Shown: positions 1-64,000 of the stretch, piece by piece
How the letters are laid out: every line of letters begins with the position of its first letter
Numbering within the stretch: the stretch's first letter is position 1
DNA from: Gloeocapsopsis sp. IPPAS B-1203
Lineage (GTDB): Bacteria; Cyanobacteriota; Cyanobacteriia; Cyanobacteriales; Chroococcidiopsidaceae
Direction of reading: 5' to 3'
NCBI RefSeq assembly: GCF_002749975.1
Contig: NZ_PEIG01000003.1
Span: 248,001-312,000, forward strand
DNA: 64,000 bases
Program-made: the position numbers and the translations under genes
The notes under the pieces: model-generated
Database searches by the model: none
What the model saw: the letters and a program-made list of their open reading frames with translations, nothing else
What the model was told of the DNA's origin: nothing

Positions 1-815
1 AACTCTAGCACTGGTAAATCTTGCAATTGCGATCGCCAGTAAGTCAGTTGTTCTAATTCTTGTAACTCATTACGTTGCCAGCAAGCAAAGTCTGTGTATT
101 GAATTGGTAATGCAGGTAATGTTGGTGTTTCCTTTAGCACAAAAGCACTATAAAAGCAAGCAAGTTCGCGGACAAGTATCCCCAATGACCAACCATCTGC
201 TACAATATGATGCATCGTTAGCAGCAAAATAAACTCATTAACGTCAAATTGCAGCAACGTGACTCGTAAAAGCAGATCGCTACTGAGATTAAACGGACGT
301 TGTGCTTCAGCAGTTGCTAACTGTTGAATGAGGCGATCGCGTTCCTCTTGCGGTACAAATTGTAAATCCACTACAGGTAACGTCAGCTTGACTTGAGCAG
401 CAATGACTTGAACAGGTCCATCAACAGTTTTAAATGTGGTACGCAGTGCTGCATGACGCCGGATAATTTCATTAAATGAGCGCTCTAATGCTGCTTGATG
501 AAGTGTTCCTTGCAACCGAATTGCCGCAGGCACATTATAAAAAGGATTGTCGGGTGCTAGCTGATATAAAAACCATAAACGCTGTTGAGCAAATGATAGA
601 GGATACGTTGTTGCACAAGCAGCAGGTTGAATCGGTGTCGAGTGCAAAGGTTGCTGATGCAGTGCTAAAATTTCGGCTTTGCGCTCAACTAACTGTTGTT
701 GTAGTTCTGGCGTGAGAGTTCCTTCAGGTGCATGACAACGCAGGCGATCGCCTTCTACTGATACTTGCACATCTAAACTTTTTAAATATGCTAGGAAGTC
801 AATAATTGTGGTCAT
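1..815 (-). CDS. Non-ribosomal peptide synthetase, N-terminal part (docking domain + condensation domain), cut by window edge
   Basis: About 271 codons are visible; the C-terminus lies beyond base 1. The first ~55 residues (MTTIIDFLAYLKSLDVQV...) read as a TubC-type N-terminal docking domain, which recruits the C-terminus of the preceding synthetase. A condensation domain follows: C1-like motif SFAQQRLWFLYQL, then HHIVADGWS, which matches the catalytic HHxxxDG motif intact. The start codon (815-813) overlaps the stop of the upstream NRPS gene in an ATGA junction, so the two are translationally coupled and this protein receives the chain from that C-A-PCP module. Adenylation and carrier domains are expected to the left. 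The domain types are certain; the product is unknown. Confidence 0.9.
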   Translation of the reverse strand, partial: MTTIIDFLAYLKSLDVQVSVEGDRLRCHAPEGTLTPELQQQLVERKAEILALHQQPLHSTPIQPAACATTYPLSFAQQRLWFLYQLAPDNPFYNVPAAIRLQGTLHQAALERSFNEIIRRHAALRTTFKTVDGPVQVIAAQVKLTLPVVDLQFVPQEERDRLIQQLATAEAQRPFNLSSDLLLRVTLLQFDVNEFILLLTMHHIVADGWSLGILVRELACFYSAFVLKETPTLPALPIQYTDFACWQRNELQELEQLTYWRSQLQDLPVLE

Positions 816-3800
816 AATTCTATTTCCTCGCGTCGCTGCTGGAGATGATCGGGAGTTTCTTGCCCTTGCACTGTTGAGACTGCATCGATTTTCTGTGCAA
901 GTTGGGCGATTGTGGGAGATTCAAACAAACTTCTTAGTGGAATTTCGACTTGAAAGCGATCGCGGATGCGGGAGATTAGTTGTGTTGCTAGTAGCGAATG
1001 TCCCCCCAACTCAAAGAAATTATCGTGAATTCCTACCTGTTTACGTCCTAGTAGTTGACACCACAGATCTACTAAAGATTTTTCTACCGAGGTACTAGGA
1101 GTCACTAATATTGTGTCTGGTGCAATTATGGGTAACGGTAATGCTTGGCGATCAATTTTGCCGTTAATTGTCAAAGGTAGTGTCTTTAATGATACAAACA
1201 CCGCAGGAATCATATATTGAGGTAGTTGCGTTTTTAAAAAAGAGCGCAAATCGCGATCGCTAACGACTGCTGTTGGTTGAGGAACAAAGTAAGCAATTAA
1301 TTGACGATCAGCAGCAACTTCGCGCACGTTTACTACCGCAGTTTGCACGCTGGGATGTTGTGCTAGAACTGTCTCAATCTCGCCCAACTCTACCCGAAAT
1401 CCGCGAATTTTAATTTGATTATCAATGCGACCTAAAAATTCAAGATTGCCATCCGCACGGCGACAAGCGCGATCGCCAGTTTTATAAAGACGAAGATTTC
1501 TATCTTGATCAAGCGGATGAAAAAACTTATCTGCAGTTAAATCTGGACGATTGAAATATCCTTGTGCTAACCCATCTCCACCAAGATAAATTTCCCCACT
1601 GATTCCCGCAGGAACTGGGTTAAAATGGGCATCTAATACATAAACTTGAGTATTGGCAATTGCCTGTCCGATGGGAATTGTTATGGCATTTTCTGGCACT
1701 TCTTGCACTTCATACCAAGTAGAAAATGTTGTATTTTCTGTAGGTCCATAAACATGGATAAGATGCTGAGGTTTACCGTGTTGTAGTACTGTGCGGACGC
1801 GATCGGGAGTTGCTGCTTCACCACCAAATAAGAGATATTTCAACGGTTGGAATGCATTAGGAACTTCAGCCACAGTTTGATTGAATAATGCTGTTGTCAA
1901 AAACATGACATTGATGTGCTGTTGCTGAAGCGCAGTTTTAAAATCTGTAGGTGACAGCGTTGTTTCTCGCTCAATATCTACTAACTCAGCACCATTAAGT
2001 AATGCGCCCCATATCTCAAAAGTCGCCGCATCAAAAGCAATATTTGCTACCTTAGCAACGCGATCGCCTGGTGCAATTTCTATGTAGTCAGTTTGGCAAA
2101 CTAATCGATTAACTGCGCGGTGAGTTACCATCACTCCTTTGGGCGTTCCTGTTGAGCCGGAAGTATAAATCACATAAGCTAGCTGATCTACGTTGCAAGG
2201 AGTATCCAAATTCTCCTCTGATTCTTGTGCGATCGCTGTCCATTCTTGGGCTAAATCAATTATTTTGACATTAGGTGTATTTAAAAATACTTCTTTTTTA
2301 TGTGTTATTATTAATGTAACTTGGGCATCTTCTACCAAAAAGCGCAGTCGTTCGGAAGGATAAGTAACGTCGAGAGGAACATAAGCACCGCCTGCTTTGA
2401 GAACTGCTAGCATTGCAGCAACGGTTTCTGTAGCTTGTTCTAGACAAATGCCTACACGTTCTGACTTGCCCAATTTCTGCAAATAACGTGCGAGTTGATT
2501 ACTACCTTGATTTAATTGTTGATAAGTAAATTGGTTTTGTGCACGGATTGCGATCGCTTGTGGTTGTTGACTAACCTGTGCTTCAAATAATTGATGAATA
2601 CAAACTTTGGGATAATTAGTACAAACACCATTTCCACTCAATAACACCTGTTGCTCTTGACTTGTTAATAACGGTAATAAAGATAAAGGCGTATCTGGAT
2701 TTGCCACAATCGCTGCTAGAAGTGTCTGAAAGTGATGTCGCAGGGAGGCGATCGCATCGGCTTCAAATAAATCAGTATTGTAAATAACGACACCGCGTAA
2801 CCCGTCAGATTGCTGCCATCCTTTGCCCCATAAATTTCTAAAATTACCTGTGCATTTCCACATATACACTTCTAGATCAAAGCGTGTTGTTTTCACCTCA
2901 AACTCAACTGGATTAAGAGCTAATCCTGGTAACTCTAGTTGTTCCATTGGAGTATTTTGGAGTGCAAAGACGACTTGAAATAGAGGATTTTGACTAAGAC
3001 TGCGAACAGGTTGCAGTTCTTCTACAAGCTTTTCAAACGGTAAATCTTGATGTGCATAAGCGGTTAGCGTGACATCTCTGACTCGATTTAGTAATTCACG
3101 AAACGAGGGATCGCCTGCTAGATTTGTCCGTAAAACAAGATTGTTGACGAGAAACCCGATAATTCCTTCTAATTCACTGCGGTGACGATTAGCGATCGGC
3201 GAACCCACAGCAATATCAGTTTGTGCAGTGTAGCGATACAGTAAAGTCTGAAACGCTGCTAACAAGGCCATAAATAGCGTCACACCTGCTTGCTGACTTA
3301 ACTCCTCTAAGGCATCAAGTAACTCTTGTGGTAACTCTAATAATTGACTTGCACCTTGATAACTTGGAACCAAAGGGCGAGGAGCAGAAGGTAAATTTAA
3401 AGTTGGTAGATCTTTTAACTGCTGTTTCCAGTAGTTTAATTGAGTATTTAACACTTCTCCTTGCAACCACTCACGCTGCCAATGGGCAAAATCAGCATAT
3501 TGAATCGGTAACTCTGGCAGTGCAGCAGGTTGATTGTTCACAAACGCAGAATACAGTTTGCCTAACTCTCGAATGAAAATACCGCTTGACCATTCATCAA
3601 AAATGATGTGGTGTAGGAGAATCAGCAGCAGATGTTCAGAGTGGTTCAATTGCCATAAGTGTACTCGAAATAGCGGTCCCTGCTTTAAGTTAAAAGGCTG
3701 CTGAATTTCTTGGCGGATCTGTTCTAAAGCGACTTGTTCGCAGGTTGTTGGCAATGCTTGAAGATTGATTAAGGCAAACGGCAGTTGCATCAAAGCCGGA

Positions 3801-4057
3801 GAGATAATCTGTACCAATTCCCCATCGATAACATCAAAAGTTGTCCGTAGCGTTTCGTGACGACAAGCGATCGCCTGCACACTTTGTTCTAGTGCTGAGT
3901 GATGCAATGAACCTGTGAGTTGAAATACCAGTGGAATTGTATAAAGAGAAGCCCCTGGAATTAATTGATCGATGAACCATAATCGCTGTTGGGCAAATGA
4001 AGCTGGAAAGACAAACACTTCCTCAACAGAATTACACTCTGTGCTTAAATCATTCAC
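812..4057 (-). CDS. Non-ribosomal peptide synthetase, single C-A-PCP module
   Basis: 1081 aa. A condensation domain (~residues 15-450) has SFAQQRLWF and HHIIFDEWS, the latter an accepted HHxxxD variant with E for G. An adenylation domain (~470-960) has A3 YTSGSTGTPKGV, A5 VYGPTEN, A7 YKTGD and A8 GRIDNQIKIRGFRVELGE. A carrier domain (~990-1055) has DNFFELGGHSLL, whose Ser takes phosphopantetheine. Aligning by eye to GrsA gives the pocket residues D-A-F-F-L-G-V-T-F plus the A10 Lys, resembling codes for branched aliphatic residues (Ile/Val); this is inference. The tail ends in an acidic RREEIEL, suited to bind the docking domain of the next protein, whose start overlaps this stop. There is no epimerase or thioesterase, so it is an elongation module. 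It is the first gene of the visible unit; the divergent gene starts ~150 bp away. Confidence 0.95.
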   Translation of the reverse strand: MNDLSTECNSVEEVFVFPASFAQQRLWFIDQLIPGASLYTIPLVFQLTGSLHHSALEQSVQAIACRHETLRTTFDVIDGELVQIISPALMQLPFALINLQALPTTCEQVALEQIRQEIQQPFNLKQGPLFRVHLWQLNHSEHLLLILLHHIIFDEWSSGIFIRELGKLYSAFVNNQPAALPELPIQYADFAHWQREWLQGEVLNTQLNYWKQQLKDLPTLNLPSAPRPLVPSYQGASQLLELPQELLDALEELSQQAGVTLFMALLAAFQTLLYRYTAQTDIAVGSPIANRHRSELEGIIGFLVNNLVLRTNLAGDPSFRELLNRVRDVTLTAYAHQDLPFEKLVEELQPVRSLSQNPLFQVVFALQNTPMEQLELPGLALNPVEFEVKTTRFDLEVYMWKCTGNFRNLWGKGWQQSDGLRGVVIYNTDLFEADAIASLRHHFQTLLAAIVANPDTPLSLLPLLTSQEQQVLLSGNGVCTNYPKVCIHQLFEAQVSQQPQAIAIRAQNQFTYQQLNQGSNQLARYLQKLGKSERVGICLEQATETVAAMLAVLKAGGAYVPLDVTYPSERLRFLVEDAQVTLIITHKKEVFLNTPNVKIIDLAQEWTAIAQESEENLDTPCNVDQLAYVIYTSGSTGTPKGVMVTHRAVNRLVCQTDYIEIAPGDRVAKVANIAFDAATFEIWGALLNGAELVDIERETTLSPTDFKTALQQQHINVMFLTTALFNQTVAEVPNAFQPLKYLLFGGEAATPDRVRTVLQHGKPQHLIHVYGPTENTTFSTWYEVQEVPENAITIPIGQAIANTQVYVLDAHFNPVPAGISGEIYLGGDGLAQGYFNRPDLTADKFFHPLDQDRNLRLYKTGDRACRRADGNLEFLGRIDNQIKIRGFRVELGEIETVLAQHPSVQTAVVNVREVAADRQLIAYFVPQPTAVVSDRDLRSFLKTQLPQYMIPAVFVSLKTLPLTINGKIDRQALPLPIIAPDTILVTPSTSVEKSLVDLWCQLLGRKQVGIHDNFFELGGHSLLATQLISRIRDRFQVEIPLRSLFESPTIAQLAQKIDAVSTVQGQETPDHLQQRREEIEL

Positions 4058-4209
4058 GCCTTCACCTTCTCAACCTACTCTGTATTTAAAGTGAAAGTTC
4101 TGTTGCAAAACTATGCTTTGAGATAGATTTAAAGATAATTTTCTGTTGCCAACGCATCGCGAGTGAGGAAAAGCGTAGTATCAAATAAACCTTAAATTGG
4201 AGAACTCGG

Positions 4210-5658
4210 TTGAAACGCTGGCGGCGGCTGTTATTACTGCTATCAATTTTACTGATTGGGCTATCGTGGTGGGGAATTGTTGCAGCCCGAAATGGATTGG
4301 TTGTGCGATCGCTTGAACGAGATGTTCCATTACTGTATCTTGCACCACAACAAGCAACCGCTGCACCTGGAGTTTTAATTGCACATGGGTATGCAGGTTC
4401 TAAGCAACTCATGCTAGGCTACGCGCACGTTTTGGCTCGTGCTGGTTACGCTACGATGCTATGGGATTTTGACGGACATGGCGCAAACTCTCATCGATTG
4501 CAACGATTTGAATTACAGCAAAACCTAAATGTGGCACTAAATGCCTTACTAGAGCAACCGGAAGTTGATTCCACTCGCCTAGCTTTACTAGGTCATTCTA
4601 TGGGAAGTGGCATCGTGATGAATGCGGGAATTGAGCAGGTTGATTTATTTGATGCTGCGATCGCCGTTTCGCCAACAGGTGCATCTGTCACACCTCAAGC
4701 ACCGCGTAACTTACAACTGCAAGCAGGTAGTTGGGAAGGTCGATTTATTGCTAATGCCGAACGATTACTAACAGCAAGTGGAGGTACTAATGATAATTTT
4801 GCTGCAGGTACTGCTCGCGAATTGGTAATTGTTCCCAATGCCGAACACATCACTATTTTATTTAATGACGTCAGCCATCAAGCTGCGTTACGTTGGCTCA
4901 ATGCTACCTTTAACCAGTCTAGTACTAGCAATTATCGCGATCGCCGCATGGCTTGGTATGGTTTGCATTTGCTTGGTTGGTTACTACTACTAACAGCGGT
5001 AGCTTCTAGTCTTGTACCGCGTCAACCTCACTTCAAAAAAGTTCCTGCGTCAAGACGTTGGAGTGGGTTATTACTTGCACCTCTAATTGCTGCGGGCAGT
5101 GTAACACTTCTAAATCAAGGCGGTATAGAACTTGCGGGTCTAGGTGGCGTGCAGGTAGGCGGAGCCGTTAGTTTGTGGTTTTTCGTTGCGGGAATTACTT
5201 GGTTAGCATTGCTAGCTCGTCTGCCACGTCCTACATTAAGAACAGCAAAATGGGGACTGATTTTATTTGCTCTATTGTGGATAGCGTTTGGTGCAATGGC
5301 ACAAGTTGTTTGGTTGCAATGGTGGTTAATTCCTACGCGACTGCAAATTTGGTTGCCTTTGGCTGTTGCTTGTCTACCCTGGTTTTTAGCCTCTGGTATT
5401 GCCCAACAGGAAACCAGTACCAATGCCCGATTTGGTTGGTGGTTTGCTCAGAGTGTCATTTTAATTGGTGGTTTTCTATTAACGTTGAACTTTCTGCCCC
5501 AATTAGGCTTTATGTTTCTCCTATTGCCTTTATTTCCCCCTTTAATTGCTGTTCTCTCGTTAGTAGTTGCGTTTGTCAAAGAAGCGTGGATCTCGGCACT
5601 TGCGAGCGCTTTATTCTTCGGTTGGATTCTAGCCGCTGGTTTTCCACTTTCTAGTTAA
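4210..5658 (+). CDS. Alpha/beta hydrolase with multi-span C-terminal membrane domain
   Basis: 482 aa with a TTG start preceded by GGAG about 8 nt upstream. A membrane anchor (~residues 8-27) is followed by an alpha/beta hydrolase fold (~40-245): HGYAGSK near the oxyanion region, nucleophile elbow GHSMGSG, and a likely catalytic His in NAEHITI. From ~residue 248 to the end there are about seven hydrophobic segments rich in Trp and Leu. The catalytic domain is probably held at a membrane with a polytopic C-terminal part. Substrate unknown; a lipase, esterase or peptidase-like role would be a guess. It is divergent from the NRPS operon and convergent with the next gene, so probably transcribed alone. 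Confidence 0.85.
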   Translation: MKRWRRLLLLLSILLIGLSWWGIVAARNGLVVRSLERDVPLLYLAPQQATAAPGVLIAHGYAGSKQLMLGYAHVLARAGYATMLWDFDGHGANSHRLQRFELQQNLNVALNALLEQPEVDSTRLALLGHSMGSGIVMNAGIEQVDLFDAAIAVSPTGASVTPQAPRNLQLQAGSWEGRFIANAERLLTASGGTNDNFAAGTARELVIVPNAEHITILFNDVSHQAALRWLNATFNQSSTSNYRDRRMAWYGLHLLGWLLLLTAVASSLVPRQPHFKKVPASRRWSGLLLAPLIAAGSVTLLNQGGIELAGLGGVQVGGAVSLWFFVAGITWLALLARLPRPTLRTAKWGLILFALLWIAFGAMAQVVWLQWWLIPTRLQIWLPLAVACLPWFLASGIAQQETSTNARFGWWFAQSVILIGGFLLTLNFLPQLGFMFLLLPLFPPLIAVLSLVVAFVKEAWISALASALFFGWILAAGFPLSS

Positions 5659-5692
5659 CGCCAATCGCTCTGACCTCTGACCTCTTGCTATA

Positions 5693-6511
5693 TCAACGTC
5701 CATAATAAACTCGTGCATTACTTAAGCCAGAGTTGAGGAAAAATTGATTCCACTGTTCTGCTAGAGCACGATTGGAAAATGGTCCTACTCTAACATGAGA
5801 TCCGCGTGGTTGTGTTCGCTGACTGACATCAATGACAGCATTTTGCTGTAATTGCCTGATTTGATCTGCGATCGCAGGTAAACTTTCTCGTCTATCTGGA
5901 ATCACAACATAATAGGTGCGCGAATCTCCAGTAAAAGCTGTGTCGGTACCTGTGTTAAGATTGGCAATTCGTGCAACGACACCAGCAGATCTAAGTTCTT
6001 GGGCGCGTTGCTCAGCATTAGAATTTTGCTCAAATGCTCCAGCCTGAACGACTGCTCGTCCATTGTATTGTCGTACAAAGGCTTGTGGTTCGAGTTGTTT
6101 GACTTGTTCTAAAGTTGGGGAACTTGCATCATCAACATAAACTAAGTAACTTAAATTGCCACTGCTTGGAGTATTAACTGTAGGTGGTGTATTCGATGAT
6201 GGTGCTTGAAAATCAAATTCACGCGGAACAAAAATCGACGATGGTGATTGTTGTGCTACATCTGGCGTCTGTGGTGGTGGCGGTAGGCGATCGCTTACTG
6301 CTTCAGCTATAAAAATATCCTGAGATGATGCGACTTCGATAGCTGTTACGAACCACCCCCCTAACACTATGGCAGTTAAGGAGATGATGAGAGATGGTTT
6401 AGCTTGAGCAAACCAACTGGCATTGCACAGTGGATGACGTGTGTTCATCTTGATGTGTTGTAATGCTGAGCGCAAACGGGAATTGATTTTTATGAGTGAT
6501 AAATTAGACAC
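5693..6511 (-). CDS. Single-pass membrane protein with SPOR-like periplasmic domain
   Basis: 272 aa. A cytoplasmic N-terminus of ~35 residues is followed by one membrane segment (SLIISLTAIVLGGWFV, ~residues 42-60). A Pro/Ser-rich linker (~85-125) precedes a C-terminal region with two repeats resembling SPOR sub-motifs (VVQAGAFEQNSNAEQRAQEL and VRVGPFSNRALAEQWNQFF), the usual alternation of a beta strand, a (x)GPF or GAF turn and an Ala-rich helix. SPOR domains bind denuded peptidoglycan glycan strands, so a cell-envelope role is likely. Similar proteins are common but uncharacterised in cyanobacteria. It stands alone between convergent and co-directional genes. Confidence 0.75.
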   Translation of the reverse strand: MSNLSLIKINSRLRSALQHIKMNTRHPLCNASWFAQAKPSLIISLTAIVLGGWFVTAIEVASSQDIFIAEAVSDRLPPPPQTPDVAQQSPSSIFVPREFDFQAPSSNTPPTVNTPSSGNLSYLVYVDDASSPTLEQVKQLEPQAFVRQYNGRAVVQAGAFEQNSNAEQRAQELRSAGVVARIANLNTGTDTAFTGDSRTYYVVIPDRRESLPAIADQIRQLQQNAVIDVSQRTQPRGSHVRVGPFSNRALAEQWNQFFLNSGLSNARVYYGR

Positions 6512-6744
6512 TTTAGCGTCAAAGTAGGTTGCTTGACTGACTAAAATGCATAAATGTTACAAAAGCAAGTTACCGCTATTGGTATTGTCTGTTCAAGCGC
6601 AATTTTGCTGAGAAATATAGTAATTTTGGTGCTTATTTTATCTATCTATCAGTAAATATACAGTAGGCGATCGCGCTCAGCAAACTACCTACTCAAAGTT
6701 GATAGTTGTTGTCATAGTATTCTCAGTGTGAATTGAGTAAATTG

Positions 6745-7449
6745 CTACACGGCAACAGCAACGTTGCCACAACGTTCGTTGGCTGGAACTGCTTCCATAA
6801 TTTTTTGGGGATTGGGCAAGTTGAGATTATCCATAAACTCAATGAAGCCGTCGCGCGTACGCCCTATAAAGCGGGGATTCCACTGCTTTTCTTCCCCGAT
6901 TGTGGATACTGTATGTCCTCGATAGTCGTGTCCAGGATAAACTAAGGTATCGTCTGGAAGGGTAAACAGGCGCTGAGTTACAGAGTCGTATAATGTTCCG
7001 GCATCACCACTTTGAAAATCAGTACGCCCACAGCCACGAATAAATAAAGCATCACCTGTTAATAACTGCGTGTCATTGACAAGATATGCTACATGGCTAT
7101 CAGTATGTCCAGGAGTGGCGATCGCTTGAATATAGACATCCCCAATCTGCAATGTTTCGCCATCTCGAATGAAGCAATTAGCACAAGCTGCATTGGCTTT
7201 TTCTGGTACAACTCCGTGACATCCTGTGAGTTCGCGTAGTTTCGCTGTACCAGTGATGTGATCGGCATGGATGTGTGTTTCTAAGCAATAACGGAGTGTT
7301 AAACCTAACTCATCAATAAGTTTGCGATCGCGTTCGACTTGTTCCACGACTGGATCGACAATTACTGCGTCTTTTGATTTGGAGTCTGCAATGAGATAGG
7401 TATAGGTTCCAGTATTTTGATCGAACAGTTGACGAAATAGCATATGCAC
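6745..7449 (-). CDS. ETHE1-type persulfide dioxygenase (MBL fold)
   Basis: 234 aa, the usual size for a single-domain ETHE1 protein. Metal-binding THIHADH comes early, followed by TPGHTDSH and a GDALFIRGCGRTDFQ block that distinguishes ETHE1/Blh persulfide dioxygenases from glyoxalase II, then YPGHDYRG near the C-terminus. Members use one non-haem iron to oxidise glutathione persulfide to sulfite. The neighbouring SqrR/BigR-like repressor and DUF442 protein support sulfide or persulfide detoxification. A perfect ACTATATAGT palindrome lies ~60 bp upstream of the start and resembles sites near the repressor gene. Confidence 0.88.
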   Translation of the reverse strand: MHMLFRQLFDQNTGTYTYLIADSKSKDAVIVDPVVEQVERDRKLIDELGLTLRYCLETHIHADHITGTAKLRELTGCHGVVPEKANAACANCFIRDGETLQIGDVYIQAIATPGHTDSHVAYLVNDTQLLTGDALFIRGCGRTDFQSGDAGTLYDSVTQRLFTLPDDTLVYPGHDYRGHTVSTIGEEKQWNPRFIGRTRDGFIEFMDNLNLPNPQKIMEAVPANERCGNVAVAV

Positions 7450-7508
7450 TTGCTCCTGATTTTTCGCGATAGACTGTTGCTATCCTCAGTTAATGAGCCA
7501 AATATATA

Positions 7509-7518
7509 ACTATATAGT
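7509..7518. promoter_or_regulatory. Candidate operator, ACTATATAGT palindrome
   Basis: A perfect 10-bp palindrome lies ~60 bp before the dioxygenase start. The same half-site (TATATAGT / ACTAAATA) recurs at the start codon of the ArsR-type gene, so it is a candidate binding site for that repressor. AT-rich composition makes chance matches possible. Confidence 0.4.
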
Positions 7519-7604
7519 AAAATGACTGAGATGTAATTGCAATACTATTTGTGTTGATTGACAAAAAATACCGCTTATCGGTGCTTTAATAAAAATGCTC
7601 AATA

Positions 7605-7991
7605 TCAAGCACGACGTAATTTTCCTAGTTGCTCTAATTGTTCGCTTTGTTGAGTTATTTGAATAGAAAGGGCGTCACAAACCATCTCGCACAGATCAAA
7701 TAAAATAGGATTCGCTATTTCGTAGTAAACGCACACACCGCGCTGTTCGCGGGAGACAATACCCGCCTGCGTAAGTATTCTTAAGTGCTTTGAAACGTTG
7801 GCTTGTCCGAGTTCAGTAGCTTCAATAATTTCACTCACATTTTTAGCTCCCGATTTGAGCGCACAGACAATTTGCAAACGGCTGACTTCTGACAAAACCT
7901 TGAAAAACTCGGCAATCAATCCTAGTGCTGCTGGCGACAATTGTGTCATTTCAGATGCTGTTAGAGAGGCATCACTGGAGTGTGGCGTCAT
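7605..7991 (-). CDS. ArsR-family transcriptional repressor, SqrR/BigR-like (persulfide-responsive type)
   Basis: 128 aa winged-helix protein. The recognition helix region reads ELGQANVSKHLRILTQAGIV and the wing REQRGVCVYYEI. Cysteines are at 43 (LQIVCAL, helix 2), 87, 101 and 105 (EMVCDAL, C-terminal helix). Cys43 and Cys105 sit where the two persulfide-sensing cysteines of SqrR and BigR lie (41/107 and 42/108 in the characterised proteins). A metal-binding CVC box is absent. The inferred role is repression of the neighbouring sulfur genes until persulfide links Cys43 and Cys105. A candidate operator abuts its own start codon, implying autorepression. Confidence 0.82.
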   Translation of the reverse strand: MTPHSSDASLTASEMTQLSPAALGLIAEFFKVLSEVSRLQIVCALKSGAKNVSEIIEATELGQANVSKHLRILTQAGIVSREQRGVCVYYEIANPILFDLCEMVCDALSIQITQQSEQLEQLGKLRRA

Positions 7992-8007
7992 ATATAGTGA
8001 CTAAATA
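7991..8007. promoter_or_regulatory. Candidate ArsR operator, TATATAGT-G-ACTAAATA
   Basis: A near-perfect 17-bp inverted repeat (one mismatched pair) touches the start codon of the ArsR-family gene. A further half-site TATTTAGT is at 8043-8050, in the shared upstream region of the DUF442 gene. The position suits autoregulation and control of the divergent promoter. Confidence 0.45.
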
Positions 8008-8154
8008 ATAAGATTAATTAGCTTTTATTTCTATTATATAGCTATTTAGTGATAAATCTTTCGGTCTCTGATTCAATTATCCATCCATAGCTAGATTATT
8101 CTATATGATTAACTAGTAATATAGCAAATAAGTAAGATGGTGAAATAGTTAAAA

Positions 8155-8610
8155 ATGCAGAACATCAAAAAAATTAACGATGAAATTGCAGTAGCAACAA
8201 ATCAATTGACACCAGAAGACTTGCAGCAAGCAGCACAAGCAGGATATCGCACCGTATTGAATTTGCGATCGCCTCATGAAGAGGGAGTGTTACCAGAAGA
8301 ACAGCAGTATGCAGAAGCCGCAGGATTACAGTATGTCAACATTCCTGTGAAGCCTGATAGCTTGAATCAAGAACTAGCAGATCAGGTGCTACAGCAAATT
8401 GAGCAATCACCAAAACCTGTACTAGCTCATTGTAAAAGTGGTTTGCGTTCTGGTGCAATGGCATTGATGTATGTTGCCACTTGTGAAGGGATAAGTGCAC
8501 AAGAAGCGATGCAGCGGGGACAGCAAATGGGATTCGACTGTAGTGCTAATCCAGCTATGAAAAAGTTTTTTGAAGATTACGTAACGACAGACTTCCAACG
8601 CTCACAGTAG
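8155..8610 (+). CDS. DUF442 protein (Blh-type sulfurtransferase/phosphatase-like domain)
   Basis: 151 aa. It opens with a typical DUF442 pattern: ATNQLTPEDLQQAAQAGYRT, a strand TVLNLRSPHEE, and ADQVLQQIEQSP before the active loop AHCKSGLRS (HCx5RS), the cysteine loop shared by dual-specificity phosphatases and rhodanese-like proteins. In the Blh proteins controlled by BigR this domain is fused to an ETHE1 dioxygenase; here the same two parts are separate genes on either side of a BigR-like repressor. It probably handles persulfide sulfur for the dioxygenase. A degraded rhodanese reading frame begins within a few bases of its stop. Confidence 0.85.
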   Translation: MQNIKKINDEIAVATNQLTPEDLQQAAQAGYRTVLNLRSPHEEGVLPEEQQYAEAAGLQYVNIPVKPDSLNQELADQVLQQIEQSPKPVLAHCKSGLRSGAMALMYVATCEGISAQEAMQRGQQMGFDCSANPAMKKFFEDYVTTDFQRSQ

Positions 8611-8616
8611 CAAGCA

Positions 8617-8813
8617 GGAGAAAAAATTAATGAGGAACATTTGCACGAGCTACATCGGTCTAAGTGTATACTTACGTACTACGGTAGCGGTTTTCTGGCG
8701 TCAATTGCTGCTAGTCTGCTGAAAAAGCGTGGATTCGAGGAGTAGCGAATATTCCTAGCTCTTGGATTGCCTGGACAGCAAAGTTACCTGTTGAGACAAC
8801 TAAAAAAAATTAA
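8617..8813 (+). pseudogene. Frameshifted remnant of a rhodanese-domain gene
   Basis: Frame 1 (codons in phase with 8644) reads HLHELHRSKCILTYYGSG then SIAASLLKKRGF before a TAG at 8743. The +1-shifted frame continues as RGVANIPSSWIAWTAKLP and VETTKKN, with stop TAA at 8811-8813. Joined, this matches the C-terminal half of a rhodanese domain (YCGSGYRSxIAASLL...NVANIxxGxxAWxAAKLPVE). The catalytic Cys of the YCGSG loop is Tyr, the N-terminal half is missing and there is no start codon. It is therefore a decayed gene, probably once co-transcribed with the DUF442 gene just upstream. Confidence 0.75.
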
Positions 8814-8849
8814 GCTCTTGGGAACTTTCCGAGTTTCGATCCCAAGAGC
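8814..8849. terminator. Bidirectional hairpin terminator between convergent genes
   Basis: GCTCTTGGGA (8814-8823) pairs perfectly with TCCCAAGAGC (8840-8849) around a 16-nt loop. CTTTT follows on the plus strand. On the minus strand the hairpin is followed by TTAATTTTTTTT. The position between convergent transcription units fits. The 8850-9053 stretch beyond it holds nothing else I can support. Confidence 0.75.
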
Positions 8850-9053
8850 CTTTTCAATCCAGTTCACTCCTCACACAACTAAGTCTAAGATTTCTAGTAG
8901 GAGAAATATGAATAAGAGTGACACTTTTCATATTGTCATCCTAGGTTTAGAAAACAAAAAACACTGACATTGTAAGGAGAATACTCTTTAAATTTAACTT
9001 GACTAGCTTTCTGCTTTCCCAGAAACGCAATATTTTGTTACTGAAAGTTTCAT

Positions 9054-9866
9054 TTAGTTTTGGGCGATCGCGGGAGTTTTTACGTGCAAGCGTTGAAACA
9101 TAGCTTCCCGTGCTTGTTGTGCCAAAGTGTCATTGAGGGGTGAAAGTGATATTGCTGATTGATACTTTTGTCTGAGCGCAGTTTGAATGAGCCAGTCGGC
9201 AACAAATGGATTTTTGGGTAATAATGGACCATGCGAATAAGTCGCGATCGCATTTTGATAAAACGCACCTTCTGTACCATCTTCACCATTGTTACCTAAA
9301 CCTTGGACAACTTTTCCCAGAGCTTCGACTTGTCCTAACTTAGTTCGTCCACCATGATTTTCAAACCCAATCAAGTATGCAGGAGAACCAATCATTGCTG
9401 CAAGTTCTTGTGCCAATCGTTTTGCGGTGACTTCAACAACAAGATTGCCAATACAACGGCGGGCGTTTGTTCCTGGATGAACTGAGATAAAATCTAGTAA
9501 CCCTAATCCTTCAATTCGTTGTCCTAAAGCAGGTTCATAGTAGTGTCCGAGTAATTGTGGCGCACCGCAAGTAAATACACCAGGAGTCCCGTTATCAATT
9601 TTTTCTCGCAAGGTTTCAGCTTTAGTACCGCGTAAATCGCGCATCACAATTTCTTGTTGTCGATCTTGCGCACCACCACCGACAATCATATCTACGCTTT
9701 GAAAGTCTACTGCTGTGGCATTTTGATCGAGAGGTAATACTTTTACTGTATACCCGCGCCACTCACAACGTTTTCGCAGACAAATGACATTTCCGCGATC
9801 GCCGTAAGTACTCATTAAGGTGGGATATAGCCAGCCGATTGTTAGTTCAATTTGTTCTGGATGCAT
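9054..9866 (-). CDS. gatD: Lipid II isoglutaminyl synthase, glutamine amidotransferase subunit GatD
   Basis: 270 aa CobB/CobQ-like class I amidotransferase. The N-terminus has LYPTLMSTYGDRGNVI, typical of GatD. The nucleophilic Cys lies in GVFTCGAPQLLG (usual form CGGYQLLG) and the catalytic His in FENHGGRTKLG or the later YSHGPLLPKNP. GatD supplies ammonia to MurT, which amidates the D-glutamate of lipid II. It starts 34 bp after the murT stop, so the two form an operon. The cyanobacterial pair is assigned by homology; biochemical data come mainly from Gram-positive bacteria. Confidence 0.9.
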   Translation of the reverse strand: MHPEQIELTIGWLYPTLMSTYGDRGNVICLRKRCEWRGYTVKVLPLDQNATAVDFQSVDMIVGGGAQDRQQEIVMRDLRGTKAETLREKIDNGTPGVFTCGAPQLLGHYYEPALGQRIEGLGLLDFISVHPGTNARRCIGNLVVEVTAKRLAQELAAMIGSPAYLIGFENHGGRTKLGQVEALGKVVQGLGNNGEDGTEGAFYQNAIATYSHGPLLPKNPFVADWLIQTALRQKYQSAISLSPLNDTLAQQAREAMFQRLHVKTPAIAQN

Positions 9867-9900
9867 AGATAGCTGTTGGCAATTAGCAACAAGTCTTAGT

Positions 9901-11241
9901 TTAGAGAATCTTACGTCCTGTGAGGACTTCGCGCACTTCTAACATCGCTGAGTAAGTGGGGAGAATGTGGAGTGTTTGATCGGCTGGTGTGTGTTCTAAA
10001 GCGGTTGCGATCGCTTCGCGTAAGTTTTCCTTAACGATAAGTTGTAAATCTTCTTGCTGAGAGTAGCGTAACCGTAGTGCCATATCATAAACGCGATCGC
10101 CACTGACAATGAATGTTCCACCTTGATCGACCAGTTTTTCAGTATCGACATCCCAGATCCAAGAGACATCAGTACCATCAGGAATGCGATCGTTTAATAC
10201 AAACAAGACTGGTGCAAGTTGTGAAGATTGTTGCCTTACCTGATTAACTGCGCGGATTGTCTCGTTCATTCCCACAGGATTTTTGGATAACAGAATACGT
10301 ACGTGTTTGCCGTTGATCTGTAACTCTTCTGCACGTCCGAATGCTGCCTGAAAATTACTAATTGTGTCGCGGATTGTTGCTTCATCCACACCAAGTTGTT
10401 GCGCAGCTAAAACTGCAGCTAAAGTGTTGTACTTGTTGTATAATCCAATTAAAATCTGGGGGTGTTCTTGACTGTTAATTGCTACTGGTGCTTTATGGAA
10501 ACCGCAGCTAGGACAGCGAAAATCTCCTAAATGAGATAGATAAACACCTTGGTAGTCAAGCGAATGTCCGCAGTTAGGACAGTAGATAGAGTCTACTGCG
10601 TGAGGAATTTCTTCTAGGTACTGTTCAGGTTCGTTTAAGCCAAAAAATAAGACTTTTTGAGGTAATTGTTGACCCATGTAAGAAAGGGTGGGATCGTCGG
10701 CATTAGGAATAACTACGGTATCGGGTGGTAAAGTGGCGATCGCTTTTCCCCAGCGTTGGCTGATAGTGTCTACTTCGCCATAGCGATCAAGTTGGTCGCG
10801 AAATAAGTTTAAACACAGAATAATTCTTGGTTCAATTGCGGCGACAACTTTAGGAACAACATTTTCATCGACTTCTAAAATTGCGTAATCGACATCGAGT
10901 TTGCCTACCAAGTTAGTGTTAGCAAGCAGTGTTGTCATTAAGCCATTCTCTAAATTTGCACCAGTTGCATTGTGTGCAATCCGCTTACCTTGACGTTCTA
11001 GCATAGTGCGTAACAGCAAAGATGTTGTTGTTTTGCCGTTTGTCCCTGCAATGAGAATCACACCGTGTTTGACTTGGCGACTGAGTAGCTGTAGTAATTG
11101 GGGCTGTAAGCGACGCGCAATTTCACCTGGTAAAACACTGGCTGCGCCGAGTCTAAGCGATCGCACTGCGAACGTCACTGTTTTTGCGGTTAATACTGCT
11201 AAACCTAGTTGTAGTCTATCTTTAACCTGAATTTTTGCCAT
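9901..11241 (-). CDS. murT: Lipid II isoglutaminyl synthase, Mur-ligase-like subunit MurT
   Basis: 446 aa. The Mur ligase central domain has P-loop AGTNGKTTTSLLL and ATGANLENGLMTTLL. A four-cysteine zinc ribbon (CPNCGHSLDYQG ... CPSCGFH, ~residues 222-250) interrupts it, a hallmark of MurT. The C-terminal DUF1727 region has LLSKNPVGMNETIRAV. It activates the glutamate carboxylate of lipid II with ATP and receives ammonia from GatD, encoded directly downstream. It is the first gene of the two-gene operon; a 1.5-kb AT-rich region lies upstream. Confidence 0.9.
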   Translation of the reverse strand: MAKIQVKDRLQLGLAVLTAKTVTFAVRSLRLGAASVLPGEIARRLQPQLLQLLSRQVKHGVILIAGTNGKTTTSLLLRTMLERQGKRIAHNATGANLENGLMTTLLANTNLVGKLDVDYAILEVDENVVPKVVAAIEPRIILCLNLFRDQLDRYGEVDTISQRWGKAIATLPPDTVVIPNADDPTLSYMGQQLPQKVLFFGLNEPEQYLEEIPHAVDSIYCPNCGHSLDYQGVYLSHLGDFRCPSCGFHKAPVAINSQEHPQILIGLYNKYNTLAAVLAAQQLGVDEATIRDTISNFQAAFGRAEELQINGKHVRILLSKNPVGMNETIRAVNQVRQQSSQLAPVLFVLNDRIPDGTDVSWIWDVDTEKLVDQGGTFIVSGDRVYDMALRLRYSQQEDLQLIVKENLREAIATALEHTPADQTLHILPTYSAMLEVREVLTGRKIL

Positions 11242-12743
11242 TTCCCCTACTACATGTATATAAGCAATTGCAGCTAATCTTCACTTGCGCTTATATTTTT
11301 GCACTATCTTTATGCATCGTATAACTGACACGCTAGAAATCTTTAACCGACTATGATACTGCACCTATCTGAGTGATTTGAATCTGATGCTTTCGTTTCA
11401 AATAACGTGTGCGCTATAAATTCTGTCTTGGCATGGAATACCGCTAATAGCCCACTCATGATATGGGTATTTTGATACTGAAGCTTGACTTGACTAAAAA
11501 ATAGCTGAGCATATTTGCGATCGCCCACAAGCACGTATAATAAAAGCTATTCTTCTTTTAAGACAAAATCAGATAAACATCAGAAAAAAGTTACTTAAAA
11601 TTCGTATCTCAATGATAAAATTTGTATGCGTTCATCTTGATTAAAATTCAATCAGTACAGAGTACTTAAAGTGATTCGACTGGCTCACTAGAAGTCACCA
11701 TAAGAGCTAAACAAAAGAAGGCTACTTCATTTGGTTAATATGTTGCGCTTAACTAACAAGCTAACAGATCGGTCATAAGTTCAAGCTTGCTCTGTTTGTC
11801 TTAAGTAATACTTACAGTACGTTTAACTTAGATATTTTTGACTAATATAGCGATTGTTTAATCAGAAATTATTCTTGTTTTTGCCTAAAGCTTTGACTAT
11901 CAATAATAGTCTATTTTTGGAGCATTTAAGGCTTATAGACAAGAATGACAACTCATCATAATACCTGTAGCTTTGATGCTTATTGATTATATTAGTCAAA
12001 TAAAAATTTGTATAAAATAACCGAATAGCGTTTCAGTATGTATTCTAATTCAGTAGTTATTAAAAGTTATAAATGTTTGAATGTTTACAGTTATCCTACT
12101 TTTAGTATTTTGTAATACAGCATTCTTCAAATGCTATTGTGTAATTTTGAGAGTAACGCATTTGACAACCTACCCACATATATGGTAAAGAAAAGATATA
12201 AAGCTCATTAAAGATATAATTTAAAAGCATGATTTTAGTAAAGTAAGCTTAAGTTTTTTGACAGGTACGTAATAGAAGTAAATATTATATAGATTGTCAA
12301 CAGCTATCAGACAAGTTATTTTTATCTTAAAAATAAGAAATTCTTATATAGCAAGGAGAAATCTAAGATATTGTGATTTTTATGTCACCCTTTGTAGTTA
12401 AATAAAAAGATTGTAAGTTACTAACTTAAGGTTCAACCATAAGGTTTGTGAGTTCGCTTGAGTCAGAAATATACCAAGGTGCCAGAAAAATATTGTAAGG
12501 AGGTTCTGTAGAATCAACTAAGTCAATGCATAAAGCTAATTGAAATAACATTTAGTCCTTTTTTCATACTCTGAAAAACGGAATACACTTGTAGCTTATT
12601 TTAAATTTTACATGCATAGTGACCGCTACATAAAAATAGATTAACTTGTTTTTTTCATCAATAAGATAAGTATTAAGTTTCGTAAACTTTAGAAAAAATA
12701 CTAAAAATGACCTGAGAAATTAATTAAATACTTTTGAATAAAA
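11242..12743. other. Intergenic region, 1.5 kb, AT-rich
   Basis: The divergent upstream regions of murT (minus) and the NB-ARC gene (plus). Base composition is clearly more AT-rich than the flanking genes and HIP1 sites are nearly absent. A 63-codon frame at 11343-11534 (minus) has no recognisable features. No tRNA, repeat array or long inverted repeat was seen. It could hold a non-coding RNA or a decayed gene, but nothing specific supports that. Confidence 0.5.
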
Positions 12744-14165
12744 ATGAAAATATCAGTAGAGGAAGCAATAGAAATAGTAGAAAGTGTCACTCAAGAAGGT
12801 GGTTTAAGTAAAGTACAAGAAATTGTTTTTCGTCAATGTTGGGAAGGATGCTCATACCAAGAAATTGCTAGAAAATCTGGATATCAACTAGGCTATATTA
12901 GAGATGTTGGTCATAAACTGTGGCAATCACTTTCAAAAGCTTTCGGTCAAAAAATTACAAAAACTAATTTTCAACGAGCTATTAAACAATATCAAATAAC
13001 TGCATTATCTCCAAAGAATGAACTTCAGACAACACCAACAAGTGCTAGTAATGTACCCCCTGTACAATTAAGTACAGTCAGCCAAAAGCAAGATTGGCAA
13101 GAGAAAATTGATGTTTCCATGTTTTTTGGTCGTACGACTGAATTATCTAATTTGGAACAGTGGATAATTAGCGATCGCTGTCGTGTAATCTCGCTTTATG
13201 GAATGCCAGGAATTGGGAAAACGTTATTAGCAGCATTCTGTGCAGAACAGATGCAGTACAAGTTTGAGTATCTCATCTGGCGCAACGTGCGTAATGCTCA
13301 ACCAATTAGAGAATTATTAACAGAAATCGTTTTATTTTTATCACAACGACAAGTAGGAGAATTGCCGCAGACAACAGACGACTTAATCTCATGTTTAATG
13401 AAGTACTTAAGGGAGCATCGTTGTTTATTGATCTTAGATAACTACGAATCTATTTTACAAAGTGGTGGAAAAGCTGGGCGTTATCGCGATACCTACGAAG
13501 GATATGGTCAATTACTACGGCAAGTAGCCGACGAAAGTCATCAAAGCTGCTTGTTGCTGACGACAAGAGAGATGCCCATTGGTTTAACAGTCAAAGAAGG
13601 CGATCAGTTACCTGTGCGATCGCTGCAATTAAGTGGTTTGTCATCAGAACCAGCCTATGAAATTTTAAGAACAAAAGGTCTAGTATTCAATAACGAAGAA
13701 GCACAAGGTTTAGTGACTCGTTATTCAGGTAATCCACTTGCTTTAAAAATTGTAGCTGTAGCAATTCAGTCTCTATATAAACAAGATATATCTAAGTTTT
13801 TGTCTCAAGGTCGAATTGTTTTTGGAGAGATCTGGGATTTGTTAGAACAGCAATTTAATCGTCTATCGAACCGTGAAAAGCAAGTGATGTTGTGGTTAAC
13901 AAGTTATCAAGAAGACACCTCTTTATTGAAACTAGATGAAAACAACTTGCCTGGATTATCTACAAGAGTAGTGTTAGAAGCTTTGCAATCTCTACAAATG
14001 CGATCGTTCATAGAAAACAACTCATTGCGTTTTACCCAGCCCAATATGATTTTAGAGTACATTAAAGAAGTAACCCACTATAAAAGCGAATCTAGTATTC
14101 TCAAATTCGCAACAATCTCTTCAGAATTGAGTCAGCTTCCAATACTTACAAAAAACCAAGGTTAA
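12744..14165 (+). CDS. NB-ARC STAND NTPase with N-terminal HTH domain, lacking sensor repeats
   Basis: 473 aa. The N-terminal ~90 residues (VEEAIEIVESVTQEGGLSKV, then CWEGCSYQEIARKSGY) form the helix-turn-helix domain seen at the start of cyanobacterial NB-ARC proteins (vWA-MoxR-associated type). Residues ~125-400 are NB-ARC: Walker A YGMPGIGKTLLA, Walker B LLILDNYE, sensor LLLTTREMP and YSGNPLALKIVA in place of GLPL. A winged-helix region follows and the protein stops. Relatives usually continue into WD40 or TPR repeats that sense a ligand, so this is a short or truncated form. Signalling or defence is the usual inference; the target is unknown. Confidence 0.8.
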   Translation: MKISVEEAIEIVESVTQEGGLSKVQEIVFRQCWEGCSYQEIARKSGYQLGYIRDVGHKLWQSLSKAFGQKITKTNFQRAIKQYQITALSPKNELQTTPTSASNVPPVQLSTVSQKQDWQEKIDVSMFFGRTTELSNLEQWIISDRCRVISLYGMPGIGKTLLAAFCAEQMQYKFEYLIWRNVRNAQPIRELLTEIVLFLSQRQVGELPQTTDDLISCLMKYLREHRCLLILDNYESILQSGGKAGRYRDTYEGYGQLLRQVADESHQSCLLLTTREMPIGLTVKEGDQLPVRSLQLSGLSSEPAYEILRTKGLVFNNEEAQGLVTRYSGNPLALKIVAVAIQSLYKQDISKFLSQGRIVFGEIWDLLEQQFNRLSNREKQVMLWLTSYQEDTSLLKLDENNLPGLSTRVVLEALQSLQMRSFIENNSLRFTQPNMILEYIKEVTHYKSESSILKFATISSELSQLPILTKNQG

Positions 14166-14196
14166 CTATAAGAGAAGTGTATTAATCGCACTACCA

Positions 14197-15177
14197 TTAA
14201 AATTGCTTCTCTAGTTCTGCTGTTTGTGTTATGAATTGCTGAGTTTGCTCAATGTCTAAGCGAGAACAGAAATTTTCCATTGTCAGCTTTAAACCTTGTT
14301 GTAGAGAAATTGCCGGTTCCCAATTAAGCCAGGCTTTGGCACGTGTAATGTCTGGACAGCGATGGCGCGGATCGTCTAACAGTGGTGGTGCAAACTCAAT
14401 CTTGACGTTAGGATTGACTAGCCTTTGCACATTTTGAGCTAGCTCTAGAATAGTACAGTTATTTGGGCTACCCAAGTTGACTGGACCAATGTATTCACTA
14501 TTCATCAGCCGCATCAATCCTTCTACTAGATCAGAAACATAGCAAAAACTTCGAGTTTGATAACCGTCACCATATACCACCAAAGGCTGATTACGGAGAG
14601 CCTGAACTATTAAGTTACTTATGGCTCTACCATCATTTTCTAACATGCGCGGACCATAAGTGTTAAAGATGCGGGCGACACGAATTTTTACATCATTTTG
14701 CCGATAGTAATCGAAAGCAAGAGTTTCTGCAACTCGCTTACCTTCGTCATAGCAGGAGCGAATTCCGATCGGATCGACATTTCCTCTATAGTCCTCACTT
14801 TGAGGATGAATTTCGGGATCGCCATAAACTTCACCAGTAGAGGCTAAAAGAAATCTAGCTTTCACCCGCTTGGCAAGCCCTAGCATATTTAACGTCCCGA
14901 TCACATTAGTTTTAACTGTTTTGACTGAATTAAATTGGTAATGCACCCGTGCTGTAGGACAAGCTAGATGATAGATTTGCTCAACTTCTAATCGTAAAGG
15001 TTCAGTGACATCGTGTCGTAGCAGTTCAAAATTTGGATACTCCATCCACTTAAGAATGTTACGTTTATGTCCCGTATAAAAATTATCTAAACAAATGACT
15101 TCATGTCCCTGTGCCATCAATCGATCTATTAAATGAGAGCCAATTAAGCCCGCACCGCCTGTAACTAATATTCTCAT
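14197..15177 (-). CDS. uxs: UDP-glucuronate decarboxylase (UDP-xylose synthase), SDR family
   Basis: 326 aa extended SDR. The NAD-binding motif is [11 protein letters not shown] and the sequence [15 protein letters not shown] matches UXS (usual form HLACPASPxHY). The catalytic STGEVYGDP and YDEGK supply Ser/Thr, Tyr and Lys; [10 protein letters not shown] and [18 protein letters not shown] follow. It oxidises and decarboxylates UDP-glucuronate to UDP-xylose in the cytosol, feeding the glycosyltransferases upstream. It is the last gene of the polysaccharide region on this strand. Confidence 0.88.
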
Positions 15178-15295
15178 CTTTACCTTGCTCGTGAGCTATT
15201 TTCTATGCTTTGTTAGTCAAATTCAATTTATAAAGATTGACATCTTTGTTTGTTTTTTGTGTTTTACAAAATTAAAAACTCCGCTCAATATTTGT

Positions 15296-15553
15296 TTAAA
15301 ATTTAATAAGTTCATTAGATTCTCTATTCACAGATAGATTGATTTGATAGTTTAGCTGTTGAAACTGATTGTGCATCCAAGTATAACCCTTAGCAATACA
15401 ATGCGTACAAGCTTCACCACAGTTATTTCCCTGATCGTCACAAAGAATTACACTTGCTTCTTTTCTTTCAAAATGCTGCTGACATAAGTAGCAAAGCTGA
15501 TAATTTTCACAACAGCTACTATTACTATTGTTATGTTCAATTTGAATTTGCAT
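15296..15553 (-). CDS. Small cysteine-rich, probably zinc-binding protein
   Basis: 85 aa with nine cysteines. CYLC and CTHC pairs, plus single Cys in VILCDD and NNCGEAC, make a plausible zinc-ribbon or treble-clef site between residues ~20 and 55. The N-terminus also has an adjacent Cys pair. No membrane segment or signal peptide. Its position between the priming transferase and UXS genes suggests it is transcribed with the polysaccharide genes, but its function is not recognised. Confidence 0.6.
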   Translation of the reverse strand: MQIQIEHNNSNSSCCENYQLCYLCQQHFERKEASVILCDDQGNNCGEACTHCIAKGYTWMHNQFQQLNYQINLSVNRESNELIKF

Positions 15554-15689
15554 GGTCTCTAAATTTTACTTAAATGTTCATTTGGAGAAATAGTATAAAT
15601 TAGTTATCAAATTAACGTAAATACTCTAGCCAGAAGCCTTCTCATACCTATTTTTCTAGTTAATTGTGAGGAGAATAACTAACCACTAC

Positions 15690-16442
15690 TTAACAAGCAC
15701 CGCGTTTAGTTAAAACAACATATAGCGTTTTGAAGAGTAGATACAAGTCATAAGTAACAGACCATTTACGTTGGTAATCCAAATCCATCAGCACGATCGC
15801 TTCAAAATCCTTGATACTAGAACGTCCATTTACCTGCCATTCACCTGTTATTCCTGGTTTAACCCACAGCCTTTGCCAGTGGTGAGGTGCGTAATGCTTG
15901 ACTTCATCCTTTGTTGGTGGTCGAGTACCAACTAAGCTCATTTGCCCCAGTAACACGTTCCAAAACTGTGGCAATTCGTCCAGACTAGTGCGGCGCAGAA
16001 AGCTACCTACACGAGTAACACGGGGATCGTTTGAATTCTTAAAAATTTGTCCTTGAGCTTCATTTTTGACTAAATGTTGTAGTTTCTCAGCCCCAACCAC
16101 CATAGAGCGAAATTTCCAAATGCGGAAAAGACGACCATTTAACCCACAGCGAATCTGGCTGTAGAAGATCGGACCAGGGCTATCCAATTGCATTGCAATT
16201 CCCACTGGAATCGCGATCAAGGCAGTAATTAGTAATCCAAACATAGCCCCAAAAATATCAATTAAACGCTTGGTGCGACTGACAGTAGAGGGATGTATAA
16301 TTGACCTTAATACACAGTTATCGTATTCATTTAAAAGAAAATTTATTGATTCTTGCGTTTCAGTTTGCGTATGTTTTTCTTGACTAATATTTCCAATCTT
16401 TGGATTTGAAATACGTGATATCAATGGAACTATTTTTATCAT
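15690..16442 (-). CDS. Priming sugar-phosphate transferase (WbaP/ExoY-like, bacterial sugar transferase family)
   Basis: 250 aa. The conserved catalytic region follows a cytosolic N-terminus of ~65 residues: [14 protein letters not shown] re-entrant membrane helix, [57 protein letters not shown] and [13 protein letters not shown]. These enzymes load the first sugar-1-phosphate onto undecaprenyl phosphate at the inner membrane, starting repeat-unit synthesis. It is the short ExoY/HepD-like form without the extra membrane helices of full WbaP. It is the only initiating transferase seen in the window, so it probably serves the whole island. Confidence 0.9.
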
Positions 16443-17057
16443 TCTTCTACCTTAGAGTATACCTGTTTCTACAAAGTTATAAACCAGGTATTTAATAATT
16501 ATTGCTTACTAAAATGTACAAAAATGATATATTATTGGGCTAACCTCATGCGTTGAATCTGTAATAACAGCTTTACTATTGGCACATTTACATTTAATTC
16601 TCCAAAATTAATGACCCTCACTTAAAAATGTCTATAAAATACAACAAGTTTGCCTTATCTATTTCCTTATATAGCAGAGGTTAGGAGTTAGAGATCAGAA
16701 TTAAAAGCTAGTTGGCTCAAAAGTTCTAAACTTCGTATATTGATTATTACTATAAAAATAGTGCGATCGCATTTATTTAGGAGATTTATATAGATATAAT
16801 TAACTTCATAAAAACAAAATTATCTTTTAGTTTATTTGCAAGAATAACGAGGCTTCGACGGAAACTCATCAAACGAATATTTAGAGTTTCATTATTAATT
16901 ATCTAGAGGAAATGTTTACGATTATGTCCAAGAAAATGTTTGATTTAAGATATCAGTTGTATAACTTCTTAGTGTTTTTGTTGAACACGAGTTTTGCGAG
17001 CAGTAGCTACTTCATCCCTTGTGCTCATAACATTAATCGAGCCGAGTAAGTTAGATA
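16443..17057. other. Intergenic region between operon 2 and the priming transferase
   Basis: About 615 bp without a credible reading frame. AT-rich, with one HIP1 octamer near 16764. It must contain the promoter of the sugar transferase gene (close to 16443) and the end of the operon 2 transcript. I saw no strong hairpin or repeat. Confidence 0.5.
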
Positions 17058-18395
17058 CTATTGCTTTTTAGAGAATGAGGACTTAACCGTATGTAAGTAA
17101 AAATTTACTCCTGAAAAACAACCTAAAACCTCTACTAATAGTGTGCTGTGTCTAGGTTCAAAACCTTTTAATAGCCCACGTAAAAACAGCTTTACATAGT
17201 ACTTTGGTAGAGTAAGGAACAAGTGACGTAGATTACCCCAGTGCCGATACTTAGAAAACTGAATCAACCGAGCTGCTGTATCTCCTCGCAAATAAAAGTA
17301 TATCTGCTGTTTCAAGTCATCCATATCTCGGCGATGATAGTGGTAAACGACAGCTGCTGGCTCATAACGACAAGCCCAGCCTTCAGCGAGCACTCGGTAC
17401 CATAATTCAGAATCTCCATTACACCCAGCAGCTCCTGCGTCTAAACGTTCATCGAAATTCCCCACTAGTTCAAAAACCTTACGTCGAAAGGCCATATTGG
17501 CACCAGCTCCAATGTGCCAAACAGGAACACCCCAAGGCTTGCGCTGCTCAAAAAAGTGGGTATCAAAAGTTATAGCACGATACCCTCGATTAAAGCCCCA
17601 ATATTTCTCAAAGATGAATTGTGCTTCTGTTTCTAGTTCTGCTGGTAGAACTAGTCCGGTAACAGCCATCACCGTAGGTTCATCAAAGCTTTGTTGCAGT
17701 CGAGCGAGCCAGTCAGGATGAACTGTCACATCATCATCAGTAAAGGCAATAATATCGCTTGTACTATGACGGATACCTGTATTACGTGCTACGTCTAAAC
17801 CAGGGTTGGGTTCTAGCACATATCGGATATGGGGTATCTGGGCAACGAGCTGACGTGTAGTATCTGAACTTGGGGCATTGTCTACGACTATGATTTCTTG
17901 TGGATACTGGGATAGATTTTGTAACGAGTGCAGGCATCGTGCTAATCGTTCTGGTCTGTTCCGCGTACAGATAACTACGGAAACAGATTCATTAGTAGGC
18001 TGTGACCAACATTCACGGAGCTGAGCCAGTGGTCGCTGCAATTCCACTAATGCATCAAAGTTTGGAGGAATTGGATTTTTATGAGGCAGTTCAGGTAATA
18101 GTACTTTGAAGCCTTGCTCAAAAAGGCGATCGCCAACTGCTGGAGTAATAGTTTGCAGTACCAGGTTTGTCAGTTGCGTAGTGGGTATCGGTAACTGAGT
18201 GGCTTGAATTTCCAAATGACCAAGGGGGATGCCGTGCCACCAAAACACTATATATAACCCCTGATAGTCTGATTCAAGTAGTGTAGGAATGCCTTCACTC
18301 AGCTCAAGGTGCAGAATCTTCCAGGGAGCGAATGTATTCACAATTAACTTACCTCTAATTTCGCTCAGTCTATTAGCTACTTCTAAATCGAACAC
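17058..18395 (-). CDS. Family 2 glycosyltransferase with N-terminal extension
   Basis: 445 aa. An N-terminal region of ~150 residues with no recognised fold precedes a GT2 domain: VSVVICTRNRPERLARCL, VVDNAPSSD, EPNPGLDVARNTGIRH and metal-binding FTDDDVTVHPDW, then GAGANMAFRRKVF. It probably transfers a sugar from a nucleotide donor onto the lipid-linked repeat unit. It is a paralogue of the GT2 at 23233-24468 (same extension, same motifs). Its start overlaps the 3' end of the epimerase gene by 13 bp, so the two are coupled. It is the last gene of operon 2. Confidence 0.88.
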   Translation of the reverse strand: MFDLEVANRLSEIRGKLIVNTFAPWKILHLELSEGIPTLLESDYQGLYIVFWWHGIPLGHLEIQATQLPIPTTQLTNLVLQTITPAVGDRLFEQGFKVLLPELPHKNPIPPNFDALVELQRPLAQLRECWSQPTNESVSVVICTRNRPERLARCLHSLQNLSQYPQEIIVVDNAPSSDTTRQLVAQIPHIRYVLEPNPGLDVARNTGIRHSTSDIIAFTDDDVTVHPDWLARLQQSFDEPTVMAVTGLVLPAELETEAQFIFEKYWGFNRGYRAITFDTHFFEQRKPWGVPVWHIGAGANMAFRRKVFELVGNFDERLDAGAAGCNGDSELWYRVLAEGWACRYEPAAVVYHYHRRDMDDLKQQIYFYLRGDTAARLIQFSKYRHWGNLRHLFLTLPKYYVKLFLRGLLKGFEPRHSTLLVEVLGCFSGVNFYLHTVKSSFSKKQ

Positions 18396-19312
18396 AATGA
18401 CTTAAGGAAAAGGTTTACGCTAGACTGCACCGACCACTGAGGACTAAAGCCTAGAAGTAACTTTGCTTTTGATATATCTGCTTGCGAATGCTGAATATCT
18501 CCAGAACGAGAAAATGAAAATCTAGCTTCTGCGTTCCATTGAGGAAAACAAGCTTTGAGAATATCAACAAGTTGAATAAGAGAAGTTGCTTTTCCTGTGC
18601 CTAAATTACAAGTTACGTAGGAACTTGGGGCAAGTGGAATAGTTAAGGCTTTGGCAAAGGCGATCGCGACATCTTTGACATAGATGAAGTCTCGTGTTTG
18701 AGTTCCATCTCCATAAATTGCGATCGGTAGACCTTGCTGCATTGCTGAAACAAAAACCGAGATTACACCAGAGTATTGACTAGGTAATTGTCCCAAGCCA
18801 AATACATTAAACATTCGTAATGCTACAAATGAAAAACCTAGTTGCTGGGCGAACAAACTCGCATATTGCTCACAAGCTAATTTTTGTAAACCATAAGGAG
18901 AAATAGGACAAGTGTCTTGATGCTCTGAAATAGGCAAATAACTTTGTTTTCCATAGACAGCTGCAGAGCTAGCAAAGACTAACCTGCGGATATTTAGGTC
19001 TTGACACAGTCGAATCACTGCAACCATTGTAGAAAGATTATGATGATGAGCCTCTAGTGGTCTTAGCCAAGATTCTGTTACAGATGGAATAGCGGCTAAA
19101 TGAGCAATTCCATCAATGCTCTCGGCAAAATCTTCTGGCTGACACAAAAATATATCTTTTTGCAGGAATTTTAAACAGGGGTGTTTAGGTAGGTTTTGTA
19201 AGTTACCTGTAGCCAGGTTATCGACTACTGTTACAGTGTGACCTTCTAATAAAAGCTGTTCCGTAACATAAGAGCCAATAAAACCTGCTCCTCCGGTGAC
19301 GATAAAATGCAT
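18383..19312 (-). CDS. NAD-dependent sugar epimerase/dehydratase (extended SDR, GalE-like)
   Basis: 309 aa. GGAGFIGSYVTEQL binds NAD; FASSAAVYGK and YGLQK carry Ser, Tyr and Lys of the catalytic triad; RMFNVFG and YGDGTQTRDFIYVKDVA complete the UDP-hexose epimerase pattern. It probably converts a UDP-linked hexose or hexuronate (C4 epimer) for the polysaccharide. The exact substrate cannot be read from sequence. It overlaps the downstream GT2 gene. Confidence 0.85.
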   Translation of the reverse strand: MHFIVTGGAGFIGSYVTEQLLLEGHTVTVVDNLATGNLQNLPKHPCLKFLQKDIFLCQPEDFAESIDGIAHLAAIPSVTESWLRPLEAHHHNLSTMVAVIRLCQDLNIRRLVFASSAAVYGKQSYLPISEHQDTCPISPYGLQKLACEQYASLFAQQLGFSFVALRMFNVFGLGQLPSQYSGVISVFVSAMQQGLPIAIYGDGTQTRDFIYVKDVAIAFAKALTIPLAPSSYVTCNLGTGKATSLIQLVDILKACFPQWNAEARFSFSRSGDIQHSQADISKAKLLLGFSPQWSVQSSVNLFLKSLCSI

Positions 19313-19392
19313 AAGTTTAAAGTTTGAATAAGCGGCTTGAGTATAAATAACTGTCGTTTTTCAAAATCTTCTCATCCTACGCCATCTGACGC

Positions 19393-20409
19393 TCACCAGC
19401 TCCATTGACGGACAATATTCACAATTTTGCTATTAGCCCTCTTAGTATTAGCCTTTAGCCAGAGATGAACAGGAGCAGGCGCTATCAGCTTTAATAGTGT
19501 TTTCACCCAGTACAAGAGGTAAAAGATCTTCATCTGATACAAGCGGTATAAAATTGGCTGCCGATAAGGCCATAGCGCCTGTTGTAGAGATTCCCAGACT
19601 TCGGTGTCTTTAACTCCTTGTTCAGACAAATACTTCTCTAACCAGTTCAAGAAAGTCAGTTGAGCAGAATTCATCTGGGAAAAATGAAATTCCCCTGTTT
19701 TTACTGCTACATAGCAACTGGAGTCTGGATGCTGTCGATACCTGTCCCAACAGCCACTTTCGACGAATACAGGTGCCTTGAGACACAGCTTGGCAAAGAA
19801 TGCTTGATCCTCATGCAAACCTCGGAAGGTCTCGACAAATCCCCCTATGTCTTTTATTGTCTCCCGTCGGATCAGGACGCCACAAGTAGCAGGTGTTTCA
19901 GCGTCTTCTCCTTGTAAGAACAAAGCAAGCAGTTGCGGTGGCTGTACTAAAGTATCAGGCTGAACACCAAGTTTTCGTTTGCGATCGCGTTGAACATCTT
20001 TAGGTTTCCCTGTCCAGCTGTACCACATCTGAGTAGACCCATAAACCATTGCAGCTTCAGGTTGTGAGTTTAAAATTGCCACTTGTCGCTCTAATTTAGG
20101 CGGCAACCAAATGTCATCTGCATCCAAGAAGGCAATATACTTGCCTTTGGCGTTGCTGATACCCAGGTTGCGCGAAGCACTCATGCCGCAATTTTGATGA
20201 TTGTCGTGTTCTAGATAACGTACTTTCTCAGGATATTGTGTTGCATAGCGTTGGGCAATGGCAGTACTAGCATCAGTTGAACCGTCGTCTACAAGCAACA
20301 ATTCCCAGCGATCGTAGGTCTGGGCAAACACGCTTTCTATAGCTTCTTGGATGAACTTCTCAGCGTTCAGGAAAATGATAATACCAGAAACCAGTGGCTT
20401 GCTACTCAT
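19393..20409 (-). CDS. Family 2 glycosyltransferase
   Basis: 338 aa. The GT2 core is at the N-terminus: PLVSGIIIFLNAEKFIQEAI, LLVDDGSTDASTAIAQRYA, SRNLGISNAKGKYIAFLDADD with the DxD metal site, WLPPKLERQVA. The C-terminal third is amphipathic and Trp/Tyr-rich. It is clearly a duplicate of the N-terminal domain of the GT2-methyltransferase fusion at 21492-23171: the two align along nearly their whole GT parts, including QPEAAMVYGSTQ and WDRYRxHPDS. Probably cytosolic or membrane-associated, adding a sugar to the lipid-linked unit. Confidence 0.88.
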   Translation of the reverse strand: MSSKPLVSGIIIFLNAEKFIQEAIESVFAQTYDRWELLLVDDGSTDASTAIAQRYATQYPEKVRYLEHDNHQNCGMSASRNLGISNAKGKYIAFLDADDIWLPPKLERQVAILNSQPEAAMVYGSTQMWYSWTGKPKDVQRDRKRKLGVQPDTLVQPPQLLALFLQGEDAETPATCGVLIRRETIKDIGGFVETFRGLHEDQAFFAKLCLKAPVFVESGCWDRYRQHPDSSCYVAVKTGEFHFSQMNSAQLTFLNWLEKYLSEQGVKDTEVWESLQQALWPYRQPILYRLYQMKIFYLLYWVKTLLKLIAPAPVHLWLKANTKRANSKIVNIVRQWSW

Positions 20410-20457
20410 TGCCTTTCCTTCCTACTAAAGTTGTGTCCAGCTACACATATAAGCCAT

Positions 20458-21495
20458 TCAGCCATCAAACCACTCCTTCAATCGACGAGCAAACTCTTCC
20501 CCATCCCAGTCCTCAACTACAACACGAGGAAGCTGAAAGCCGTTGGTGTGTGACCAGACAGTCTCAGCATCTGTGGAGCAGGCACAGGTAAATCCGGCTT
20601 GGCGAACAAGGGTAGCTGTCTCTGCCGTATAGTTGCCATGAGGATATGCAAAGCTACTCACTGCATGACCTACGATCTTCTCCAACTGGGCTTTACTTTG
20701 CAGAATTTCATCTTGTTGCAAAGCCAACGGAAGTGTAGAGAGAAACGGGTGTGTCACCGTATGAGAGCCGATTTCAATCAGTCCTTCTTGTTCTAAGGCG
20801 ATCGCTTGCGCTACTGAAAGACAGCGGTGAGTTGGGCGGTTCTCTAGCTCGGTACCAGACCATACAAGGAGATCGTCTAGCACTTTTTGGCGATCGCCTG
20901 CGCGTAAAAAGCATAGTAGTTGATACACTGAGCGATAGAGAGCATGGCGCTGACTAGGGGTATCCTTGTGTTCAAACTGCCAGCAACAATGGCGTTGATA
21001 TGCCTCCTCGGTATAATCAGCTGCTTCGCCTAACTTCCATTGGTAGGTATTGCCGTCAATGCTGAGATGAAGCGTTTCTGGTAGTGTCCCAGGTTGCAAA
21101 AGTAGCCGTTCTAGTTCGTCCCACCAAAATTCACGCTCGTGCCCAATATAGCCACTAGTCAAGAAAACTGTTGCAGGGATGTCGTAGCCCTCTAGCAGCG
21201 GTTTGGCATTGTGGAGATTATCAGCATAACCATCGTCGAAGGTAATGCTGACTGAGCGGTGTGTAAGCTTTCCATCCTGAAGATTCTGAGTTAATTGCTG
21301 CAGTGGCATCGGGCAACCGTATTTTTGCAAAACTTCAAGGTGTTCGGCAAAGTGCTGTGGAGTCACACACAGCGACCAAGGGTCCGAGTCCACTTCAGCC
21401 ACGCGGTGATAAAGTAGGATGAGTCCCCCTGGCTCGAATCTGTTTTTGAGTCGTCTAGCAATCCGCCGCAATTTACTGAGTCCGCATATCCTCAC
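20458..21495 (-). CDS. Polysaccharide deacetylase (NodB-homology, carbohydrate esterase 4)
   Basis: 345 aa. The NodB domain has motif 1 SITFDDGYADN (catalytic base and metal Asp), motif 2 IGSHTVTHPFLS (metal HxxxH) and FAYPHGNYTAETATLV. No signal peptide is visible, so it probably acts on a cytosolic or membrane-attached sugar intermediate rather than on exported polymer. It removes N- or O-acetyl groups. The start overlaps the stop of the GT2-methyltransferase gene in an ATGA junction (21492-21495), indicating tight coupling. Confidence 0.88.
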   Translation of the reverse strand: MRICGLSKLRRIARRLKNRFEPGGLILLYHRVAEVDSDPWSLCVTPQHFAEHLEVLQKYGCPMPLQQLTQNLQDGKLTHRSVSITFDDGYADNLHNAKPLLEGYDIPATVFLTSGYIGHEREFWWDELERLLLQPGTLPETLHLSIDGNTYQWKLGEAADYTEEAYQRHCCWQFEHKDTPSQRHALYRSVYQLLCFLRAGDRQKVLDDLLVWSGTELENRPTHRCLSVAQAIALEQEGLIEIGSHTVTHPFLSTLPLALQQDEILQSKAQLEKIVGHAVSSFAYPHGNYTAETATLVRQAGFTCACSTDAETVWSHTNGFQLPRVVVEDWDGEEFARRLKEWFDG

Positions 21496-23171
21496 GACGC
21501 CACCTCAGGTTTCAGCGCTCTGACTGTGATGATGACTTGATAATTGCGATCGCGGTAGTCTAGTTCTTCTCGATGCAGTTCCTCTGTTGCTAGCCCTTGC
21601 AGAAACGCAGTTGCCGCCAGCACATTTCCATAAGTCTCAACATTGACTGCTGTTGGAAAAACCTCCTCGAACAACCGCTGTGCTGACAGGCTGGTGAAAC
21701 TCCAATACCAAGAATCACCCCACTCGTCGTTGCTGATTTGGCTGATACCTGGAAATGTTACTAGTGCAACTCCACCTGGCTTGAGAATGCGGTAGAGCGT
21801 CTTGAGTGCTGCTGGCACATCGTAAATGAGGTGGAGCGTCTGCGTCAGGATACAGCAGTTGAAGGTATTTGAGGGAATATGGTCAGCACAGGTGAGATCG
21901 CCGAAGATGGTGGCGTCTGTGTTGGTTTCTGCCACGTGTAGTACATCACTTTTCGTAACGCGATCGCCACCAAACTTGCGAGTATAGGAGTTGTCTCCGA
22001 TCTCTAGTACACGCCCTTGAATATCATTAGCATGGCTGGCAAGAAAGTTCTCAATGTAGTAGCGGTCAACCGGAAGACCTCGGTCAAAACCAAATTCTTG
22101 GCTAATTGGTGTTACTCTTCGCAAGTTACCAAAGCGTACCCATCCCACTGGGGGATAATATTTGTGGTGCTGTTGAGTCCGTAACCAGCGGCGAATATGG
22201 ACAGGCAATGTTCGCCGTCCTATTGACTTCAAGAGTCCTTTCATTTGTGCCGCCTGATCAGTTTCAACAACTTCTTTCATATGCTTTCTCAGATGCTGAG
22301 CAAGTTCCAATAGCCGGTACAAGCGCGGATGTTGATAGGGCCACAGTGCTTTTCGTAGCATCTGCCAGATCTCGTTATCCTTGACTCCTTGCGCGGACAA
22401 ATACTTTGCTAGCCAATTCAAAAAAACTAGCCGAACGGAATGGTATTGTCCTGCCTTCGTCACCATAGAACTGCAAGAATCAGGGTGCAGTCGATACCTG
22501 TCCCAACACTCATTTGCTACAAATACAGTTTCTTTGAGGTACACCTTTGTCAAAAAGGCTTGATCTTCGTACATCTGGTACATACCCCGAAAGTCTTCTT
22601 CAAACCCCCCTATCCGTTCCACCACCTCACGGCGTAGTAAAAGATCCGAGGGGCATGGGGCACTAGCTTTTCCTAAGGGATAGCAGGCAGTTAGCAGCGT
22701 TGGTGGTTTAAATAAAGTGTCGGGTTGAACACCCAGATCTGGCACAAAGTCGCGTTGAATATCTTCAGGTTTCTCTGTCCAGCTGTACCAATATTGAGTG
22801 GACCCGTAAACCATAGCAGCCTCAGGCTGTGAATCCAGGATTGCGACTTGCCGTTCCAATTTGTGGGGCAACCACACATCATCAGCATCCAAGAAGGCAA
22901 TATATTTACCTCTGGCATTGCGAATACCCAAGTTGCGCGTCGCACTCATACCACGATTTTGATGATTATCGTGCTCTAAATAGCGCACTTTTGGGTGTCG
23001 TGTTGCATAGTGCTGGGCAGTGGCAGTACTACTGTCAGTTGAGCCATCGTCTACTAGCAAAAGTTCCCAGTGGTCATAAGTCTGAGCAAATACGCTCTCT
23101 ATGGCTTCTTGAATGAACTTCTCAGCGTTTAAGAAAATCACGATCGCCGAGACTAATGGTTTGCTGTTCAT
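21492..23171 (-). CDS. Bifunctional GT2 glycosyltransferase / SAM-dependent methyltransferase
   Basis: 559 aa. Residues ~1-320 are a GT2 domain (VIFLNAEKFIQEAIESVF, LLVDDGSTDSSTATAQ, YIAFLDADDVWLP). Residues ~350-555 are a class I methyltransferase: GRVLEIGDNSYTRKFG is motif I, VAETN holds the acidic residue, LTQTLHLIYD and ILKPGGVALVTFPG are motifs IV-V. The fusion suggests that one protein adds a sugar and another group on the same unit is methylated. The GT half duplicates the protein at 19393-20409. It lies 61 bp after the upstream GT2 gene and overlaps the deacetylase gene by 4 bp. Confidence 0.88.
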   Translation of the reverse strand: MNSKPLVSAIVIFLNAEKFIQEAIESVFAQTYDHWELLLVDDGSTDSSTATAQHYATRHPKVRYLEHDNHQNRGMSATRNLGIRNARGKYIAFLDADDVWLPHKLERQVAILDSQPEAAMVYGSTQYWYSWTEKPEDIQRDFVPDLGVQPDTLFKPPTLLTACYPLGKASAPCPSDLLLRREVVERIGGFEEDFRGMYQMYEDQAFLTKVYLKETVFVANECWDRYRLHPDSCSSMVTKAGQYHSVRLVFLNWLAKYLSAQGVKDNEIWQMLRKALWPYQHPRLYRLLELAQHLRKHMKEVVETDQAAQMKGLLKSIGRRTLPVHIRRWLRTQQHHKYYPPVGWVRFGNLRRVTPISQEFGFDRGLPVDRYYIENFLASHANDIQGRVLEIGDNSYTRKFGGDRVTKSDVLHVAETNTDATIFGDLTCADHIPSNTFNCCILTQTLHLIYDVPAALKTLYRILKPGGVALVTFPGISQISNDEWGDSWYWSFTSLSAQRLFEEVFPTAVNVETYGNVLAATAFLQGLATEELHREELDYRDRNYQVIITVRALKPEVAS

Positions 23172-23232
23172 TTGATTTCCCTGCTACTAGCATTAAACGT
23201 GAGGTGTAGAATCTCCCAGAGGATAAAAGCGC

Positions 23233-24468
23233 TCATGAGCATTGCCTCCGGATTTGTTCAATACGTGCTAAGGAGCGGGAATATTCTCCCAAAAGCCCAA
23301 CAACACCCCCCCACAGTTCCGCTAAAACTATGTCTGGGGGCAAGATATAACGACCTACCAAACTTTTCAGCAGGCGGCGCAACTGATCCTTAAACCACCA
23401 GCCAACGATACGGCGCAGCTTGGAGCGTTGGGATGGATCACTTTGATAAGACTTGACTACAAAAGCCATAAAGCCCATACCCCAACTTTGACAATATTGG
23501 TGGCGCAGTTTTTTATATTCTTGACGATGTTGGTGAAATACTAAATATTGAGGTTCATATACCAGTGGGTAGCCTGCCCGAATTACTCGATAAAAAATAT
23601 CTAAGTCACCGCCGCCTGGAAGAGGGAATCCTGTATCAAGAGCCTCATCGAATCCGCCTAATTTCTGTAAAACCTCTCGGCGAAATGCCATATTACATCC
23701 ATTTCCAAACATTCCGGCTCCGCAAGGGTACATGTAATAGCCAGGTAAGGTTTGTCCATAACGGATTTTCTCAAAACCATTACGAAAGCCCCCATTTTGT
23801 TCTGCTAGAATTTGCGCTTTTGTGGTCAATTCGTAAGGTAAAACTTGTCCTGTGAAAGCAGCTGCATCTGGATTTTCTACCCATGCTTCCATCAGTCCAT
23901 CCAGCCATCTCCGGTCTACCGTTACATCATCATCAACAAAGGCTAAAATTTCGCTAGTTGCTTCGTGCAAAGCTCGATTGCGAGCAAAGTCTAAACCTGG
24001 TTTAGGTTCTCGAACGTAGCGCACACTTGGCAGTGAGGCGACCAATTCTTGGGTTTGTTCATTAGTAGGAGCATTATCAATAACTAAAATTTCAAAGCAA
24101 TAAGAAGCTCTTGATATAGGCTGTTTTAAGTTCAGTAAAGATTTTAAGCAGCGAGCCAGGTTTTTAGGACGATCCTTAGTACAGATAGCAACTGTTAGTG
24201 AGGGCAAATGAGTCGCAGTCGCAGGAGAAACTAGTTCTTCTCGGATACTTTCCTGAAGTAGTTTTGTTCCGACTTCTCGGCTGATTAATTGAGCTAATTC
24301 TTCAGGGGTAAGCACACTTTTTGCTGGTAGTGCTTTCATCAAAAAGCCAATTAGTCTATCTTTGCGCCGCAGGATCAAAGCGATACCTGTATCGCTCTCA
24401 GGAACGCAGATGGTAGGTAGGGGTTGTGTAACTTCGATTTCAGTAATGGTATAGGGCATATGAGACAC
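23233..24468 (-). CDS. Family 2 glycosyltransferase with N-terminal extension
   Basis: 411 aa. An N-terminal region of ~105 residues with no recognised fold precedes the GT2 domain: VAICTKDRPKNLARCL, VIDNAPTNEQT, EPKPGLDFARNRALHEA, FVDDDVTVDRRW (metal site), GNGCNMAFRREVLQKLGG and a gly-rich PLPGGGDLDIFYRV. It is a paralogue of the 17058-18395 gene. It begins 8 bp after the ABC exporter stop, so it is in the same operon. It probably adds a sugar to the exported glycan. Confidence 0.88.
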   Translation of the reverse strand: MSHMPYTITEIEVTQPLPTICVPESDTGIALILRRKDRLIGFLMKALPAKSVLTPEELAQLISREVGTKLLQESIREELVSPATATHLPSLTVAICTKDRPKNLARCLKSLLNLKQPISRASYCFEILVIDNAPTNEQTQELVASLPSVRYVREPKPGLDFARNRALHEATSEILAFVDDDVTVDRRWLDGLMEAWVENPDAAAFTGQVLPYELTTKAQILAEQNGGFRNGFEKIRYGQTLPGYYMYPCGAGMFGNGCNMAFRREVLQKLGGFDEALDTGFPLPGGGDLDIFYRVIRAGYPLVYEPQYLVFHQHRQEYKKLRHQYCQSWGMGFMAFVVKSYQSDPSQRSKLRRIVGWWFKDQLRRLLKSLVGRYILPPDIVLAELWGGVVGLLGEYSRSLARIEQIRRQCS

Positions 24469-24476
24469 ACTTGGTC

Positions 24477-26270
24477 TTAAGTCAGCACACTGCGGTATTG
24501 CAGGTGGTAGAGTTTGGCAAACATGCCATTGAGTTTTAACAAATGCTGTAAGTTACCTTGTTCGACGACTCGTCCCTCATCCAACACCACAATCTGATCG
24601 GCTTGTTCTATCGTCGATAAGCGATGGGCGATCGCAATTACTGTACGATCCTGACTAAAGGTGTTGATTGCCTTCTGAATTAGATGCTCCGAGACACTAT
24701 CAAGCGCATTAGTAGCTTCATCTAAAATCAGAATTTCTGGGTTGCGTAAAATGGCACGCGCTAAGGCAATACGCTGTCGCTGTCCGCCTGAAAGGCGAAT
24801 CCCCTGATCCCCTACTTGGGTATCGTAGCCTTGAGGTAGATTGCTGATAAATTCCTGGGCATGGGCTTGTCTAGCTGCTGCTATAATTTCGGCTTCTGTC
24901 GCCTCTAATCGACCATAAGCGATGTTCTCCCGCACAGTTGCATTGAAAATATGAATATCCTGACTAACAATGGCAATGCGGCTACGCCAGTCAGTAAGAT
25001 TAAGCTGACGCAACGGGCAATCATCTACATAAATCTCTCCCTCCGTAACGTCGTAGAATCGGCAGATTAGGCTAATCAGTGTGGATTTACCTGCACCTGA
25101 AGAACCCACTAAGGCAGTAGTTTTAGCTCGTGGAATTTGGATGGAAACGTTACGCAATGCAGATTTATCCAGGGGGTTGTAGCAAAAGGAAACAGATTCA
25201 AAATAAATGGCTTGCTTCAGACCTTTGAAGGAAGTTCGACCAGAGCGAATATATGGTTTATCTGAACAGTCTAGAAAGGACATGACATCCTCTACAGAAG
25301 GTATCAAAGCATTCAGACCAACTCGGGCACTATCTAACTGCTTCACCTTGGGTTGTAGACGATAGAGAATAAAGATAAAAGTTAGCAAGGTCGGTAGGGT
25401 AGCTCGGTCTTGAAGAAGTGCGATGACTAGAATGCATAGCAGTAGAGCAGCAGAGAGAACTTCAGACAGCGGCTCTATAGTCGCGTAAAGCTGATCGAGC
25501 TTCATAGAAGTATTACGCACCTGCGCTGATGCTTGGTCAAAACGCTTCTGCTCGTAAGATTCTTGACCAAAAGCCCGAATGAGCCTCATACCATAAAACC
25601 CTTCGAGCATTCGGTTGGCAAGATGATCATTCGCTTGCACTGCCTGTTTCCCCAGCTGCTTTGCTTGGCGTGACACTTGCTGGATACTGAACGAAATTAG
25701 TATCAGGGCTACTGCAACCAATAAAGTTAGTTGCCAAGAGACAAGCAGTAGCAGCATGACAAAAACAAAAATTGTACAGGTACTGATAACGAGGTCAACC
25801 AAGAGTGACAGGGCATCACAGGCTCGCCAGGTTTCAGTGGCTAGTGTGTTCAGCAGTTTACCTGATTGATTAGAATCTAAAAAGCTGTAGCTTACTTTCA
25901 GTAGTTGCTTAAAAACACTGGAGCGTAATCGATAACTAATATGTGAGTAGAGCCAAGAAAAAAGAATCGCATTGCTGTAGGAAAGGCAATTTTTGAGAAG
26001 AACACTACTGAATATGCCTAAGGGAATAATTAAAAGACGATGATTGGACGGAACGTAAATAAATAATTGATTGAGAAAATTTAATAATAAATTGCTGCTG
26101 ACTGATTGAGAAGTTGTTTGCTCCAAACTTTGAAGAAAAGGGATAAATAAACTAATTCCCAATCCTTCCGACAGAGAAGACAATAGCCCTAAGATGATGA
26201 TTAATGGAATTACCCAAGGATAAGGCTTGAGCAGTGGTAGCAGTTGTCTAATTGTCTGTGCCTCTTTCAT
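24477..26270 (-). CDS. ABC exporter, fused membrane and ATPase domains (HepA/MsbA type)
   Basis: 597 aa half-transporter. Six membrane segments (~residues 20-320) precede an ATPase domain: Walker A GSSGAGKSTLISL, Q-loop IVSQDIHIFN, signature LSGGQRQRIALARAI, Walker B EILILDEATNALD and switch His AHRLST. As a homodimer it would move a lipid-linked substrate across the inner membrane. The closest functional parallel is HepA, needed for heterocyst polysaccharide deposition in Anabaena, which fits its position as first gene of an operon of glycosyltransferases. Export of lipid-linked sugar units is inferred. Confidence 0.9.
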   Translation of the reverse strand: MKEAQTIRQLLPLLKPYPWVIPLIIILGLLSSLSEGLGISLFIPFLQSLEQTTSQSVSSNLLLNFLNQLFIYVPSNHRLLIIPLGIFSSVLLKNCLSYSNAILFSWLYSHISYRLRSSVFKQLLKVSYSFLDSNQSGKLLNTLATETWRACDALSLLVDLVISTCTIFVFVMLLLLVSWQLTLLVAVALILISFSIQQVSRQAKQLGKQAVQANDHLANRMLEGFYGMRLIRAFGQESYEQKRFDQASAQVRNTSMKLDQLYATIEPLSEVLSAALLLCILVIALLQDRATLPTLLTFIFILYRLQPKVKQLDSARVGLNALIPSVEDVMSFLDCSDKPYIRSGRTSFKGLKQAIYFESVSFCYNPLDKSALRNVSIQIPRAKTTALVGSSGAGKSTLISLICRFYDVTEGEIYVDDCPLRQLNLTDWRSRIAIVSQDIHIFNATVRENIAYGRLEATEAEIIAAARQAHAQEFISNLPQGYDTQVGDQGIRLSGGQRQRIALARAILRNPEILILDEATNALDSVSEHLIQKAINTFSQDRTVIAIAHRLSTIEQADQIVVLDEGRVVEQGNLQHLLKLNGMFAKLYHLQYRSVLT

Positions 26271-26926
26271 TGAGAATAACCTTCCGTATGAGGTGGAAGG
26301 GAATTAATTTGTTCCACTATATACAAATGCTGTTTAGCAACTCAGATATCTTTGCTGAATGAAAGTATTGAGCTTGGTATCTTGTAGAATTTGCTTTTAC
26401 GCATTTCTTGAGAGCTTATAGCTGGTGGTAATTCTTAACCTCTGCTAGGTACAAGATAGCCACTCACTCTGGTGATTCGCCAATGATGTTGCAAATACTT
26501 ACCTATAAGAGACTTTGCAACTTGCTCGCTTCTCTCGAGGCTATCACTGTGAAAATACTTATTTTTTTTCAGTCTTCATAACTGTTTTTTAGCTTTATTC
26601 ATTTTCTTTAACTTTCACCTACTTTAGTTTAAGTATGCAAATGACCTGTTTGCGATCGCGTATATGAATAGGTATAAGTTATCTGACTACAGTACAAAAA
26701 CTCGTAAAAGTAGATCTGCAAGACCAATCATTAATGGATCATTACTTATTTAGCACTACCCACAGCCAGGTCATAGCAACATGATCGTAAAATCACCAAA
26801 CTAAAATTCACCTGTGCAGAATTTACTGAATTATACTGAAGTACTTCAAGTGACAACGAAAATATAATTTAATCACTAGTTCACAGAAACTAACTTTTGT
26901 GAGCATACCCTAGTTGTTTTCAAGTA
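26271..26926. other. Intergenic region with divergent promoters and inverted repeats
   Basis: It separates operon 2 (minus) from the secreted-protein gene (plus). GTTGCAAA at 26488-26495 is mirrored by TTTGCAAC at 26514-26521. A second GCAAA/TTTGC pair sits at 26637-26653, within the element listed separately. No reading frame is credible. Confidence 0.5.
26631..26669. promoter_or_regulatory. Shared upstream element with GCAAA-N7-TTTGC inverted repeat (copy 1)
   Basis: AAGTATGCAAA, seven bases ending CCTG, TTTGCGATCGCGT and a trailing GAAT match the sequence at 41818-41856 in most positions. The core is GCAAA-N7-TTTGC followed directly by a HIP1 octamer. It lies ~360 bp before the ABC exporter start and ~290 bp before the secreted-protein start. 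It is a candidate binding site for a regulator of the polysaccharide operons. Confidence 0.45.
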
Positions 26927-28090
26927 ATGTTAGAAATTATGTACATTATTTGTTGCTCAGGAATAAAGAAGCTTCTATTGCCTAGCAAAAGTGCACTTGT
27001 TCTGAGTATAACGGTTGGTATTGGTGTTGGAAATTATTCAACAATAGCTGCTAACAAAACCGCTAACTTTAACTCCAATATCGGTACTAGTGATAGTACC
27101 ATCCTTGCTACCAATAAGCTACGTCCTACACGGAATAAGTGGCTGTGGCCTTTTGCATCCACATCTCCTTGGAATATGCCTATTGGCTCAAACGCACGCT
27201 ACGTGCCAGCAAACATTCAGAAGGCAGAATGGGTATCGGCGGATGTGGAATACTTGTATAAGCTCAAAGCTGACAATCCTGTGCGGTCGGTCTATATCCC
27301 TGGCGCCTGGGGACCCGGACGTTGCACGGGAACTTCCCCTCAAGGAACGCTACAGCTTCCTGATGATCTAATCGTTCCAGATGCTACTAGATACAGTACG
27401 CCTAACAATGCGGCTGCTTTCCTCTTACCTGATGGGAAAACGCTCGTACAGCTTAACCCGCTTACACGTTGTACTGCGGGAGGAAATGTGTACGGATGGC
27501 GTACTGAGGACGTCAGTATCTACGGAGATGGGTTACGTGGAGGTCGCGGAGGATCTGGTCTTTCAAGTATCGGTGGCTCAATTCGTCTAGGCGAACTCAC
27601 GGGTACTAAACCTATTCGTCATGCATTGAAAATAAACCTTTGGGCAAACAAATATTTACACTATTCCTCATCTAATCCAGGATATCGCTGGCCAGCAGAT
27701 CGCGCTGATAGCTATGCTGCCCAGCACTACAAAGGTACTAATCCTAAACTTGTGATGGGGACACTGCTAGCAATCCCACCAAATGTGACAAGAGCAAGCC
27801 TTGGTCTTCAGACACCCGCTGGACGAAAACTCTTCCACGCACTCCAAAATTATGGAGGTTACGTTGTTGATGATTCTGCTGGGGATGCACACTACTTATC
27901 GATGGAAAAGGGAGTCTTGGAGGAGTTCCGTGCTACCTTTGGCTATGAATTTTATGGTACAAGTGGAACTTTTTACAACGACCTTACGAAGCTGTTCAAA
28001 GCGCTTTACATCATTGACAATAATGGACCAAATAGTGTCGGAGGCGGTGGTACACCACGAGTTTCTATGGCACCGCCAATCGGAAATTGA
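26927..28090 (+). CDS. Secreted protein of unknown function in the polysaccharide island
   Basis: 387 aa. An N-terminal hydrophobic stretch (KSALVLSITVGIGVGNYSTIAA, in two parts, residues ~20-42) looks like a signal peptide. The mature part is rich in Gly, Ser, Trp and Tyr: WPFASTSPWNMPIGSNARY at ~res 73-91, GLRGGRGGSGLSSIGGSIR at ~res 204-222, then a segment on reduction to HALKINLW. The C-terminal block LGLQTPAGRKLFHALQNYGG, then YVVDDSAGDAH, resembles a widespread family of secreted proteins of unknown activity seen next to polysaccharide genes in several phyla (recollection, not a search). The only plus-strand gene in the island. A glycan-binding or lyase-like role is possible; no catalytic site is evident. 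Confidence 0.75.
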   Translation: MLEIMYIICCSGIKKLLLPSKSALVLSITVGIGVGNYSTIAANKTANFNSNIGTSDSTILATNKLRPTRNKWLWPFASTSPWNMPIGSNARYVPANIQKAEWVSADVEYLYKLKADNPVRSVYIPGAWGPGRCTGTSPQGTLQLPDDLIVPDATRYSTPNNAAAFLLPDGKTLVQLNPLTRCTAGGNVYGWRTEDVSIYGDGLRGGRGGSGLSSIGGSIRLGELTGTKPIRHALKINLWANKYLHYSSSNPGYRWPADRADSYAAQHYKGTNPKLVMGTLLAIPPNVTRASLGLQTPAGRKLFHALQNYGGYVVDDSAGDAHYLSMEKGVLEEFRATFGYEFYGTSGTFYNDLTKLFKALYIIDNNGPNSVGGGGTPRVSMAPPIGN

Positions 28091-28191
28091 GACGCATATA
28101 GCTGATCAGGATGAGTATAAAAAGGCTGGGCGTGACCAGCGATTGACCACCTTAAGAATATTACTCTAGGTTATATCTTGCACCAAGCCTT

Positions 28192-28306
28192 GCGAATGGA
28201 ATTCGCGGCTATACAAACTCTTTCCGCCGGCGCGGACTAACGAAAAATCGAGGTGTTTGTAACCTGCCTACGCAGGTTTTGTCTGATTAGCTGCGGTTGA
28301 AACCGC
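28192..28306. repeat. Multi-hairpin dispersed repeat element
   Basis: Four perfect inverted repeats lie in 115 bp: GCGAAT/ATTCGC (28192-28206), TCCGC/GCGGA (28223-28236), AACCTGC/GCAGGTT (28261-28278) and GCGGTT/AACCGC (28293-28306). It is much richer in GC than its surroundings. This series-of-hairpins design is typical of dispersed non-coding repeats in cyanobacterial genomes. It lies between convergent genes and may also stop transcription. The rest of the 28091-28394 gap holds nothing else I can support. Confidence 0.75.
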
Positions 28307-28394
28307 TAAGTGCAAGATGTGAATCTAGTAAATCTTGTGAAAGCCTAGCCAACTTAGAATTTTGGTGACGAGCGCAGCTTTCAAGGTGAGAGAT

Positions 28395-29531
28395 TTACTT
28401 AGCAACGCCTGCTTCAAAAACAAACTTTGGAATACGTAGTGTGTCTAAGTATTTTTGGCAGACAGATTCTAGATTAAATTGGTCTAGCCAACCTGCATCA
28501 ACAGGCTTGGAGCTACCAGATAATACACTCAAAATTGCCTCGGCCATAGCTTTGCTATCACCTACTGGTACTAGCCATCCATACTTGCCATTAGCAAGAA
28601 CCTCAGCAGGACCACTTTGGCAATCAGTAGAGATTACAGGTGTTCCCACAGCCATAGCTTCAACAATTACGTTACCAAAACCCTCCCAAGCTGAAGACAA
28701 AGCTAGCACCTTTGCTTTAGCCATATAAGAATATGGATTTTGCACAAAGCCAAGCATAGTTACATCATTTTCTAAACCTAATTTAGCTATTAGGTTATTG
28801 AGATTCTGCTGCTCGCTTCCTTGTCCTAAAATCATTAGCCGGCATGGGCGTACTTTTCGTACCTGAGCAAAAGCTTGAATCAGCATAGGAAAGTCTTTTT
28901 GTGGCACTAATCTGCCCACTCCTATGATGACTGGCGGCTCTCCAGGTTTAAACCAAGAGTGCTCTACAGATTCTTGAGATTTTTTACCCAAATTAGGAGT
29001 CACTATTGGGTTATAAATAACCTCTATACGCTTCTTTGGCATACCAGTAATTTGTACTAAATCTGCAGCTACGCCTTGTGATACAGCTATAATCTTATGA
29101 GCCCAAGGATACAATAGCTTGGCAAAAAGAGGTGCACGGTGAACTCTGCCTGTTGACATTTTTGCATCTAACGAAAGGTTACTGTCTTCACGCACAACAA
29201 TCTGCGTAGAGGAAAATGTAAGTAATTTTGCTACCAAAGCAGCTTCGATACATGGATGCAAACTGACAACCATGATCGAAGGTTTCTCATTTCTCAGGTA
29301 ACGCATTAGTTGAGGAATACCGTGTCGAAATGGCTTTGGTGCATTCAAGTCAACGATTCTGACTTCTGATGGAACTTGTGGCAAGTAAGGTCCTGTGACG
29401 CTGTTAAGCACGAGATCGATTTTCAATCCTTGCCGGATAAAGTATTGCATCAAGTTGACTAAAACTCGCTCTGCCCCGCCACCATGAAGCTGATATATGT
29501 AAAACGCAACGTGAGTTTGATTTTTATGCAT
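28395..29531 (-). CDS. Family 4 glycosyltransferase
   Basis: 378 aa GT-B fold. The N-terminal half contains LHGGGAERVLVNLMQYF; the C-terminal half has VIIGVGRLVPQKDFPMLIQA, MLGFVQNPY and the donor-binding EGFGNVIVEAMAVGTPVIST (ExnExxxE pattern), then GPAEVL. It transfers a sugar with retention of configuration from a nucleotide donor. It is the last gene of operon 1, 160 bp after the flippase gene. That gap contains a TTTGCCTAA/TTAGGCAAA inverted repeat (29582-29638). Confidence 0.9.
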   Translation of the reverse strand: MHKNQTHVAFYIYQLHGGGAERVLVNLMQYFIRQGLKIDLVLNSVTGPYLPQVPSEVRIVDLNAPKPFRHGIPQLMRYLRNEKPSIMVVSLHPCIEAALVAKLLTFSSTQIVVREDSNLSLDAKMSTGRVHRAPLFAKLLYPWAHKIIAVSQGVAADLVQITGMPKKRIEVIYNPIVTPNLGKKSQESVEHSWFKPGEPPVIIGVGRLVPQKDFPMLIQAFAQVRKVRPCRLMILGQGSEQQNLNNLIAKLGLENDVTMLGFVQNPYSYMAKAKVLALSSAWEGFGNVIVEAMAVGTPVISTDCQSGPAEVLANGKYGWLVPVGDSKAMAEAILSVLSGSSKPVDAGWLDQFNLESVCQKYLDTLRIPKFVFEAGVAK

Positions 29532-29691
29532 AGTAGAGTGTTGAAGTTAAATTAAGTTATAAAGGTGAATATAATACGCCTTTTGCCTAACACAATTCTT
29601 TTGCTTAAACGAGATATGAACAACTAACTTTAGGCAAATTTATAGTTCTAAATCAGTTATTTAAAGTTTTTCTATTGTTCAAAATAATGTT

Positions 29692-30978
29692 TTATAATTT
29701 CAATTTCTTATAAAAATTTGGCAGTAAAGTAAATCTACTAAATACTAGTTTAATTGCCAATATATTAAATATAACTGAAAGCAAAATATGAATCATCAGT
29801 GCCGTTAGAGATAACCAAAATATACCCCATCTCACTGAGATTAGTAAGAATGCTATAAAGATTACAGTATAGATGACATCGTAGGAGAGAGTAATGCGAG
29901 TTTTATCCACTGCATTTAAGAGCATAGAAGAAGCATCCTTAAAGGTACGAGGAATAACAGACAGACAAACCAATATCAACACAGGAATTGCTGCTGTCCA
30001 CTTTTGACCAAAGATAATTGGCACGTAAATTGGTGCTAAAACTGACTGTAAAATCACAAGTGAGACTATAAATGTAGCAATTGTTTTTACACTTTTAAAA
30101 TAGCGCTCCTTCAAATATTCATAGTTATTGCGTACAGCACAAATGTGAGGGTATAAAGCCAAAGTAAAGTTATAGGATATGTTCATTGTAATTCCAGAAC
30201 CAGCATTGAAGGCGAAATAGTAAAGTCCTAATTCATTAATACCTAAAAACTTTCCAACTATTAAATAATCTAAGTGCATTCTTAGCTTATTTAATAAGTC
30301 AATGCCGATCAAATCTTTGCCAAATTTTACGATTTCTTGCCACTGTTTAAAAGTGAGATGTTTAGGAGGTCGCCAAGGATGATTTCTCCAGTTGATAATA
30401 ATCCATACTGGAGTGGATAGCAGCATAGCCCAAACTATAGCCCAGACTCCCATACCCAAAAGAGCGAAAGTGACAATAATAATATTGCTAATTAATGCTT
30501 GAGTTGCATTACATATTGCTGTAACCTTTAATCGGTTTTCACGTTCTACTAGAGCAGAATTTACCAAAAATAAAGGAAACATTATATAGACTAAGGCAAT
30601 AGTGCAGAGAGGCAAAACAAGATTACTATTGTTATAAAAGTAGGCAATAGGAAAAGCCGCAAGGCACTGAATCACAAAAATTGAGATACACAGAATCCAA
30701 TTCAACCAGTAGGATGTATCTGATACAGTTTTGACATCCTCTTCCTTAGTCTGAATAATCTTGGCTCCTATACCATGTCTGAGGGTGAAGACAGTAGCAA
30801 ATTCATAAATTGTGTAAATCACTGCCGTTAGTCCGTAATCTTCGGTACTGAACGTACGAGCTAGGGTAACTGTTGTTCCTAAGCGAAAGATCCGATTGAC
30901 TAGCTCTGCTCCACCCAGCCAGCCAACATTACGAATAAATTCTCCGGATAATATCTGCTTTAGCCTATTGACTACCAT
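29692..30978 (-). CDS. Wzx-like polysaccharide flippase (MOP superfamily)
   Basis: 428 aa with about twelve hydrophobic segments and the N-terminal signature GGAELVNRIFRLGTTVTLAR, followed by TFSTEDYGL, of PST-type flippases. It moves undecaprenyl-linked repeat units across the inner membrane to the polymerase. The start shares one base with the stop of the upstream GT4 gene (TAATG), so translation is coupled. Confidence 0.9.
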   Translation of the reverse strand: MVVNRLKQILSGEFIRNVGWLGGAELVNRIFRLGTTVTLARTFSTEDYGLTAVIYTIYEFATVFTLRHGIGAKIIQTKEEDVKTVSDTSYWLNWILCISIFVIQCLAAFPIAYFYNNSNLVLPLCTIALVYIMFPLFLVNSALVERENRLKVTAICNATQALISNIIIVTFALLGMGVWAIVWAMLLSTPVWIIINWRNHPWRPPKHLTFKQWQEIVKFGKDLIGIDLLNKLRMHLDYLIVGKFLGINELGLYYFAFNAGSGITMNISYNFTLALYPHICAVRNNYEYLKERYFKSVKTIATFIVSLVILQSVLAPIYVPIIFGQKWTAAIPVLILVCLSVIPRTFKDASSMLLNAVDKTRITLSYDVIYTVIFIAFLLISVRWGIFWLSLTALMIHILLSVIFNILAIKLVFSRFTLLPNFYKKLKL

Positions 30979-32423
30979 TAGGAAAAATTAGTACTGTTAC
31001 TTCTTTGTCTGTATTGGGTCAAGAGAACATTACGTAGTTGTTGGCCAATTACTTCAGGTGAAAAGCAACTCTCAGCACGGTAGCGAGCATGTTGACCTAA
31101 CTCTCGACTCCAAGCTTCATCGTCCAAAACTCGACCAATTGCTGATGCTAGTGCTGTAGCATCACCACGCGGGACGACTATTCCACCAGCAGCCTCATCC
31201 CCTGCCAAAATGTCGGGTACGCCAGGAGCGTCAGCAGCTACCACAGGCAAGCCACAGGACATGGCTTCGATTGGCGCGACAGGAAAACCTTCTTGTCGAG
31301 ATGGGAGAGTATAAACATCGGCTGCGCAGAGGTATTGCTGAATTATGGTGCGATCGCTGACAAACTCGTTTAGCCATTGCACGCCCTTTAACTGCATGGT
31401 GCTAAGGTGCTGGCGAAATTGATTAGCATCACTACCTGTTCCCACTAGTAGCAGGCGCAAGTCTTTATCGGGGCGACTGTCGCAAATTTGTTTCCAAGCC
31501 TTCAACAAAATATCTAGTCCTTTGCGCTCGATCTCAACTCGTCCGTGCCACACAACAACCTTAGCGTCAAGGGGAATATCAAGTTCTGCCCGTGCTTTGC
31601 TGCGGTCAATAGCTTGCCATGATGCTAAATCTAGTGGGTTGAAAATTTGAGCTATTTTGCTAGACGATATGCCGTAACGCGCGCGCACTCGCTCAATCTC
31701 AGTTTTGGTTGGGATAATTACACTCGTGCATAAACGAAACGATAGATATCGCAGCGGCACTTCAACAAAGCTATGAGTTTGAGCGCTTCCTTGAAAAGTT
31801 GCGAACACTGGTAGGCGCATCAACTGCCCCAAAAGCACACAAGTGTCAAAGCGAGCATATTCATATTCTTGACATAGGATAGCTTGACAGTTCTCGCGCT
31901 CTAGTTCGCGTGCTAATACAGCTAGTGGCGTTGATAAGTAAGTTCCCAGGCTCTTAGCTAGTTCCTTAATAATTGTCAGGAACGAATGGCGGGTCTGATT
32001 TTCATCCTGAATATCCTTAAAGGATGGAGCCTCGCTTCCTCCGTAAGCATTCAGCGACTTACGCCGTACAGCACGGTAGGCATGATAAATCTTAGCAGCA
32101 GGCAGCACGCAAATCTTGGTTCCAGTAGGCAGATGAATAAAGCGTGATGGTTGGTCAATCCGCGCTGAAATGCAAAACAGTACTGTCCGTACTCCGCTTT
32201 GTTTTAAAGCATTAACGTAGCCAAACATCCAGCTACCGACAAATTCTTTACAGAAAGTCTCGAATGAAATGTTGATGCTATCTAAAAAATCATCAATCAG
32301 ATCGTAACAGTGGAGTAAAGCGATCGCTGGTTCTGGAGAACTATTAGCATCAGAAAGTCGGACTGTAGGTTCATGTATATCGCTTTGCTCAGTTTGCTCT
32401 AATGTAGAACGTTTTTTCATCAT
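30978..32423 (-). CDS. Family 4 glycosyltransferase
   Basis: 481 aa. An N-terminal half with a long acceptor-binding region and LLHCYDLIDDFLDSIN near residue 40 precedes the donor-binding domain: VVVWHGRVEIERKGLDILL, LLVGTGSDANQF, VYTLPSRQEGFPVAPIEAMS and GLPVVAADAPGVPDILAG. Longer than most GT4 enzymes. The stop overlaps the flippase start and its own start shares a base with the upstream GT2 stop, so it sits in the middle of a coupled operon. Confidence 0.9.
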   Translation of the reverse strand: MMKKRSTLEQTEQSDIHEPTVRLSDANSSPEPAIALLHCYDLIDDFLDSINISFETFCKEFVGSWMFGYVNALKQSGVRTVLFCISARIDQPSRFIHLPTGTKICVLPAAKIYHAYRAVRRKSLNAYGGSEAPSFKDIQDENQTRHSFLTIIKELAKSLGTYLSTPLAVLARELERENCQAILCQEYEYARFDTCVLLGQLMRLPVFATFQGSAQTHSFVEVPLRYLSFRLCTSVIIPTKTEIERVRARYGISSSKIAQIFNPLDLASWQAIDRSKARAELDIPLDAKVVVWHGRVEIERKGLDILLKAWKQICDSRPDKDLRLLLVGTGSDANQFRQHLSTMQLKGVQWLNEFVSDRTIIQQYLCAADVYTLPSRQEGFPVAPIEAMSCGLPVVAADAPGVPDILAGDEAAGGIVVPRGDATALASAIGRVLDDEAWSRELGQHARYRAESCFSPEVIGQQLRNVLLTQYRQRSNSTNFS

Positions 32424-33400
32424 TAAACTCTAGGAGCGCTAATAGTAATTTGTTTTCTCACCCAATACAAGAAATAATTAGCAACTTGTGGTGGAAAAAT
32501 TCGTTTCAACAACAATTTGAATGCTAATTTTTGGATTGTTTTATCTAGTAAAGTTGCAGGTTGTATGCGAATTGCTGATAATAAGTGTTGCTGAGCTTGG
32601 CTAATTGCACCGCTATCAGTGCGATGTTGTAAATATAAGCTGGCAGAATACTTATGAAAGTTAGTGAGGGTATAGCGTTTAAGATATTGCAGTTCTGGAG
32701 GAGCTGCTTGATATGCTTTTTCCATTGCAACTATAGCTTCTTTTTTCATCACCTCAACTTTAGATGACATCGAGCTAGGAGAGCGACGATAGAAAATTTG
32801 CTGCTTAGGCACGACAATAAAGTGCCAACGAGCAGCTAGCCGTAACCAATAGTCCCAGTCTGCACAGCCAGCACAAGCAGGATCGAACTTTCCTACCGAA
32901 TCAATTGCTTGCCTGCGAATCAATGTATTTGAGCCACTGTGAACAAAATCACTGACTAACAGCTTTTCATAAACATTACCCGTAAAAGAATATGGGGGTG
33001 ATGGGCGAAACGATAAAGCTTCTCCCTGTTCGTCCACGTCCATGAAACAAGTCCAGCTATAAGCAACACCTACTTGTGGATTCTTCTCTAGGGCTGCTAC
33101 TTGTAACTCTAATTTATCTGGTGTCCACAAATCATCAGCGTCGAGAAAGGCAATAAACTCTCCAATGGCGTTAGATATACCGCGATTGCGAGCTATACAC
33201 ACTCCACTATTCTCATAGGAGAAAACTTTTAGGCGATCGTCTTTGATACTCTGAACTAATTCTAAAGTTCTATCCTTTGAGCCATCATTAATAACAATTA
33301 ACTCAAAATCCTGAAAAGTTTGTTGCTGAACAGTTGCTATTGTTTTCCTAATAGTTTGTTCAGCATTATAAGCTGGAATAATAACAGAAATCAGTGTCAT
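32423..33400 (-). CDS. Family 2 glycosyltransferase
   Basis: 325 aa. SVIIPAYNAEQTIRKTIATV, IVINDGSKDRTLELV, NSGVCIARNRGISNAIGEFI and FLDADDLWTPDKLELQV form the GT2 core with its DxD site. Middle residues CADWDYWLRLAARW hold the usual ED/D catalytic region in variant form. It is a tandem paralogue of the gene just upstream (33439-34404), separated by 38 bp. Confidence 0.88.
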   Translation of the reverse strand: MTLISVIIPAYNAEQTIRKTIATVQQQTFQDFELIVINDGSKDRTLELVQSIKDDRLKVFSYENSGVCIARNRGISNAIGEFIAFLDADDLWTPDKLELQVAALEKNPQVGVAYSWTCFMDVDEQGEALSFRPSPPYSFTGNVYEKLLVSDFVHSGSNTLIRRQAIDSVGKFDPACAGCADWDYWLRLAARWHFIVVPKQQIFYRRSPSSMSSKVEVMKKEAIVAMEKAYQAAPPELQYLKRYTLTNFHKYSASLYLQHRTDSGAISQAQQHLLSAIRIQPATLLDKTIQKLAFKLLLKRIFPPQVANYFLYWVRKQITISAPRV

Positions 33401-33438
33401 ATATTGCTCAAGTCTAATAAACTATTAAAATTCTGCTT

Positions 33439-34404
33439 TTATTGTCCAATACTTAGTGGAAGCCTACGTAAGTTATTGATAAGTGTTAATGTTTTATTGT
33501 AACCATTTAGCCCCAGGCATCTGATTAAGCCAATACTGATAGTCAAGTTGATAAAAGATTGAAAGAAAAGTAGGCGAGGAGAGTTGACAAATGCTAACTT
33601 CCAGTAATGACTGACCAGTTTGTAATCTTGATTTTTAGCTTGTAATACTTTCCAAGCTAAAAAGAGATTTGTTAAACCGTAGCTGCGTTTTTTTAAAAAT
33701 TGTAAGTTTGCTGGAACAGAATTAAATGTTTTTTCGATTACTTTATAAAAATTTTGTTCCATTGCTTGCAAATTTTTAGAGCCATTGTTTAAGTGTTGGC
33801 GATAATAAACTAAAGGTTCTTTTATGACTGCGAAAGGATAGCTAGAGGCAATCCGCAGCCACATATCCCAGTCTTCAACCCAAGAACCTAAATTGCGATC
33901 AAATACTCCCACTTTTTCAAAGCAGGAACGGCGTACCATAGCTACGCTTCCGCAACCGACGATATTAAATTCAGTTAGTTTTTTCCAAACGTTACCTTCT
34001 GCTAAACTTGCGAAGACTCTTCCTGTGGGTTTGCCGTTTGGATCGGCTACAACTGTCCACGTGTAAACTAAACCTACATCGGGGTTGCTTTGGAGCGATT
34101 GCACTTGCTTTTCTAGCTTGGTCGGTTTCCAAAGATCGTCAGCATCCAGAAAGGCTAAATATTCTCCTTGAGCATGAGCAATTCCAGTATTTCTTGCTGC
34201 AGCTAAGCCTCGATTTTCTTGGGAAATCAGCTTAACTCGTGGATCGGTAATTTGGGCAGCCCAGCGCTCAATTTCATCAGTGCTACCATCATTAACAATG
34301 ATCGTTTCAAAGTCATCAAATGTTTGTTTGAGGAGACTGTCTAACGTCTCTGGAAGGTAATTCATTGCATTGTATGCGGGAATTATAACAGATACTTGCG
34401 GCAT
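33439..34404 (-). CDS. Family 2 glycosyltransferase
   Basis: 321 aa. SVIIPAYNAMNYLPETLDSL, IIVNDGSTDEIE, NRGLAAARNTGIAHAQGEYL and FLDADDLWKPTKLEKQV mark the GT2 core, with VEDWDMWLRIASSYPF carrying the catalytic ED. It resembles the downstream neighbour along its full length, suggesting tandem duplication followed by divergence in acceptor specificity. The C-terminal ~60 residues are hydrophobic and may attach to the membrane. Confidence 0.88.
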   Translation of the reverse strand: MPQVSVIIPAYNAMNYLPETLDSLLKQTFDDFETIIVNDGSTDEIERWAAQITDPRVKLISQENRGLAAARNTGIAHAQGEYLAFLDADDLWKPTKLEKQVQSLQSNPDVGLVYTWTVVADPNGKPTGRVFASLAEGNVWKKLTEFNIVGCGSVAMVRRSCFEKVGVFDRNLGSWVEDWDMWLRIASSYPFAVIKEPLVYYRQHLNNGSKNLQAMEQNFYKVIEKTFNSVPANLQFLKKRSYGLTNLFLAWKVLQAKNQDYKLVSHYWKLAFVNSPRLLFFQSFINLTISIGLIRCLGLNGYNKTLTLINNLRRLPLSIGQ

Positions 34405-34459
34405 ACTAAAAACTTTTTTACTTATTAAAAATTGCCTTGATTCTAAGATAGTAAGAATT

Positions 34460-35455
34460 CTAGAAAGAACTTGACTGCGTCCCTTTATATTGGGTAAGTA
34501 GCTGGCGATCGCTCAGAATGCGATCGCTCTTTCTTCCCATAAAGTAATATGATGATGCAGCATCAAATGTACCAGGTTGATTAATTAAATAATAGTCGAA
34601 ATATTTCAACCAAAATGACGTTATTCTTGCAAAAGCTTTGACTAACATTCTTGCTTTATGTCCCTTGACAAAACTCAAAAGAAAGTATTGATATGACCAA
34701 GCTAGTGCCATTGCTGAACCACAAGCAGCACCACTACAAACTTCTTCAAATTTTTTGAACAAACGACGATGTCCTAAATGAGTGAAGCGAGTAAAATCAT
34801 ATTTACCCAAATGTACTTGTTGTATAAATGGAGTTTCTGAATAAACTAATCCATCATCTTTTAGTACTCGATGAATTTCTTCCACGCAACGATTCGGATC
34901 TACAACGTGTTCGAGTACAGCTTGTATAATTACACCGTCAAACGAATTATCATCAAAGGGAATGTCATGCGCGTCAGATATTAAAGCAGTACGAGAACCA
35001 AAACAAACGTCGCTTTCGACAAATTCAATTTCAGGAAAGGACAAGAGTGCGTCCATTCCCTCACCCAGGACACTACCACCAATTACGAGAACTCTAGATT
35101 TCATATTTTGTTGCAATAACATCTGGGCAAATTTTTTGTAATTCTGTTTGCCTTTGAGATTTTCTCCGATACTGGGAATCAAGTTGATCAGGATTCGTTC
35201 TTGTTTGGATTTCGGTTTAAGTTTGATACTTTCAGTATTTATAAAGTCAGCGATCGCGAATACGCTGTCCGAATCGTCAATCAAAATAGGTATTCCATCA
35301 ATTATAGGAAACTCAGATTTGCATTGGAAATTCTTGCATTTAAAAGAGCGATCGCTCAATGTTAATTTAGATTTACAGACTGGACACTGAAGCAGTTTTT
35401 GTGTATCCTCTGTTAATTTCAATATAGTATCTACCGATTTAAGATTAGTATTCAT
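34460..35455 (-). CDS. SAM-dependent methyltransferase with N-terminal zinc ribbon (Trm112-like)
   Basis: 331 aa. An N-terminal ribbon (CPVCKSKLTLSDRSFKCKN, FQCKSEFPIIDGIPILI) has the four-Cys pattern of Trm112-like domains found on sugar methyltransferases. A class I fold follows: VLVIGGSVLGEGMD (motif I), DAHDIPFDDNSFDGVIIQAV, LEHVVDPNRCVEEIHRVLKD. It probably methylates a sugar of the repeat unit. Its start overlaps the stop of the polymerase gene by 4 bp. Confidence 0.85.
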   Translation of the reverse strand: MNTNLKSVDTILKLTEDTQKLLQCPVCKSKLTLSDRSFKCKNFQCKSEFPIIDGIPILIDDSDSVFAIADFINTESIKLKPKSKQERILINLIPSIGENLKGKQNYKKFAQMLLQQNMKSRVLVIGGSVLGEGMDALLSFPEIEFVESDVCFGSRTALISDAHDIPFDDNSFDGVIIQAVLEHVVDPNRCVEEIHRVLKDDGLVYSETPFIQQVHLGKYDFTRFTHLGHRRLFKKFEEVCSGAACGSAMALAWSYQYFLLSFVKGHKARMLVKAFARITSFWLKYFDYYLINQPGTFDAASSYYFMGRKSDRILSDRQLLTQYKGTQSSSF

Positions 35456-36915
35456 ACCTTAGTTCCTCTACTATTGATTGCCACCAAATTATTTGCAGGC
35501 TGTTGATTCCAATTCCAACCAGCAACCGCAAAAACGCTCCACCAGTAAAAAAAGAAAGGAGTGTGTCTCCAGATATTATCAGTAGCCATTGCTACAAGCA
35601 TAGATATCAAAATAGCTAATAAAATAAAGCACAAGTTTCGTTGTGGACTGTTTTGGGGTGTAGTCCGCAGTAAGTAAACAAGTCGAATAAATTGAGCGCC
35701 AAGAAAGGCAAGAAAAGCTATTAGACCCACAATTCCTTCTTCTACTAACGCCCGAATGTAATCATTATGGGCATAATTATGAAAGACACTCAGGTAATGG
35801 CTAGTTGACAAGCCATGACCTAAAAACGGAGAATTTTGCCAAGACTGTAGCAGAAAAGTCCATTGGGCAAGCCGCCAATTAAAACTATTTAGATCTGTGC
35901 GCGACAGCAAAATTGCTCGCGACACATCTATGTTAGGGTTAAAAAGAGGCGTGTTAGCAAAGGTGTTGAGGCGTTCTTGACCAAACGGTGTACTAATAAA
36001 TAGCCCTAGGACTATTACAAGTAAAAGTATTCCAGCGATCGCATTTTTTAACTTCAACTGAGAGGCAGTTGCAACTAAAACAAACGTCCCAAGCATAGCT
36101 AAGCCAGATAAAGATTTGCTACCCACAAAGACAAAAACAAGTAAGCCAAGTAAAATTAGCAAAGGCAAACTTCGCTTTGTTAATTTCAACTTCCAATAAG
36201 TCAAACCAATGAATAGTAACAAGTAAGTTGCTAAGCCACTTGGATGACCCAAAGTCCCCTTAATTCTGTTTGCTCCTTCTACTGAATATAAACCGCTTAC
36301 GTTTTCAGTTGATAGCAAGGGCGGTAGAAGCGAACTAGGCACGAACATCTGCAATAGCGCTACTGTAACAGGTACAATGAGTGACACAAATAGCAATGAT
36401 ATTATCTTGTTGGGAGCGACTCTCCCCTGAAGTTGCATCACCAATAAGTAAAACGCCAACCACGAAAATATTCGCACCCATTCGCGGATACTGTCTGGCA
36501 GAACTGAGGCATCAAGTCCCAATCCGCCTAAAGGTAAGAGTATTACCCATAAGCCTTGTAGCGCTACCCAGCCAGCGAAGAACCACCAAAAGCGATCAGT
36601 TTGCACACTCTGGTGTGTTAGCAACTGTACAGTTACATAGAGCAAAGTTAAGGCATCAACTCCAATAGCAAATGCAGCTGGGATCTGCTGAGCAGAGAAA
36701 ATATCAAGAGAACTGCGTAGAATCAGCAAGCCTAGTACTGCTCGCTCGAAGTCTGCAAAAAAATAGATAACTGCAACTACTGCAACTATAGCTAAACCCA
36801 AGTAAAGCGGTTGAGCGCCTGCGAGAAATCCTGCAACTATACCTACTGCCACACCTCCGATACTGACCCAGAAAGCTAAACGTGAGGAAGGCAGTTTGAG
36901 ATCACTGATCAACAT
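35452..36915 (-). CDS. Wzy-like O-antigen polymerase/ligase family membrane protein
   Basis: 487 aa with about eleven membrane segments. The Wzy_C/WaaL-type periplasmic loop lies at ~300-400: FNWRLAQWTFLLQSWQNSPF, LGHGLSTSHYL, FHNYAHNDYIRALVEEGIVG, with the His-Asn pattern of the family. As the only such protein in the operon it most likely polymerises flipped repeat units. It overlaps the co-polymerase gene by 14 bp and the methyltransferase gene by 4 bp. Confidence 0.88.
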   Translation of the reverse strand: MLISDLKLPSSRLAFWVSIGGVAVGIVAGFLAGAQPLYLGLAIVAVVAVIYFFADFERAVLGLLILRSSLDIFSAQQIPAAFAIGVDALTLLYVTVQLLTHQSVQTDRFWWFFAGWVALQGLWVILLPLGGLGLDASVLPDSIREWVRIFSWLAFYLLVMQLQGRVAPNKIISLLFVSLIVPVTVALLQMFVPSSLLPPLLSTENVSGLYSVEGANRIKGTLGHPSGLATYLLLFIGLTYWKLKLTKRSLPLLILLGLLVFVFVGSKSLSGLAMLGTFVLVATASQLKLKNAIAGILLLVIVLGLFISTPFGQERLNTFANTPLFNPNIDVSRAILLSRTDLNSFNWRLAQWTFLLQSWQNSPFLGHGLSTSHYLSVFHNYAHNDYIRALVEEGIVGLIAFLAFLGAQFIRLVYLLRTTPQNSPQRNLCFILLAILISMLVAMATDNIWRHTPFFFYWWSVFAVAGWNWNQQPANNLVAINSRGTKV

Positions 36916-39064
36916 TTTCTAGTACTCTTCGCTCGTAATTTTGGTGTTCTAGAGGCTGGTAATCCTTGACCGGATAGCGGTAGTATTTTTCTGTCTGTGA
37001 ATTTATTCCATTTAGAGTAATTCCTAAAATAGGTACTTGATTATTAGTTAAGTCGGAAACTACTTGTACCAGCGTGTCTTTTCGCGTGAAGTTTGGACGT
37101 GTAACCAAGAGTAAACCATCGCTGTTGTGACTTAAAGCGATCGCATCAACAGAGCTTGTCACTGATGGAGTATCTATAATAACTAAGTCATACTGAGCAG
37201 CCGCTTCAGCCAGCAAAGTCTGCATTCGGGCTGAATCTGAAAACCGTGAGGGATTAGCATGTGGTTTACCACAACCTAATACCCAGAGATTCTTGATGGT
37301 TGTCTGCTGTACTGCTTTAGCCAGGGTAACACGACCATCGATCGCATCTGTCAGCCCTGATCGAGCAACTAAATTAAATAGTTTTTGCTGTGTAGGACAG
37401 TGTAAATTGGTATCAATAAGTAAAGTTCGACGAGATGACATTGCTGCTACGGCAGCTAGATGCGAGGCAACAATAGACTTTCCCTCTCCAGGCTGGGCGC
37501 TACTAATAACGAAGACCTGTAGGTGTTTATCGCTGCGAAATTGTATTGTCCAGAGGAGTTTACGATAAGGCTCAACTAATCCTGAATTATTTAGAAATTC
37601 GGAGTTCTCCACATTCAGCGAAGAGTCGGGTAGCAGGGGTAACACCCCAATGATGGGTAGCTTTACTAGCTTGCCAACTTCAGTAGCATTGCGTAGTGTG
37701 CCATCTAAAAAATCTAGCAGCACTACAACGCCAACTGCCAGAAACATACCAGCTAGCGTAGCTACGATCAGCACAACTGGTTTATTAGGCCAGTTAGGGT
37801 TTACGGGTGGTGAAGCCGTGTCGATTATACTGATATTGCTAGCTAGTTGAACCTCAGCAATCCGCGCTTCTTCTAATTTTTTTTGCAACAAATCGACAGA
37901 GGTGGCAATGTCTTGGCGCTGACGAGTTAAGGCATTTAGGGCTTGTTCTTTGGTTGGAAGACGATTAACACGAGCCTGCAATTGTGCTTTGGCATTTTGC
38001 ACTTGAGCTAGTTTAGCTTCAAGTCCTGCCTTTTCAATCTCACTCAAGATAACTTTTGTCGCCAGATCCTGGCTAACCGGATCAGATGCTATATCAGCAG
38101 AACTGTTAATTGAATTGTTTTGAGGCGACAGCTTAGACAGGTTTTGAGTGTATAGGGTGCGGGTAGCATCCCGCTGTTCGATGAGCTTAATTAGGGTTGG
38201 ATTGTTGTCTGTAAAGCGCTTACGAGCGATCGCTACTTGCGACTCCAGGTCTGCTAACTTAGCACGTAATTGCTTGAGTTCTTCATCTTGACCAGCGCGC
38301 ACCATTGCGTAGGCGTTTTCGAGTGTGTCAGCGTCTGTTGTTTGCCGCAGCGAGTTGTTACGCACCATTGCATCTTGCAGTTGAGTAGATAAGGCTAGTT
38401 CTTGTCGATCTAAATCTGCAAGACTTGTAACTAAATTTTGTGTTTGAGCGCTATCATTACCTTCAGAATCAGAAATAGAGACAATACCTTGAGATTGTTT
38501 GTATTGTGCAATCGCTGCTTCAGCGGAGGCAAGTTGCGATCGCTTTTTAGGAAGTTCAGTTTCCAAAAATTCTCGTGCTGAGCGAGCTTGAGAGCGAATT
38601 GCTTCGGCATTTTCCTTCACCATTGCCCCTGCAACTGCATTAAGCACGCTAGAAGTCAATACAGGATTTTGACTTTTATAGCTTATTTGCAAAATGTTAG
38701 TAGCGGGAATAGTGGTGACTTGCAAGTCGTCTTTGAGTGTTTCAGTTTTAGGAACATCATTTACTCCCTTTAGGGAGACTTGGGTTACAGCTTGCACTAA
38801 AACTCGTTCCGAGCGAGCTAATTCTGCTTGAGTTGCAATTGGATTAGATTGCCCTATTTCAGAAAGTTGAGTGAGATCGCGACCAATGTCAGAAACGCTT
38901 AACTGCTTGTCGTTTAGCATGACTCGCACTGACGTTTCATACTTAGGTGGTGTGACAACAAGGTAGACGAGTGAACCGCAAATAACAGAGATAAAGGTAA
39001 ATATAGCAGGCCAGCGATGCTGCTTAAAGACTGATTTTAAGGAAGATATACTCTCTTGCATCAC
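36902..39064 (-). CDS. Polysaccharide co-polymerase with tyrosine-kinase domain (Wzc-like)
   Basis: 720 aa. Two membrane helices (~residues 18-36 and ~425-445) flank a periplasmic Wzz domain with long coiled-coil helices rich in Ala, Gln and Lys. The cytoplasmic kinase has Walker A SSAQPGEGKSIVASHLA, Walker A' LLIDTNLHCPTQ (Asn where most BY-kinases have Asp) and Walker B VIIDTPSVTSS. A C-terminal tyrosine cluster (YYRYPVKDYQPLEHQNY) is the autophosphorylation site. It controls chain length with the Wzy protein encoded downstream. Confidence 0.9.
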   Translation of the reverse strand: MMQESISSLKSVFKQHRWPAIFTFISVICGSLVYLVVTPPKYETSVRVMLNDKQLSVSDIGRDLTQLSEIGQSNPIATQAELARSERVLVQAVTQVSLKGVNDVPKTETLKDDLQVTTIPATNILQISYKSQNPVLTSSVLNAVAGAMVKENAEAIRSQARSAREFLETELPKKRSQLASAEAAIAQYKQSQGIVSISDSEGNDSAQTQNLVTSLADLDRQELALSTQLQDAMVRNNSLRQTTDADTLENAYAMVRAGQDEELKQLRAKLADLESQVAIARKRFTDNNPTLIKLIEQRDATRTLYTQNLSKLSPQNNSINSSADIASDPVSQDLATKVILSEIEKAGLEAKLAQVQNAKAQLQARVNRLPTKEQALNALTRQRQDIATSVDLLQKKLEEARIAEVQLASNISIIDTASPPVNPNWPNKPVVLIVATLAGMFLAVGVVVLLDFLDGTLRNATEVGKLVKLPIIGVLPLLPDSSLNVENSEFLNNSGLVEPYRKLLWTIQFRSDKHLQVFVISSAQPGEGKSIVASHLAAVAAMSSRRTLLIDTNLHCPTQQKLFNLVARSGLTDAIDGRVTLAKAVQQTTIKNLWVLGCGKPHANPSRFSDSARMQTLLAEAAAQYDLVIIDTPSVTSSVDAIALSHNSDGLLLVTRPNFTRKDTLVQVVSDLTNNQVPILGITLNGINSQTEKYYRYPVKDYQPLEHQNYERRVLENVDQ

Positions 39065-39336
39065 TAATAAAAATTGTATTTTTTATACCAAAGTTAGAAA
39101 AAATATACTGATTTAATCGAAATAAAATCTAGTTGTATAATTGCTCGATTCAAACAAGTTGATTTTGATATCGCGCCTGCTCTATAAAATGTACAACCAT
39201 AGGTTTGAAATCAGTCACATTAACTAAACCTTTATTAGAGTAATTGTTCTTAATACACATGTGTGTTTTTTAACATAATTTATCTCGTTGGTATGTTTCT
39301 TGGGGTTATGTTTGGACTTTAAGATAGAAGCATTAG

Positions 39337-40494
39337 TTAATCCGTTTGCACTTTAAGTTGTGGCTCAAGTTTGTTAGACGAAGCATAAAGGCTGGTGTAC
39401 AACCTCAAAGTTTCAGTGGTAATGTAATTCCAGTTATATTTTGCTTGGATATAGCTTTGTGCATTCTTGACCATCAGCTTCAGGTTCTGAGAATTATGAA
39501 TTGCCCAGTTCAAACTATGAATAAAGGATTCTAAATTTCCCGACTGGAAGAGCATTCCCCGCCCTTCAGCTAAGAGTTGCTGATGGGGTGGAATATCGCT
39601 AGCTAGCACTGGAACTCCTTCTTGCATTGCTTCTAGCATTGCCAAAGGTAGCCCTTCCAACTCAGAAGGAAGTACAAATAGCCCTGCCCCGCGAACAATC
39701 TCTGCCAAACGGCTGCCATGAAGTTCGCCTGTGAACACGATATCTGTACTCTTGGCTACTATCTCAACTAACTTTGAGACGAATTGATTTGTATCGCTAA
39801 CACCGCCAGCAAGAACGAGTTTCCATTCCAATGGTTTAAGAGCTTGAAAAGCTTTAATTAGTAGATCGGGGCGTTTTTCAGGGACTAGTCTGCCAAGAAA
39901 CAGAATGTAGCGCTTTTGCTCTAAACCTAGCGATGTGCCATAAGAGAAATCAGGATCTGAGTTGGGAAATTTTGCCGGAGCATTGGGGATATAAGTTGTT
40001 TCTCTACTATAAGTTTGCGTAAAGTAAGAACGCAGATCTTCTGAGACAACAACTAGGCGATCGGCGCACCTTACAGCAGTTTTCTCCCCAAGCTGTAGTA
40101 GCTGGGAGGAAGCTTTACTCCACTTGGCTCGTTGCCAGTCTAATCCATGACAGGTAACAACAACTTTTGTAGAAGTAAATTTTGGTAGCCAGCTAAACAA
40201 ACTCGGACCCAAGGCATGAAAGTGAACGATATCGTAGTCCATTCTGCTAGAAGCAACTCCTGCAATTGCAGAACAAAGTAACGCATCTACTCCTTTAAAC
40301 TTTACAGAAGGTATAGGAAATACCCGAATGCCTTGAACATCATAATGGTGCAATGATTCAGAGTATGAGGAGCGGGCGAATAAGTCCACAGAGTGATTTT
40401 GCTTGACTATACGAGAGTAGAGTTCTTGGCAATGATGCTCAATACCACCCTGCTTAGCTGGTAAACCTTTCGCACCAATTACAGCAATTTTCAT
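39337..40494 (-). CDS. Family 4 glycosyltransferase
   Basis: 385 aa from the ATG at 40494 (MKIAVIGAKGLPAKQGGIEHH), a canonical GT4 start; an in-frame extension to 40590 would overlap the upstream gene and adds no conserved sequence. The N-terminal GAKGLPAKQGGIEHHCQEL is typical of the RfaB/WbnK group. The donor domain has LFLGRLVPEKRPDLLIKAF, FTGELHGSRLAEIV, FVLPSELEGLPLAMLEAMQ and GVPVLASDIPPH. It follows the 40505-41746 gene by 10 bp, so both are co-transcribed. Confidence 0.9.
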   Translation of the reverse strand: MKIAVIGAKGLPAKQGGIEHHCQELYSRIVKQNHSVDLFARSSYSESLHHYDVQGIRVFPIPSVKFKGVDALLCSAIAGVASSRMDYDIVHFHALGPSLFSWLPKFTSTKVVVTCHGLDWQRAKWSKASSQLLQLGEKTAVRCADRLVVVSEDLRSYFTQTYSRETTYIPNAPAKFPNSDPDFSYGTSLGLEQKRYILFLGRLVPEKRPDLLIKAFQALKPLEWKLVLAGGVSDTNQFVSKLVEIVAKSTDIVFTGELHGSRLAEIVRGAGLFVLPSELEGLPLAMLEAMQEGVPVLASDIPPHQQLLAEGRGMLFQSGNLESFIHSLNWAIHNSQNLKLMVKNAQSYIQAKYNWNYITTETLRLYTSLYASSNKLEPQLKVQTD

Positions 40495-40504
40495 TATTAA
40501 AAGG

Positions 40505-41746
40505 TTATGTGAAACTTGTAAAACAGTTTTGGACTCTAGAACTGAGGTTTTGCTGCTCCCAGTAGTGCCACATATCTCTGTAGACAGCACCTACTACAGC
40601 ACTAGCACTGTAAGGCTCAGCAGCTCGGACACAAGCCTCGATGGGATAATTGTCTGGATGTAGTAGTACTTTACGCAAGGCATCTGCGATCGCATCTGGG
40701 GTACGTTCTTCACAAACAATCCCGCTGTTAGCAGAAAGTAGATTTGGTGTTTCACCAGATCTAGTCGTGACTATAGGTGTGCCGCAAGCGAGTGCTTCGA
40801 GGACTACAAACGGTAGACCCTCAAAGGCACTGGTTAAGACGAAAACACTACAAACCCTTTGTAAATGCGCAAGTTCTTTTTGAGCTACCGGACCAAGCAT
40901 CGTTACCTGCTTGGATAGATCGAGGCGGACAATTTCAGCACGCACCTCATTCTCTAAACTTCCCTCACCCGCTATGATTAGGTGTGCATTTGGTTCGTTT
41001 AAAACAGCTATCGAGCGCACCAAAAGCACAGGGTCTTTCTGGGGATGCAAACGACCAGCAAATAAAATAAAACGTTTATCCTCAGGTAAACCTAACTGCC
41101 TGGCGAGGTTACGCCTTCGCTCTTCACGTTCGTCCAAGGTTAACGGGTAAAAAATCTCATTATCTACTGTATTTTTAAGGAAGGATACGCGATCAGCAAT
41201 CGCTGGGTAATGCTGTTGGTAGTATTCTACCGATGCAGTATTACAAGATAGAATATGACTAAACTGCCCCACAAGTATACGTTCTAGGGCAAAATAAGCT
41301 GCTGGGAAACGTTGCCAAAGGATTGCATTGTTTTTGCCCGACGAAGGCTCCACTTGCTTCTGAACATCATTTTGAACGAAAAGGGTTTTCTCTCCCTGCC
41401 AACGAAGAGTTGCTATAGTTGGTTCAATTCTGTAAAAGTGCATAAAGTCGGAAGCAAAACAACGACCAAAAAGAGCAGCAGTATACTTGAGTGTGGTCGG
41501 TATCCGGTTACTGAAGTTATCTTTCTGCACCTTAATTAGCGGCATGAAGTGTAGTACTTTACCTGCTATTTCGCCTTCTCGCCACTTACCTGTAGGCAAG
41601 TGTGGGTCTTCTTCTGTACCCACCAGTCGCAACTCAAACTCAGGCGGAGCGTATTTGATAAACGTGAGTATTATTGTTTGAATCCCACCAATAGTAGGAC
41701 TCCAAGGATTAAACTGGTAAAAAATAGTTAAAACAGGTTTGCGCAT
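40505..41746 (-). CDS. Family 4 glycosyltransferase
   Basis: 413 aa. The N-terminus (FYQFNPWSPTIGGIQTII) has a gly-rich acceptor loop. The C-terminal domain has ILFAGRLHPQKDPVLLVRSI, LIIAGEGSLENEV, TMLGPVAQKELAHL, FVLTSAFEGLPFVVLEALA and CGTPIVTTRSGETPNLL. First gene of operon 1: a conserved inverted-repeat element lies 72 bp upstream of its start. Confidence 0.9.
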   Translation of the reverse strand: MRKPVLTIFYQFNPWSPTIGGIQTIILTFIKYAPPEFELRLVGTEEDPHLPTGKWREGEIAGKVLHFMPLIKVQKDNFSNRIPTTLKYTAALFGRCFASDFMHFYRIEPTIATLRWQGEKTLFVQNDVQKQVEPSSGKNNAILWQRFPAAYFALERILVGQFSHILSCNTASVEYYQQHYPAIADRVSFLKNTVDNEIFYPLTLDEREERRRNLARQLGLPEDKRFILFAGRLHPQKDPVLLVRSIAVLNEPNAHLIIAGEGSLENEVRAEIVRLDLSKQVTMLGPVAQKELAHLQRVCSVFVLTSAFEGLPFVVLEALACGTPIVTTRSGETPNLLSANSGIVCEERTPDAIADALRKVLLHPDNYPIEACVRAAEPYSASAVVGAVYRDMWHYWEQQNLSSRVQNCFTSFT

Positions 41747-41817
41747 GAATATAGAGCGTCAAGTCTGCTAATTACTTGAATAGAGAGCTTGTTCTTGGTG
41801 TTAAAGTATCTATTTAC

Positions 41818-41856
41818 AAGTATGCAAACAGCCTATTTGCGATCGCGTCTAAGAAT
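41818..41856. promoter_or_regulatory. Shared upstream element with GCAAA-N7-TTTGC inverted repeat (copy 2)
   Basis: AAGTATGCAAA, seven bases, TTTGCGATCGCGT and GAAT are shared with 26631-26669. The spacer differs at four of seven positions while both arms are intact, which argues for selection on the arms. It lies 72 bp before the first gene of operon 1, a plausible operator or activator site. Confidence 0.45.
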
Positions 41857-42422
41857 GTGAATGACTTGATGTACAATTTGTGTGATTTGTTTGTTTTTTG
41901 TTTGAGTTGAGCAATTCTTAAGTACCGATTAGCTTCAGGGGAGCTTTCACTTGCGCTCCACAAAATGTTTCATGGCGAGTTATGAAACATACATTAAGGT
42001 AAGATGCTGCTGGCAATACAATCGACTTTATATTAAGTAATAAAAGAGATAAGCAGCCAAAAAACACTTAGTAAGGCTTGAGAAAAGCGAATCACACTCA
42101 GCTTCCAAGAGTCATGAATATAGGTAAAATATTACTTATTTGATAGTTGTTGATAAAGTAAAACCAGAAGGCAATTTAACTAAAAGTTGTATGCTTATGG
42201 CAAAATGAACCTTTAAATAAGGTAGTAAACCAAAACTATCAATTTATTAAAAGATGAGTTAATCTTGGGTGAGAATACAAATTATTTTATATAACTATAT
42301 AAAAGGATGGATAGATACGCGCCTAAAAATCTTAATATTGCGAAGTTTACCTCTATCGCTTGCAAAAAAATCTAATAACTTCTTCCACAAACTTAAGAAA
42401 AAAACAGTGTATTTAGAGTAGT
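41857..42422. other. Intergenic region between polysaccharide operon 1 and the NACHT gene
   Basis: About 570 bp of AT-rich sequence between the operon 1 promoter region and the end of the NACHT gene. No credible reading frame, tRNA or hairpin terminator was seen. Confidence 0.5.
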
Positions 42423-44789
42423 TCAAACAAGCCCCAATTTTAAGTACTTTGATTTGGTATTTCTTAACAATTTTCTACTCTCAGTTAAAGGCAACAACAA
42501 AGTTTTTTCAATCTGTTGTCGCACAGTAGAACTGATTTCACCACTGCTCTTTAAGCAATATAGTAGTAAATGTTGGATAGCATAGTATTGATGAAGTGCT
42601 TGTTTTTGTTGCTCATTAAACTCCCATTGATAACCGACATTGCGATACCAAATTATCTGGGACTTTAATTGATTAACCCAAGTTTGACCATGAGCATTCC
42701 ACCACTCTTTTAGTTTATCGTCATCTTGGTTGAATGTAGATATTTGATTTTTAAGTTCTTGTAGTAGAAGTTTCAATTTGGAGTGACAAATAAGCGCTAA
42801 ATCATGGGGAAGGGCAGAATTTAGGGCAAGAATTTGTTCAGAAGAAGGATTGTCGGGGAGAGCTAAAATTAAGGAAAGCATGCGGATCGTAGCTAGATCC
42901 AAAGCTAATTCAGGAGCAAGATTACTGGCAAGTTTTGTATCAATAGCAAGTGCAAGAGATAAATCACGGGCTAAAGAAAGTTCGCTGCAAAGATCCAATG
43001 TCAGATAGAAAGCACGAATTGCTGCAGGTTTGTAAGGTGCTTCAATTGAAAGAGATTTTTGGTGAACCCAAACCAGAAACTGATGCAATTTTTCATCAGA
43101 TGCCATTAGTTCCTCACTATATTGCTGCATTGATTGCATCAAAGCGTCTGTATCTTCCAGCATTTCCACTATCAGTAGAAAAACTTCGCGCCAGCGAGGC
43201 TTGCTCATGTGGACAGTCAACTGTATAAGGTTCTTATTGAGTTGTTCTGGTTCAAAGCTAGCGACAATGTTTCTTGCTGTTAAATACTCTTGAAATGTGA
43301 GATGGGAAAAAGAGTAAATTCCTTGTGCTTGCTCTACTAGTATTCCATGCTGTGCTAACAGTGACCTTAACACTGCCTCGCTCATCAGTTGTAATTCTTC
43401 AATATCATCTGGAGTATTTGGTAAAGTGCGCAGATAGTCTTTGATGTAGCGTAAGAGATTACATTGCGTAAAAAAGTAATGTCCTTGTTCAAAGGTGATG
43501 ATAGCGATCTGACTCAGCAGTTTGATCTTGTGCAGCAAAGGCAGGTGATAATAGAAACTGCTATCTCGTTTAACCCCCCTCACTTCATCCCAGCGAACTA
43601 ACAAAACGTCTAATGCTTGTTTGTATACTTTAGAGCGTTTAGCCGAGAAGTCTAACCCCGCTTGAAACATGGAGCAAAGCAAGTGAAGTAAAAGCGGTGT
43701 TTTAGCAAGTTCGCGAATTGGCTGATTTTCTGGTAGCAGAAGTTTCTGTATGAACTGAGTTGCTGTAGATTCTTCTTGTCTAAAGCTATTGTTGGCGTTG
43801 ACAAACCACTTCTGAGTAAAGGCTTCAATTTGTGAAAAGCTAAAATCAGCCATTTCAACATCAGTAAATTCCTCAAACCAGTAGTGCTGGGCAGCAATTC
43901 GACATGTGATTATGAAATGATTTTTGTCGTACTTCTCAGACAACTTGCGAATTTGTTTTTGAACCTCTGCTTTGTCTTCCTCTGGAACTTCATCTAACCC
44001 ATCCAACAAAATTAAAGCTTTACCGCTATCGAGCAAAGTTTCAACTTGTTGAGCTGAAACATCAATTTTACCCAACTCCTGGCTGATATAGTCCAATAAA
44101 TTATAGTTTTGAATTTCGTTAGCATCCTCGGCAAAGTTTTGCAGTCGGATAAAGAGAGGAAATCGATTTGCTAGTAATTCACCCTGATTGCATTTGATCG
44201 CAATCTGCCGCAATAGGATAGTTTTTCCAGAGCCAGGTTTACCCAGAATCATCAGCTTAGAAGAGGTTGCAACTGCCTGCATTGCTGAAATTCGTTTCTG
44301 GTAGGCTTGACTGCAACTATAGCGATTCAGTTTTTCAACGTGAAGGCAATGTAACTGTGATGCATCTAACCATCTTTCGTTGGTTTTGTCTAATACATCA
44401 GCGCTGACGTAGACATCGTTTAGCTCAATTGATTGAGCAGTATCTAATAAACGTATAACACCACACTGAGCGTGAATCTTGTCGTAACGACGCGATCGCA
44501 CTGTTTGTAACAAAGTATCAATATGCGATTGATGTTGTTCCTCTTCGACTATCGATGTGTTATCACTTGGAAGAATGGCAATTTCTTGCCAATCTAGATC
44601 TAGACGAAAGCAAATTTCTAGAAAGACCCGTCGCTCAATCGGTTTACCTGTAAAAAACTTCCAAATTGGTTGACGAGTTTCAATGCCTACCTCACACGCT
44701 AAATCTTCTTGCGTCCATCCTGTGCGTTTAAACGCTCTTTTCGCTTTTTCGATACCTGTTACAGATGCTTGTAGCGATCGCCGTGCCAT
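42423..44789 (-). CDS. NACHT-domain STAND NTPase with N-terminal HTH
   Basis: 788 aa. Residues ~1-70 form an HTH-like domain (KRAFKRTGWTQEDLACEVGI, then IETRQPIWKFFTGKPIERR), common at the start of cyanobacterial NACHT proteins. The NACHT core has Walker A LGKPGSGKTILLRQIA, Walker B ALILLDGLDEVPEED and sensor HFIITCRIAAQHYWF. After a helical region comes a C-terminal domain with KPAAIRAFYLTLDLCSELSL and repeated LALA/LDLA-rich helices. Related bacterial NACHT proteins protect against phage (established for some family members). Here the HTH may be effector or DNA-binding part; no nuclease domain is fused. Stands alone, between AT-rich gaps. Confidence 0.85.
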   Translation of the reverse strand: MARRSLQASVTGIEKAKRAFKRTGWTQEDLACEVGIETRQPIWKFFTGKPIERRVFLEICFRLDLDWQEIAILPSDNTSIVEEEQHQSHIDTLLQTVRSRRYDKIHAQCGVIRLLDTAQSIELNDVYVSADVLDKTNERWLDASQLHCLHVEKLNRYSCSQAYQKRISAMQAVATSSKLMILGKPGSGKTILLRQIAIKCNQGELLANRFPLFIRLQNFAEDANEIQNYNLLDYISQELGKIDVSAQQVETLLDSGKALILLDGLDEVPEEDKAEVQKQIRKLSEKYDKNHFIITCRIAAQHYWFEEFTDVEMADFSFSQIEAFTQKWFVNANNSFRQEESTATQFIQKLLLPENQPIRELAKTPLLLHLLCSMFQAGLDFSAKRSKVYKQALDVLLVRWDEVRGVKRDSSFYYHLPLLHKIKLLSQIAIITFEQGHYFFTQCNLLRYIKDYLRTLPNTPDDIEELQLMSEAVLRSLLAQHGILVEQAQGIYSFSHLTFQEYLTARNIVASFEPEQLNKNLIQLTVHMSKPRWREVFLLIVEMLEDTDALMQSMQQYSEELMASDEKLHQFLVWVHQKSLSIEAPYKPAAIRAFYLTLDLCSELSLARDLSLALAIDTKLASNLAPELALDLATIRMLSLILALPDNPSSEQILALNSALPHDLALICHSKLKLLLQELKNQISTFNQDDDKLKEWWNAHGQTWVNQLKSQIIWYRNVGYQWEFNEQQKQALHQYYAIQHLLLYCLKSSGEISSTVRQQIEKTLLLPLTESRKLLRNTKSKYLKLGLV

Positions 44790-45015
44790 ATGCTATTCAA
44801 GTAGTTTATTTCAAAAAGGTGATGAAATGATGTGCCTGATATCGCTTGCAAATACTGTTTATGTTTAATCGAGCGCAATGTAACTTGACCTTTGGTCGTT
44901 GACCAATCAAATTATTAGGTAAAATTGAGGCTGCACGATTGTTTTGCAAAGTCTTAATCTCAGTAAAAGCAGCCTAGTCAAGATTTTCGTGCTTTGTAAA
45001 CAACCTACAGAATAA

Positions 45016-45234
45016 CTATTCCTGTTGTGAGTTAAGATCCACAACTTCTGCTGCAGACTTTTGTAGCGATGCGACGATATACTGGCTCACTTCTCGCTTA
45101 GACAAAGAACACTGCTGGAATTGCGCTACTATTGGATGTCCTCGACTTAAGTCAGATTGACGACAAGACAAATAACATTCGTCTAGCTTGTACTGAGTTA
45201 GGACAGGTAACTTTGTGACTCCATATTCAAACAT
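45016..45234 (-). CDS. Small hypothetical protein
   Basis: 72 codons from ATG, starting MFEYGVTKLPVLTQYKLDE, with three Cys and no membrane segment. The ribosome-binding site is weak. It is upstream of the NACHT gene on the same strand. Composition is protein-like (Glu, Gln, Ser mixed), but I recognise no family and the call is uncertain. Confidence 0.35.
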   Translation of the reverse strand: MFEYGVTKLPVLTQYKLDECYLSCRQSDLSRGHPIVAQFQQCSLSKREVSQYIVASLQKSAAEVVDLNSQQE

Positions 45235-46667
45235 ATTTTTTTATACAAGCCGGTAACACTTCATCCTGCTTGAAACTCAATTAAATTGCAGGCATATGAT
45301 CAAACGCAGACGTTCAGCAATGATTTAGTAGGCTGTACTCGAAGAATCAACAACACTTGATGTGTTAACGTCACTTCAGTAGTTGCAGGTGGCTAAAATT
45401 TACTATTTGTTATCTAAAATTACAAAAATAATCTCAATCTTGTACTGTGTGCATTATTTATTCATAATTTGCAATTAAAAACATAATTTTCCCTATTGAA
45501 AATTTACTAGGAGTATGTTAAACGTGCGTTACCTGATAACTTTATCGGTTTTAACTCGATTTGGCTAGCAGAATAGATCAGAACAAAGTTTTGCAAAAAT
45601 CATGTGCAAGTCAGATTAAATTTAATGAGATTTTTAATATTATATTGGTAGTATAATGTGCGTATTTTCAGGGTAAGATCAACTAAATATCCACATAATA
45701 GCTATTTAGGAAGTTTCTTATCTTACTTAGCTGTCTTAAGAGTATTCATTCATCAAAGTTGAATGAACTTGCATCTAGTACATTGAGCGAATTTCTTATA
45801 TGCAGAGCAGACAACCTAACTACCTGCACTCACTAGCAATATTTCAGTTTGATTGTCCACCTAGAGGTAATGTATCAACTGGAATAAAATATTATTTCTT
45901 CAATGTGATAGAGTCAGATCAAAACTTTGTAGCTATTGAAACAAGTCTGCTTCAACGTTCAGCGAGTACAGATCAAATCACTACAGGTATTCACTTCTAG
46001 GAATTTAGTTATTTTTCAACTTAGATATAATTGCTCAAATCAAGCTAACTTCTGTCTTGCACTACCCACTTTGAACAAAGCATGATAGGTTAATGTGTTC
46101 GATATATGAACTTATCTAGCTCTTTTTTTGTTGGAATAACTATTTTATTATTGCTTTTTTGCATTGTAAATTTGTTTTAAAGCTCAGCAGTTTTGTTGAA
46201 GAGAAACAAGAAAAATAAGGAGATTCTTGCCAAGAAAAACGTACGTTAAGGTGAATAAGATAGAGCTTTTATCCTGCTATTGAAAACTCTACTATTTTTC
46301 TACAAAACACAATTTCGATTAACAGTTGTTGTACTCGCAATAGACTTATAACTTTAACATAAAAGAAAATTGCTGTAGGTTAAAAGTAGCTTCGATTTTA
46401 TTTCTTAGGGAAAAACGCATTTCTAATTTGCACAGCCATACTTTTATTGTATTTATCTGTGTTACAGTCTTTTTTAAAATGTTTTCAACGCAAAACCCGT
46501 TAAGTTAGTTATATTAATACTTAATTAAATAGCCATATCAAAGTTAAGGTTCTAGCAAACATTAATACTTTAAATCATTTGTTAATCCTTAATAAGGAAG
46601 TGTTAGTAATAGCACATCTAGCTTAATAAATAGTCTGAGCCAGGATTACCATAATCGCGATCAAAAG
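45235..46667. other. Intergenic region, 1.4 kb, AT-rich
   Basis: Very AT-rich. A 66-codon plus-strand frame at 45800-46000 (begins MQSRQPNYLHSL, includes FDCPPRGNVSTGIKYYFFNV) is possible but unsupported. No repeat array, tRNA or strong hairpin was seen. Confidence 0.45.
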
Positions 46668-47390
46668 CTACTCTAGGGCTATAAGTACTACAGTGATATT
46701 GTCTTTCCCACCGCTTGCTAAAGCAGCTTCTAGCAGGGCTGCAGGTGCTTTCTCTATAGCAGGATGAGATTGAAGTTGAAAAGCAATGTGTTCGTCAGAG
46801 AGTTCTTCTGTGAGTCCGTCAGAGCAGAGTAGCAAGCGATCGCCTAGTTGGACGTTAATTGTTTGAATATCAATTAGATCTAGCTCTTCTCGACCCAAGC
46901 AGCGTGAAAGAATATGTCTCCAAGGATGATTGCGGGCTTCTTGTTTAGAAATATCACCTTGGTGTAAAGCCATGTTGATCCAGGTGTGATCTGTGGTTAC
47001 TTGTTGTAATGCTGCTTCTCGAAACAGGTATAAACGTGAGTCACCAACATGTGCGATCGCAGGCTGTTGTTCTCGAAAAACTATAGTGACTGCGGTTGTT
47101 CCCATATCACTACATTGTGGTTGCAGCTTTTGTTCGCGGACAATTGCTAGATTAGCTTGCTTGAAAGCATTTTCTAATAAAACTTTAGTTTCCAGATCGC
47201 TCTGCCAATGCTGTAAGAGATAATCTCGAATGACTTGAGTAGCAATTCGACTCGCTTCTTCACCACCTGTATGACCGCCCATACCATCAGCGACAATAAA
47301 AAATCGCCCTTCCGGATCAATGTAATAAGCATCCTGATTCGAGAAGCGTACCAACCCTGGATTGCTAAGACCCGTGAAGCGCAGTTTCAT
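46668..47390 (-). CDS. PP2C-type protein serine/threonine phosphatase
   Basis: 240 aa from the ATG at 47390; a TTG four codons upstream is the other possible start. Metal-binding Asp residues lie in SNQDAYYI, VADGMGGHTGGEEAS, LLLCSDGLTEEL and GGKDNITVV, the complete PPM set. DMGTTAV and HVGDSRLYLFR fit. It resembles PphA-type phosphatases that dephosphorylate PII and other targets in cyanobacteria, but the substrate is unknown. It lies 15 bp after the ABC1-kinase stop and is probably co-transcribed. Confidence 0.9.
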   Translation of the reverse strand: MKLRFTGLSNPGLVRFSNQDAYYIDPEGRFFIVADGMGGHTGGEEASRIATQVIRDYLLQHWQSDLETKVLLENAFKQANLAIVREQKLQPQCSDMGTTAVTIVFREQQPAIAHVGDSRLYLFREAALQQVTTDHTWINMALHQGDISKQEARNHPWRHILSRCLGREELDLIDIQTINVQLGDRLLLCSDGLTEELSDEHIAFQLQSHPAIEKAPAALLEAALASGGKDNITVVLIALE

Positions 47391-47405
47391 AGTTGCCCAC
47401 AAAAA

Positions 47406-49142
47406 TTAATACATGCGGTCGTATCGGTCAAGGCGGATGAGCAGTCGCACAAGCGCTACCCCTACAGCTACAGCGATTGCTGCCGCAATTATTGCCAACC
47501 ATATATAATGATTGACGAATAATAACGTAGCGGACAGAGTAAAAGCACTGATAATTATTGCGTAGTTTGTTCCTAATTGCAGGTTACTTTGACGACGTAG
47601 GAGTCGCTCAGTTTCAATTGAACGAACGCGCACGCGAATATCACCTCGCTCTAGCTTTTCTAGTGTATCTTCTAAACGTCGTGGCAGACCAAAAGCAGTG
47701 CTACCTACCTGTGCTGCTTGGCGACTAAGTTCATTTAAAAAGCTATTACCATCAACACCATTGCCGTTAGTCATAAGATCCATCGCAAAAGGTTTAGCAA
47801 CTTCCATAAAATTAAACTCTGGATCTAAGCCCTTACCAACACCTTCTAAAGTTGAAAATGCCCGCATCACAAAGGTAAACGTTGCTGGAAAGCGAAAGGG
47901 CTGATCGTAAGCGATTTCATACAAATCGTCACTAATTGCTGCCACTGATTGATTCTCAAATGGCTTATCCATAAAGTGATCGAGCATATACTGAACTGAG
48001 CGCCGTACTGGTCCCATATCATCGGTGGGTGCCAACGCTCCTAACGCTACTAAAGAATCTACGACTTGTTGAGCATCTTTCTGAGCAATACCAAACAACG
48101 TCTTCATAAGTTGCTCTCGGATGCCAGTTTTGATCTGCCCCATCATGCCAAAGTCATAAAATATTAACGATCCCTCTGGGCTAACAGCAATGTTACCTGG
48201 ATGGGGATCGGCATGAAAGAAACCATCATTAAGTAGCTGTTGTAAGTAAGCCTCTGCACCTTGACGGGCAATTAATTTTCTATCGATTCCTGCAGCTTCT
48301 AGTGCTTCATAATGACTAATTTTAATTCCTGGAACATATTCCAAAGTCAGTACTCTGGAAGATGTATAGCGCCAGTAAACTCTGGGAACTTTTACCCAAT
48401 CGTAGGCGCGGAAATTACGCCGAAAAGTATCAGCGTTTCGTCCTTCGTTGATGTATTCAATTTCTTCCCACAAAATACGGCAGCACTCTTCATAAATTCC
48501 AATCCAATCGCGACCGCGTCCCCACTTAGGATGGTTTTGGAAATACTGCGTAATTCCTCGGAGAATTTTTAAATCGATTTCAAATAGCTTACGCAATCCA
48601 GGTCGTTGTACTTTGGCTACGACAATTTCGCCTGAATGCAATTGTGCTTTATGGACTTGACCTAAGCTAGCTGCTGCAATAGGAATTGGTTCAAAGCTTT
48701 TAAATAGTTCAGGAATTTTCTTGCCCAGTTCTTGCTCAATAATTGTCTCTACCTGGGCGTAGCCAAAAGCAGGGACTTTATCTTGTAACTTGGCAAGTTC
48801 CTCAACGTATTCACTAGGAAATAAATCTGCACGCGTCGAAAATAGCTGTCCTACTTTAATAAAAGTTGGTCCTAAATCCAACAATTTATTACGAATCCAG
48901 ATAGCTTGCTGTTTGCGTCTTGCACTGCGCTTAGCTTCAGTAACTCCACCTGAGTAGCTCCATGACTTGTTGTTGTACCAAAAACCAGTTAGCAATCGAA
49001 TCACAAACAGCCAGATGTCTACAAAACGGCGTTTGCTAGAGTAATTTTCCCGATTCCAACGGTAAGACTTTTCTCTGTAGCCCGTTTCCAAGTTATTAGT
49101 GTACCGTAGAGTTTTCACGGAGTCAGCAGGAAGAACAGACAC
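47406..49142 (-). CDS. ABC1/UbiB-family atypical kinase
   Basis: 578 aa. Hallmarks: KxGQ motif FIKVGQLFSTRADLFP, Ala-rich loop AAASLGQVHKA, VVAKVQRPG (Lys), FHADPHPGN and FYDFGMMG. Two hydrophobic helices close the C-terminus (~520-570), anchoring it in the membrane. The family supports quinone and prenyl-lipid synthesis in bacteria and plastids; in cyanobacteria plastoquinone or tocopherol pathways are likely targets (inference). It is followed within 15 bp by the phosphatase gene. Confidence 0.9.
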   Translation of the reverse strand: MSVLPADSVKTLRYTNNLETGYREKSYRWNRENYSSKRRFVDIWLFVIRLLTGFWYNNKSWSYSGGVTEAKRSARRKQQAIWIRNKLLDLGPTFIKVGQLFSTRADLFPSEYVEELAKLQDKVPAFGYAQVETIIEQELGKKIPELFKSFEPIPIAAASLGQVHKAQLHSGEIVVAKVQRPGLRKLFEIDLKILRGITQYFQNHPKWGRGRDWIGIYEECCRILWEEIEYINEGRNADTFRRNFRAYDWVKVPRVYWRYTSSRVLTLEYVPGIKISHYEALEAAGIDRKLIARQGAEAYLQQLLNDGFFHADPHPGNIAVSPEGSLIFYDFGMMGQIKTGIREQLMKTLFGIAQKDAQQVVDSLVALGALAPTDDMGPVRRSVQYMLDHFMDKPFENQSVAAISDDLYEIAYDQPFRFPATFTFVMRAFSTLEGVGKGLDPEFNFMEVAKPFAMDLMTNGNGVDGNSFLNELSRQAAQVGSTAFGLPRRLEDTLEKLERGDIRVRVRSIETERLLRRQSNLQLGTNYAIIISAFTLSATLLFVNHYIWLAIIAAAIAVAVGVALVRLLIRLDRYDRMY

Positions 49143-49236
49143 TCAACGTTCCTAAGTTTGTTTTGTAAAGATTTGGTCAGAATAACTATTTATTATCAGT
49201 AGTAGAAAATTGTCAGTTACACATCTACCCTGATGT

Positions 49237-49572
49237 TTAGTTATTTGTACCAGAGCTACTGCGATAACGCTGTATTTCTGTACGTAACAAAGCAATTTCT
49301 GCACGGAGATCGTCAATCATTGCCTGTGTATCTACAGGCTGCGTGTCTGGTGTAAAAGTTGTCGTTGAAGTTCTACCTCTAGTAGTAACTTCCATTTCTC
49401 GGTTAGCCCGTTCCATGACTTCCTCAGAAAACTGGCGCATCCGTTCTCTCAGTTCAGCATCAAGTTTACCCAACTCGCTCAACGTGTCTGTTAGGGTATT
49501 TTCTAACTGTTCGTTGAAAATTTCAGCAACAGCTCTACCCACAAAAAAAGCTTGTACCAAAGGATTACTCAT
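49237..49572 (-). CDS. Conserved cyanobacterial/plastid protein (DUF6825-like)
   Basis: 111 aa from the ATG at 49572 (MSNPLVQAFFVGRAVAEIF). A longer frame to 49755 would run into the next gene and has no conserved sequence, so this start is preferred. Segment LENTLTDTLSELGKLDAELR, then RMRQFSEEVMERANREMEV, is strongly helical and matches a small protein family conserved in cyanobacteria and plastids. The C-terminal end has another short coiled coil (DDLRAEIALLRTEIQRY). Function not known to me. Confidence 0.75.
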   Translation of the reverse strand: MSNPLVQAFFVGRAVAEIFNEQLENTLTDTLSELGKLDAELRERMRQFSEEVMERANREMEVTTRGRTSTTTFTPDTQPVDTQAMIDDLRAEIALLRTEIQRYRSSSGTNN

Positions 49573-49669
49573 AAATATTTTTTTACACACATCCGCAAAA
49601 ATTATAACTTGCCTGTCTGCTCTACTGCTGCGGCTAGAGTCGGGAGCTTGAAATTTTTGTTGCAGTAAT

Positions 49670-52417
49670 TTACTGAGGATAGCGGTTTTTGACAAAAGCG
49701 ATCGCCCAATTACGGAGATCTTCAAAATTTGTGCTGTGCTCAATAACACCATCAAGAGTTGCTGCTAGTAACTCATCTAAGATGATGCGATATTGAGGTC
49801 CAGGTTTGTAGCCTAAAATCTTGAGATCGTTGCCGTTGAGAGGTGGCTCAATCATGCTCCAGTGAGTAAAATACTGCCAAATTAGACGCCTAACATCACG
49901 GTGAGTGCGGATAGCAATTAAAACCAGCGTTGGCACATCGTAACGGCGGAGTAACTGTACTACTTGACTTGGTTGCTGATAGGAAGGTAAAAGTTCTTCA
50001 ACCTCTGTTTGTGACTGGTCTAGCAATCCTAAACGCTTGATACTGTCATCAGGTAGTTGTAGATTTGTGGCTACTTGAACGCGGTATTCAGGTGATAGGT
50101 GAGCAGCGATCGCTTCAAGCCGCAATAACCAATGATGCAAATTTTGTTGCCGATCTCGTTGTTGTAAACAGCGTTCCAGCAAGCGAAGTTGTCGCCACAA
50201 CTCGCGATCTAGTTCTAATGTAGGGTGAATGCATTTGAGAGCGCCTAAATCTGAAAGTAGCTTCAACGCACGCTTCCAGTAAGGTGCTTCGAGAATATAT
50301 TTCAGTTCACCTTTGAGACGGGTAGATAAGCCAGGAAGTTTATCTCCTTGGACGCGGCTGTAGATACCACTTGCGATGCAGTAGCGAATGTAACTTTCGG
50401 TTTCTGGCTCAATTGTAAAATCTAGCCGTACCGCGAACCGTACCGCCCGATAAATCCGTGTGGGATCTTCAATAAAACTGTTGGCGTGTAAAACACGAAT
50501 TTGCTGAGCTTGAAGATCGAGAAAACCACCAAAGAAATCTAGCAACTCTCCAGCGCGTGGTGATGTTAGTCTGACTGCCAAGGCGTTGATTGTAAAATCC
50601 CGTCGATATAAATCTTGGCGAATTGAACTGGCTTCAACTTCAGGATTAGCTGCTGGGTAAGGATAAAACTCAGTTCTGGCTGTGGCAATATCTACCCACA
50701 GAGAATCAAACGTTGAGTCTTTATGCCATAAAAGTGCTGCAGTTTGAAACGCGCCGTGAACTTCTAGGCGAGTATTTGGGTAAATTTGCTGTAGTTCTTG
50801 TGCAAGTTGGACGCCTGCACTAATACCGTTATTGGCAACGTAACCATCCACTACTAAATCAATATCGGTAAGAAGTAATGAGCTATTGAAAGTGCTTTCT
50901 GGCGAACTGCAGTTACTTTGTCGAAAGTGTGTCAGCAGTAAGTCGCGTACTGCACCGCCAACAAGATACAAGTGCCAACCGCGTTGTTGCGCGTGTGTTG
51001 CTGCTTTGGTAAGTAATTCCCACAGTTGAGGTGCTAAGCGATCGCGCAATAGTTGATATGCACCTTGTCGATAATTAGGTAAAGTATCTCGATCAACGTG
51101 ATTCCAGTTGACTTCCTCCTGATGAATTTCGCGTAATACATCGGTGCGCGTGACAATTCCTACTAACTCGCCATTGTCTAGAACTGGAAGACGTCCGATA
51201 TCGTAAGTCACCATCAGCGATTCGATTTCAGGCAATGTTGTTGCTGGAGTAATTGTTTTAACATTTGTTTTCATGTATCCCTTAACGGGTGCATGACTAA
51301 AGCCATGATGCAGCGCAATATCAAGATCCCGTCGAGAAACGATACCGACAAGTTGACCTTCAGGATCTGCAACACATAACCCAGAATGACCATAGCGCAG
51401 TAGAATACGCTGTGCCTCACCAATTGTTGTTTCAGGGCGAATTGTCCGCACGGGCGAAGACATCAAATCCCTGGCAATTGGTGGTTGAGGAGTTTGTTGT
51501 TTGAGTTTGTTTAAGATGGCTGCTAAGGTTTTTCTGGTATCAACACTCCGTAGCGAAATTGATGCTGCTTGCGAATGTCCACCGCCTCCGAATTCTTGAA
51601 AAATTTCATTGAGATTCGTTCCAGGAATTCGCGATCGCCCGATAATCGTCACTCGTTCGTCAGGTTCGATGAAATGTTGCGCTGCTAAAATTAAGGCATC
51701 GCTTTCGGTAATTTCCATTAGCTGCGAAGCAAGGCTAGACAAGCCAGTTACATAACCTTTTGTCTCTAACATTACCCAAGCCAGAGTGTAGCCGCTAACG
51801 ATTTCAGTTTGAAGCTCAGCCAAGGCAGTTGTCAGTAATTCTTGCAGTTGGGCAGACAATCCTGGATCGATATAATCGCGAATGACACGTAAATTAGCTC
51901 CTTGCTGCATTAACCACGATAATGCGATCGCATCGCGTGCGGTTGCTTGAGTAAAAGTAAGCGATCCGGTATCAACATGAATCCCTAAAGCCATCACTGT
52001 TGCTTCAACAGAATTCAGACTGATGTTATGTTGCTGCAACTCTTCAACAACTAATGTTGTTGCCGAACCGACAGCCGCAATTTGAGCTTGAGTTGCTGGA
52101 ATATCTGTTGAGACACCTATGTGATGATCGTAGACGCGAATTGCTTCTAAGTGTGGTAGATTTAACCACTCGGCTGCTTTACCTAGGCGATCGCGCTTTT
52201 GTGTATCTACTATTACTAAAGAACGAATTTGTTCGGGATGAACTGCACGACGTTCAATTAACGGATATTCATCGCGATGTAGCGCTAAAAAATCGCGCAC
52301 CGCCGGATGACTACCACCAGTTAAAACAATTTTTGCCCCAGGAAACAACCTAGACACTCCTACTGCTGCACCGAGTGCATCAAAATCTGCTGTTGTATGA
52401 CACAAAATTAAGTCCAT
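49670..52417 (-). CDS. CCA tRNA nucleotidyltransferase/poly(A) polymerase with DHH and two CBS domains
   Basis: 915 aa. N-terminal DHH phosphoesterase domain: HTTADFDALGAAVG, VYDHHIG, and DHHA1-type GGGGHSQAAS. Two CBS domains (~residues 310-430) have typical MSSPVRTIRPETTIGEAQ and TRTDVLREIH. The nucleotidyltransferase has LVGGAVRDLLL and TDIDLVVDG (DxD), RRDFTINAL and the RNA-binding domain RIYRAVRFAVRLDF. It adds or repairs the tRNA 3' CCA or adds poly(A) tails. The triple fusion is a known cyanobacterial form; the DHH domain's own substrate is not clear. Confidence 0.92.
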   Translation of the reverse strand: MDLILCHTTADFDALGAAVGVSRLFPGAKIVLTGGSHPAVRDFLALHRDEYPLIERRAVHPEQIRSLVIVDTQKRDRLGKAAEWLNLPHLEAIRVYDHHIGVSTDIPATQAQIAAVGSATTLVVEELQQHNISLNSVEATVMALGIHVDTGSLTFTQATARDAIALSWLMQQGANLRVIRDYIDPGLSAQLQELLTTALAELQTEIVSGYTLAWVMLETKGYVTGLSSLASQLMEITESDALILAAQHFIEPDERVTIIGRSRIPGTNLNEIFQEFGGGGHSQAASISLRSVDTRKTLAAILNKLKQQTPQPPIARDLMSSPVRTIRPETTIGEAQRILLRYGHSGLCVADPEGQLVGIVSRRDLDIALHHGFSHAPVKGYMKTNVKTITPATTLPEIESLMVTYDIGRLPVLDNGELVGIVTRTDVLREIHQEEVNWNHVDRDTLPNYRQGAYQLLRDRLAPQLWELLTKAATHAQQRGWHLYLVGGAVRDLLLTHFRQSNCSSPESTFNSSLLLTDIDLVVDGYVANNGISAGVQLAQELQQIYPNTRLEVHGAFQTAALLWHKDSTFDSLWVDIATARTEFYPYPAANPEVEASSIRQDLYRRDFTINALAVRLTSPRAGELLDFFGGFLDLQAQQIRVLHANSFIEDPTRIYRAVRFAVRLDFTIEPETESYIRYCIASGIYSRVQGDKLPGLSTRLKGELKYILEAPYWKRALKLLSDLGALKCIHPTLELDRELWRQLRLLERCLQQRDRQQNLHHWLLRLEAIAAHLSPEYRVQVATNLQLPDDSIKRLGLLDQSQTEVEELLPSYQQPSQVVQLLRRYDVPTLVLIAIRTHRDVRRLIWQYFTHWSMIEPPLNGNDLKILGYKPGPQYRIILDELLAATLDGVIEHSTNFEDLRNWAIAFVKNRYPQ

Positions 52418-52514
52418 CTCTCTATTGTGTAGTTTTTTGGAGTAGGGGAGATGGGGAGTTATGAGTTAAGAAAATTCTTTTAATGAATGCCTCCGACACC
52501 TTTGTTCGCTTTCC

Positions 52515-52542
52515 AAAACTCAAAACTCAAAATTCAAAACTA
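52515..52542. repeat. Short tandem heptamer repeat (AAAACTC)
   Basis: Four heptamers in a row: AAAACTC, AAAACTC, AAAATTC, AAAACTA. Such short tandemly repeated sequences are common in cyanobacterial intergenic DNA. It lies between the nucleotidyltransferase start and psbZ; the rest of that 300-bp gap holds nothing else I can support. Confidence 0.6.
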
Positions 52543-52719
52543 TTCAAAGCGCCAAAGCACCACTAACTACTCTTTCACTGGTTCCTAGTCCCTTACTTTA
52601 ATTTTTTACCTAAAAAGCTCGCATTTCTGATAGCGTACAAATAAGGAATAATCAGAAGATAGTCAGTTATTACGCTCAACACATTTGTCCACCTTGTTGC
52701 TGTCTTGGGAGAAGCACCT

Positions 52720-52911
52720 ATGTTCTCAATTTTATTTCAAATAGCTCTAGTTGCTTTGGTTATCATGTCATTCGCTATGCTGATTGGCGTTCCAGTTGCT
52801 TACGCTACGCCTCAATACTGGGGTGAATCCAAACGGCTGCTTTGGTTAGGTTCGATTGCTTGGATTGGTTTAGTTTTTTTAGTTGGGGCATTAAACTTTC
52901 TAGTTGTTTAA
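52720..52911 (+). CDS. psbZ: Photosystem II reaction-centre protein Z
   Basis: 63 aa with two membrane helices, the family's usual length. Start ATG at 52720 ([18 protein letters not shown]) has GGGAG about 8 nt upstream; an in-frame TTG at 52705 would overlap that site and is rejected. Conserved features include [19 protein letters not shown] and the closing GALNFLVV. PsbZ sits at the edge of the PSII core near CP43 and stabilises its supercomplexes. It precedes ribH, an arrangement also seen in other cyanobacteria. Confidence 0.95.
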
Positions 52912-52978
52912 AGCATTTTTCCTTGACTAATATAGACAGTGTGAAACGATTTCACTAGAGACATCAAGATACACTAGT

Positions 52979-53009
52979 ACTTAGGGGCAGTTAGCAATTG
53001 CCCCTAAGT
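52979..53009 (+). terminator. Hairpin terminator after psbZ
   Basis: ACTTAGGGGCA pairs perfectly with TGCCCCTAAGT over 11 bp with a 9-nt loop. No clear T-run follows, so it may be a terminator, processing site or attenuator between psbZ and ribH. Confidence 0.55.
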
Positions 53010-53141
53010 TGTCAAGTAAGGTCGTCATAAAACGATCTGAGGTAAATAGAGCAGATTTTAGTGATTTCAGCTTCCCTGTTGCAATTGCACTTACTTTCTG
53101 CAAGACATTGAGCACACGAGATTTTTACCGAAATTATAGTT

Positions 53142-53717
53142 ATGACAGTTTTTGAGGGGACTTTTGCGCAAACAGAACCACTCCGCTTAGCGATCGTGAT
53201 TGGACGATTCAATGATTTAATTACAGGAAAATTACTAGAAGGATGTCAGGATTGCTTGAAACGTCATGGTGTTGATGTTAATCCTCATGGCAACCAAGTT
53301 GATTATATTTGGGTTCCAGGAAGCTTTGAGGTTCCTATAGTAGCAAACCAACTTGCTCAATCTCGGCGCTACGATGCCATTATTTGTCTGGGTGCGGTAA
53401 TCAGAGGACAAACACCTCACTTTGATTATGTTGCTAGTGAAGTAGCCAAAGGAATTGCAGCAGCTGGATTTCAAACAGGAGTACCAGTCGTTTTTGGCAT
53501 TTTAACGGCTGATACAATGCAACAAGCATTAGAAAGAGCGGGTGTTAAAAGTAATAAAGGTTGGGATTACGCTATGAATGCTCTAGAGATGGGTAATTTG
53601 ATGCGTCAACTGCATTCCAGGTTAAAAGCAGAACCGTATCGAGATCCTCAACTACCGGTAGCTCTCAGAAGCGCTCAAGCTCCAGATGTCTCAGTGGCTC
53701 CAGAAGCAATGGGTTAG
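53142..53717 (+). CDS. ribH: 6,7-dimethyl-8-ribityllumazine synthase
   Basis: 191 aa. The riboflavin-synthesis motifs are complete: [37 protein letters not shown] with the catalytic His, [20 protein letters not shown]. It condenses the ribitylamino-uracil with dihydroxybutanone phosphate. The C-terminus carries an extra ~30 residues (Pro/Ala-rich) beyond the usual ~155-160, a feature of several cyanobacterial homologues. A hairpin separates it from psbZ. Confidence 0.95.
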
Positions 53718-53811
53718 AAGCTACCGACAGCAATTAGGATTTAGCTAATAGCTCTAAACGAAGCTTGACAAATTACGGTCAATTTGAGATGATAAGAATT
53801 ACACAAATTTT

Positions 53812-53883
53812 GCGGGTATAGCTCAGTGGTAGAGCGTCACCTTGCCAAGGTGAATGTCGCGCGTTCGAATCGCGTTACCCGCT
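53812..53883 (+). tRNA. trnG: tRNA-Gly (anticodon GCC)
   Basis: A full cloverleaf: acceptor GCGGGTA/TACCCGC, D arm GCTCAGTGGTAGAGC, anticodon stem TCACC/GGTGA around loop TTGCCAA, T arm GCGCG TTCGAAT CGCGT (one mismatch pair). CCA is not encoded. It is a 72-nt tRNA reading GGC/GGU codons. Confidence 0.97.
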
Positions 53884-54067
53884 TAAAAAAAATAAACAAC
53901 AAAGTTGGGTAAGGAAAGAGTAAAAGCTCCTAGGATAGATCGTAGGAGTGAAGTAGTGCATAAGTTTTAGAAAATACTGTAAAAAGTAGAATAAGAAACC
54001 AAAAAGCATCAAGATACAGTTGGTCATATAGGATCGGATTTAGATACACTCGTGAGATAGCTACTTT

Positions 54068-54496
54068 TTGCCTTTACTAGTTGTTGTGCAAGCTCAAAAG
54101 GGAAAAAAAATCGATCTGAGTTCAAACTATCCATGCCCGTGTCGTAGACGCGGTCATCTAGTACCGATTATGCTAACAGAAGCATTTGGTTGCGATCGCT
54201 GTCAGCAGTTATTTGTTGTAGAAGACAAAGGTTATTTGTTAGAACAACTTTCTACAACCTATCCGTACAAACGTTCATGGCGTTGGATGGGAGGTCGTTG
54301 GGTTGTTGCCCAGCCGCGTCTTGGACAAACGTATCTACCCATAGCATTGGGAATTATTTTAGTATTACTGATTGTGTGGTTGCCTTTGGCACTAAGATCC
54401 GATAATACAAACACAAATATTCTCCTTTGGGCAATGGTAGCAGTACTATTAGCTGTATTACCAGCATTAATGGTATGGCTTACTTATAGACGTTAA
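54068..54496 (+). CDS. Small membrane protein with N-terminal zinc-ribbon-like motif
   Basis: 142 aa from a TTG start. The N-terminal half has YPCPCRRRGHLVPI and FGCDRCQQLFVV, a four-Cys ribbon-like pattern, plus a Trp-rich RSWRWMGGRWV. The C-terminal half has two membrane helices (LPIALGIILVLLIVWLPLAL, WAMVAVLLAVLPALMVWL). It ends 4 bp before the ProA-like gene and is probably translated with it. Function not recognised. Confidence 0.75.
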   Translation: MPLLVVVQAQKGKKIDLSSNYPCPCRRRGHLVPIMLTEAFGCDRCQQLFVVEDKGYLLEQLSTTYPYKRSWRWMGGRWVVAQPRLGQTYLPIALGIILVLLIVWLPLALRSDNTNTNILLWAMVAVLLAVLPALMVWLTYRR

Positions 54497-54500
54497 TTAA

Positions 54501-55763
54501 ATGACAGTTGATGCTTTTGACACCCCTGATGCGGTTGCAGTCGCCAATCATGCTTATCAAGCTTCCCTAAGGCTGGGCGTCACGAAGGGAACCGAACGAA
54601 GTAGTGCTGTGCTGGCAATGGCAAAAGCGCTAGAGCATTCATTTAACGACATATTAGAAGCAAATACTCTAGATTTGGAAGCTAGCCGCGAAATGGCAGT
54701 TCCCGATCTCATCTTGGATTGGCTAAAACTGACACCAAAGCGCTTACAAGCTACAGTGGAAATTTTAGAAAGGCTTGCTGCACTATCCGATCCAATTCGG
54801 CGGGTAAGAAATGCTGATTATCAATTACCAGACTCGCAAACGTATTGCCAGCTAATGCCATTAGGAGTCATTGCACTCATCTATGAAGCATTTCCTGAGT
54901 TAGCTGCGATCGCGGCGGGATTATGTATTAAAACGGGTAATAGCTTAATTTTGAAAGGCGGTAGCGAAGCAAGTAATTCTAATATGGCAATCGTAAATGC
55001 TTTACAGCTAGCCCTTGAAGAAGCCGGCATATCGCCAGGATGCTTAAATTTATTATCAGTAGATCGTGGCGGTATTGTTCGAGATTTAGTGACACAGGAT
55101 CAGTACTTAAACTTAGTCATTCCTTATGGGCGCCCTAGCTTAGTACAACAAGTTGCCAAAGTAGCAACAGCACCAGTATTGCGCTCAGCAATGGGAAATT
55201 GTTATCTTTACTGGTCAGGTTCAGGAAGTCTTGATATGGCACGCACGATTATTTTAGACAGTCATCAAAGCGAACCCGATCCTGTCAATGCTATCGAGAA
55301 GGTACTTATTCACCGCGCAAGTAAGCCTTCGTCTTTAGTAAGCCTCTGGAGTAATTTACAAGAAAAGGGCTTTCAGATTAAAGGAGACACAGAATTAGTA
55401 GCAGCATTTCCCGAATTACAGCTTGCTGCTGAATCTGAGTGGGCAAGTCCTTATTTAGATCGAACAGTCGCATTCAAAGTAGTCGATCATTTAGAAGAAG
55501 CGATCGCGTGGATCAATCGACATAGCAGCGGTCATGCTGATTGTATAGTTACTGAGTCATATCAGGAAAGCCGTCACTTTGCCCTAGGAGTGAATAGTGC
55601 TTCAACATACATTAATGCTTCTCCACGCTTTTCACGTAATCCAGCCCAAGGTGATGCTGTTTTTTTAGGTATGTCCAATCAGCGAGGACAAAGACGAGGG
55701 TTTATTAGCTTGGAAACGTTAACAACAGTGAAACACATTGTTCAAGGAAACGGAAAATTCTAA
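54501..55763 (+). CDS. Divergent glutamate-5-semialdehyde dehydrogenase (ProA)-like protein, expected catalytic Cys missing
   Basis: 420 aa, full ProA length and fold: GVIALIYEAFPELAAIAAGL, LILKGGSEASNSN, YINASPRF, LETLTTVKHIVQG. Typical ProA has CNAxE, whose Cys forms the thiohemiacetal; here the aligned segment is DPVNAIE, with Val262 at the Cys position. The YESRPNV loop is YEAFPEL, and the usual FGLGAEIGIS is replaced by GDAVFLGMS. A second Cys at GNCYLYW is not the catalytic one. It may be catalytically altered or inactive, with a conventional proA elsewhere in the genome. Proline synthesis should not be assumed. Confidence 0.8.
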   Translation: MTVDAFDTPDAVAVANHAYQASLRLGVTKGTERSSAVLAMAKALEHSFNDILEANTLDLEASREMAVPDLILDWLKLTPKRLQATVEILERLAALSDPIRRVRNADYQLPDSQTYCQLMPLGVIALIYEAFPELAAIAAGLCIKTGNSLILKGGSEASNSNMAIVNALQLALEEAGISPGCLNLLSVDRGGIVRDLVTQDQYLNLVIPYGRPSLVQQVAKVATAPVLRSAMGNCYLYWSGSGSLDMARTIILDSHQSEPDPVNAIEKVLIHRASKPSSLVSLWSNLQEKGFQIKGDTELVAAFPELQLAAESEWASPYLDRTVAFKVVDHLEEAIAWINRHSSGHADCIVTESYQESRHFALGVNSASTYINASPRFSRNPAQGDAVFLGMSNQRGQRRGFISLETLTTVKHIVQGNGKF

Positions 55764-55772
55764 TTAGGTTTC

Positions 55773-55907
55773 CTAAGGTAATGGTTGTTGAGAGTACATC
55801 ACCATCATAAATATTGTGATCCCCAATCCACAGATGAGCAGTAGTAAAGAACCCCAACTGGCTGAATGTTCTGTCATCTGTTGCCATACTCTATTACGGG
55901 TTGCCAT
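55773..55907 (-). CDS. Small single-pass membrane protein (44 aa)
   Basis: 44 codons from ATG at 55907, preceded by GGAG about 8 nt upstream. Sequence starts MATRNRVWQQMTEHSASWGS, then a membrane helix LLLLICGLGITIFMMVMY and ends SQQPLP. Short basic N-terminus, Ser/Trp stretch and one helix resemble small cyanobacterial thylakoid-membrane subunits, but it matches no PSI, PSII or cytochrome b6f subunit I can name. Convergent with the ProA-like gene, 9 bp from its stop. Confidence 0.65.
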   Translation of the reverse strand: MATRNRVWQQMTEHSASWGSLLLLICGLGITIFMMVMYSQQPLP

Positions 55908-56236
55908 AAAATTATTCTCCAAATCCCTATGTTTCTTAATCTATCGTTAAGGGATCGGCAATCTTCGATGAGATAAGAAAATTAACAGTACGGGGATCAG
56001 AAAAAGTCAGGGGATGTATTGGAGATTAAGGGGGACGTTGGCGCACAACTGTGGTTCAAGGAAACTCAATGAATGCAATTAATGAAGAGTTCCACTCTAA
56101 TAGCTGCGACGTCTTCAAATGATTTTGCCAGTTTTTCACCAATGAATCTTGGGGCTGGAAATCAAACAGCGATCGCCTGTCTCAACTTAGCTTAGCTCTG
56201 AACTGAACGTCTGCGCCAGCGTCCTCCGACTGAACT
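55908..56236. other. Intergenic region upstream of small membrane protein and downstream of desC
   Basis: About 330 bp. It holds the promoter region of the 44-aa protein and the 3' end of the desC transcript. No reading frame or strong hairpin is clear. Confidence 0.5.
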
Positions 56237-57061
56237 CTAGTTCAATGATTCTCTAGCAGCAAGCTTAACTTTAGTTGCAAGACCTAAGGTTTGCAGTAAT
56301 TGAATCGTCATCCAAGTCATATCAATTTCCCACCACTGTAAGCCGTGACGGGCAGAGTATTGAAATGCATGATGATTGTTGTGCCAACCTTCGCCGTAGG
56401 TAACTAAAGCGACCCACCAGCAATTTTTTGAGTTATCGTTTGATTCATAAGTACTGTAACCAAAAATATGGCTAGCGCTATTAACAAACCAGGTGCAGTG
56501 CCAAACTAAAACAAGGCGGACAAAAATTCCCCAAACAACGAAAGACCAACCGCCGATAGAGTATAGTAAAAGTCCTAAAGCAAATTGGATAGGAATAAAA
56601 TACTTATCGAAGAAATTGTACACTGGGTCATCTGCAATGTCTTTAATATAGCGGGGAACTTCGGATTGAATAGGTGGGTGGAACAACATCCAACCCATGT
56701 GACTCCACCAGAAACCTTGGTTGGAATCATGGGGATCTGGTTCTTGATCCGAGTACAAATGATGTAGACGATGTAGTCCTACCCAGTCTAATACCCCTCC
56801 TTGGCAGGCAAGTGTACCGCAGAAAACAAAGAAATACTCTAACCACTTGGGGGTTTGAAAACTGCGGTGGGTGACTAAGCGATGGAATCCTAGCGTAATT
56901 CCTAATCCGCCTGTTATCCAGTGGAGTAATAAAGCTAAACCTACAGCACTCCAACTAAAATTGCTAGGCAGTAGGGCAAACGCAGCACCAATGTGAACAA
57001 AGGCGATAAAGAGAATAAACGCCCAATTTAGAGGAGGTTTAGTAGAGGTGGCAATGGTCAT
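56237..57061 (-). CDS. desC: Acyl-lipid delta-9 fatty acid desaturase
   Basis: 274 aa. Three His boxes are present: HRLVTHRSF, LHRLHHLYSD and EGWHNNHHAF, the di-iron site of membrane desaturases. Four membrane segments flank them. The length and box spacing match DesC, which introduces the first double bond into stearoyl chains of membrane lipids. It is divergent from the PLP-enzyme gene; the shared ~70-bp gap contains both promoters. Confidence 0.92.
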   Translation of the reverse strand: MTIATSTKPPLNWAFILFIAFVHIGAAFALLPSNFSWSAVGLALLLHWITGGLGITLGFHRLVTHRSFQTPKWLEYFFVFCGTLACQGGVLDWVGLHRLHHLYSDQEPDPHDSNQGFWWSHMGWMLFHPPIQSEVPRYIKDIADDPVYNFFDKYFIPIQFALGLLLYSIGGWSFVVWGIFVRLVLVWHCTWFVNSASHIFGYSTYESNDNSKNCWWVALVTYGEGWHNNHHAFQYSARHGLQWWEIDMTWMTIQLLQTLGLATKVKLAARESLN

Positions 57062-57133
57062 GCAATTATCTCGTATAAATCAGCTCAATCTCGGCAATAA
57101 TAAACACCGCGTAGAATAAATAATGAGGTGTTG

Positions 57134-58366
57134 ATGAATAGCTCTGAACAGCTACAAGCAGCCGAACAGGCACTATCTCCGATTTTTTCTGGAATTGACA
57201 CTGCAGTCAAGCAAAATTTACAACGCGTGTTGAGGGCATTTCGCAATCAGCGTGTGGGAACACACCATTTTACTTCTGTTAGTGGTTATGGTCATGACGA
57301 CTTAGGACGTGATGTTTTAGATCGTGTTTTTGCAGAAGTCGTGCAAGCCGAAGCTGCAGCAGTACGGGTGCAATTTGTTTCAGGGACTCATGCGATCGCG
57401 TGTGCGTTATATGGTGTCCTCCGTCCTGGTGACGAAATGTTAGCCGTTGTGGGTTCCCCTTACGACACATTAGAAGAAGTGATTGGATTACGTTCTCCTG
57501 GTCAAGGTTCCCTTTTTGAGTTTGGCATTCGCTACCGTGAATTATCTCTAACCGACGAGGGAACTGTCGATTGGTTCAAGTTAGAAAATGCTATTAAAAA
57601 TGATACCCGTTTGGTGCTAATTCAGCGATCTTGTGGTTATTCTTGGCGTGCGAGTTTAGAAATTACCGAAATCGAAAAAATTATCCGCATTGTGAAACAG
57701 CAAAATCCTGAAACAGTGTGTTTTGTCGATAACTGCTACGGTGAATTTATCGAAGACCGCGAACCAACGGCTGTTGGTGCGGATTTAATTGCAGGTTCGT
57801 TAATCAAAAATCCTGGGGGGACAATTGTCACTGCTGGCGGTTATGTTGCAGGGAAAGCAGAATTGGTAGAAGCGGCGGCTTGTCGTTTAACTGCACCAGG
57901 AATTGGTAGTGCTGGGGGGGCGACTTTCGATCAAAATCGTCTGTTGTATCAAGGGTTGTTTCTTGCGCCGCAAATGGTGGGAGAAGCGATGAAAGGTAAT
58001 CATCTGACGGCGTATGTCTTCGATCAGTTGGGGTATCCTGTGAATCCTGCACCGTTTGCACCCCGCCGCGATGTGATTCAGGCGATTAAGTTAGGTTCGC
58101 CACAAAAGTTAATTGCGTTTTGTCGGGCGATTCAACAAAATTCACCTGTGGGTTCTTATCTCGATCCGGTTCCCGCAGCGATGCATGGTTATGAAAGTCA
58201 GTTAGTAATGGCGGGTGGGACGTTTATTGATGGCAGTACATCGGAATTTTCGGCGGATGGTCCGTTAAGAGAGCCATATGTTGTTTTTTGTCAAGGGGGG
58301 ACGCATTGGACTCATGTAGCGATCGCGCTTGAGGCGGCGATTGAGGCGGTGCAGAAAGTTGATTAG
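57134..58366 (+). CDS. PLP-dependent methionine gamma-lyase-like protein (aluminium-resistance protein family)
   Basis: 410 aa from the ATG at 57134, where GAGGTG immediately upstream serves as ribosome-binding site; a GTG at 57128 is the alternative. YGHDDLGRDVLDRVFAEVV, VSGTHAIACALYG, FVDNCYGEFIEDREP and GSLIKNPGGTIVTAGGYVAG (PLP Lys in the last) define the family. The fold is Cys/Met-metabolism type I. The true reaction is not established; the old name comes from aluminium resistance in another bacterium. Confidence 0.88.
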   Translation: MNSSEQLQAAEQALSPIFSGIDTAVKQNLQRVLRAFRNQRVGTHHFTSVSGYGHDDLGRDVLDRVFAEVVQAEAAAVRVQFVSGTHAIACALYGVLRPGDEMLAVVGSPYDTLEEVIGLRSPGQGSLFEFGIRYRELSLTDEGTVDWFKLENAIKNDTRLVLIQRSCGYSWRASLEITEIEKIIRIVKQQNPETVCFVDNCYGEFIEDREPTAVGADLIAGSLIKNPGGTIVTAGGYVAGKAELVEAAACRLTAPGIGSAGGATFDQNRLLYQGLFLAPQMVGEAMKGNHLTAYVFDQLGYPVNPAPFAPRRDVIQAIKLGSPQKLIAFCRAIQQNSPVGSYLDPVPAAMHGYESQLVMAGGTFIDGSTSEFSADGPLREPYVVFCQGGTHWTHVAIALEAAIEAVQKVD

Positions 58367-58494
58367 TGAAGAATGATCAACTAGGCAAGATTAAGGTGGT
58401 GATGACATAGTGGAACCACAAAGGCGCAAAGGTTATGCAGAACAAATGATTATTAGAATGACAGGGTACTTAATGACCTTTTGTCGTGTGAAAG

Positions 58495-59037
58495 ATGAAT
58501 GAAGATTTAGAAGTTTCAGCGGAGATTTCTTTTAAACAAGCGATTGATGTGACTCAGTTATTGCTAGATCAAGCTATATCTGGGCAGTTGCCAGAATCTG
58601 AAGTCAAAGTGGTTGTCTCTAATTTGGTGAGAACACAAAACGGTGCTAGAGGCTTTTTTGTGACTTATTTAACGTCTGATTTACCAGAGGACGATCGCTT
58701 AACAAATTCTGTTGTCGAAGCTTTGCGGTCGCATCCTGAAACTGTTGCAGAATTATTAATCAAAAATGTCGCAATGTCAGCAGCCCAAGCTGTTTATCAC
58801 CGCCGCCATGACGCTGAAGAAATGGCACAAGGTTCGTTACGAGTTCAACAGCGTACGCAAAAGTTAATTCAATTAGTCAATCTTACCGCTGTCTATCAAC
58901 ACGCTCAGGATTTATTCGATACTGCCACAACTGGAGAAGGGCGCTATCAAGACTTTCTCAATCGCTGGGGTTACGATACTGAACAAAGACAAGTTATGTG
59001 CCAAGCACTACAACGAGTCTTATCTCACGCTAGTTAA
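58495..59037 (+). CDS. Conserved cyanobacterial hypothetical protein
   Basis: 180 aa, all-helical in prediction: SFKQAIDVTQLLLDQAISG, VVVSNLVRTQNGARGFFVTY, SHPETVAELLIKNVAMSAAQ, a His/Glu-rich HRRHDAEEMAQG and C-terminal LFDTATTGEGRYQDFLNRWG. No membrane helix, signal peptide or known motif. I recognise no named family. It is preceded by ~130 bp and stands alone. Confidence 0.7.
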   Translation: MNEDLEVSAEISFKQAIDVTQLLLDQAISGQLPESEVKVVVSNLVRTQNGARGFFVTYLTSDLPEDDRLTNSVVEALRSHPETVAELLIKNVAMSAAQAVYHRRHDAEEMAQGSLRVQQRTQKLIQLVNLTAVYQHAQDLFDTATTGEGRYQDFLNRWGYDTEQRQVMCQALQRVLSHAS

Positions 59038-59169
59038 GTCGCAACTTCAATATTTCACCCCAGTATTTGCGATTTTTAGCTGCATTAAGGCATCAATTTC
59101 TAGGGTTTCTACGCATACAAAAGTAGATTCATTGGAAATTTGCTGGCCTCCGAACCCTAACAAATTCAA

Positions 59170-59280
59170 CTAGCCACTAAATCCGACTAAGAATACAGCG
59201 ATCGCACCAATGACTGCCAAGATTGACAGGACTAATCCCGCGTTGGGGCTGCCTTTGAAGGAATAGTTTTTGTCTTTCAT
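59170..59280 (-). CDS. Small single-pass membrane protein (36 aa)
   Basis: 36 codons from ATG at 59280, preceded by AGG about 8 nt upstream (GTAGGTACTTCT before ATG). Sequence starts MKDKNYSFKGSPNAG, then the membrane helix LVLSILAVIGAIAVFLVG and ends FSG. Charged N-terminus followed by one helix resembles small cyanobacterial membrane subunits. It lies between the hypothetical gene on the plus strand and tspO. I cannot name it. Confidence 0.65.
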   Translation of the reverse strand: MKDKNYSFKGSPNAGLVLSILAVIGAIAVFLVGFSG

Positions 59281-59364
59281 AGAAGTACCTACGTGTTAAA
59301 AATCTATATTTATTGTTACATTTATCGACTTATCTTTCATAAATGTTAACAAATTAAATAGCAA

Positions 59365-59847
59365 CTAGACTCCTCCAACACCAGGATTAAGCTGAATTAG
59401 TACCCAAGTGAGATACGTGCCGATTGGTCCCCAAAGCATGTATGGTAGGAGTAACCAAGATGCTGTTGTTGATATCTTACGGACAGAAATCGCTACAACA
59501 TAAGCTAATATCGTTGCTAATCCGCCGAAAATCAGCCCGCCAACGAGGCTACGTAGTTCGACAACAACAGGGCTGTAGAGAGTTGTCAAAAGTGCGATCG
59601 CAATATACAAGCCCATGAAGAACCACGGGCGATCGCGTCTTTGACGACGAGATTTTTCCCAGACTAAAATTGCCGAAATTGTGCCGCAAATCCAAACAAC
59701 TGCCCAAATTAGGGGAATTAATGATTCAAACGTTAACCATCCAGGGCGAGTTAAGTTTTGAAACCAAGGATCGCGCAGGGAAGTCAGTAGATTTCCTCCA
59801 AAAAAAATGGCTACTGAAACAGCCAGTATTATCCATCTAGCTTTCAT
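59365..59847 (-). CDS. tspO: TspO/MBR family membrane protein
   Basis: 160 aa with five membrane helices. The family pattern is clear: W and P-rich NLTRPGWLTFESLIPLIWAV, then LLLPYMLWGPIGTYLTWVL and LNPGVGG at the C-terminus. TspO binds porphyrins and bilins and is linked to stress and pigment regulation in cyanobacteria. Its leader contains three heptamer repeats (59856-59876) 9 nt from the start codon instead of a normal ribosome-binding site. Confidence 0.88.
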   Translation of the reverse strand: MKARWIILAVSVAIFFGGNLLTSLRDPWFQNLTRPGWLTFESLIPLIWAVVWICGTISAILVWEKSRRQRRDRPWFFMGLYIAIALLTTLYSPVVVELRSLVGGLIFGGLATILAYVVAISVRKISTTASWLLLPYMLWGPIGTYLTWVLIQLNPGVGGV

Positions 59848-59855
59848 AGTAATTT

Positions 59856-59876
59856 GGTAACTGGTAATTGGTAATT
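59856..59876. repeat. Heptamer repeat GGTAATT x3 in tspO leader
   Basis: GGTAACT, GGTAATT, GGTAATT in tandem. On the tspO strand the leader reads ACCAATTACCAATTACC. The same heptamer in the same orientation relative to its gene lies at 61950-61968. Confidence 0.65.
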
Positions 59877-59901
59877 GGTGTAGTTTAATATTATCTATTA
59901 C

Positions 59902-60717
59902 CTAATTACTCGATTTGTTTTTGTTAATAGGCTCTTGAGATACGGTTTTAGCAAAAGTTATAATGTGTTGATTTGGTAGAGATTCATCAGTGTTTTGCCA
60001 TTGCAGTCCTACTATTGCCATTTCTTTTTTTACTTGATTTTGGCTCATTTTGTGTAATCCCTTAATTGGGATAAAAGGATTTTCTTTGCAGTATTCAACT
60101 ATTACAACTCTTCCTCCAGGTTTGAGAGCTTTTGTAATAGCTTGCATTACTTCATATGGATGAGAAAATTCATGATAAGCATCTACCATTAGAGCTAAAT
60201 CAATACTATTGTCAGATAAGTTAGAGTTATTAATATTACCTAAGATTGTCTCAACGTTAGTAATTCCTGTATCTTTTTTCAGAAATTCAATAATATCCAA
60301 CATTTCAGGTTGAATATCCACTGCCAATACTTTTCCATTAGGTAACTTTTGAGCCATCCGAAAGCTAAAGTAACCTGTCCCTGCACCAATATCTGCTACA
60401 ACATCTGTGGATTGCAAATCAAGCGTGTCTAATACCTTTTGTGGTTGTTCTTCTGTTTCTCTACTTGGACGTTCTAGCCATAGTACTTCTGTATGTCCCA
60501 TCACTTTGGCAATTTCACGCCCTTGGTAAAATTTACCAATACCGTCAGGGCTATGTATGGTGTGATACTGATAATTCTGACTGCTATCTACAACTGGAGT
60601 AGCTGCGAGTGTTGTGCAACTGACCAAAACTGTGCAATACAGTAATGCACACAATGGTAGTATTTTAAGTCTTAGTTGTCTCCAAAACATGGTTAAGAAA
60701 GATAAGTAATTAGACAA
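59902..60717 (-). CDS. SAM-dependent methyltransferase with lipoprotein-like signal peptide
   Basis: 271 aa. The N-terminus has a hydrophobic segment ending in LVSC (KILPLCALLYCTVLVSC), which fits a lipobox, so the protein is predicted to be exported and lipid-anchored; the start may be Met10. The class I methyltransferase fold follows: VVADIGAGTGYFSFRMA (motif I), LAVDIQPEM, DLALMVDAYHEFSHPYE, LKPGGRVVIVEYCKEN. SAM is not normally available in the periplasm, so either the helix is a membrane anchor on the cytosolic side or the enzyme activity is altered. Family relation to other annotated methyltransferases is clear; substrate unknown. Confidence 0.82.
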   Translation of the reverse strand: MSNYLSFLTMFWRQLRLKILPLCALLYCTVLVSCTTLAATPVVDSSQNYQYHTIHSPDGIGKFYQGREIAKVMGHTEVLWLERPSRETEEQPQKVLDTLDLQSTDVVADIGAGTGYFSFRMAQKLPNGKVLAVDIQPEMLDIIEFLKKDTGITNVETILGNINNSNLSDNSIDLALMVDAYHEFSHPYEVMQAITKALKPGGRVVIVEYCKENPFIPIKGLHKMSQNQVKKEMAIVGLQWQNTDESLPNQHIITFAKTVSQEPINKNKSSN

Positions 60718-60843
60718 GGGTGGCTTGACGGTTGCAATTCTTGCTTTAACGATATCGTCTATCTTGTGATAGAAACGCGGATGTGTGTAGCTGAACTAAT
60801 ATCAAGAAAAGTAGTTTAGATTACAATCAGGCTACGAAAGCGT

Positions 60844-61809
60844 ATGAATCCAGATAGCGATCGCACAAATAATTTTACTCCGACAGATGTGACTGAAGCT
60901 GAGGAGCAAGAAACAACTCAAGCTGTGGAACAAAAAGCAAGTAGCGTTGCTGATGTGGTATCACCAGAGACACTCGTTGTTAATGAACCGCCGCCTAAAC
61001 CGGATTATCCTCGATATCGAGTCAGCCCAGATGAACCTATTAAACTTGCTGATATTAACTCCGATGCTTGCGAACACTACAAAAAAAAGAAAGATGTTGA
61101 AAAAGAGCTAGAAATTCAAAGAAAGCGGCTAGCAGTATTACAAGAACGCTTGTACGCTGAAAATGAGCGTAGTGTGTTGATTGTGTTGCAAGCAATGGAT
61201 ACAGGTGGAAAGGATGGCACAATCAAGCACGTTTTTCGTGGAATCAATCCGCAAGGTTGTCAAGTTTGGTCATTTAAGAAGCCTACCGACGAAGAACTGA
61301 GTCATGACTTTTTGTGGCGCTATCACCGCCGCGCACCACGTCGAGGAATGATTACTATTTTCAACCGATCGCACTACGAAGATGTGCTAATTGTGCGAGT
61401 GAAAGATTTAGTGTCTGAACAAGTATGGCGTCAGCGCTATCGCGTTATTAACGAGTTCGAGCAAATGCTAACGTTGGATAACATTGTTGTCATTAAATTC
61501 TTCTTACATATTTCCAAAGACGAACAACAGCGGAGATTAGAAAGCCGCTTGGAAGATCCTGATAAGCGCTGGAAGTTTTCGATTAATGATGTCAATGAGC
61601 GCAAGTTGTGGGATAAGTATCAACAAGCTTACGAAGATGCAATTAATAACTGTTCGACGGCTTATGCGCCTTGGTACGTCGTGCCATCAAATAAAAAGTG
61701 GTATCGTAATTTGGTGATTGCTAGGGCGATCGCAGATACACTTGAAGCGATGAATCCGCAATATCCCGCCGCTGCTGAGGGCTTAGAAAGCGTTGTGATT
61801 CCCACATAA
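60844..61809 (+). CDS. ppk2: Polyphosphate kinase 2 family (polyphosphate:nucleotide phosphotransferase)
   Basis: 321 aa. After an acidic disordered N-terminus of ~55 residues the PPK2 fold begins: Walker A LQAMDTGGKDGTIKHVF, lid RYHRRAPRRGMITIFNRSHY, HYEDVLIVRV, catalytic Walker B-type DNIVVIKFFLHISKDEQ. Closest subgroup looks like the PPK2 enzymes using AMP (class III-like). It uses polyphosphate to phosphorylate nucleotides. It is alone on its strand. Confidence 0.9.
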   Translation: MNPDSDRTNNFTPTDVTEAEEQETTQAVEQKASSVADVVSPETLVVNEPPPKPDYPRYRVSPDEPIKLADINSDACEHYKKKKDVEKELEIQRKRLAVLQERLYAENERSVLIVLQAMDTGGKDGTIKHVFRGINPQGCQVWSFKKPTDEELSHDFLWRYHRRAPRRGMITIFNRSHYEDVLIVRVKDLVSEQVWRQRYRVINEFEQMLTLDNIVVIKFFLHISKDEQQRRLESRLEDPDKRWKFSINDVNERKLWDKYQQAYEDAINNCSTAYAPWYVVPSNKKWYRNLVIARAIADTLEAMNPQYPAAAEGLESVVIPT

Positions 61810-61949
61810 AGAGGTATCTAAAAAGCTACTTGACTGTTGCCTGGAAATACATGAGAATAAGTTGCATTTAGTATTGCTGTTAAATGTGTGGATGTAATTG
61901 AATATGACACTTGTTGAGGTTGGATAACGGGGAGTGGCTCAATGTTCCT

Positions 61950-61968
61950 ACCAATTACCAATTACCCA
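61950..61968. repeat. Heptamer repeat ACCAATT x2 in AraC-gene leader
   Basis: ACCAATT, ACCAATT, ACCCA. It lies about 17 nt before the GTG start of the AraC-family gene and has the same orientation relative to its gene as the copy before tspO. Confidence 0.6.
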
Positions 61969-61985
61969 CTTACTGACCATAAACT

Positions 61986-62966
61986 GTGACAATCACGATC
62001 GCCCACACAGATTATCAAGCGCTGTGGCAAGAAAGCAACCTAAAGCCACAGCACCCCGATCCTGTGGATGGTTGCGATCGCATTGAAGTATGTCCCGACT
62101 ACCTCGGTACAGGTTATATTCGGAAACTTCAACTGCGTGGTATTGAGCTTAATATTTTCAACTATTCGGTACGCGAGGATGTGATCGTCACAAATAAGTC
62201 AGGTGGAACAGAGTGGGAGTTTGGTTTTCACCTTTCAGGAAATCGTTCGGGTAAGCAGACTGGAGAGAATTTTGTGTCTTGGGGTTATTTTGATGAAGAA
62301 AGTCACGATTACCCGACACACGCAGGCGAGAGAATTCTCAAACCAGATATTTGTTTCGACTCCCCTGATACTTTATCTGGATTTATCCCTAATCATCTCA
62401 AGTCATTTCCTCCAGAGTTAATGAAGGCGATTGAAGGTTCAAATCGCGAACATTTTTGGAACATTGACAAGATTGAGGTGGGAATGCGTTTAGCATTAGA
62501 ACAGATGTTAAACTGCCCCTATCAAGGATGTACTAAACAAATTTATCTTGCAAGTAAGTGTTTAGAATTAGTGGCGCTAAAACTTGCACAACTTAACGAA
62601 GAACAAAGATTAGAAAGTTCACAGCTGCTCAAACCTGACGACGTTGAACGAATTTACCATGCGAGAGATATTTTATTGTGTAATTTAGATCGTCCACCAT
62701 CGCTACTTGAATTAGCACGACAAGTCGGCTTGAATGACTACAAACTCAAACTTGGTTTTCGGCAAGTATTTGGAACAACAGCTTTTGGATATTTGCATGA
62801 GGTTCGCATGGAGCGATCGCGTCAGCTACTTTTAGAAAATCGCATGAGTGTTAAAGAGATATCACAGGCAGTAGGATATGTCAATCAGAGTCGTTTTGCG
62901 GCGGCATTTCGCAAGCGATTTGGTGTCACCCCTAAGTCTTACGGTGTAAATCGAGGTCTGGATTAG
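61986..62966 (+). CDS. AraC-family transcriptional regulator (PchR-like)
   Basis: 326 aa from a GTG start. The N-terminal ~200 residues are a PchR-type sensing domain. The C-terminal domain has both AraC helix-turn-helices: LLELARQVGLNDYKLKLGFR and MSVKEISQAVGYVNQSRFAA, ending FRKRFGVTPKSY. PchR-type regulators respond to siderophores and activate iron-uptake genes. A siderophore-binding protein gene begins ~670 bp downstream, so a ferric-siderophore uptake cluster probably extends beyond the window. Confidence 0.85.
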   Translation: MTITIAHTDYQALWQESNLKPQHPDPVDGCDRIEVCPDYLGTGYIRKLQLRGIELNIFNYSVREDVIVTNKSGGTEWEFGFHLSGNRSGKQTGENFVSWGYFDEESHDYPTHAGERILKPDICFDSPDTLSGFIPNHLKSFPPELMKAIEGSNREHFWNIDKIEVGMRLALEQMLNCPYQGCTKQIYLASKCLELVALKLAQLNEEQRLESSQLLKPDDVERIYHARDILLCNLDRPPSLLELARQVGLNDYKLKLGFRQVFGTTAFGYLHEVRMERSRQLLLENRMSVKEISQAVGYVNQSRFAAAFRKRFGVTPKSYGVNRGLD

Positions 62967-63000
62967 GGATAATTAATTGTAGCTATCTCACGCAATAGCG

Positions 63001-63582
63001 ATGTCATTTCTCACACTAAACCTACGTCCTACGATTGAGTTGACAGATGAACAGTTTGAACAAATCTGCCGCAGTAATCCAGAATTGCGACTTGAGCGTA
63101 CTGCGAGTAGCGAATTAGTCATCATGTCACCAACTGGCAGTGAGACGGGAGGACGAAATTCCAGCATAACAGGTCAGCTTTGGGCATGGAACCATCAAAG
63201 TCGTCTTGGGAAAACATTTGATTCTTCAACAGGTTTCAAACTCCCAAATGGCGCGACTCGCTCTCCAGATGCAGCTTGGATTTTGCTAAAACGATGGGAG
63301 ACTTTAACTGCGGCACAAAGACGCGGATTTGCACCGATTTGTCCTGACTTTGTTGTAGAGTTGCGTTCTTCAGGAGATGACAAAGGAACGATTCAAGCAA
63401 AGATGCACGAATATATAGCGAATGGCTTGCGTCTTGGTTGGTTGATTGATCCTGAAGCGCGTTTGGTAGAAATTTATCGCGCTGATCAGCCTGTAGAAAC
63501 CATAGACAATCCTGTAACGCTTTCAGGAGAAGCAGTATTACCAGGCTTTGTCCTTGATTTGACAGAAATCTTTGCAGGTTAG
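63001..63582 (+). CDS. Uma2-family putative endonuclease (DUF820)
   Basis: 193 aa. The restriction-like fold is visible: SPDAAWILL, PDFVVELRSSGD (PD...ExK variant), KMHEYIANGLRLGWLIDPEA. The N-terminus (DEQFEQICRSNPELRLERTA) is typical. These nuclease-like proteins are abundant in cyanobacteria and often mobile; activity is mostly unproven. It lies between the regulator and the siderophore-binding gene and may be an insertion in that cluster. Confidence 0.88.
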   Translation: MSFLTLNLRPTIELTDEQFEQICRSNPELRLERTASSELVIMSPTGSETGGRNSSITGQLWAWNHQSRLGKTFDSSTGFKLPNGATRSPDAAWILLKRWETLTAAQRRGFAPICPDFVVELRSSGDDKGTIQAKMHEYIANGLRLGWLIDPEARLVEIYRADQPVETIDNPVTLSGEAVLPGFVLDLTEIFAG

Positions 63583-63633
63583 TCGTTAAAAAAATCCGTT
63601 TGGGATTGAGTGCGATCGCCGGTTGTAGGATTA

Positions 63634-64000
63634 ATGCGCCGCGTAGTGTTGTTATCTACCAGAAACGCGGCTGAGTCGTGTAAAGTTATTGCACACGATT
63701 TGGGTAACACTGAAATTTGCGGACAACCTCAAAAAGTCGTCGCGGTTGATCCTCATATGCTTGATTTGATCCTGTCGCTTGGTATCCAACCCGCAGGATT
63801 TGCCGAAGTTGAGGCGGCGATTGTTAGTTCGCCTAAGTTGGGCGAACAAATGACACAAATTAAATATTTAGGCGATCGCATTACCAGTAATCCAATTTAT
63901 ATGGGAACGCGCAATCAGCCATCTTTAGAAACTATTTTGCGGCTCAAACCCGATTTAATTTTAGGCGAGTTGGGCGATTTATCGTTGTACAATAACCTCA
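63634..64000 (+). CDS. Iron-siderophore-binding protein (FecB/FepB-like), 5' part, possibly frameshifted
   Basis: 122 codons are visible; it runs past the window. CKVIAHDLGNTEICGQPQK, VVAVDPHMLDLILSLG, YMGTRNQPSLETIL and LKPDLILGELGD are typical of periplasmic siderophore-binding proteins. The frame has no signal peptide: Met63634 is followed directly by RRVVLLSTRNAAESC. In the neighbouring frame, just before, VVKKIRLGLSAIAGC (63582-63626) reads like a lipoprotein signal with lipobox IAGC, so one indel near 63650 could have separated signal and mature part. It may therefore be a pseudogene or a sequencing error. Confidence 0.75.
   Translation, partial: MRRVVLLSTRNAAESCKVIAHDLGNTEICGQPQKVVAVDPHMLDLILSLGIQPAGFAEVEAAIVSSPKLGEQMTQIKYLGDRITSNPIYMGTRNQPSLETILRLKPDLILGELGDLSLYNNL

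Follow-up and report, generated by a model that had tools for sequence, protein, structure and literature searches.

The window, a stretch of 64,000 nucleotides from Gloeocapsopsis, is supported by our analysis as carrying a persulfide-metabolism locus with a local ArsR-family repressor and good operator candidates. We propose, with a probability of roughly 0.6, that this locus is a small self-regulated unit for detoxification of persulfide or sulfane sulfur, in which the repressor would be released by persulfide or polysulfide acting at C101 with C43 or C105, and the genes for the persulfide dioxygenase (PDO) and the DUF442 protein would be switched on. The candidate operator, the cysteines of alpha5 and the genes around the relatives argue for a distinct multi-phylum ArsR family. 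In its likely action the window repressor is like the known sulfide sensors SqrR and BigR, but it appears to belong to this other, widespread family, whose cysteine layout and candidate DNA site are distinctive; the matter bears on sulfane sulfur sensing in oxygenic phototrophs. The identities of the genes, the deletions, the candidate operators, the conservation of cysteines and the placement in the best trees were computed.

Gene content and decay of the locus

The clustering of an ETHE1-like dioxygenase, a DUF442 protein and an ArsR repressor, described in an earlier note on this DNA, was confirmed by the ORFs (Table 1). When the PDO was compared with known structures by phmmer, it matched 4ysb from residue 3 (E 1.8e-83) and human ETHE1 4chl (E 2.7e-71), and its sequence contains HIHADH and RGCGRTDFQ, the former of which we take to be the iron-site motif. 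The DUF442 protein scored 57.2 bits on PF04273 (cut-off 26.1) and 76.7 bits on TIGR01244, just under the cut-off of 85.85. The HCKSGLRS loop previously noticed in it is present, at C93, and a C-x4-R loop occurs in 44/44 distinct aligned DUF442 sequences, the window protein included, whereas the aligned phosphatases have C-x5-R; the shorter loop is presumably of rhodanese-like length. Purifying selection acts on all three genes, with dN/dS values against the congener of 0.10 for PDO, 0.04 for arsR and 0.10 for DUF442.

Table 1. Positions in the window of the genes, remnants and putative regulatory sites of the locus.
Feature	Position	Strand	Remarks
Deletion site of the congener's TauE and rhodanese-TM genes	6512..6744		about 1.4 kb gone, break near 6703
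PDO (ETHE1-type persulfide dioxygenase)	6745..7443	-	probable start ATG 7443; GTG-initiated ORF extends to 7449
Candidate operator ATATAACTATATAGTAAAAT	7504..7523		upstream of PDO, overlaps a -10-like hexamer; scores 25.3 (rank 1 of the 64 kb)
ArsR-family repressor	7605..7991	-	C43 in alpha2, C101 and C105 in alpha5
Weak operator-like site	8036..8055		between arsR and DUF442, on the side of arsR; scores 10.7 (rank 3 of the 64 kb)
Operator-like site	8103..8122		upstream of DUF442; scores 14.1 (rank 2 of the 64 kb)
DUF442 (BLH_phosphatase-like) sulfurtransferase	8155..8610	+	active-site loop C93-x4-R98
CstB-like MBL-rhodanese-rhodanese remnant	8632..8801	+	about the last 58 residues, frameshifted; remainder deleted

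As the earlier note had stated, the two domains of Blh are separate genes here, PDO and DUF442 lying on opposite strands with arsR between them. On the Blh profile NF040641 (423 positions), DUF442 matches positions 2-130 and the best stretch of PDO is 261-405, both scores being far under the 625-bit cut-off. The rhodanese remnant alongside was also verified: read in two frames, it matches residues 406-463 of the congener's CstB-like protein (E 1e-18), 141 of 175 bases are identical to the congener gene, a Tyr stands in the remnant where the congener has the rhodanese Cys, and the first piece of the remnant was recovered by genome search as well. When the deletions were mapped by blastn of window positions 5601-9100 against the congener locus L085, the congener was found to retain an island of TauE, rhodanese-TM, PDO, ArsR, DUF442 and CstB, from which the window lacks pieces, and relatives also carry a bigger ArsR-PDO-rhodaneseTM-TauE island (with DUF442 and CstB in addition). 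A split module as the ancestral design was therefore rejected, and the "split Blh" set of the window is a leftover of deletions. The window thus illustrates the shrinkage of an island, in which the exporter and CstB were lost and the dioxygenase, the sulfurtransferase and the regulator were kept under selection. Separate DUF442 and MBL genes also adjoin in Azospirillum and Rubrobacter, so the split is not peculiar to cyanobacteria. In Rubrobacter tropicus, a plasmid-borne ArsR that lacks C43 has DUF442, TauE and an MBL-fold gene as neighbours.

No sulfite exporter or sulfide:quinone reductase (SQR) remains in the window locus. In the whole genome, type I SQR gave no match (strong ones were obtained in genomes G112, G105 and G008), and the best match to type II SQR (E 6e-7) reached 30% along a stretch of 107 residues; it lies in a 457-aa ORF, near-identical copies of which occur in G293 and G299. 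SQR was thus discarded as the source of sulfide in this genome, and since no clear type I or II enzyme was found there, the substrate of PDO and DUF442 is likely sulfane sulfur made inside the cell.

Cysteines and placement of the repressor

The window ArsR has cysteines at positions 43, 87, 101 and 105, of which Cys43 and Cys105 had been placed at the sensing positions of SqrR and BigR. When ArsR was aligned with these two proteins, the first half of that assignment held, C43 corresponding to SqrR C41 and BigR C42, but the second did not. In both the sequence and the structural alignment (SqrR 18-109 on model 20-111; BigR 13-110 on 14-111), SqrR C107 and BigR C108 fall on S109, and C105 precedes this position by four residues, which is one helical turn; C43/C105 as the SqrR cysteine pair was ruled out by the two alignments. 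The AlphaFold2 model of the repressor (pLDDT 87.8; helices 36-47 and 95-127) gave a structural Z of 13.8 to SqrR 6o8l, but SmtB, CzrA and further ArsR structures rank level with SqrR (Z 12-15), so the fold is not informative on the signal.

Conservation was examined in 102 close relatives (105 sequences minus three: L196 and L105, each as a second copy of a locus, and L111 from Rubrobacter), which include the window protein, three paralogues from its genome and the plasmid rows L106, L107, L109 and L110, and in distant relatives, the best 80 of at least 577, 32 of them labelled Cyanobacteriota and 48 others. C101 is the invariant cysteine, present in 102/102 close relatives and in all of the best 80 of at least 577 distant ones. 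It is accompanied by C43 or C105 in 101/102 close relatives, and by C105 in 94/102 close relatives and again in 80/80 of that distant set. C43 is missing from 79 of the best 80 of at least 577 distant relatives, and a vicinal C43-C44 occurs in 25/102 close relatives. The earlier account of the protein did not mention C101.

In the best trees, the window ArsR lies outside the SqrR/BigR/HlyU group (support 98/94) and groups with C-x3-C relatives from other phyla (support 96/79). An independent gain of C43 is favoured by these trees but not established, a joint clade of the C43-bearing sequences with SqrR/BigR/HlyU not being formally rejected (AU p 0.257). The family in which the window ArsR is placed, with the alpha5 C-x3-C, occurs under 14 phylum labels among the matches listed and is apparently uncharacterised: in the open literature, mostly judged by title or opening of the abstract, we found no description of the family, its operator or a split cyanobacterial PDO/DUF442 set, and no experiments on the window ArsR or a close relative. 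TsoR was considered as a family name, since all 24 family members scanned match the TsoR model NF045707 (best E 4e-15), and was set aside because the window ArsR scores 50.4 bits against a cut-off of 115; the word TsoR was not found among the matches listed in the literature search. RexT was likewise not taken as a member, its structures (7txm) not being among the matches of the window ArsR at E 1e-3.

Candidate operator

The relatives share a conserved 20-bp AT-rich palindrome with the consensus ATATWACYATATRGTWATAT, and the nearby palindromes mentioned in the earlier note are present beyond chance, according to a matrix scan of the 64 kb, simulations and the upstream regions of relatives. 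The matrix was trained without the genus Gloeocapsopsis, and the seed of the search was picked by eye with all regions, including that of the window, on view. The three top positions in the 64 kb all fall within the locus, compared with simulated 64-kb maxima of mean 9.9 and highest 17.1 (30 runs); the second and third scores (14.1 and 10.7) are singly inside the range of simulated maxima. At the matching places of the congener, the scores were 15.3 for the DUF442 upstream site and 8.9 for the ArsR-side site. The site upstream of PDO is the sole match to the consensus with 0 mismatches in the 5.9-Mb genome, the consensus having been written with that site in view. The -10-like TATAGT lies at 7514-7509, and a promoter scan gave 3 sites against 2.6 expected, which is no excess.

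The matrix was also applied outside the window. A score of 15 or more was found near 14/20 untrained C43 loci with sulfur genes (no such site at the other 6/20) and in 0/100 random 3.4-kb windows. The same score was reached within 300 bp upstream in 17/47 distant relatives from seven phyla, compared with 0/1580 shuffles, the 47 being the 48 non-Cyanobacteriota members of the best 80 of at least 577 minus one that was too short. In Synechocystis, the divergent suoS/suoR promoter region of pSYSM, which SuoR is reported to bind in the available text of PMC4307280, scored 18.5 (gene names matched by order). When the operator model was run on two blh loci, one of Sinorhizobium and one of Bosea, it gave no hit. 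Elsewhere in the window genome, the highest score near other ArsR genes was 7.6, and one site with 2 mismatches (G000:C16:117891, found in the congener as well at G005:C85:5308) lies close to a gene that by eye resembles thymidylate kinase; a control pattern likewise gave one match in G000, and this site was not retained as a second strong operator.

Gene neighbourhoods of relatives

In the 80 + 20 neighbourhood regions, a selection from the listed places, CstB, rhodanese-TM, TauE and PDO genes recur beside the relatives. PDO, DUF442, CstB or rhodanese-TM lies within 4.5 kb of 38/75 C43-bearing close relatives and of 2/27 other ones, and none of the markers is near 35/75 of the C43-bearing relatives. 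Of the 75 C43-bearing loci, 27 have rhodanese-TM in the vicinity, compared with 7 for DUF442. The correlation of C43 with context (Fisher p 5.6e-5) was tried as functional proof and dropped, since C43 shows 4 changes on the tree, with 2 independent pairs on supported branches and 4 pairs on all branches, so the association is not independent evidence.

Among the distant relatives (best 80 of at least 577), a sulfur marker is present for 25/48 non-Cyanobacteriota, compared with 1/40 random 9-kb windows, and for 2/32 cyanobacterial members, where the operator was found in 1/32. The Pseudomonadota in this best 80 have a marker in 0/7 and the operator in 5/7 cases, and adjoin DUF2892 and RND-type genes. 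Some close relatives lie near low-oxygen genes, namely psbA (7 loci), an AcsF-like protein (10) and heme oxygenase (3). Given the unmarked relatives, the Pseudomonadota contexts and these low-oxygen neighbours, the repressor may respond to more than persulfide.

Discussion

For DNA binding, repression, the inducer, the pairing of cysteines and the coupling of the enzymes, we infer the following course. An ArsR dimer would occupy the 20-bp palindrome at the PDO promoter and block transcription, and the weaker copies at the promoters of arsR itself and of DUF442 would also be bound. Persulfide or polysulfide would attack C101 in alpha5, which would probably be cross-linked to C43 in alpha2 or C105 in alpha5; the modified repressor would come off the DNA, and PDO and DUF442 would be made. 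DUF442 would then transfer sulfane sulfur to glutathione, and PDO would convert the glutathione persulfide to sulfite, as in the fused Blh, for which the available text of PMC5823870 reports both the DUF442 and the ETHE1 activity as measured and coupled. The remainder of the ancestral set (sulfite exporter, membrane rhodanese and CstB) has been lost.

That the window ArsR is instead a true SqrR/BigR member, with a C43-C105 pair working like C41-C107 of SqrR as first suggested, is very improbable. Homologues are stated for Cyanobacteria (available text of PMC9774250) and the target genes are alike, but the candidate operator differs from the ATTC-N8-GAAT of SqrR given in the same source, and its model had no match at the blh loci of Sinorhizobium and Bosea. 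C43 aligns with C41/C42, yet C105 lies four residues ahead of the second cysteine, and 79 of the best 80 of at least 577 distant relatives are without C43. Although the AU test does not reject a joint clade, the best trees put the protein with the C-x3-C relatives, away from SqrR/BigR/HlyU, and it scores 41 bits on the BigR model NF040642 against a cut-off of 155. With this placement and score, one of two cysteines in position and no operator at the blh loci, the label "BigR-type" is unsupported.

The main rival inducer is arsenite or a general thiol oxidant. ArsR proteins often use alpha5 thiols, which speaks in favour of arsenite. A sensor of arsenite or another thiophilic metalloid, with a C43-C101-C105 trithiolate and with PDO and DUF442 serving in a thiol-stress response, is unlikely here: the genes that recur beside the relatives are those for MBL/rhodanese, rhodanese-TM and TauE, and no ars gene was noticed among the largest neighbour clusters listed, which were mostly named by eye. 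The SuoR promoter region bears the same operator and the genes of SuoR have been tied to sulfide and arsenite (PMC4307280 and PMC5061849, in their available text), but SuoR lacks C105 and C43; an arsR that adjoins tauE and a type II sqr has been interpreted as arsenic defence (available text of PMC11304991). A general thiol-redox or low-oxygen switch, for which persulfide is one oxidant among several, seems quite improbable. The psbA, AcsF-like and heme oxygenase neighbours of close relatives would suit it, but no such gene lies beside the window locus, none was recognised among the listed neighbour clusters of distant relatives, and sulfur genes dominate the supported contexts. The vicinal C43-C44 pair recalls RexT, although the RexT pair is in alpha3 (available text of PMC8960804).

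Beyond the proposed persulfide-responsive locus, a broader reading is held tentatively, at somewhat less than even odds: an unnamed pan-bacterial ArsR family would sense sulfane sulfur through an invariant alpha5 C-x3-C, use the 20-bp operator in at least eight phyla (seven plus Cyanobacteria), and control persulfide-oxidation modules that are fused (CstB; the Planctomycete MBL-rhodanese-TM) or split (PDO with DUF442 or rhodanese-TM with TauE), C43 having been added independently in Cyanobacteria. If this is true, the SqrR-like alpha2 cysteine arose twice, and presumed arsenic regulators beside cyanobacterial sqr/tauE would be sulfur regulators. In the available text of the sources, cyanobacterial ArsR genes beside sulfide genes are interpreted as arsenic regulators (PMC11304991) or counted among SqrR/BigR homologues (PMC9774250).

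Compared with known systems, the locus shows both shared and distinct features. The BigR-Blh operon of Xylella, Agrobacterium and Sinorhizobium shares the DUF442 and ETHE1 enzymes, an ArsR repressor and, with the fuller island of the congener, TauE; in contrast, Blh is one fused protein where the window has two genes, and the BigR cysteines are 42/108 where the window ArsR has 43/101/105. The Staphylococcus cst operon (CstR/CstA/CstB/SQR/TauE) shares a CstB-type MBL-rhodanese and TauE with the congener's island, but its regulator CstR differs in being of the CsoR type. SuoR of Synechocystis pSYSM is likewise an ArsR-like repressor of a sulfide-oxidation (SQR) gene pair; its recognition helix QANVSKHL is identical to that of the window ArsR and the C101 equivalent is present, whereas overall identity is 34% and its neighbours are SQR, DUF302 and ChrA instead of PDO and DUF442. 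The SqrR/HlyU group, to which YgaV and SoxR also belong (available text of PMC12423496), shares the fold and the C41-type cysteine, but its members in the tree (SqrR, BigR and HlyU) form a separate branch with the second cysteine at the equivalent of 109. RexT, the H2O2-sensing regulator of Nostoc, is likewise a cyanobacterial ArsR protein with a cysteine switch, but differs in having Cys40/41 in alpha3 and in controlling thioredoxin (available text of PMC8960804).

Gene content and reduction of the locus

The window corresponds to G000:C3:248001-312000 of a cyanobacterial genome of 5.9 Mb, and three intact genes, encoding a persulfide dioxygenase (PDO), an ArsR repressor and a DUF442 protein with an HCKSGLRS loop, lie side by side in it, as the earlier note had claimed and as gene calls and family matches confirmed. 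The closest solved structure to the PDO was 4ysb (E 1.8e-83), and human ETHE1 (4chl) matched with E 2.7e-71. The DUF442 protein scored over the PF04273 cut-off and slightly under that of TIGR01244. Its loop is of the C-x4-R form, which is a mark of rhodanese-type enzymes and is one residue shorter than the C-x5-R loop of the phosphatases aligned with DUF442; the shorter form was shared by each of the 44 distinct DUF442 sequences, the window's own among them, whose alignment covered the loop. According to PMC5823870, measurements on Blh showed that its DUF442 domain acts as a sulfurtransferase and is coupled to the dioxygenase.

Features of the locus, in window coordinates
Feature	Position	Strand	Remarks
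PDO	6745 to 7443 or 7449	-	ETHE1 type
ArsR	7605-7991	-	intact gene
DUF442	8155-8610	+	PF04273 match, HCKSGLRS loop
CstB remnant	8632-8801		last 58 codons, frameshifted; congener's rhodanese Cys is Tyr

At the same place in the congener genome (G005), the gene order is TauE - rhodanese/YgaP-TM - PDO - ArsR, then DUF442 and a CstB-like MBL-rhodanese-rhodanese gene, and nucleotide comparison indicates that the window holds a shrunken version of this island. TauE and almost the whole rhodanese with a membrane part (rhodanese-TM), about 1.4 kb in all, are gone at 6703, about 1.2 kb (most of CstB) is gone near 8622, and about 370 bp is absent near 8057-8075 or else was inserted in G005. The rhodanese remnant reported earlier proved to be the frameshifted CstB tail. 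Searches of the genome found no intact CstB, a top rhodanese-TM match of 35% over the rhodanese part, no match to a type I SQR query (strong in G112, G105 and G008) and only a weak partial match to a type II query (near-identical in G293 and G299). Since dN/dS against G005 was 0.10 for PDO, 0.04 for ArsR and 0.10 for DUF442, these genes were kept by selection over the divergence of the two genomes, part of which may predate the losses. A CstB-like gene also looks decayed beside an intact regulator or island in several relatives, as pieces with stops (L086, G293:C4), two partial pieces (G303:C1:4094240-4095059) or two frames (L089/L105, PCC 7203 plasmid), and as the tail in the window.

Cysteines and phylogeny of the repressor

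In an AlphaFold2 model of the repressor (pLDDT 87.8, from 23 sequences), C43 is predicted to lie in helix 36-47, and C101 and C105 in a long helix, 95-127. The structure aligned with SqrR 6o8l (Z 13.8, 18-109 on 20-111, 92 residues) and BigR 3pqj (Z 13.6, 13-110 on 14-111, 98 residues). C43 and C105 had been placed at the SqrR/BigR sensing positions; structural and sequence alignments agree that this holds for C43, on which SqrR C41 and BigR C42 fall, but not for C105, as C107 and C108 fall on 109. Among 102 close relatives (105 sequences minus three dropped rows), 68 have C43, C101 and C105, 26 have C101 and C105 without C43, seven have C43 and C101 without C105, and in one C101 is the only one of these cysteines present. 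From these counts we infer that C101 is the best candidate for the essential thiol, with C43 or C105 as its partner.

The description of the repressor as BigR-type fared less well. SqrR, BigR and HlyU form one group in two trees (support 97; 98/94), the window ArsR groups with the C-x3-C family, which carries C101 and C105 on alpha5 (96/79), and SuoR and two cation-transporter-linked ArsRs branch further out (97/90, 95/83). The best trees thus place the window ArsR outside SqrR/BigR/HlyU, although an AU test did not reject a joint clade of that group with the C43-bearing rows (p 0.257); an independent gain of C43 is therefore likely and no firmer.

For distant relatives, a collection of 84,980 species was scanned with a Rubrobacter relative as query, using peptide patterns that exclude the cysteines. 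Of the 577 stretches confirmed, the best 80 all have C101 and C105, and one of them has C43; these 80 span 14 phylum labels (Actinomycetota, Myxococcota, Acidobacteriota, Verrucomicrobiota, Planctomycetota, Balneolota, Pseudomonadota, Krumholzibacteriota, Melainabacteria, Ignavibacteriota, Gemmatimonadota, Chloroflexota, Bacteroidota and Cyanobacteriota).

Genomic neighbourhoods

Within 4.5 kb of the 75 C43-bearing close relatives, PDO was found 33 times, rhodanese-TM 27, DUF442 7, CstB 7, TauE 6 and 19 (two queries) and SQR 3 and 3 (two queries), and near the 27 relatives without C43, PDO 2, DUF442 2, SQR 2 and rhodanese-TM 1. Any sulfur marker was present in 40/75 against 3/27, an association that cannot count as independent, as it rests on four changes of C43 on the tree; as a control, 40 windows of 9 kb drawn at random from 20 of these genomes gave one, a 30%-identity MBL protein. 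From these counts, the recurrent core is therefore ArsR-PDO-rhodanese-TM-TauE, with DUF442 optional. Among the best 80 of 577 distant relatives, a marker was near 25 of the 48 not labelled Cyanobacteriota (including two rows without phylum, one titled filamentous cyanobacterium), though near none of the 7 Pseudomonadota among these, and near 2 of 32 Cyanobacteriota. In query-free clustering, the top group was MBL-fold (18 loci, 8 phyla), its displayed representative being an MBL-rhodanese-YgaP-TM protein.

Such a fusion stands beside a planctomycete C-x3-C ArsR (L237:3115-4437) and is of another kind than Blh and CstB. In G011, an ArsR is divergent from a YeeE/YedE-type sulfur transporter gene pair (L092:10613-11532), the first being PF04143. 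An FAD protein after ArsR on the other strand (L104:6397-7716, G299; L135:6297-7655, G168) resembles type II SQR by eye in the HYYQPGWTLVGGG stretch, and Pfam gives general FAD/NAD oxidoreductases only. G000 itself holds three ArsR paralogues (C1, C25 and C10; L021, L022 and L023; 61, 56 and 39% identity) without C43 or strong operator sites; by eye, one adjoins a nitrate-type ABC ATPase and one follows an accB-like gene.

Candidate operators

A matrix from 21 ArsR/PDO or ArsR/DUF442 intergenic regions, with the window and G005 left out and a seed picked by eye while the window's regions were visible, gave a 20-bp palindrome, ATATWACYATATRGTWATAT, of 22 bits. The top three sites in the 64 kb were 7504 (25.3) upstream of PDO, 8103 (14.1) of DUF442 and 8036 (10.7) of ArsR, and G005 has the same three (24.3, 15.3, 8.9). 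Because maxima in 30 simulated 64-kb sequences averaged 9.9 and reached 17.1, the 8103 and 8036 sites convince by place, not score. The consensus, written with knowledge of the 7504 site, matches that site alone in the whole genome without mismatch. Outside the training set, and in the stretch from 1.5 kb ahead of the start of the ArsR match to 1.9 kb beyond it, sites of at least 15 occurred at 14/20 C43 loci with sulfur genes (window and G005 counted), 11/35 with C43 but without sulfur genes and 5/26 without C43, and in 0/100 random 3.4-kb windows. Among the best 80 of 577 distant relatives, such sites lay within 300 bp upstream in 17/47 not labelled Cyanobacteriota (seven phyla), including 5/7 Pseudomonadota, and in 1/32 Cyanobacteriota (shuffles 0/1580). 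No operator site was found at the Sinorhizobium and Bosea blh loci (best scores -0.2 and 1.8), and sigma-70-like promoters in the region showed no excess over chance (3 against 2.6 expected). Synechocystis pSYSM has a single strong site (18.5), located in the gap that separates the SQR gene from a divergent gene; according to PMC4307280, SuoR binds and represses this region (genes matched by order).

Proposed function

The genes, losses, sites and conservation were observed. In function, the locus is probably similar to a BigR-Blh module, though its switch need not be a BigR. As for DNA binding, inducer and chemistry, the likeliest mechanism that we infer is that ArsR would repress at the candidate 7504, 8103 and 8036 sites, that sulfane sulfur would release it by acting on C101 together with C43 or C105, and that PDO and DUF442 would then increase. 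Chief among the doubts are the tie of SuoR-type loci to arsenite as well, in the portions cited of PMC5061849 and PMC11304991, the many ArsR relatives that have no sulfur neighbours (no marker within 4.5 kb in 35/75 C43-bearing close relatives), and the relatives that adjoin low-oxygen or RND-pump genes. Extracts from earlier work describe 27 cyanobacterial sqr genes with ArsR-like genes in their vicinity (PMC5061849), arsR adjoining type II sqr and tauE (PMC11304991), SQR and PDO in PCC 7002 (PMC7042703) and SqrR/BigR homologues in Cyanobacteria (PMC9774250); among the papers that our literature search listed, we found no description of the C-x3-C ArsR family, its operator or the alpha5 cysteine pair.

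Other observations

Near some close relatives (L153, L205, L142, L110 and others) we found psbA (7 loci), heme oxygenase (3) and an AcsF-like protein of the rubrerythrin fold (10), which suggests a link to low-oxygen genes. Some distant relatives, including Pseudomonadota (L297, L243, L248, L109), adjoin DUF2892 and HlyD-, RND- and TolC-like efflux genes (clusters of 11, 9 and 6 loci, named by eye), and in Pseudanabaena an RND adaptor is also near SQR and ArsR. Elsewhere in the window, 12744-14165 encodes an NB-ARC/STAND-type ATPase whose Pfam matches at E 0.01 include no effector domain, and 812-4057 is by eye a nonribosomal peptide synthetase-like ORF, with a second one after it that extends past the window edge.
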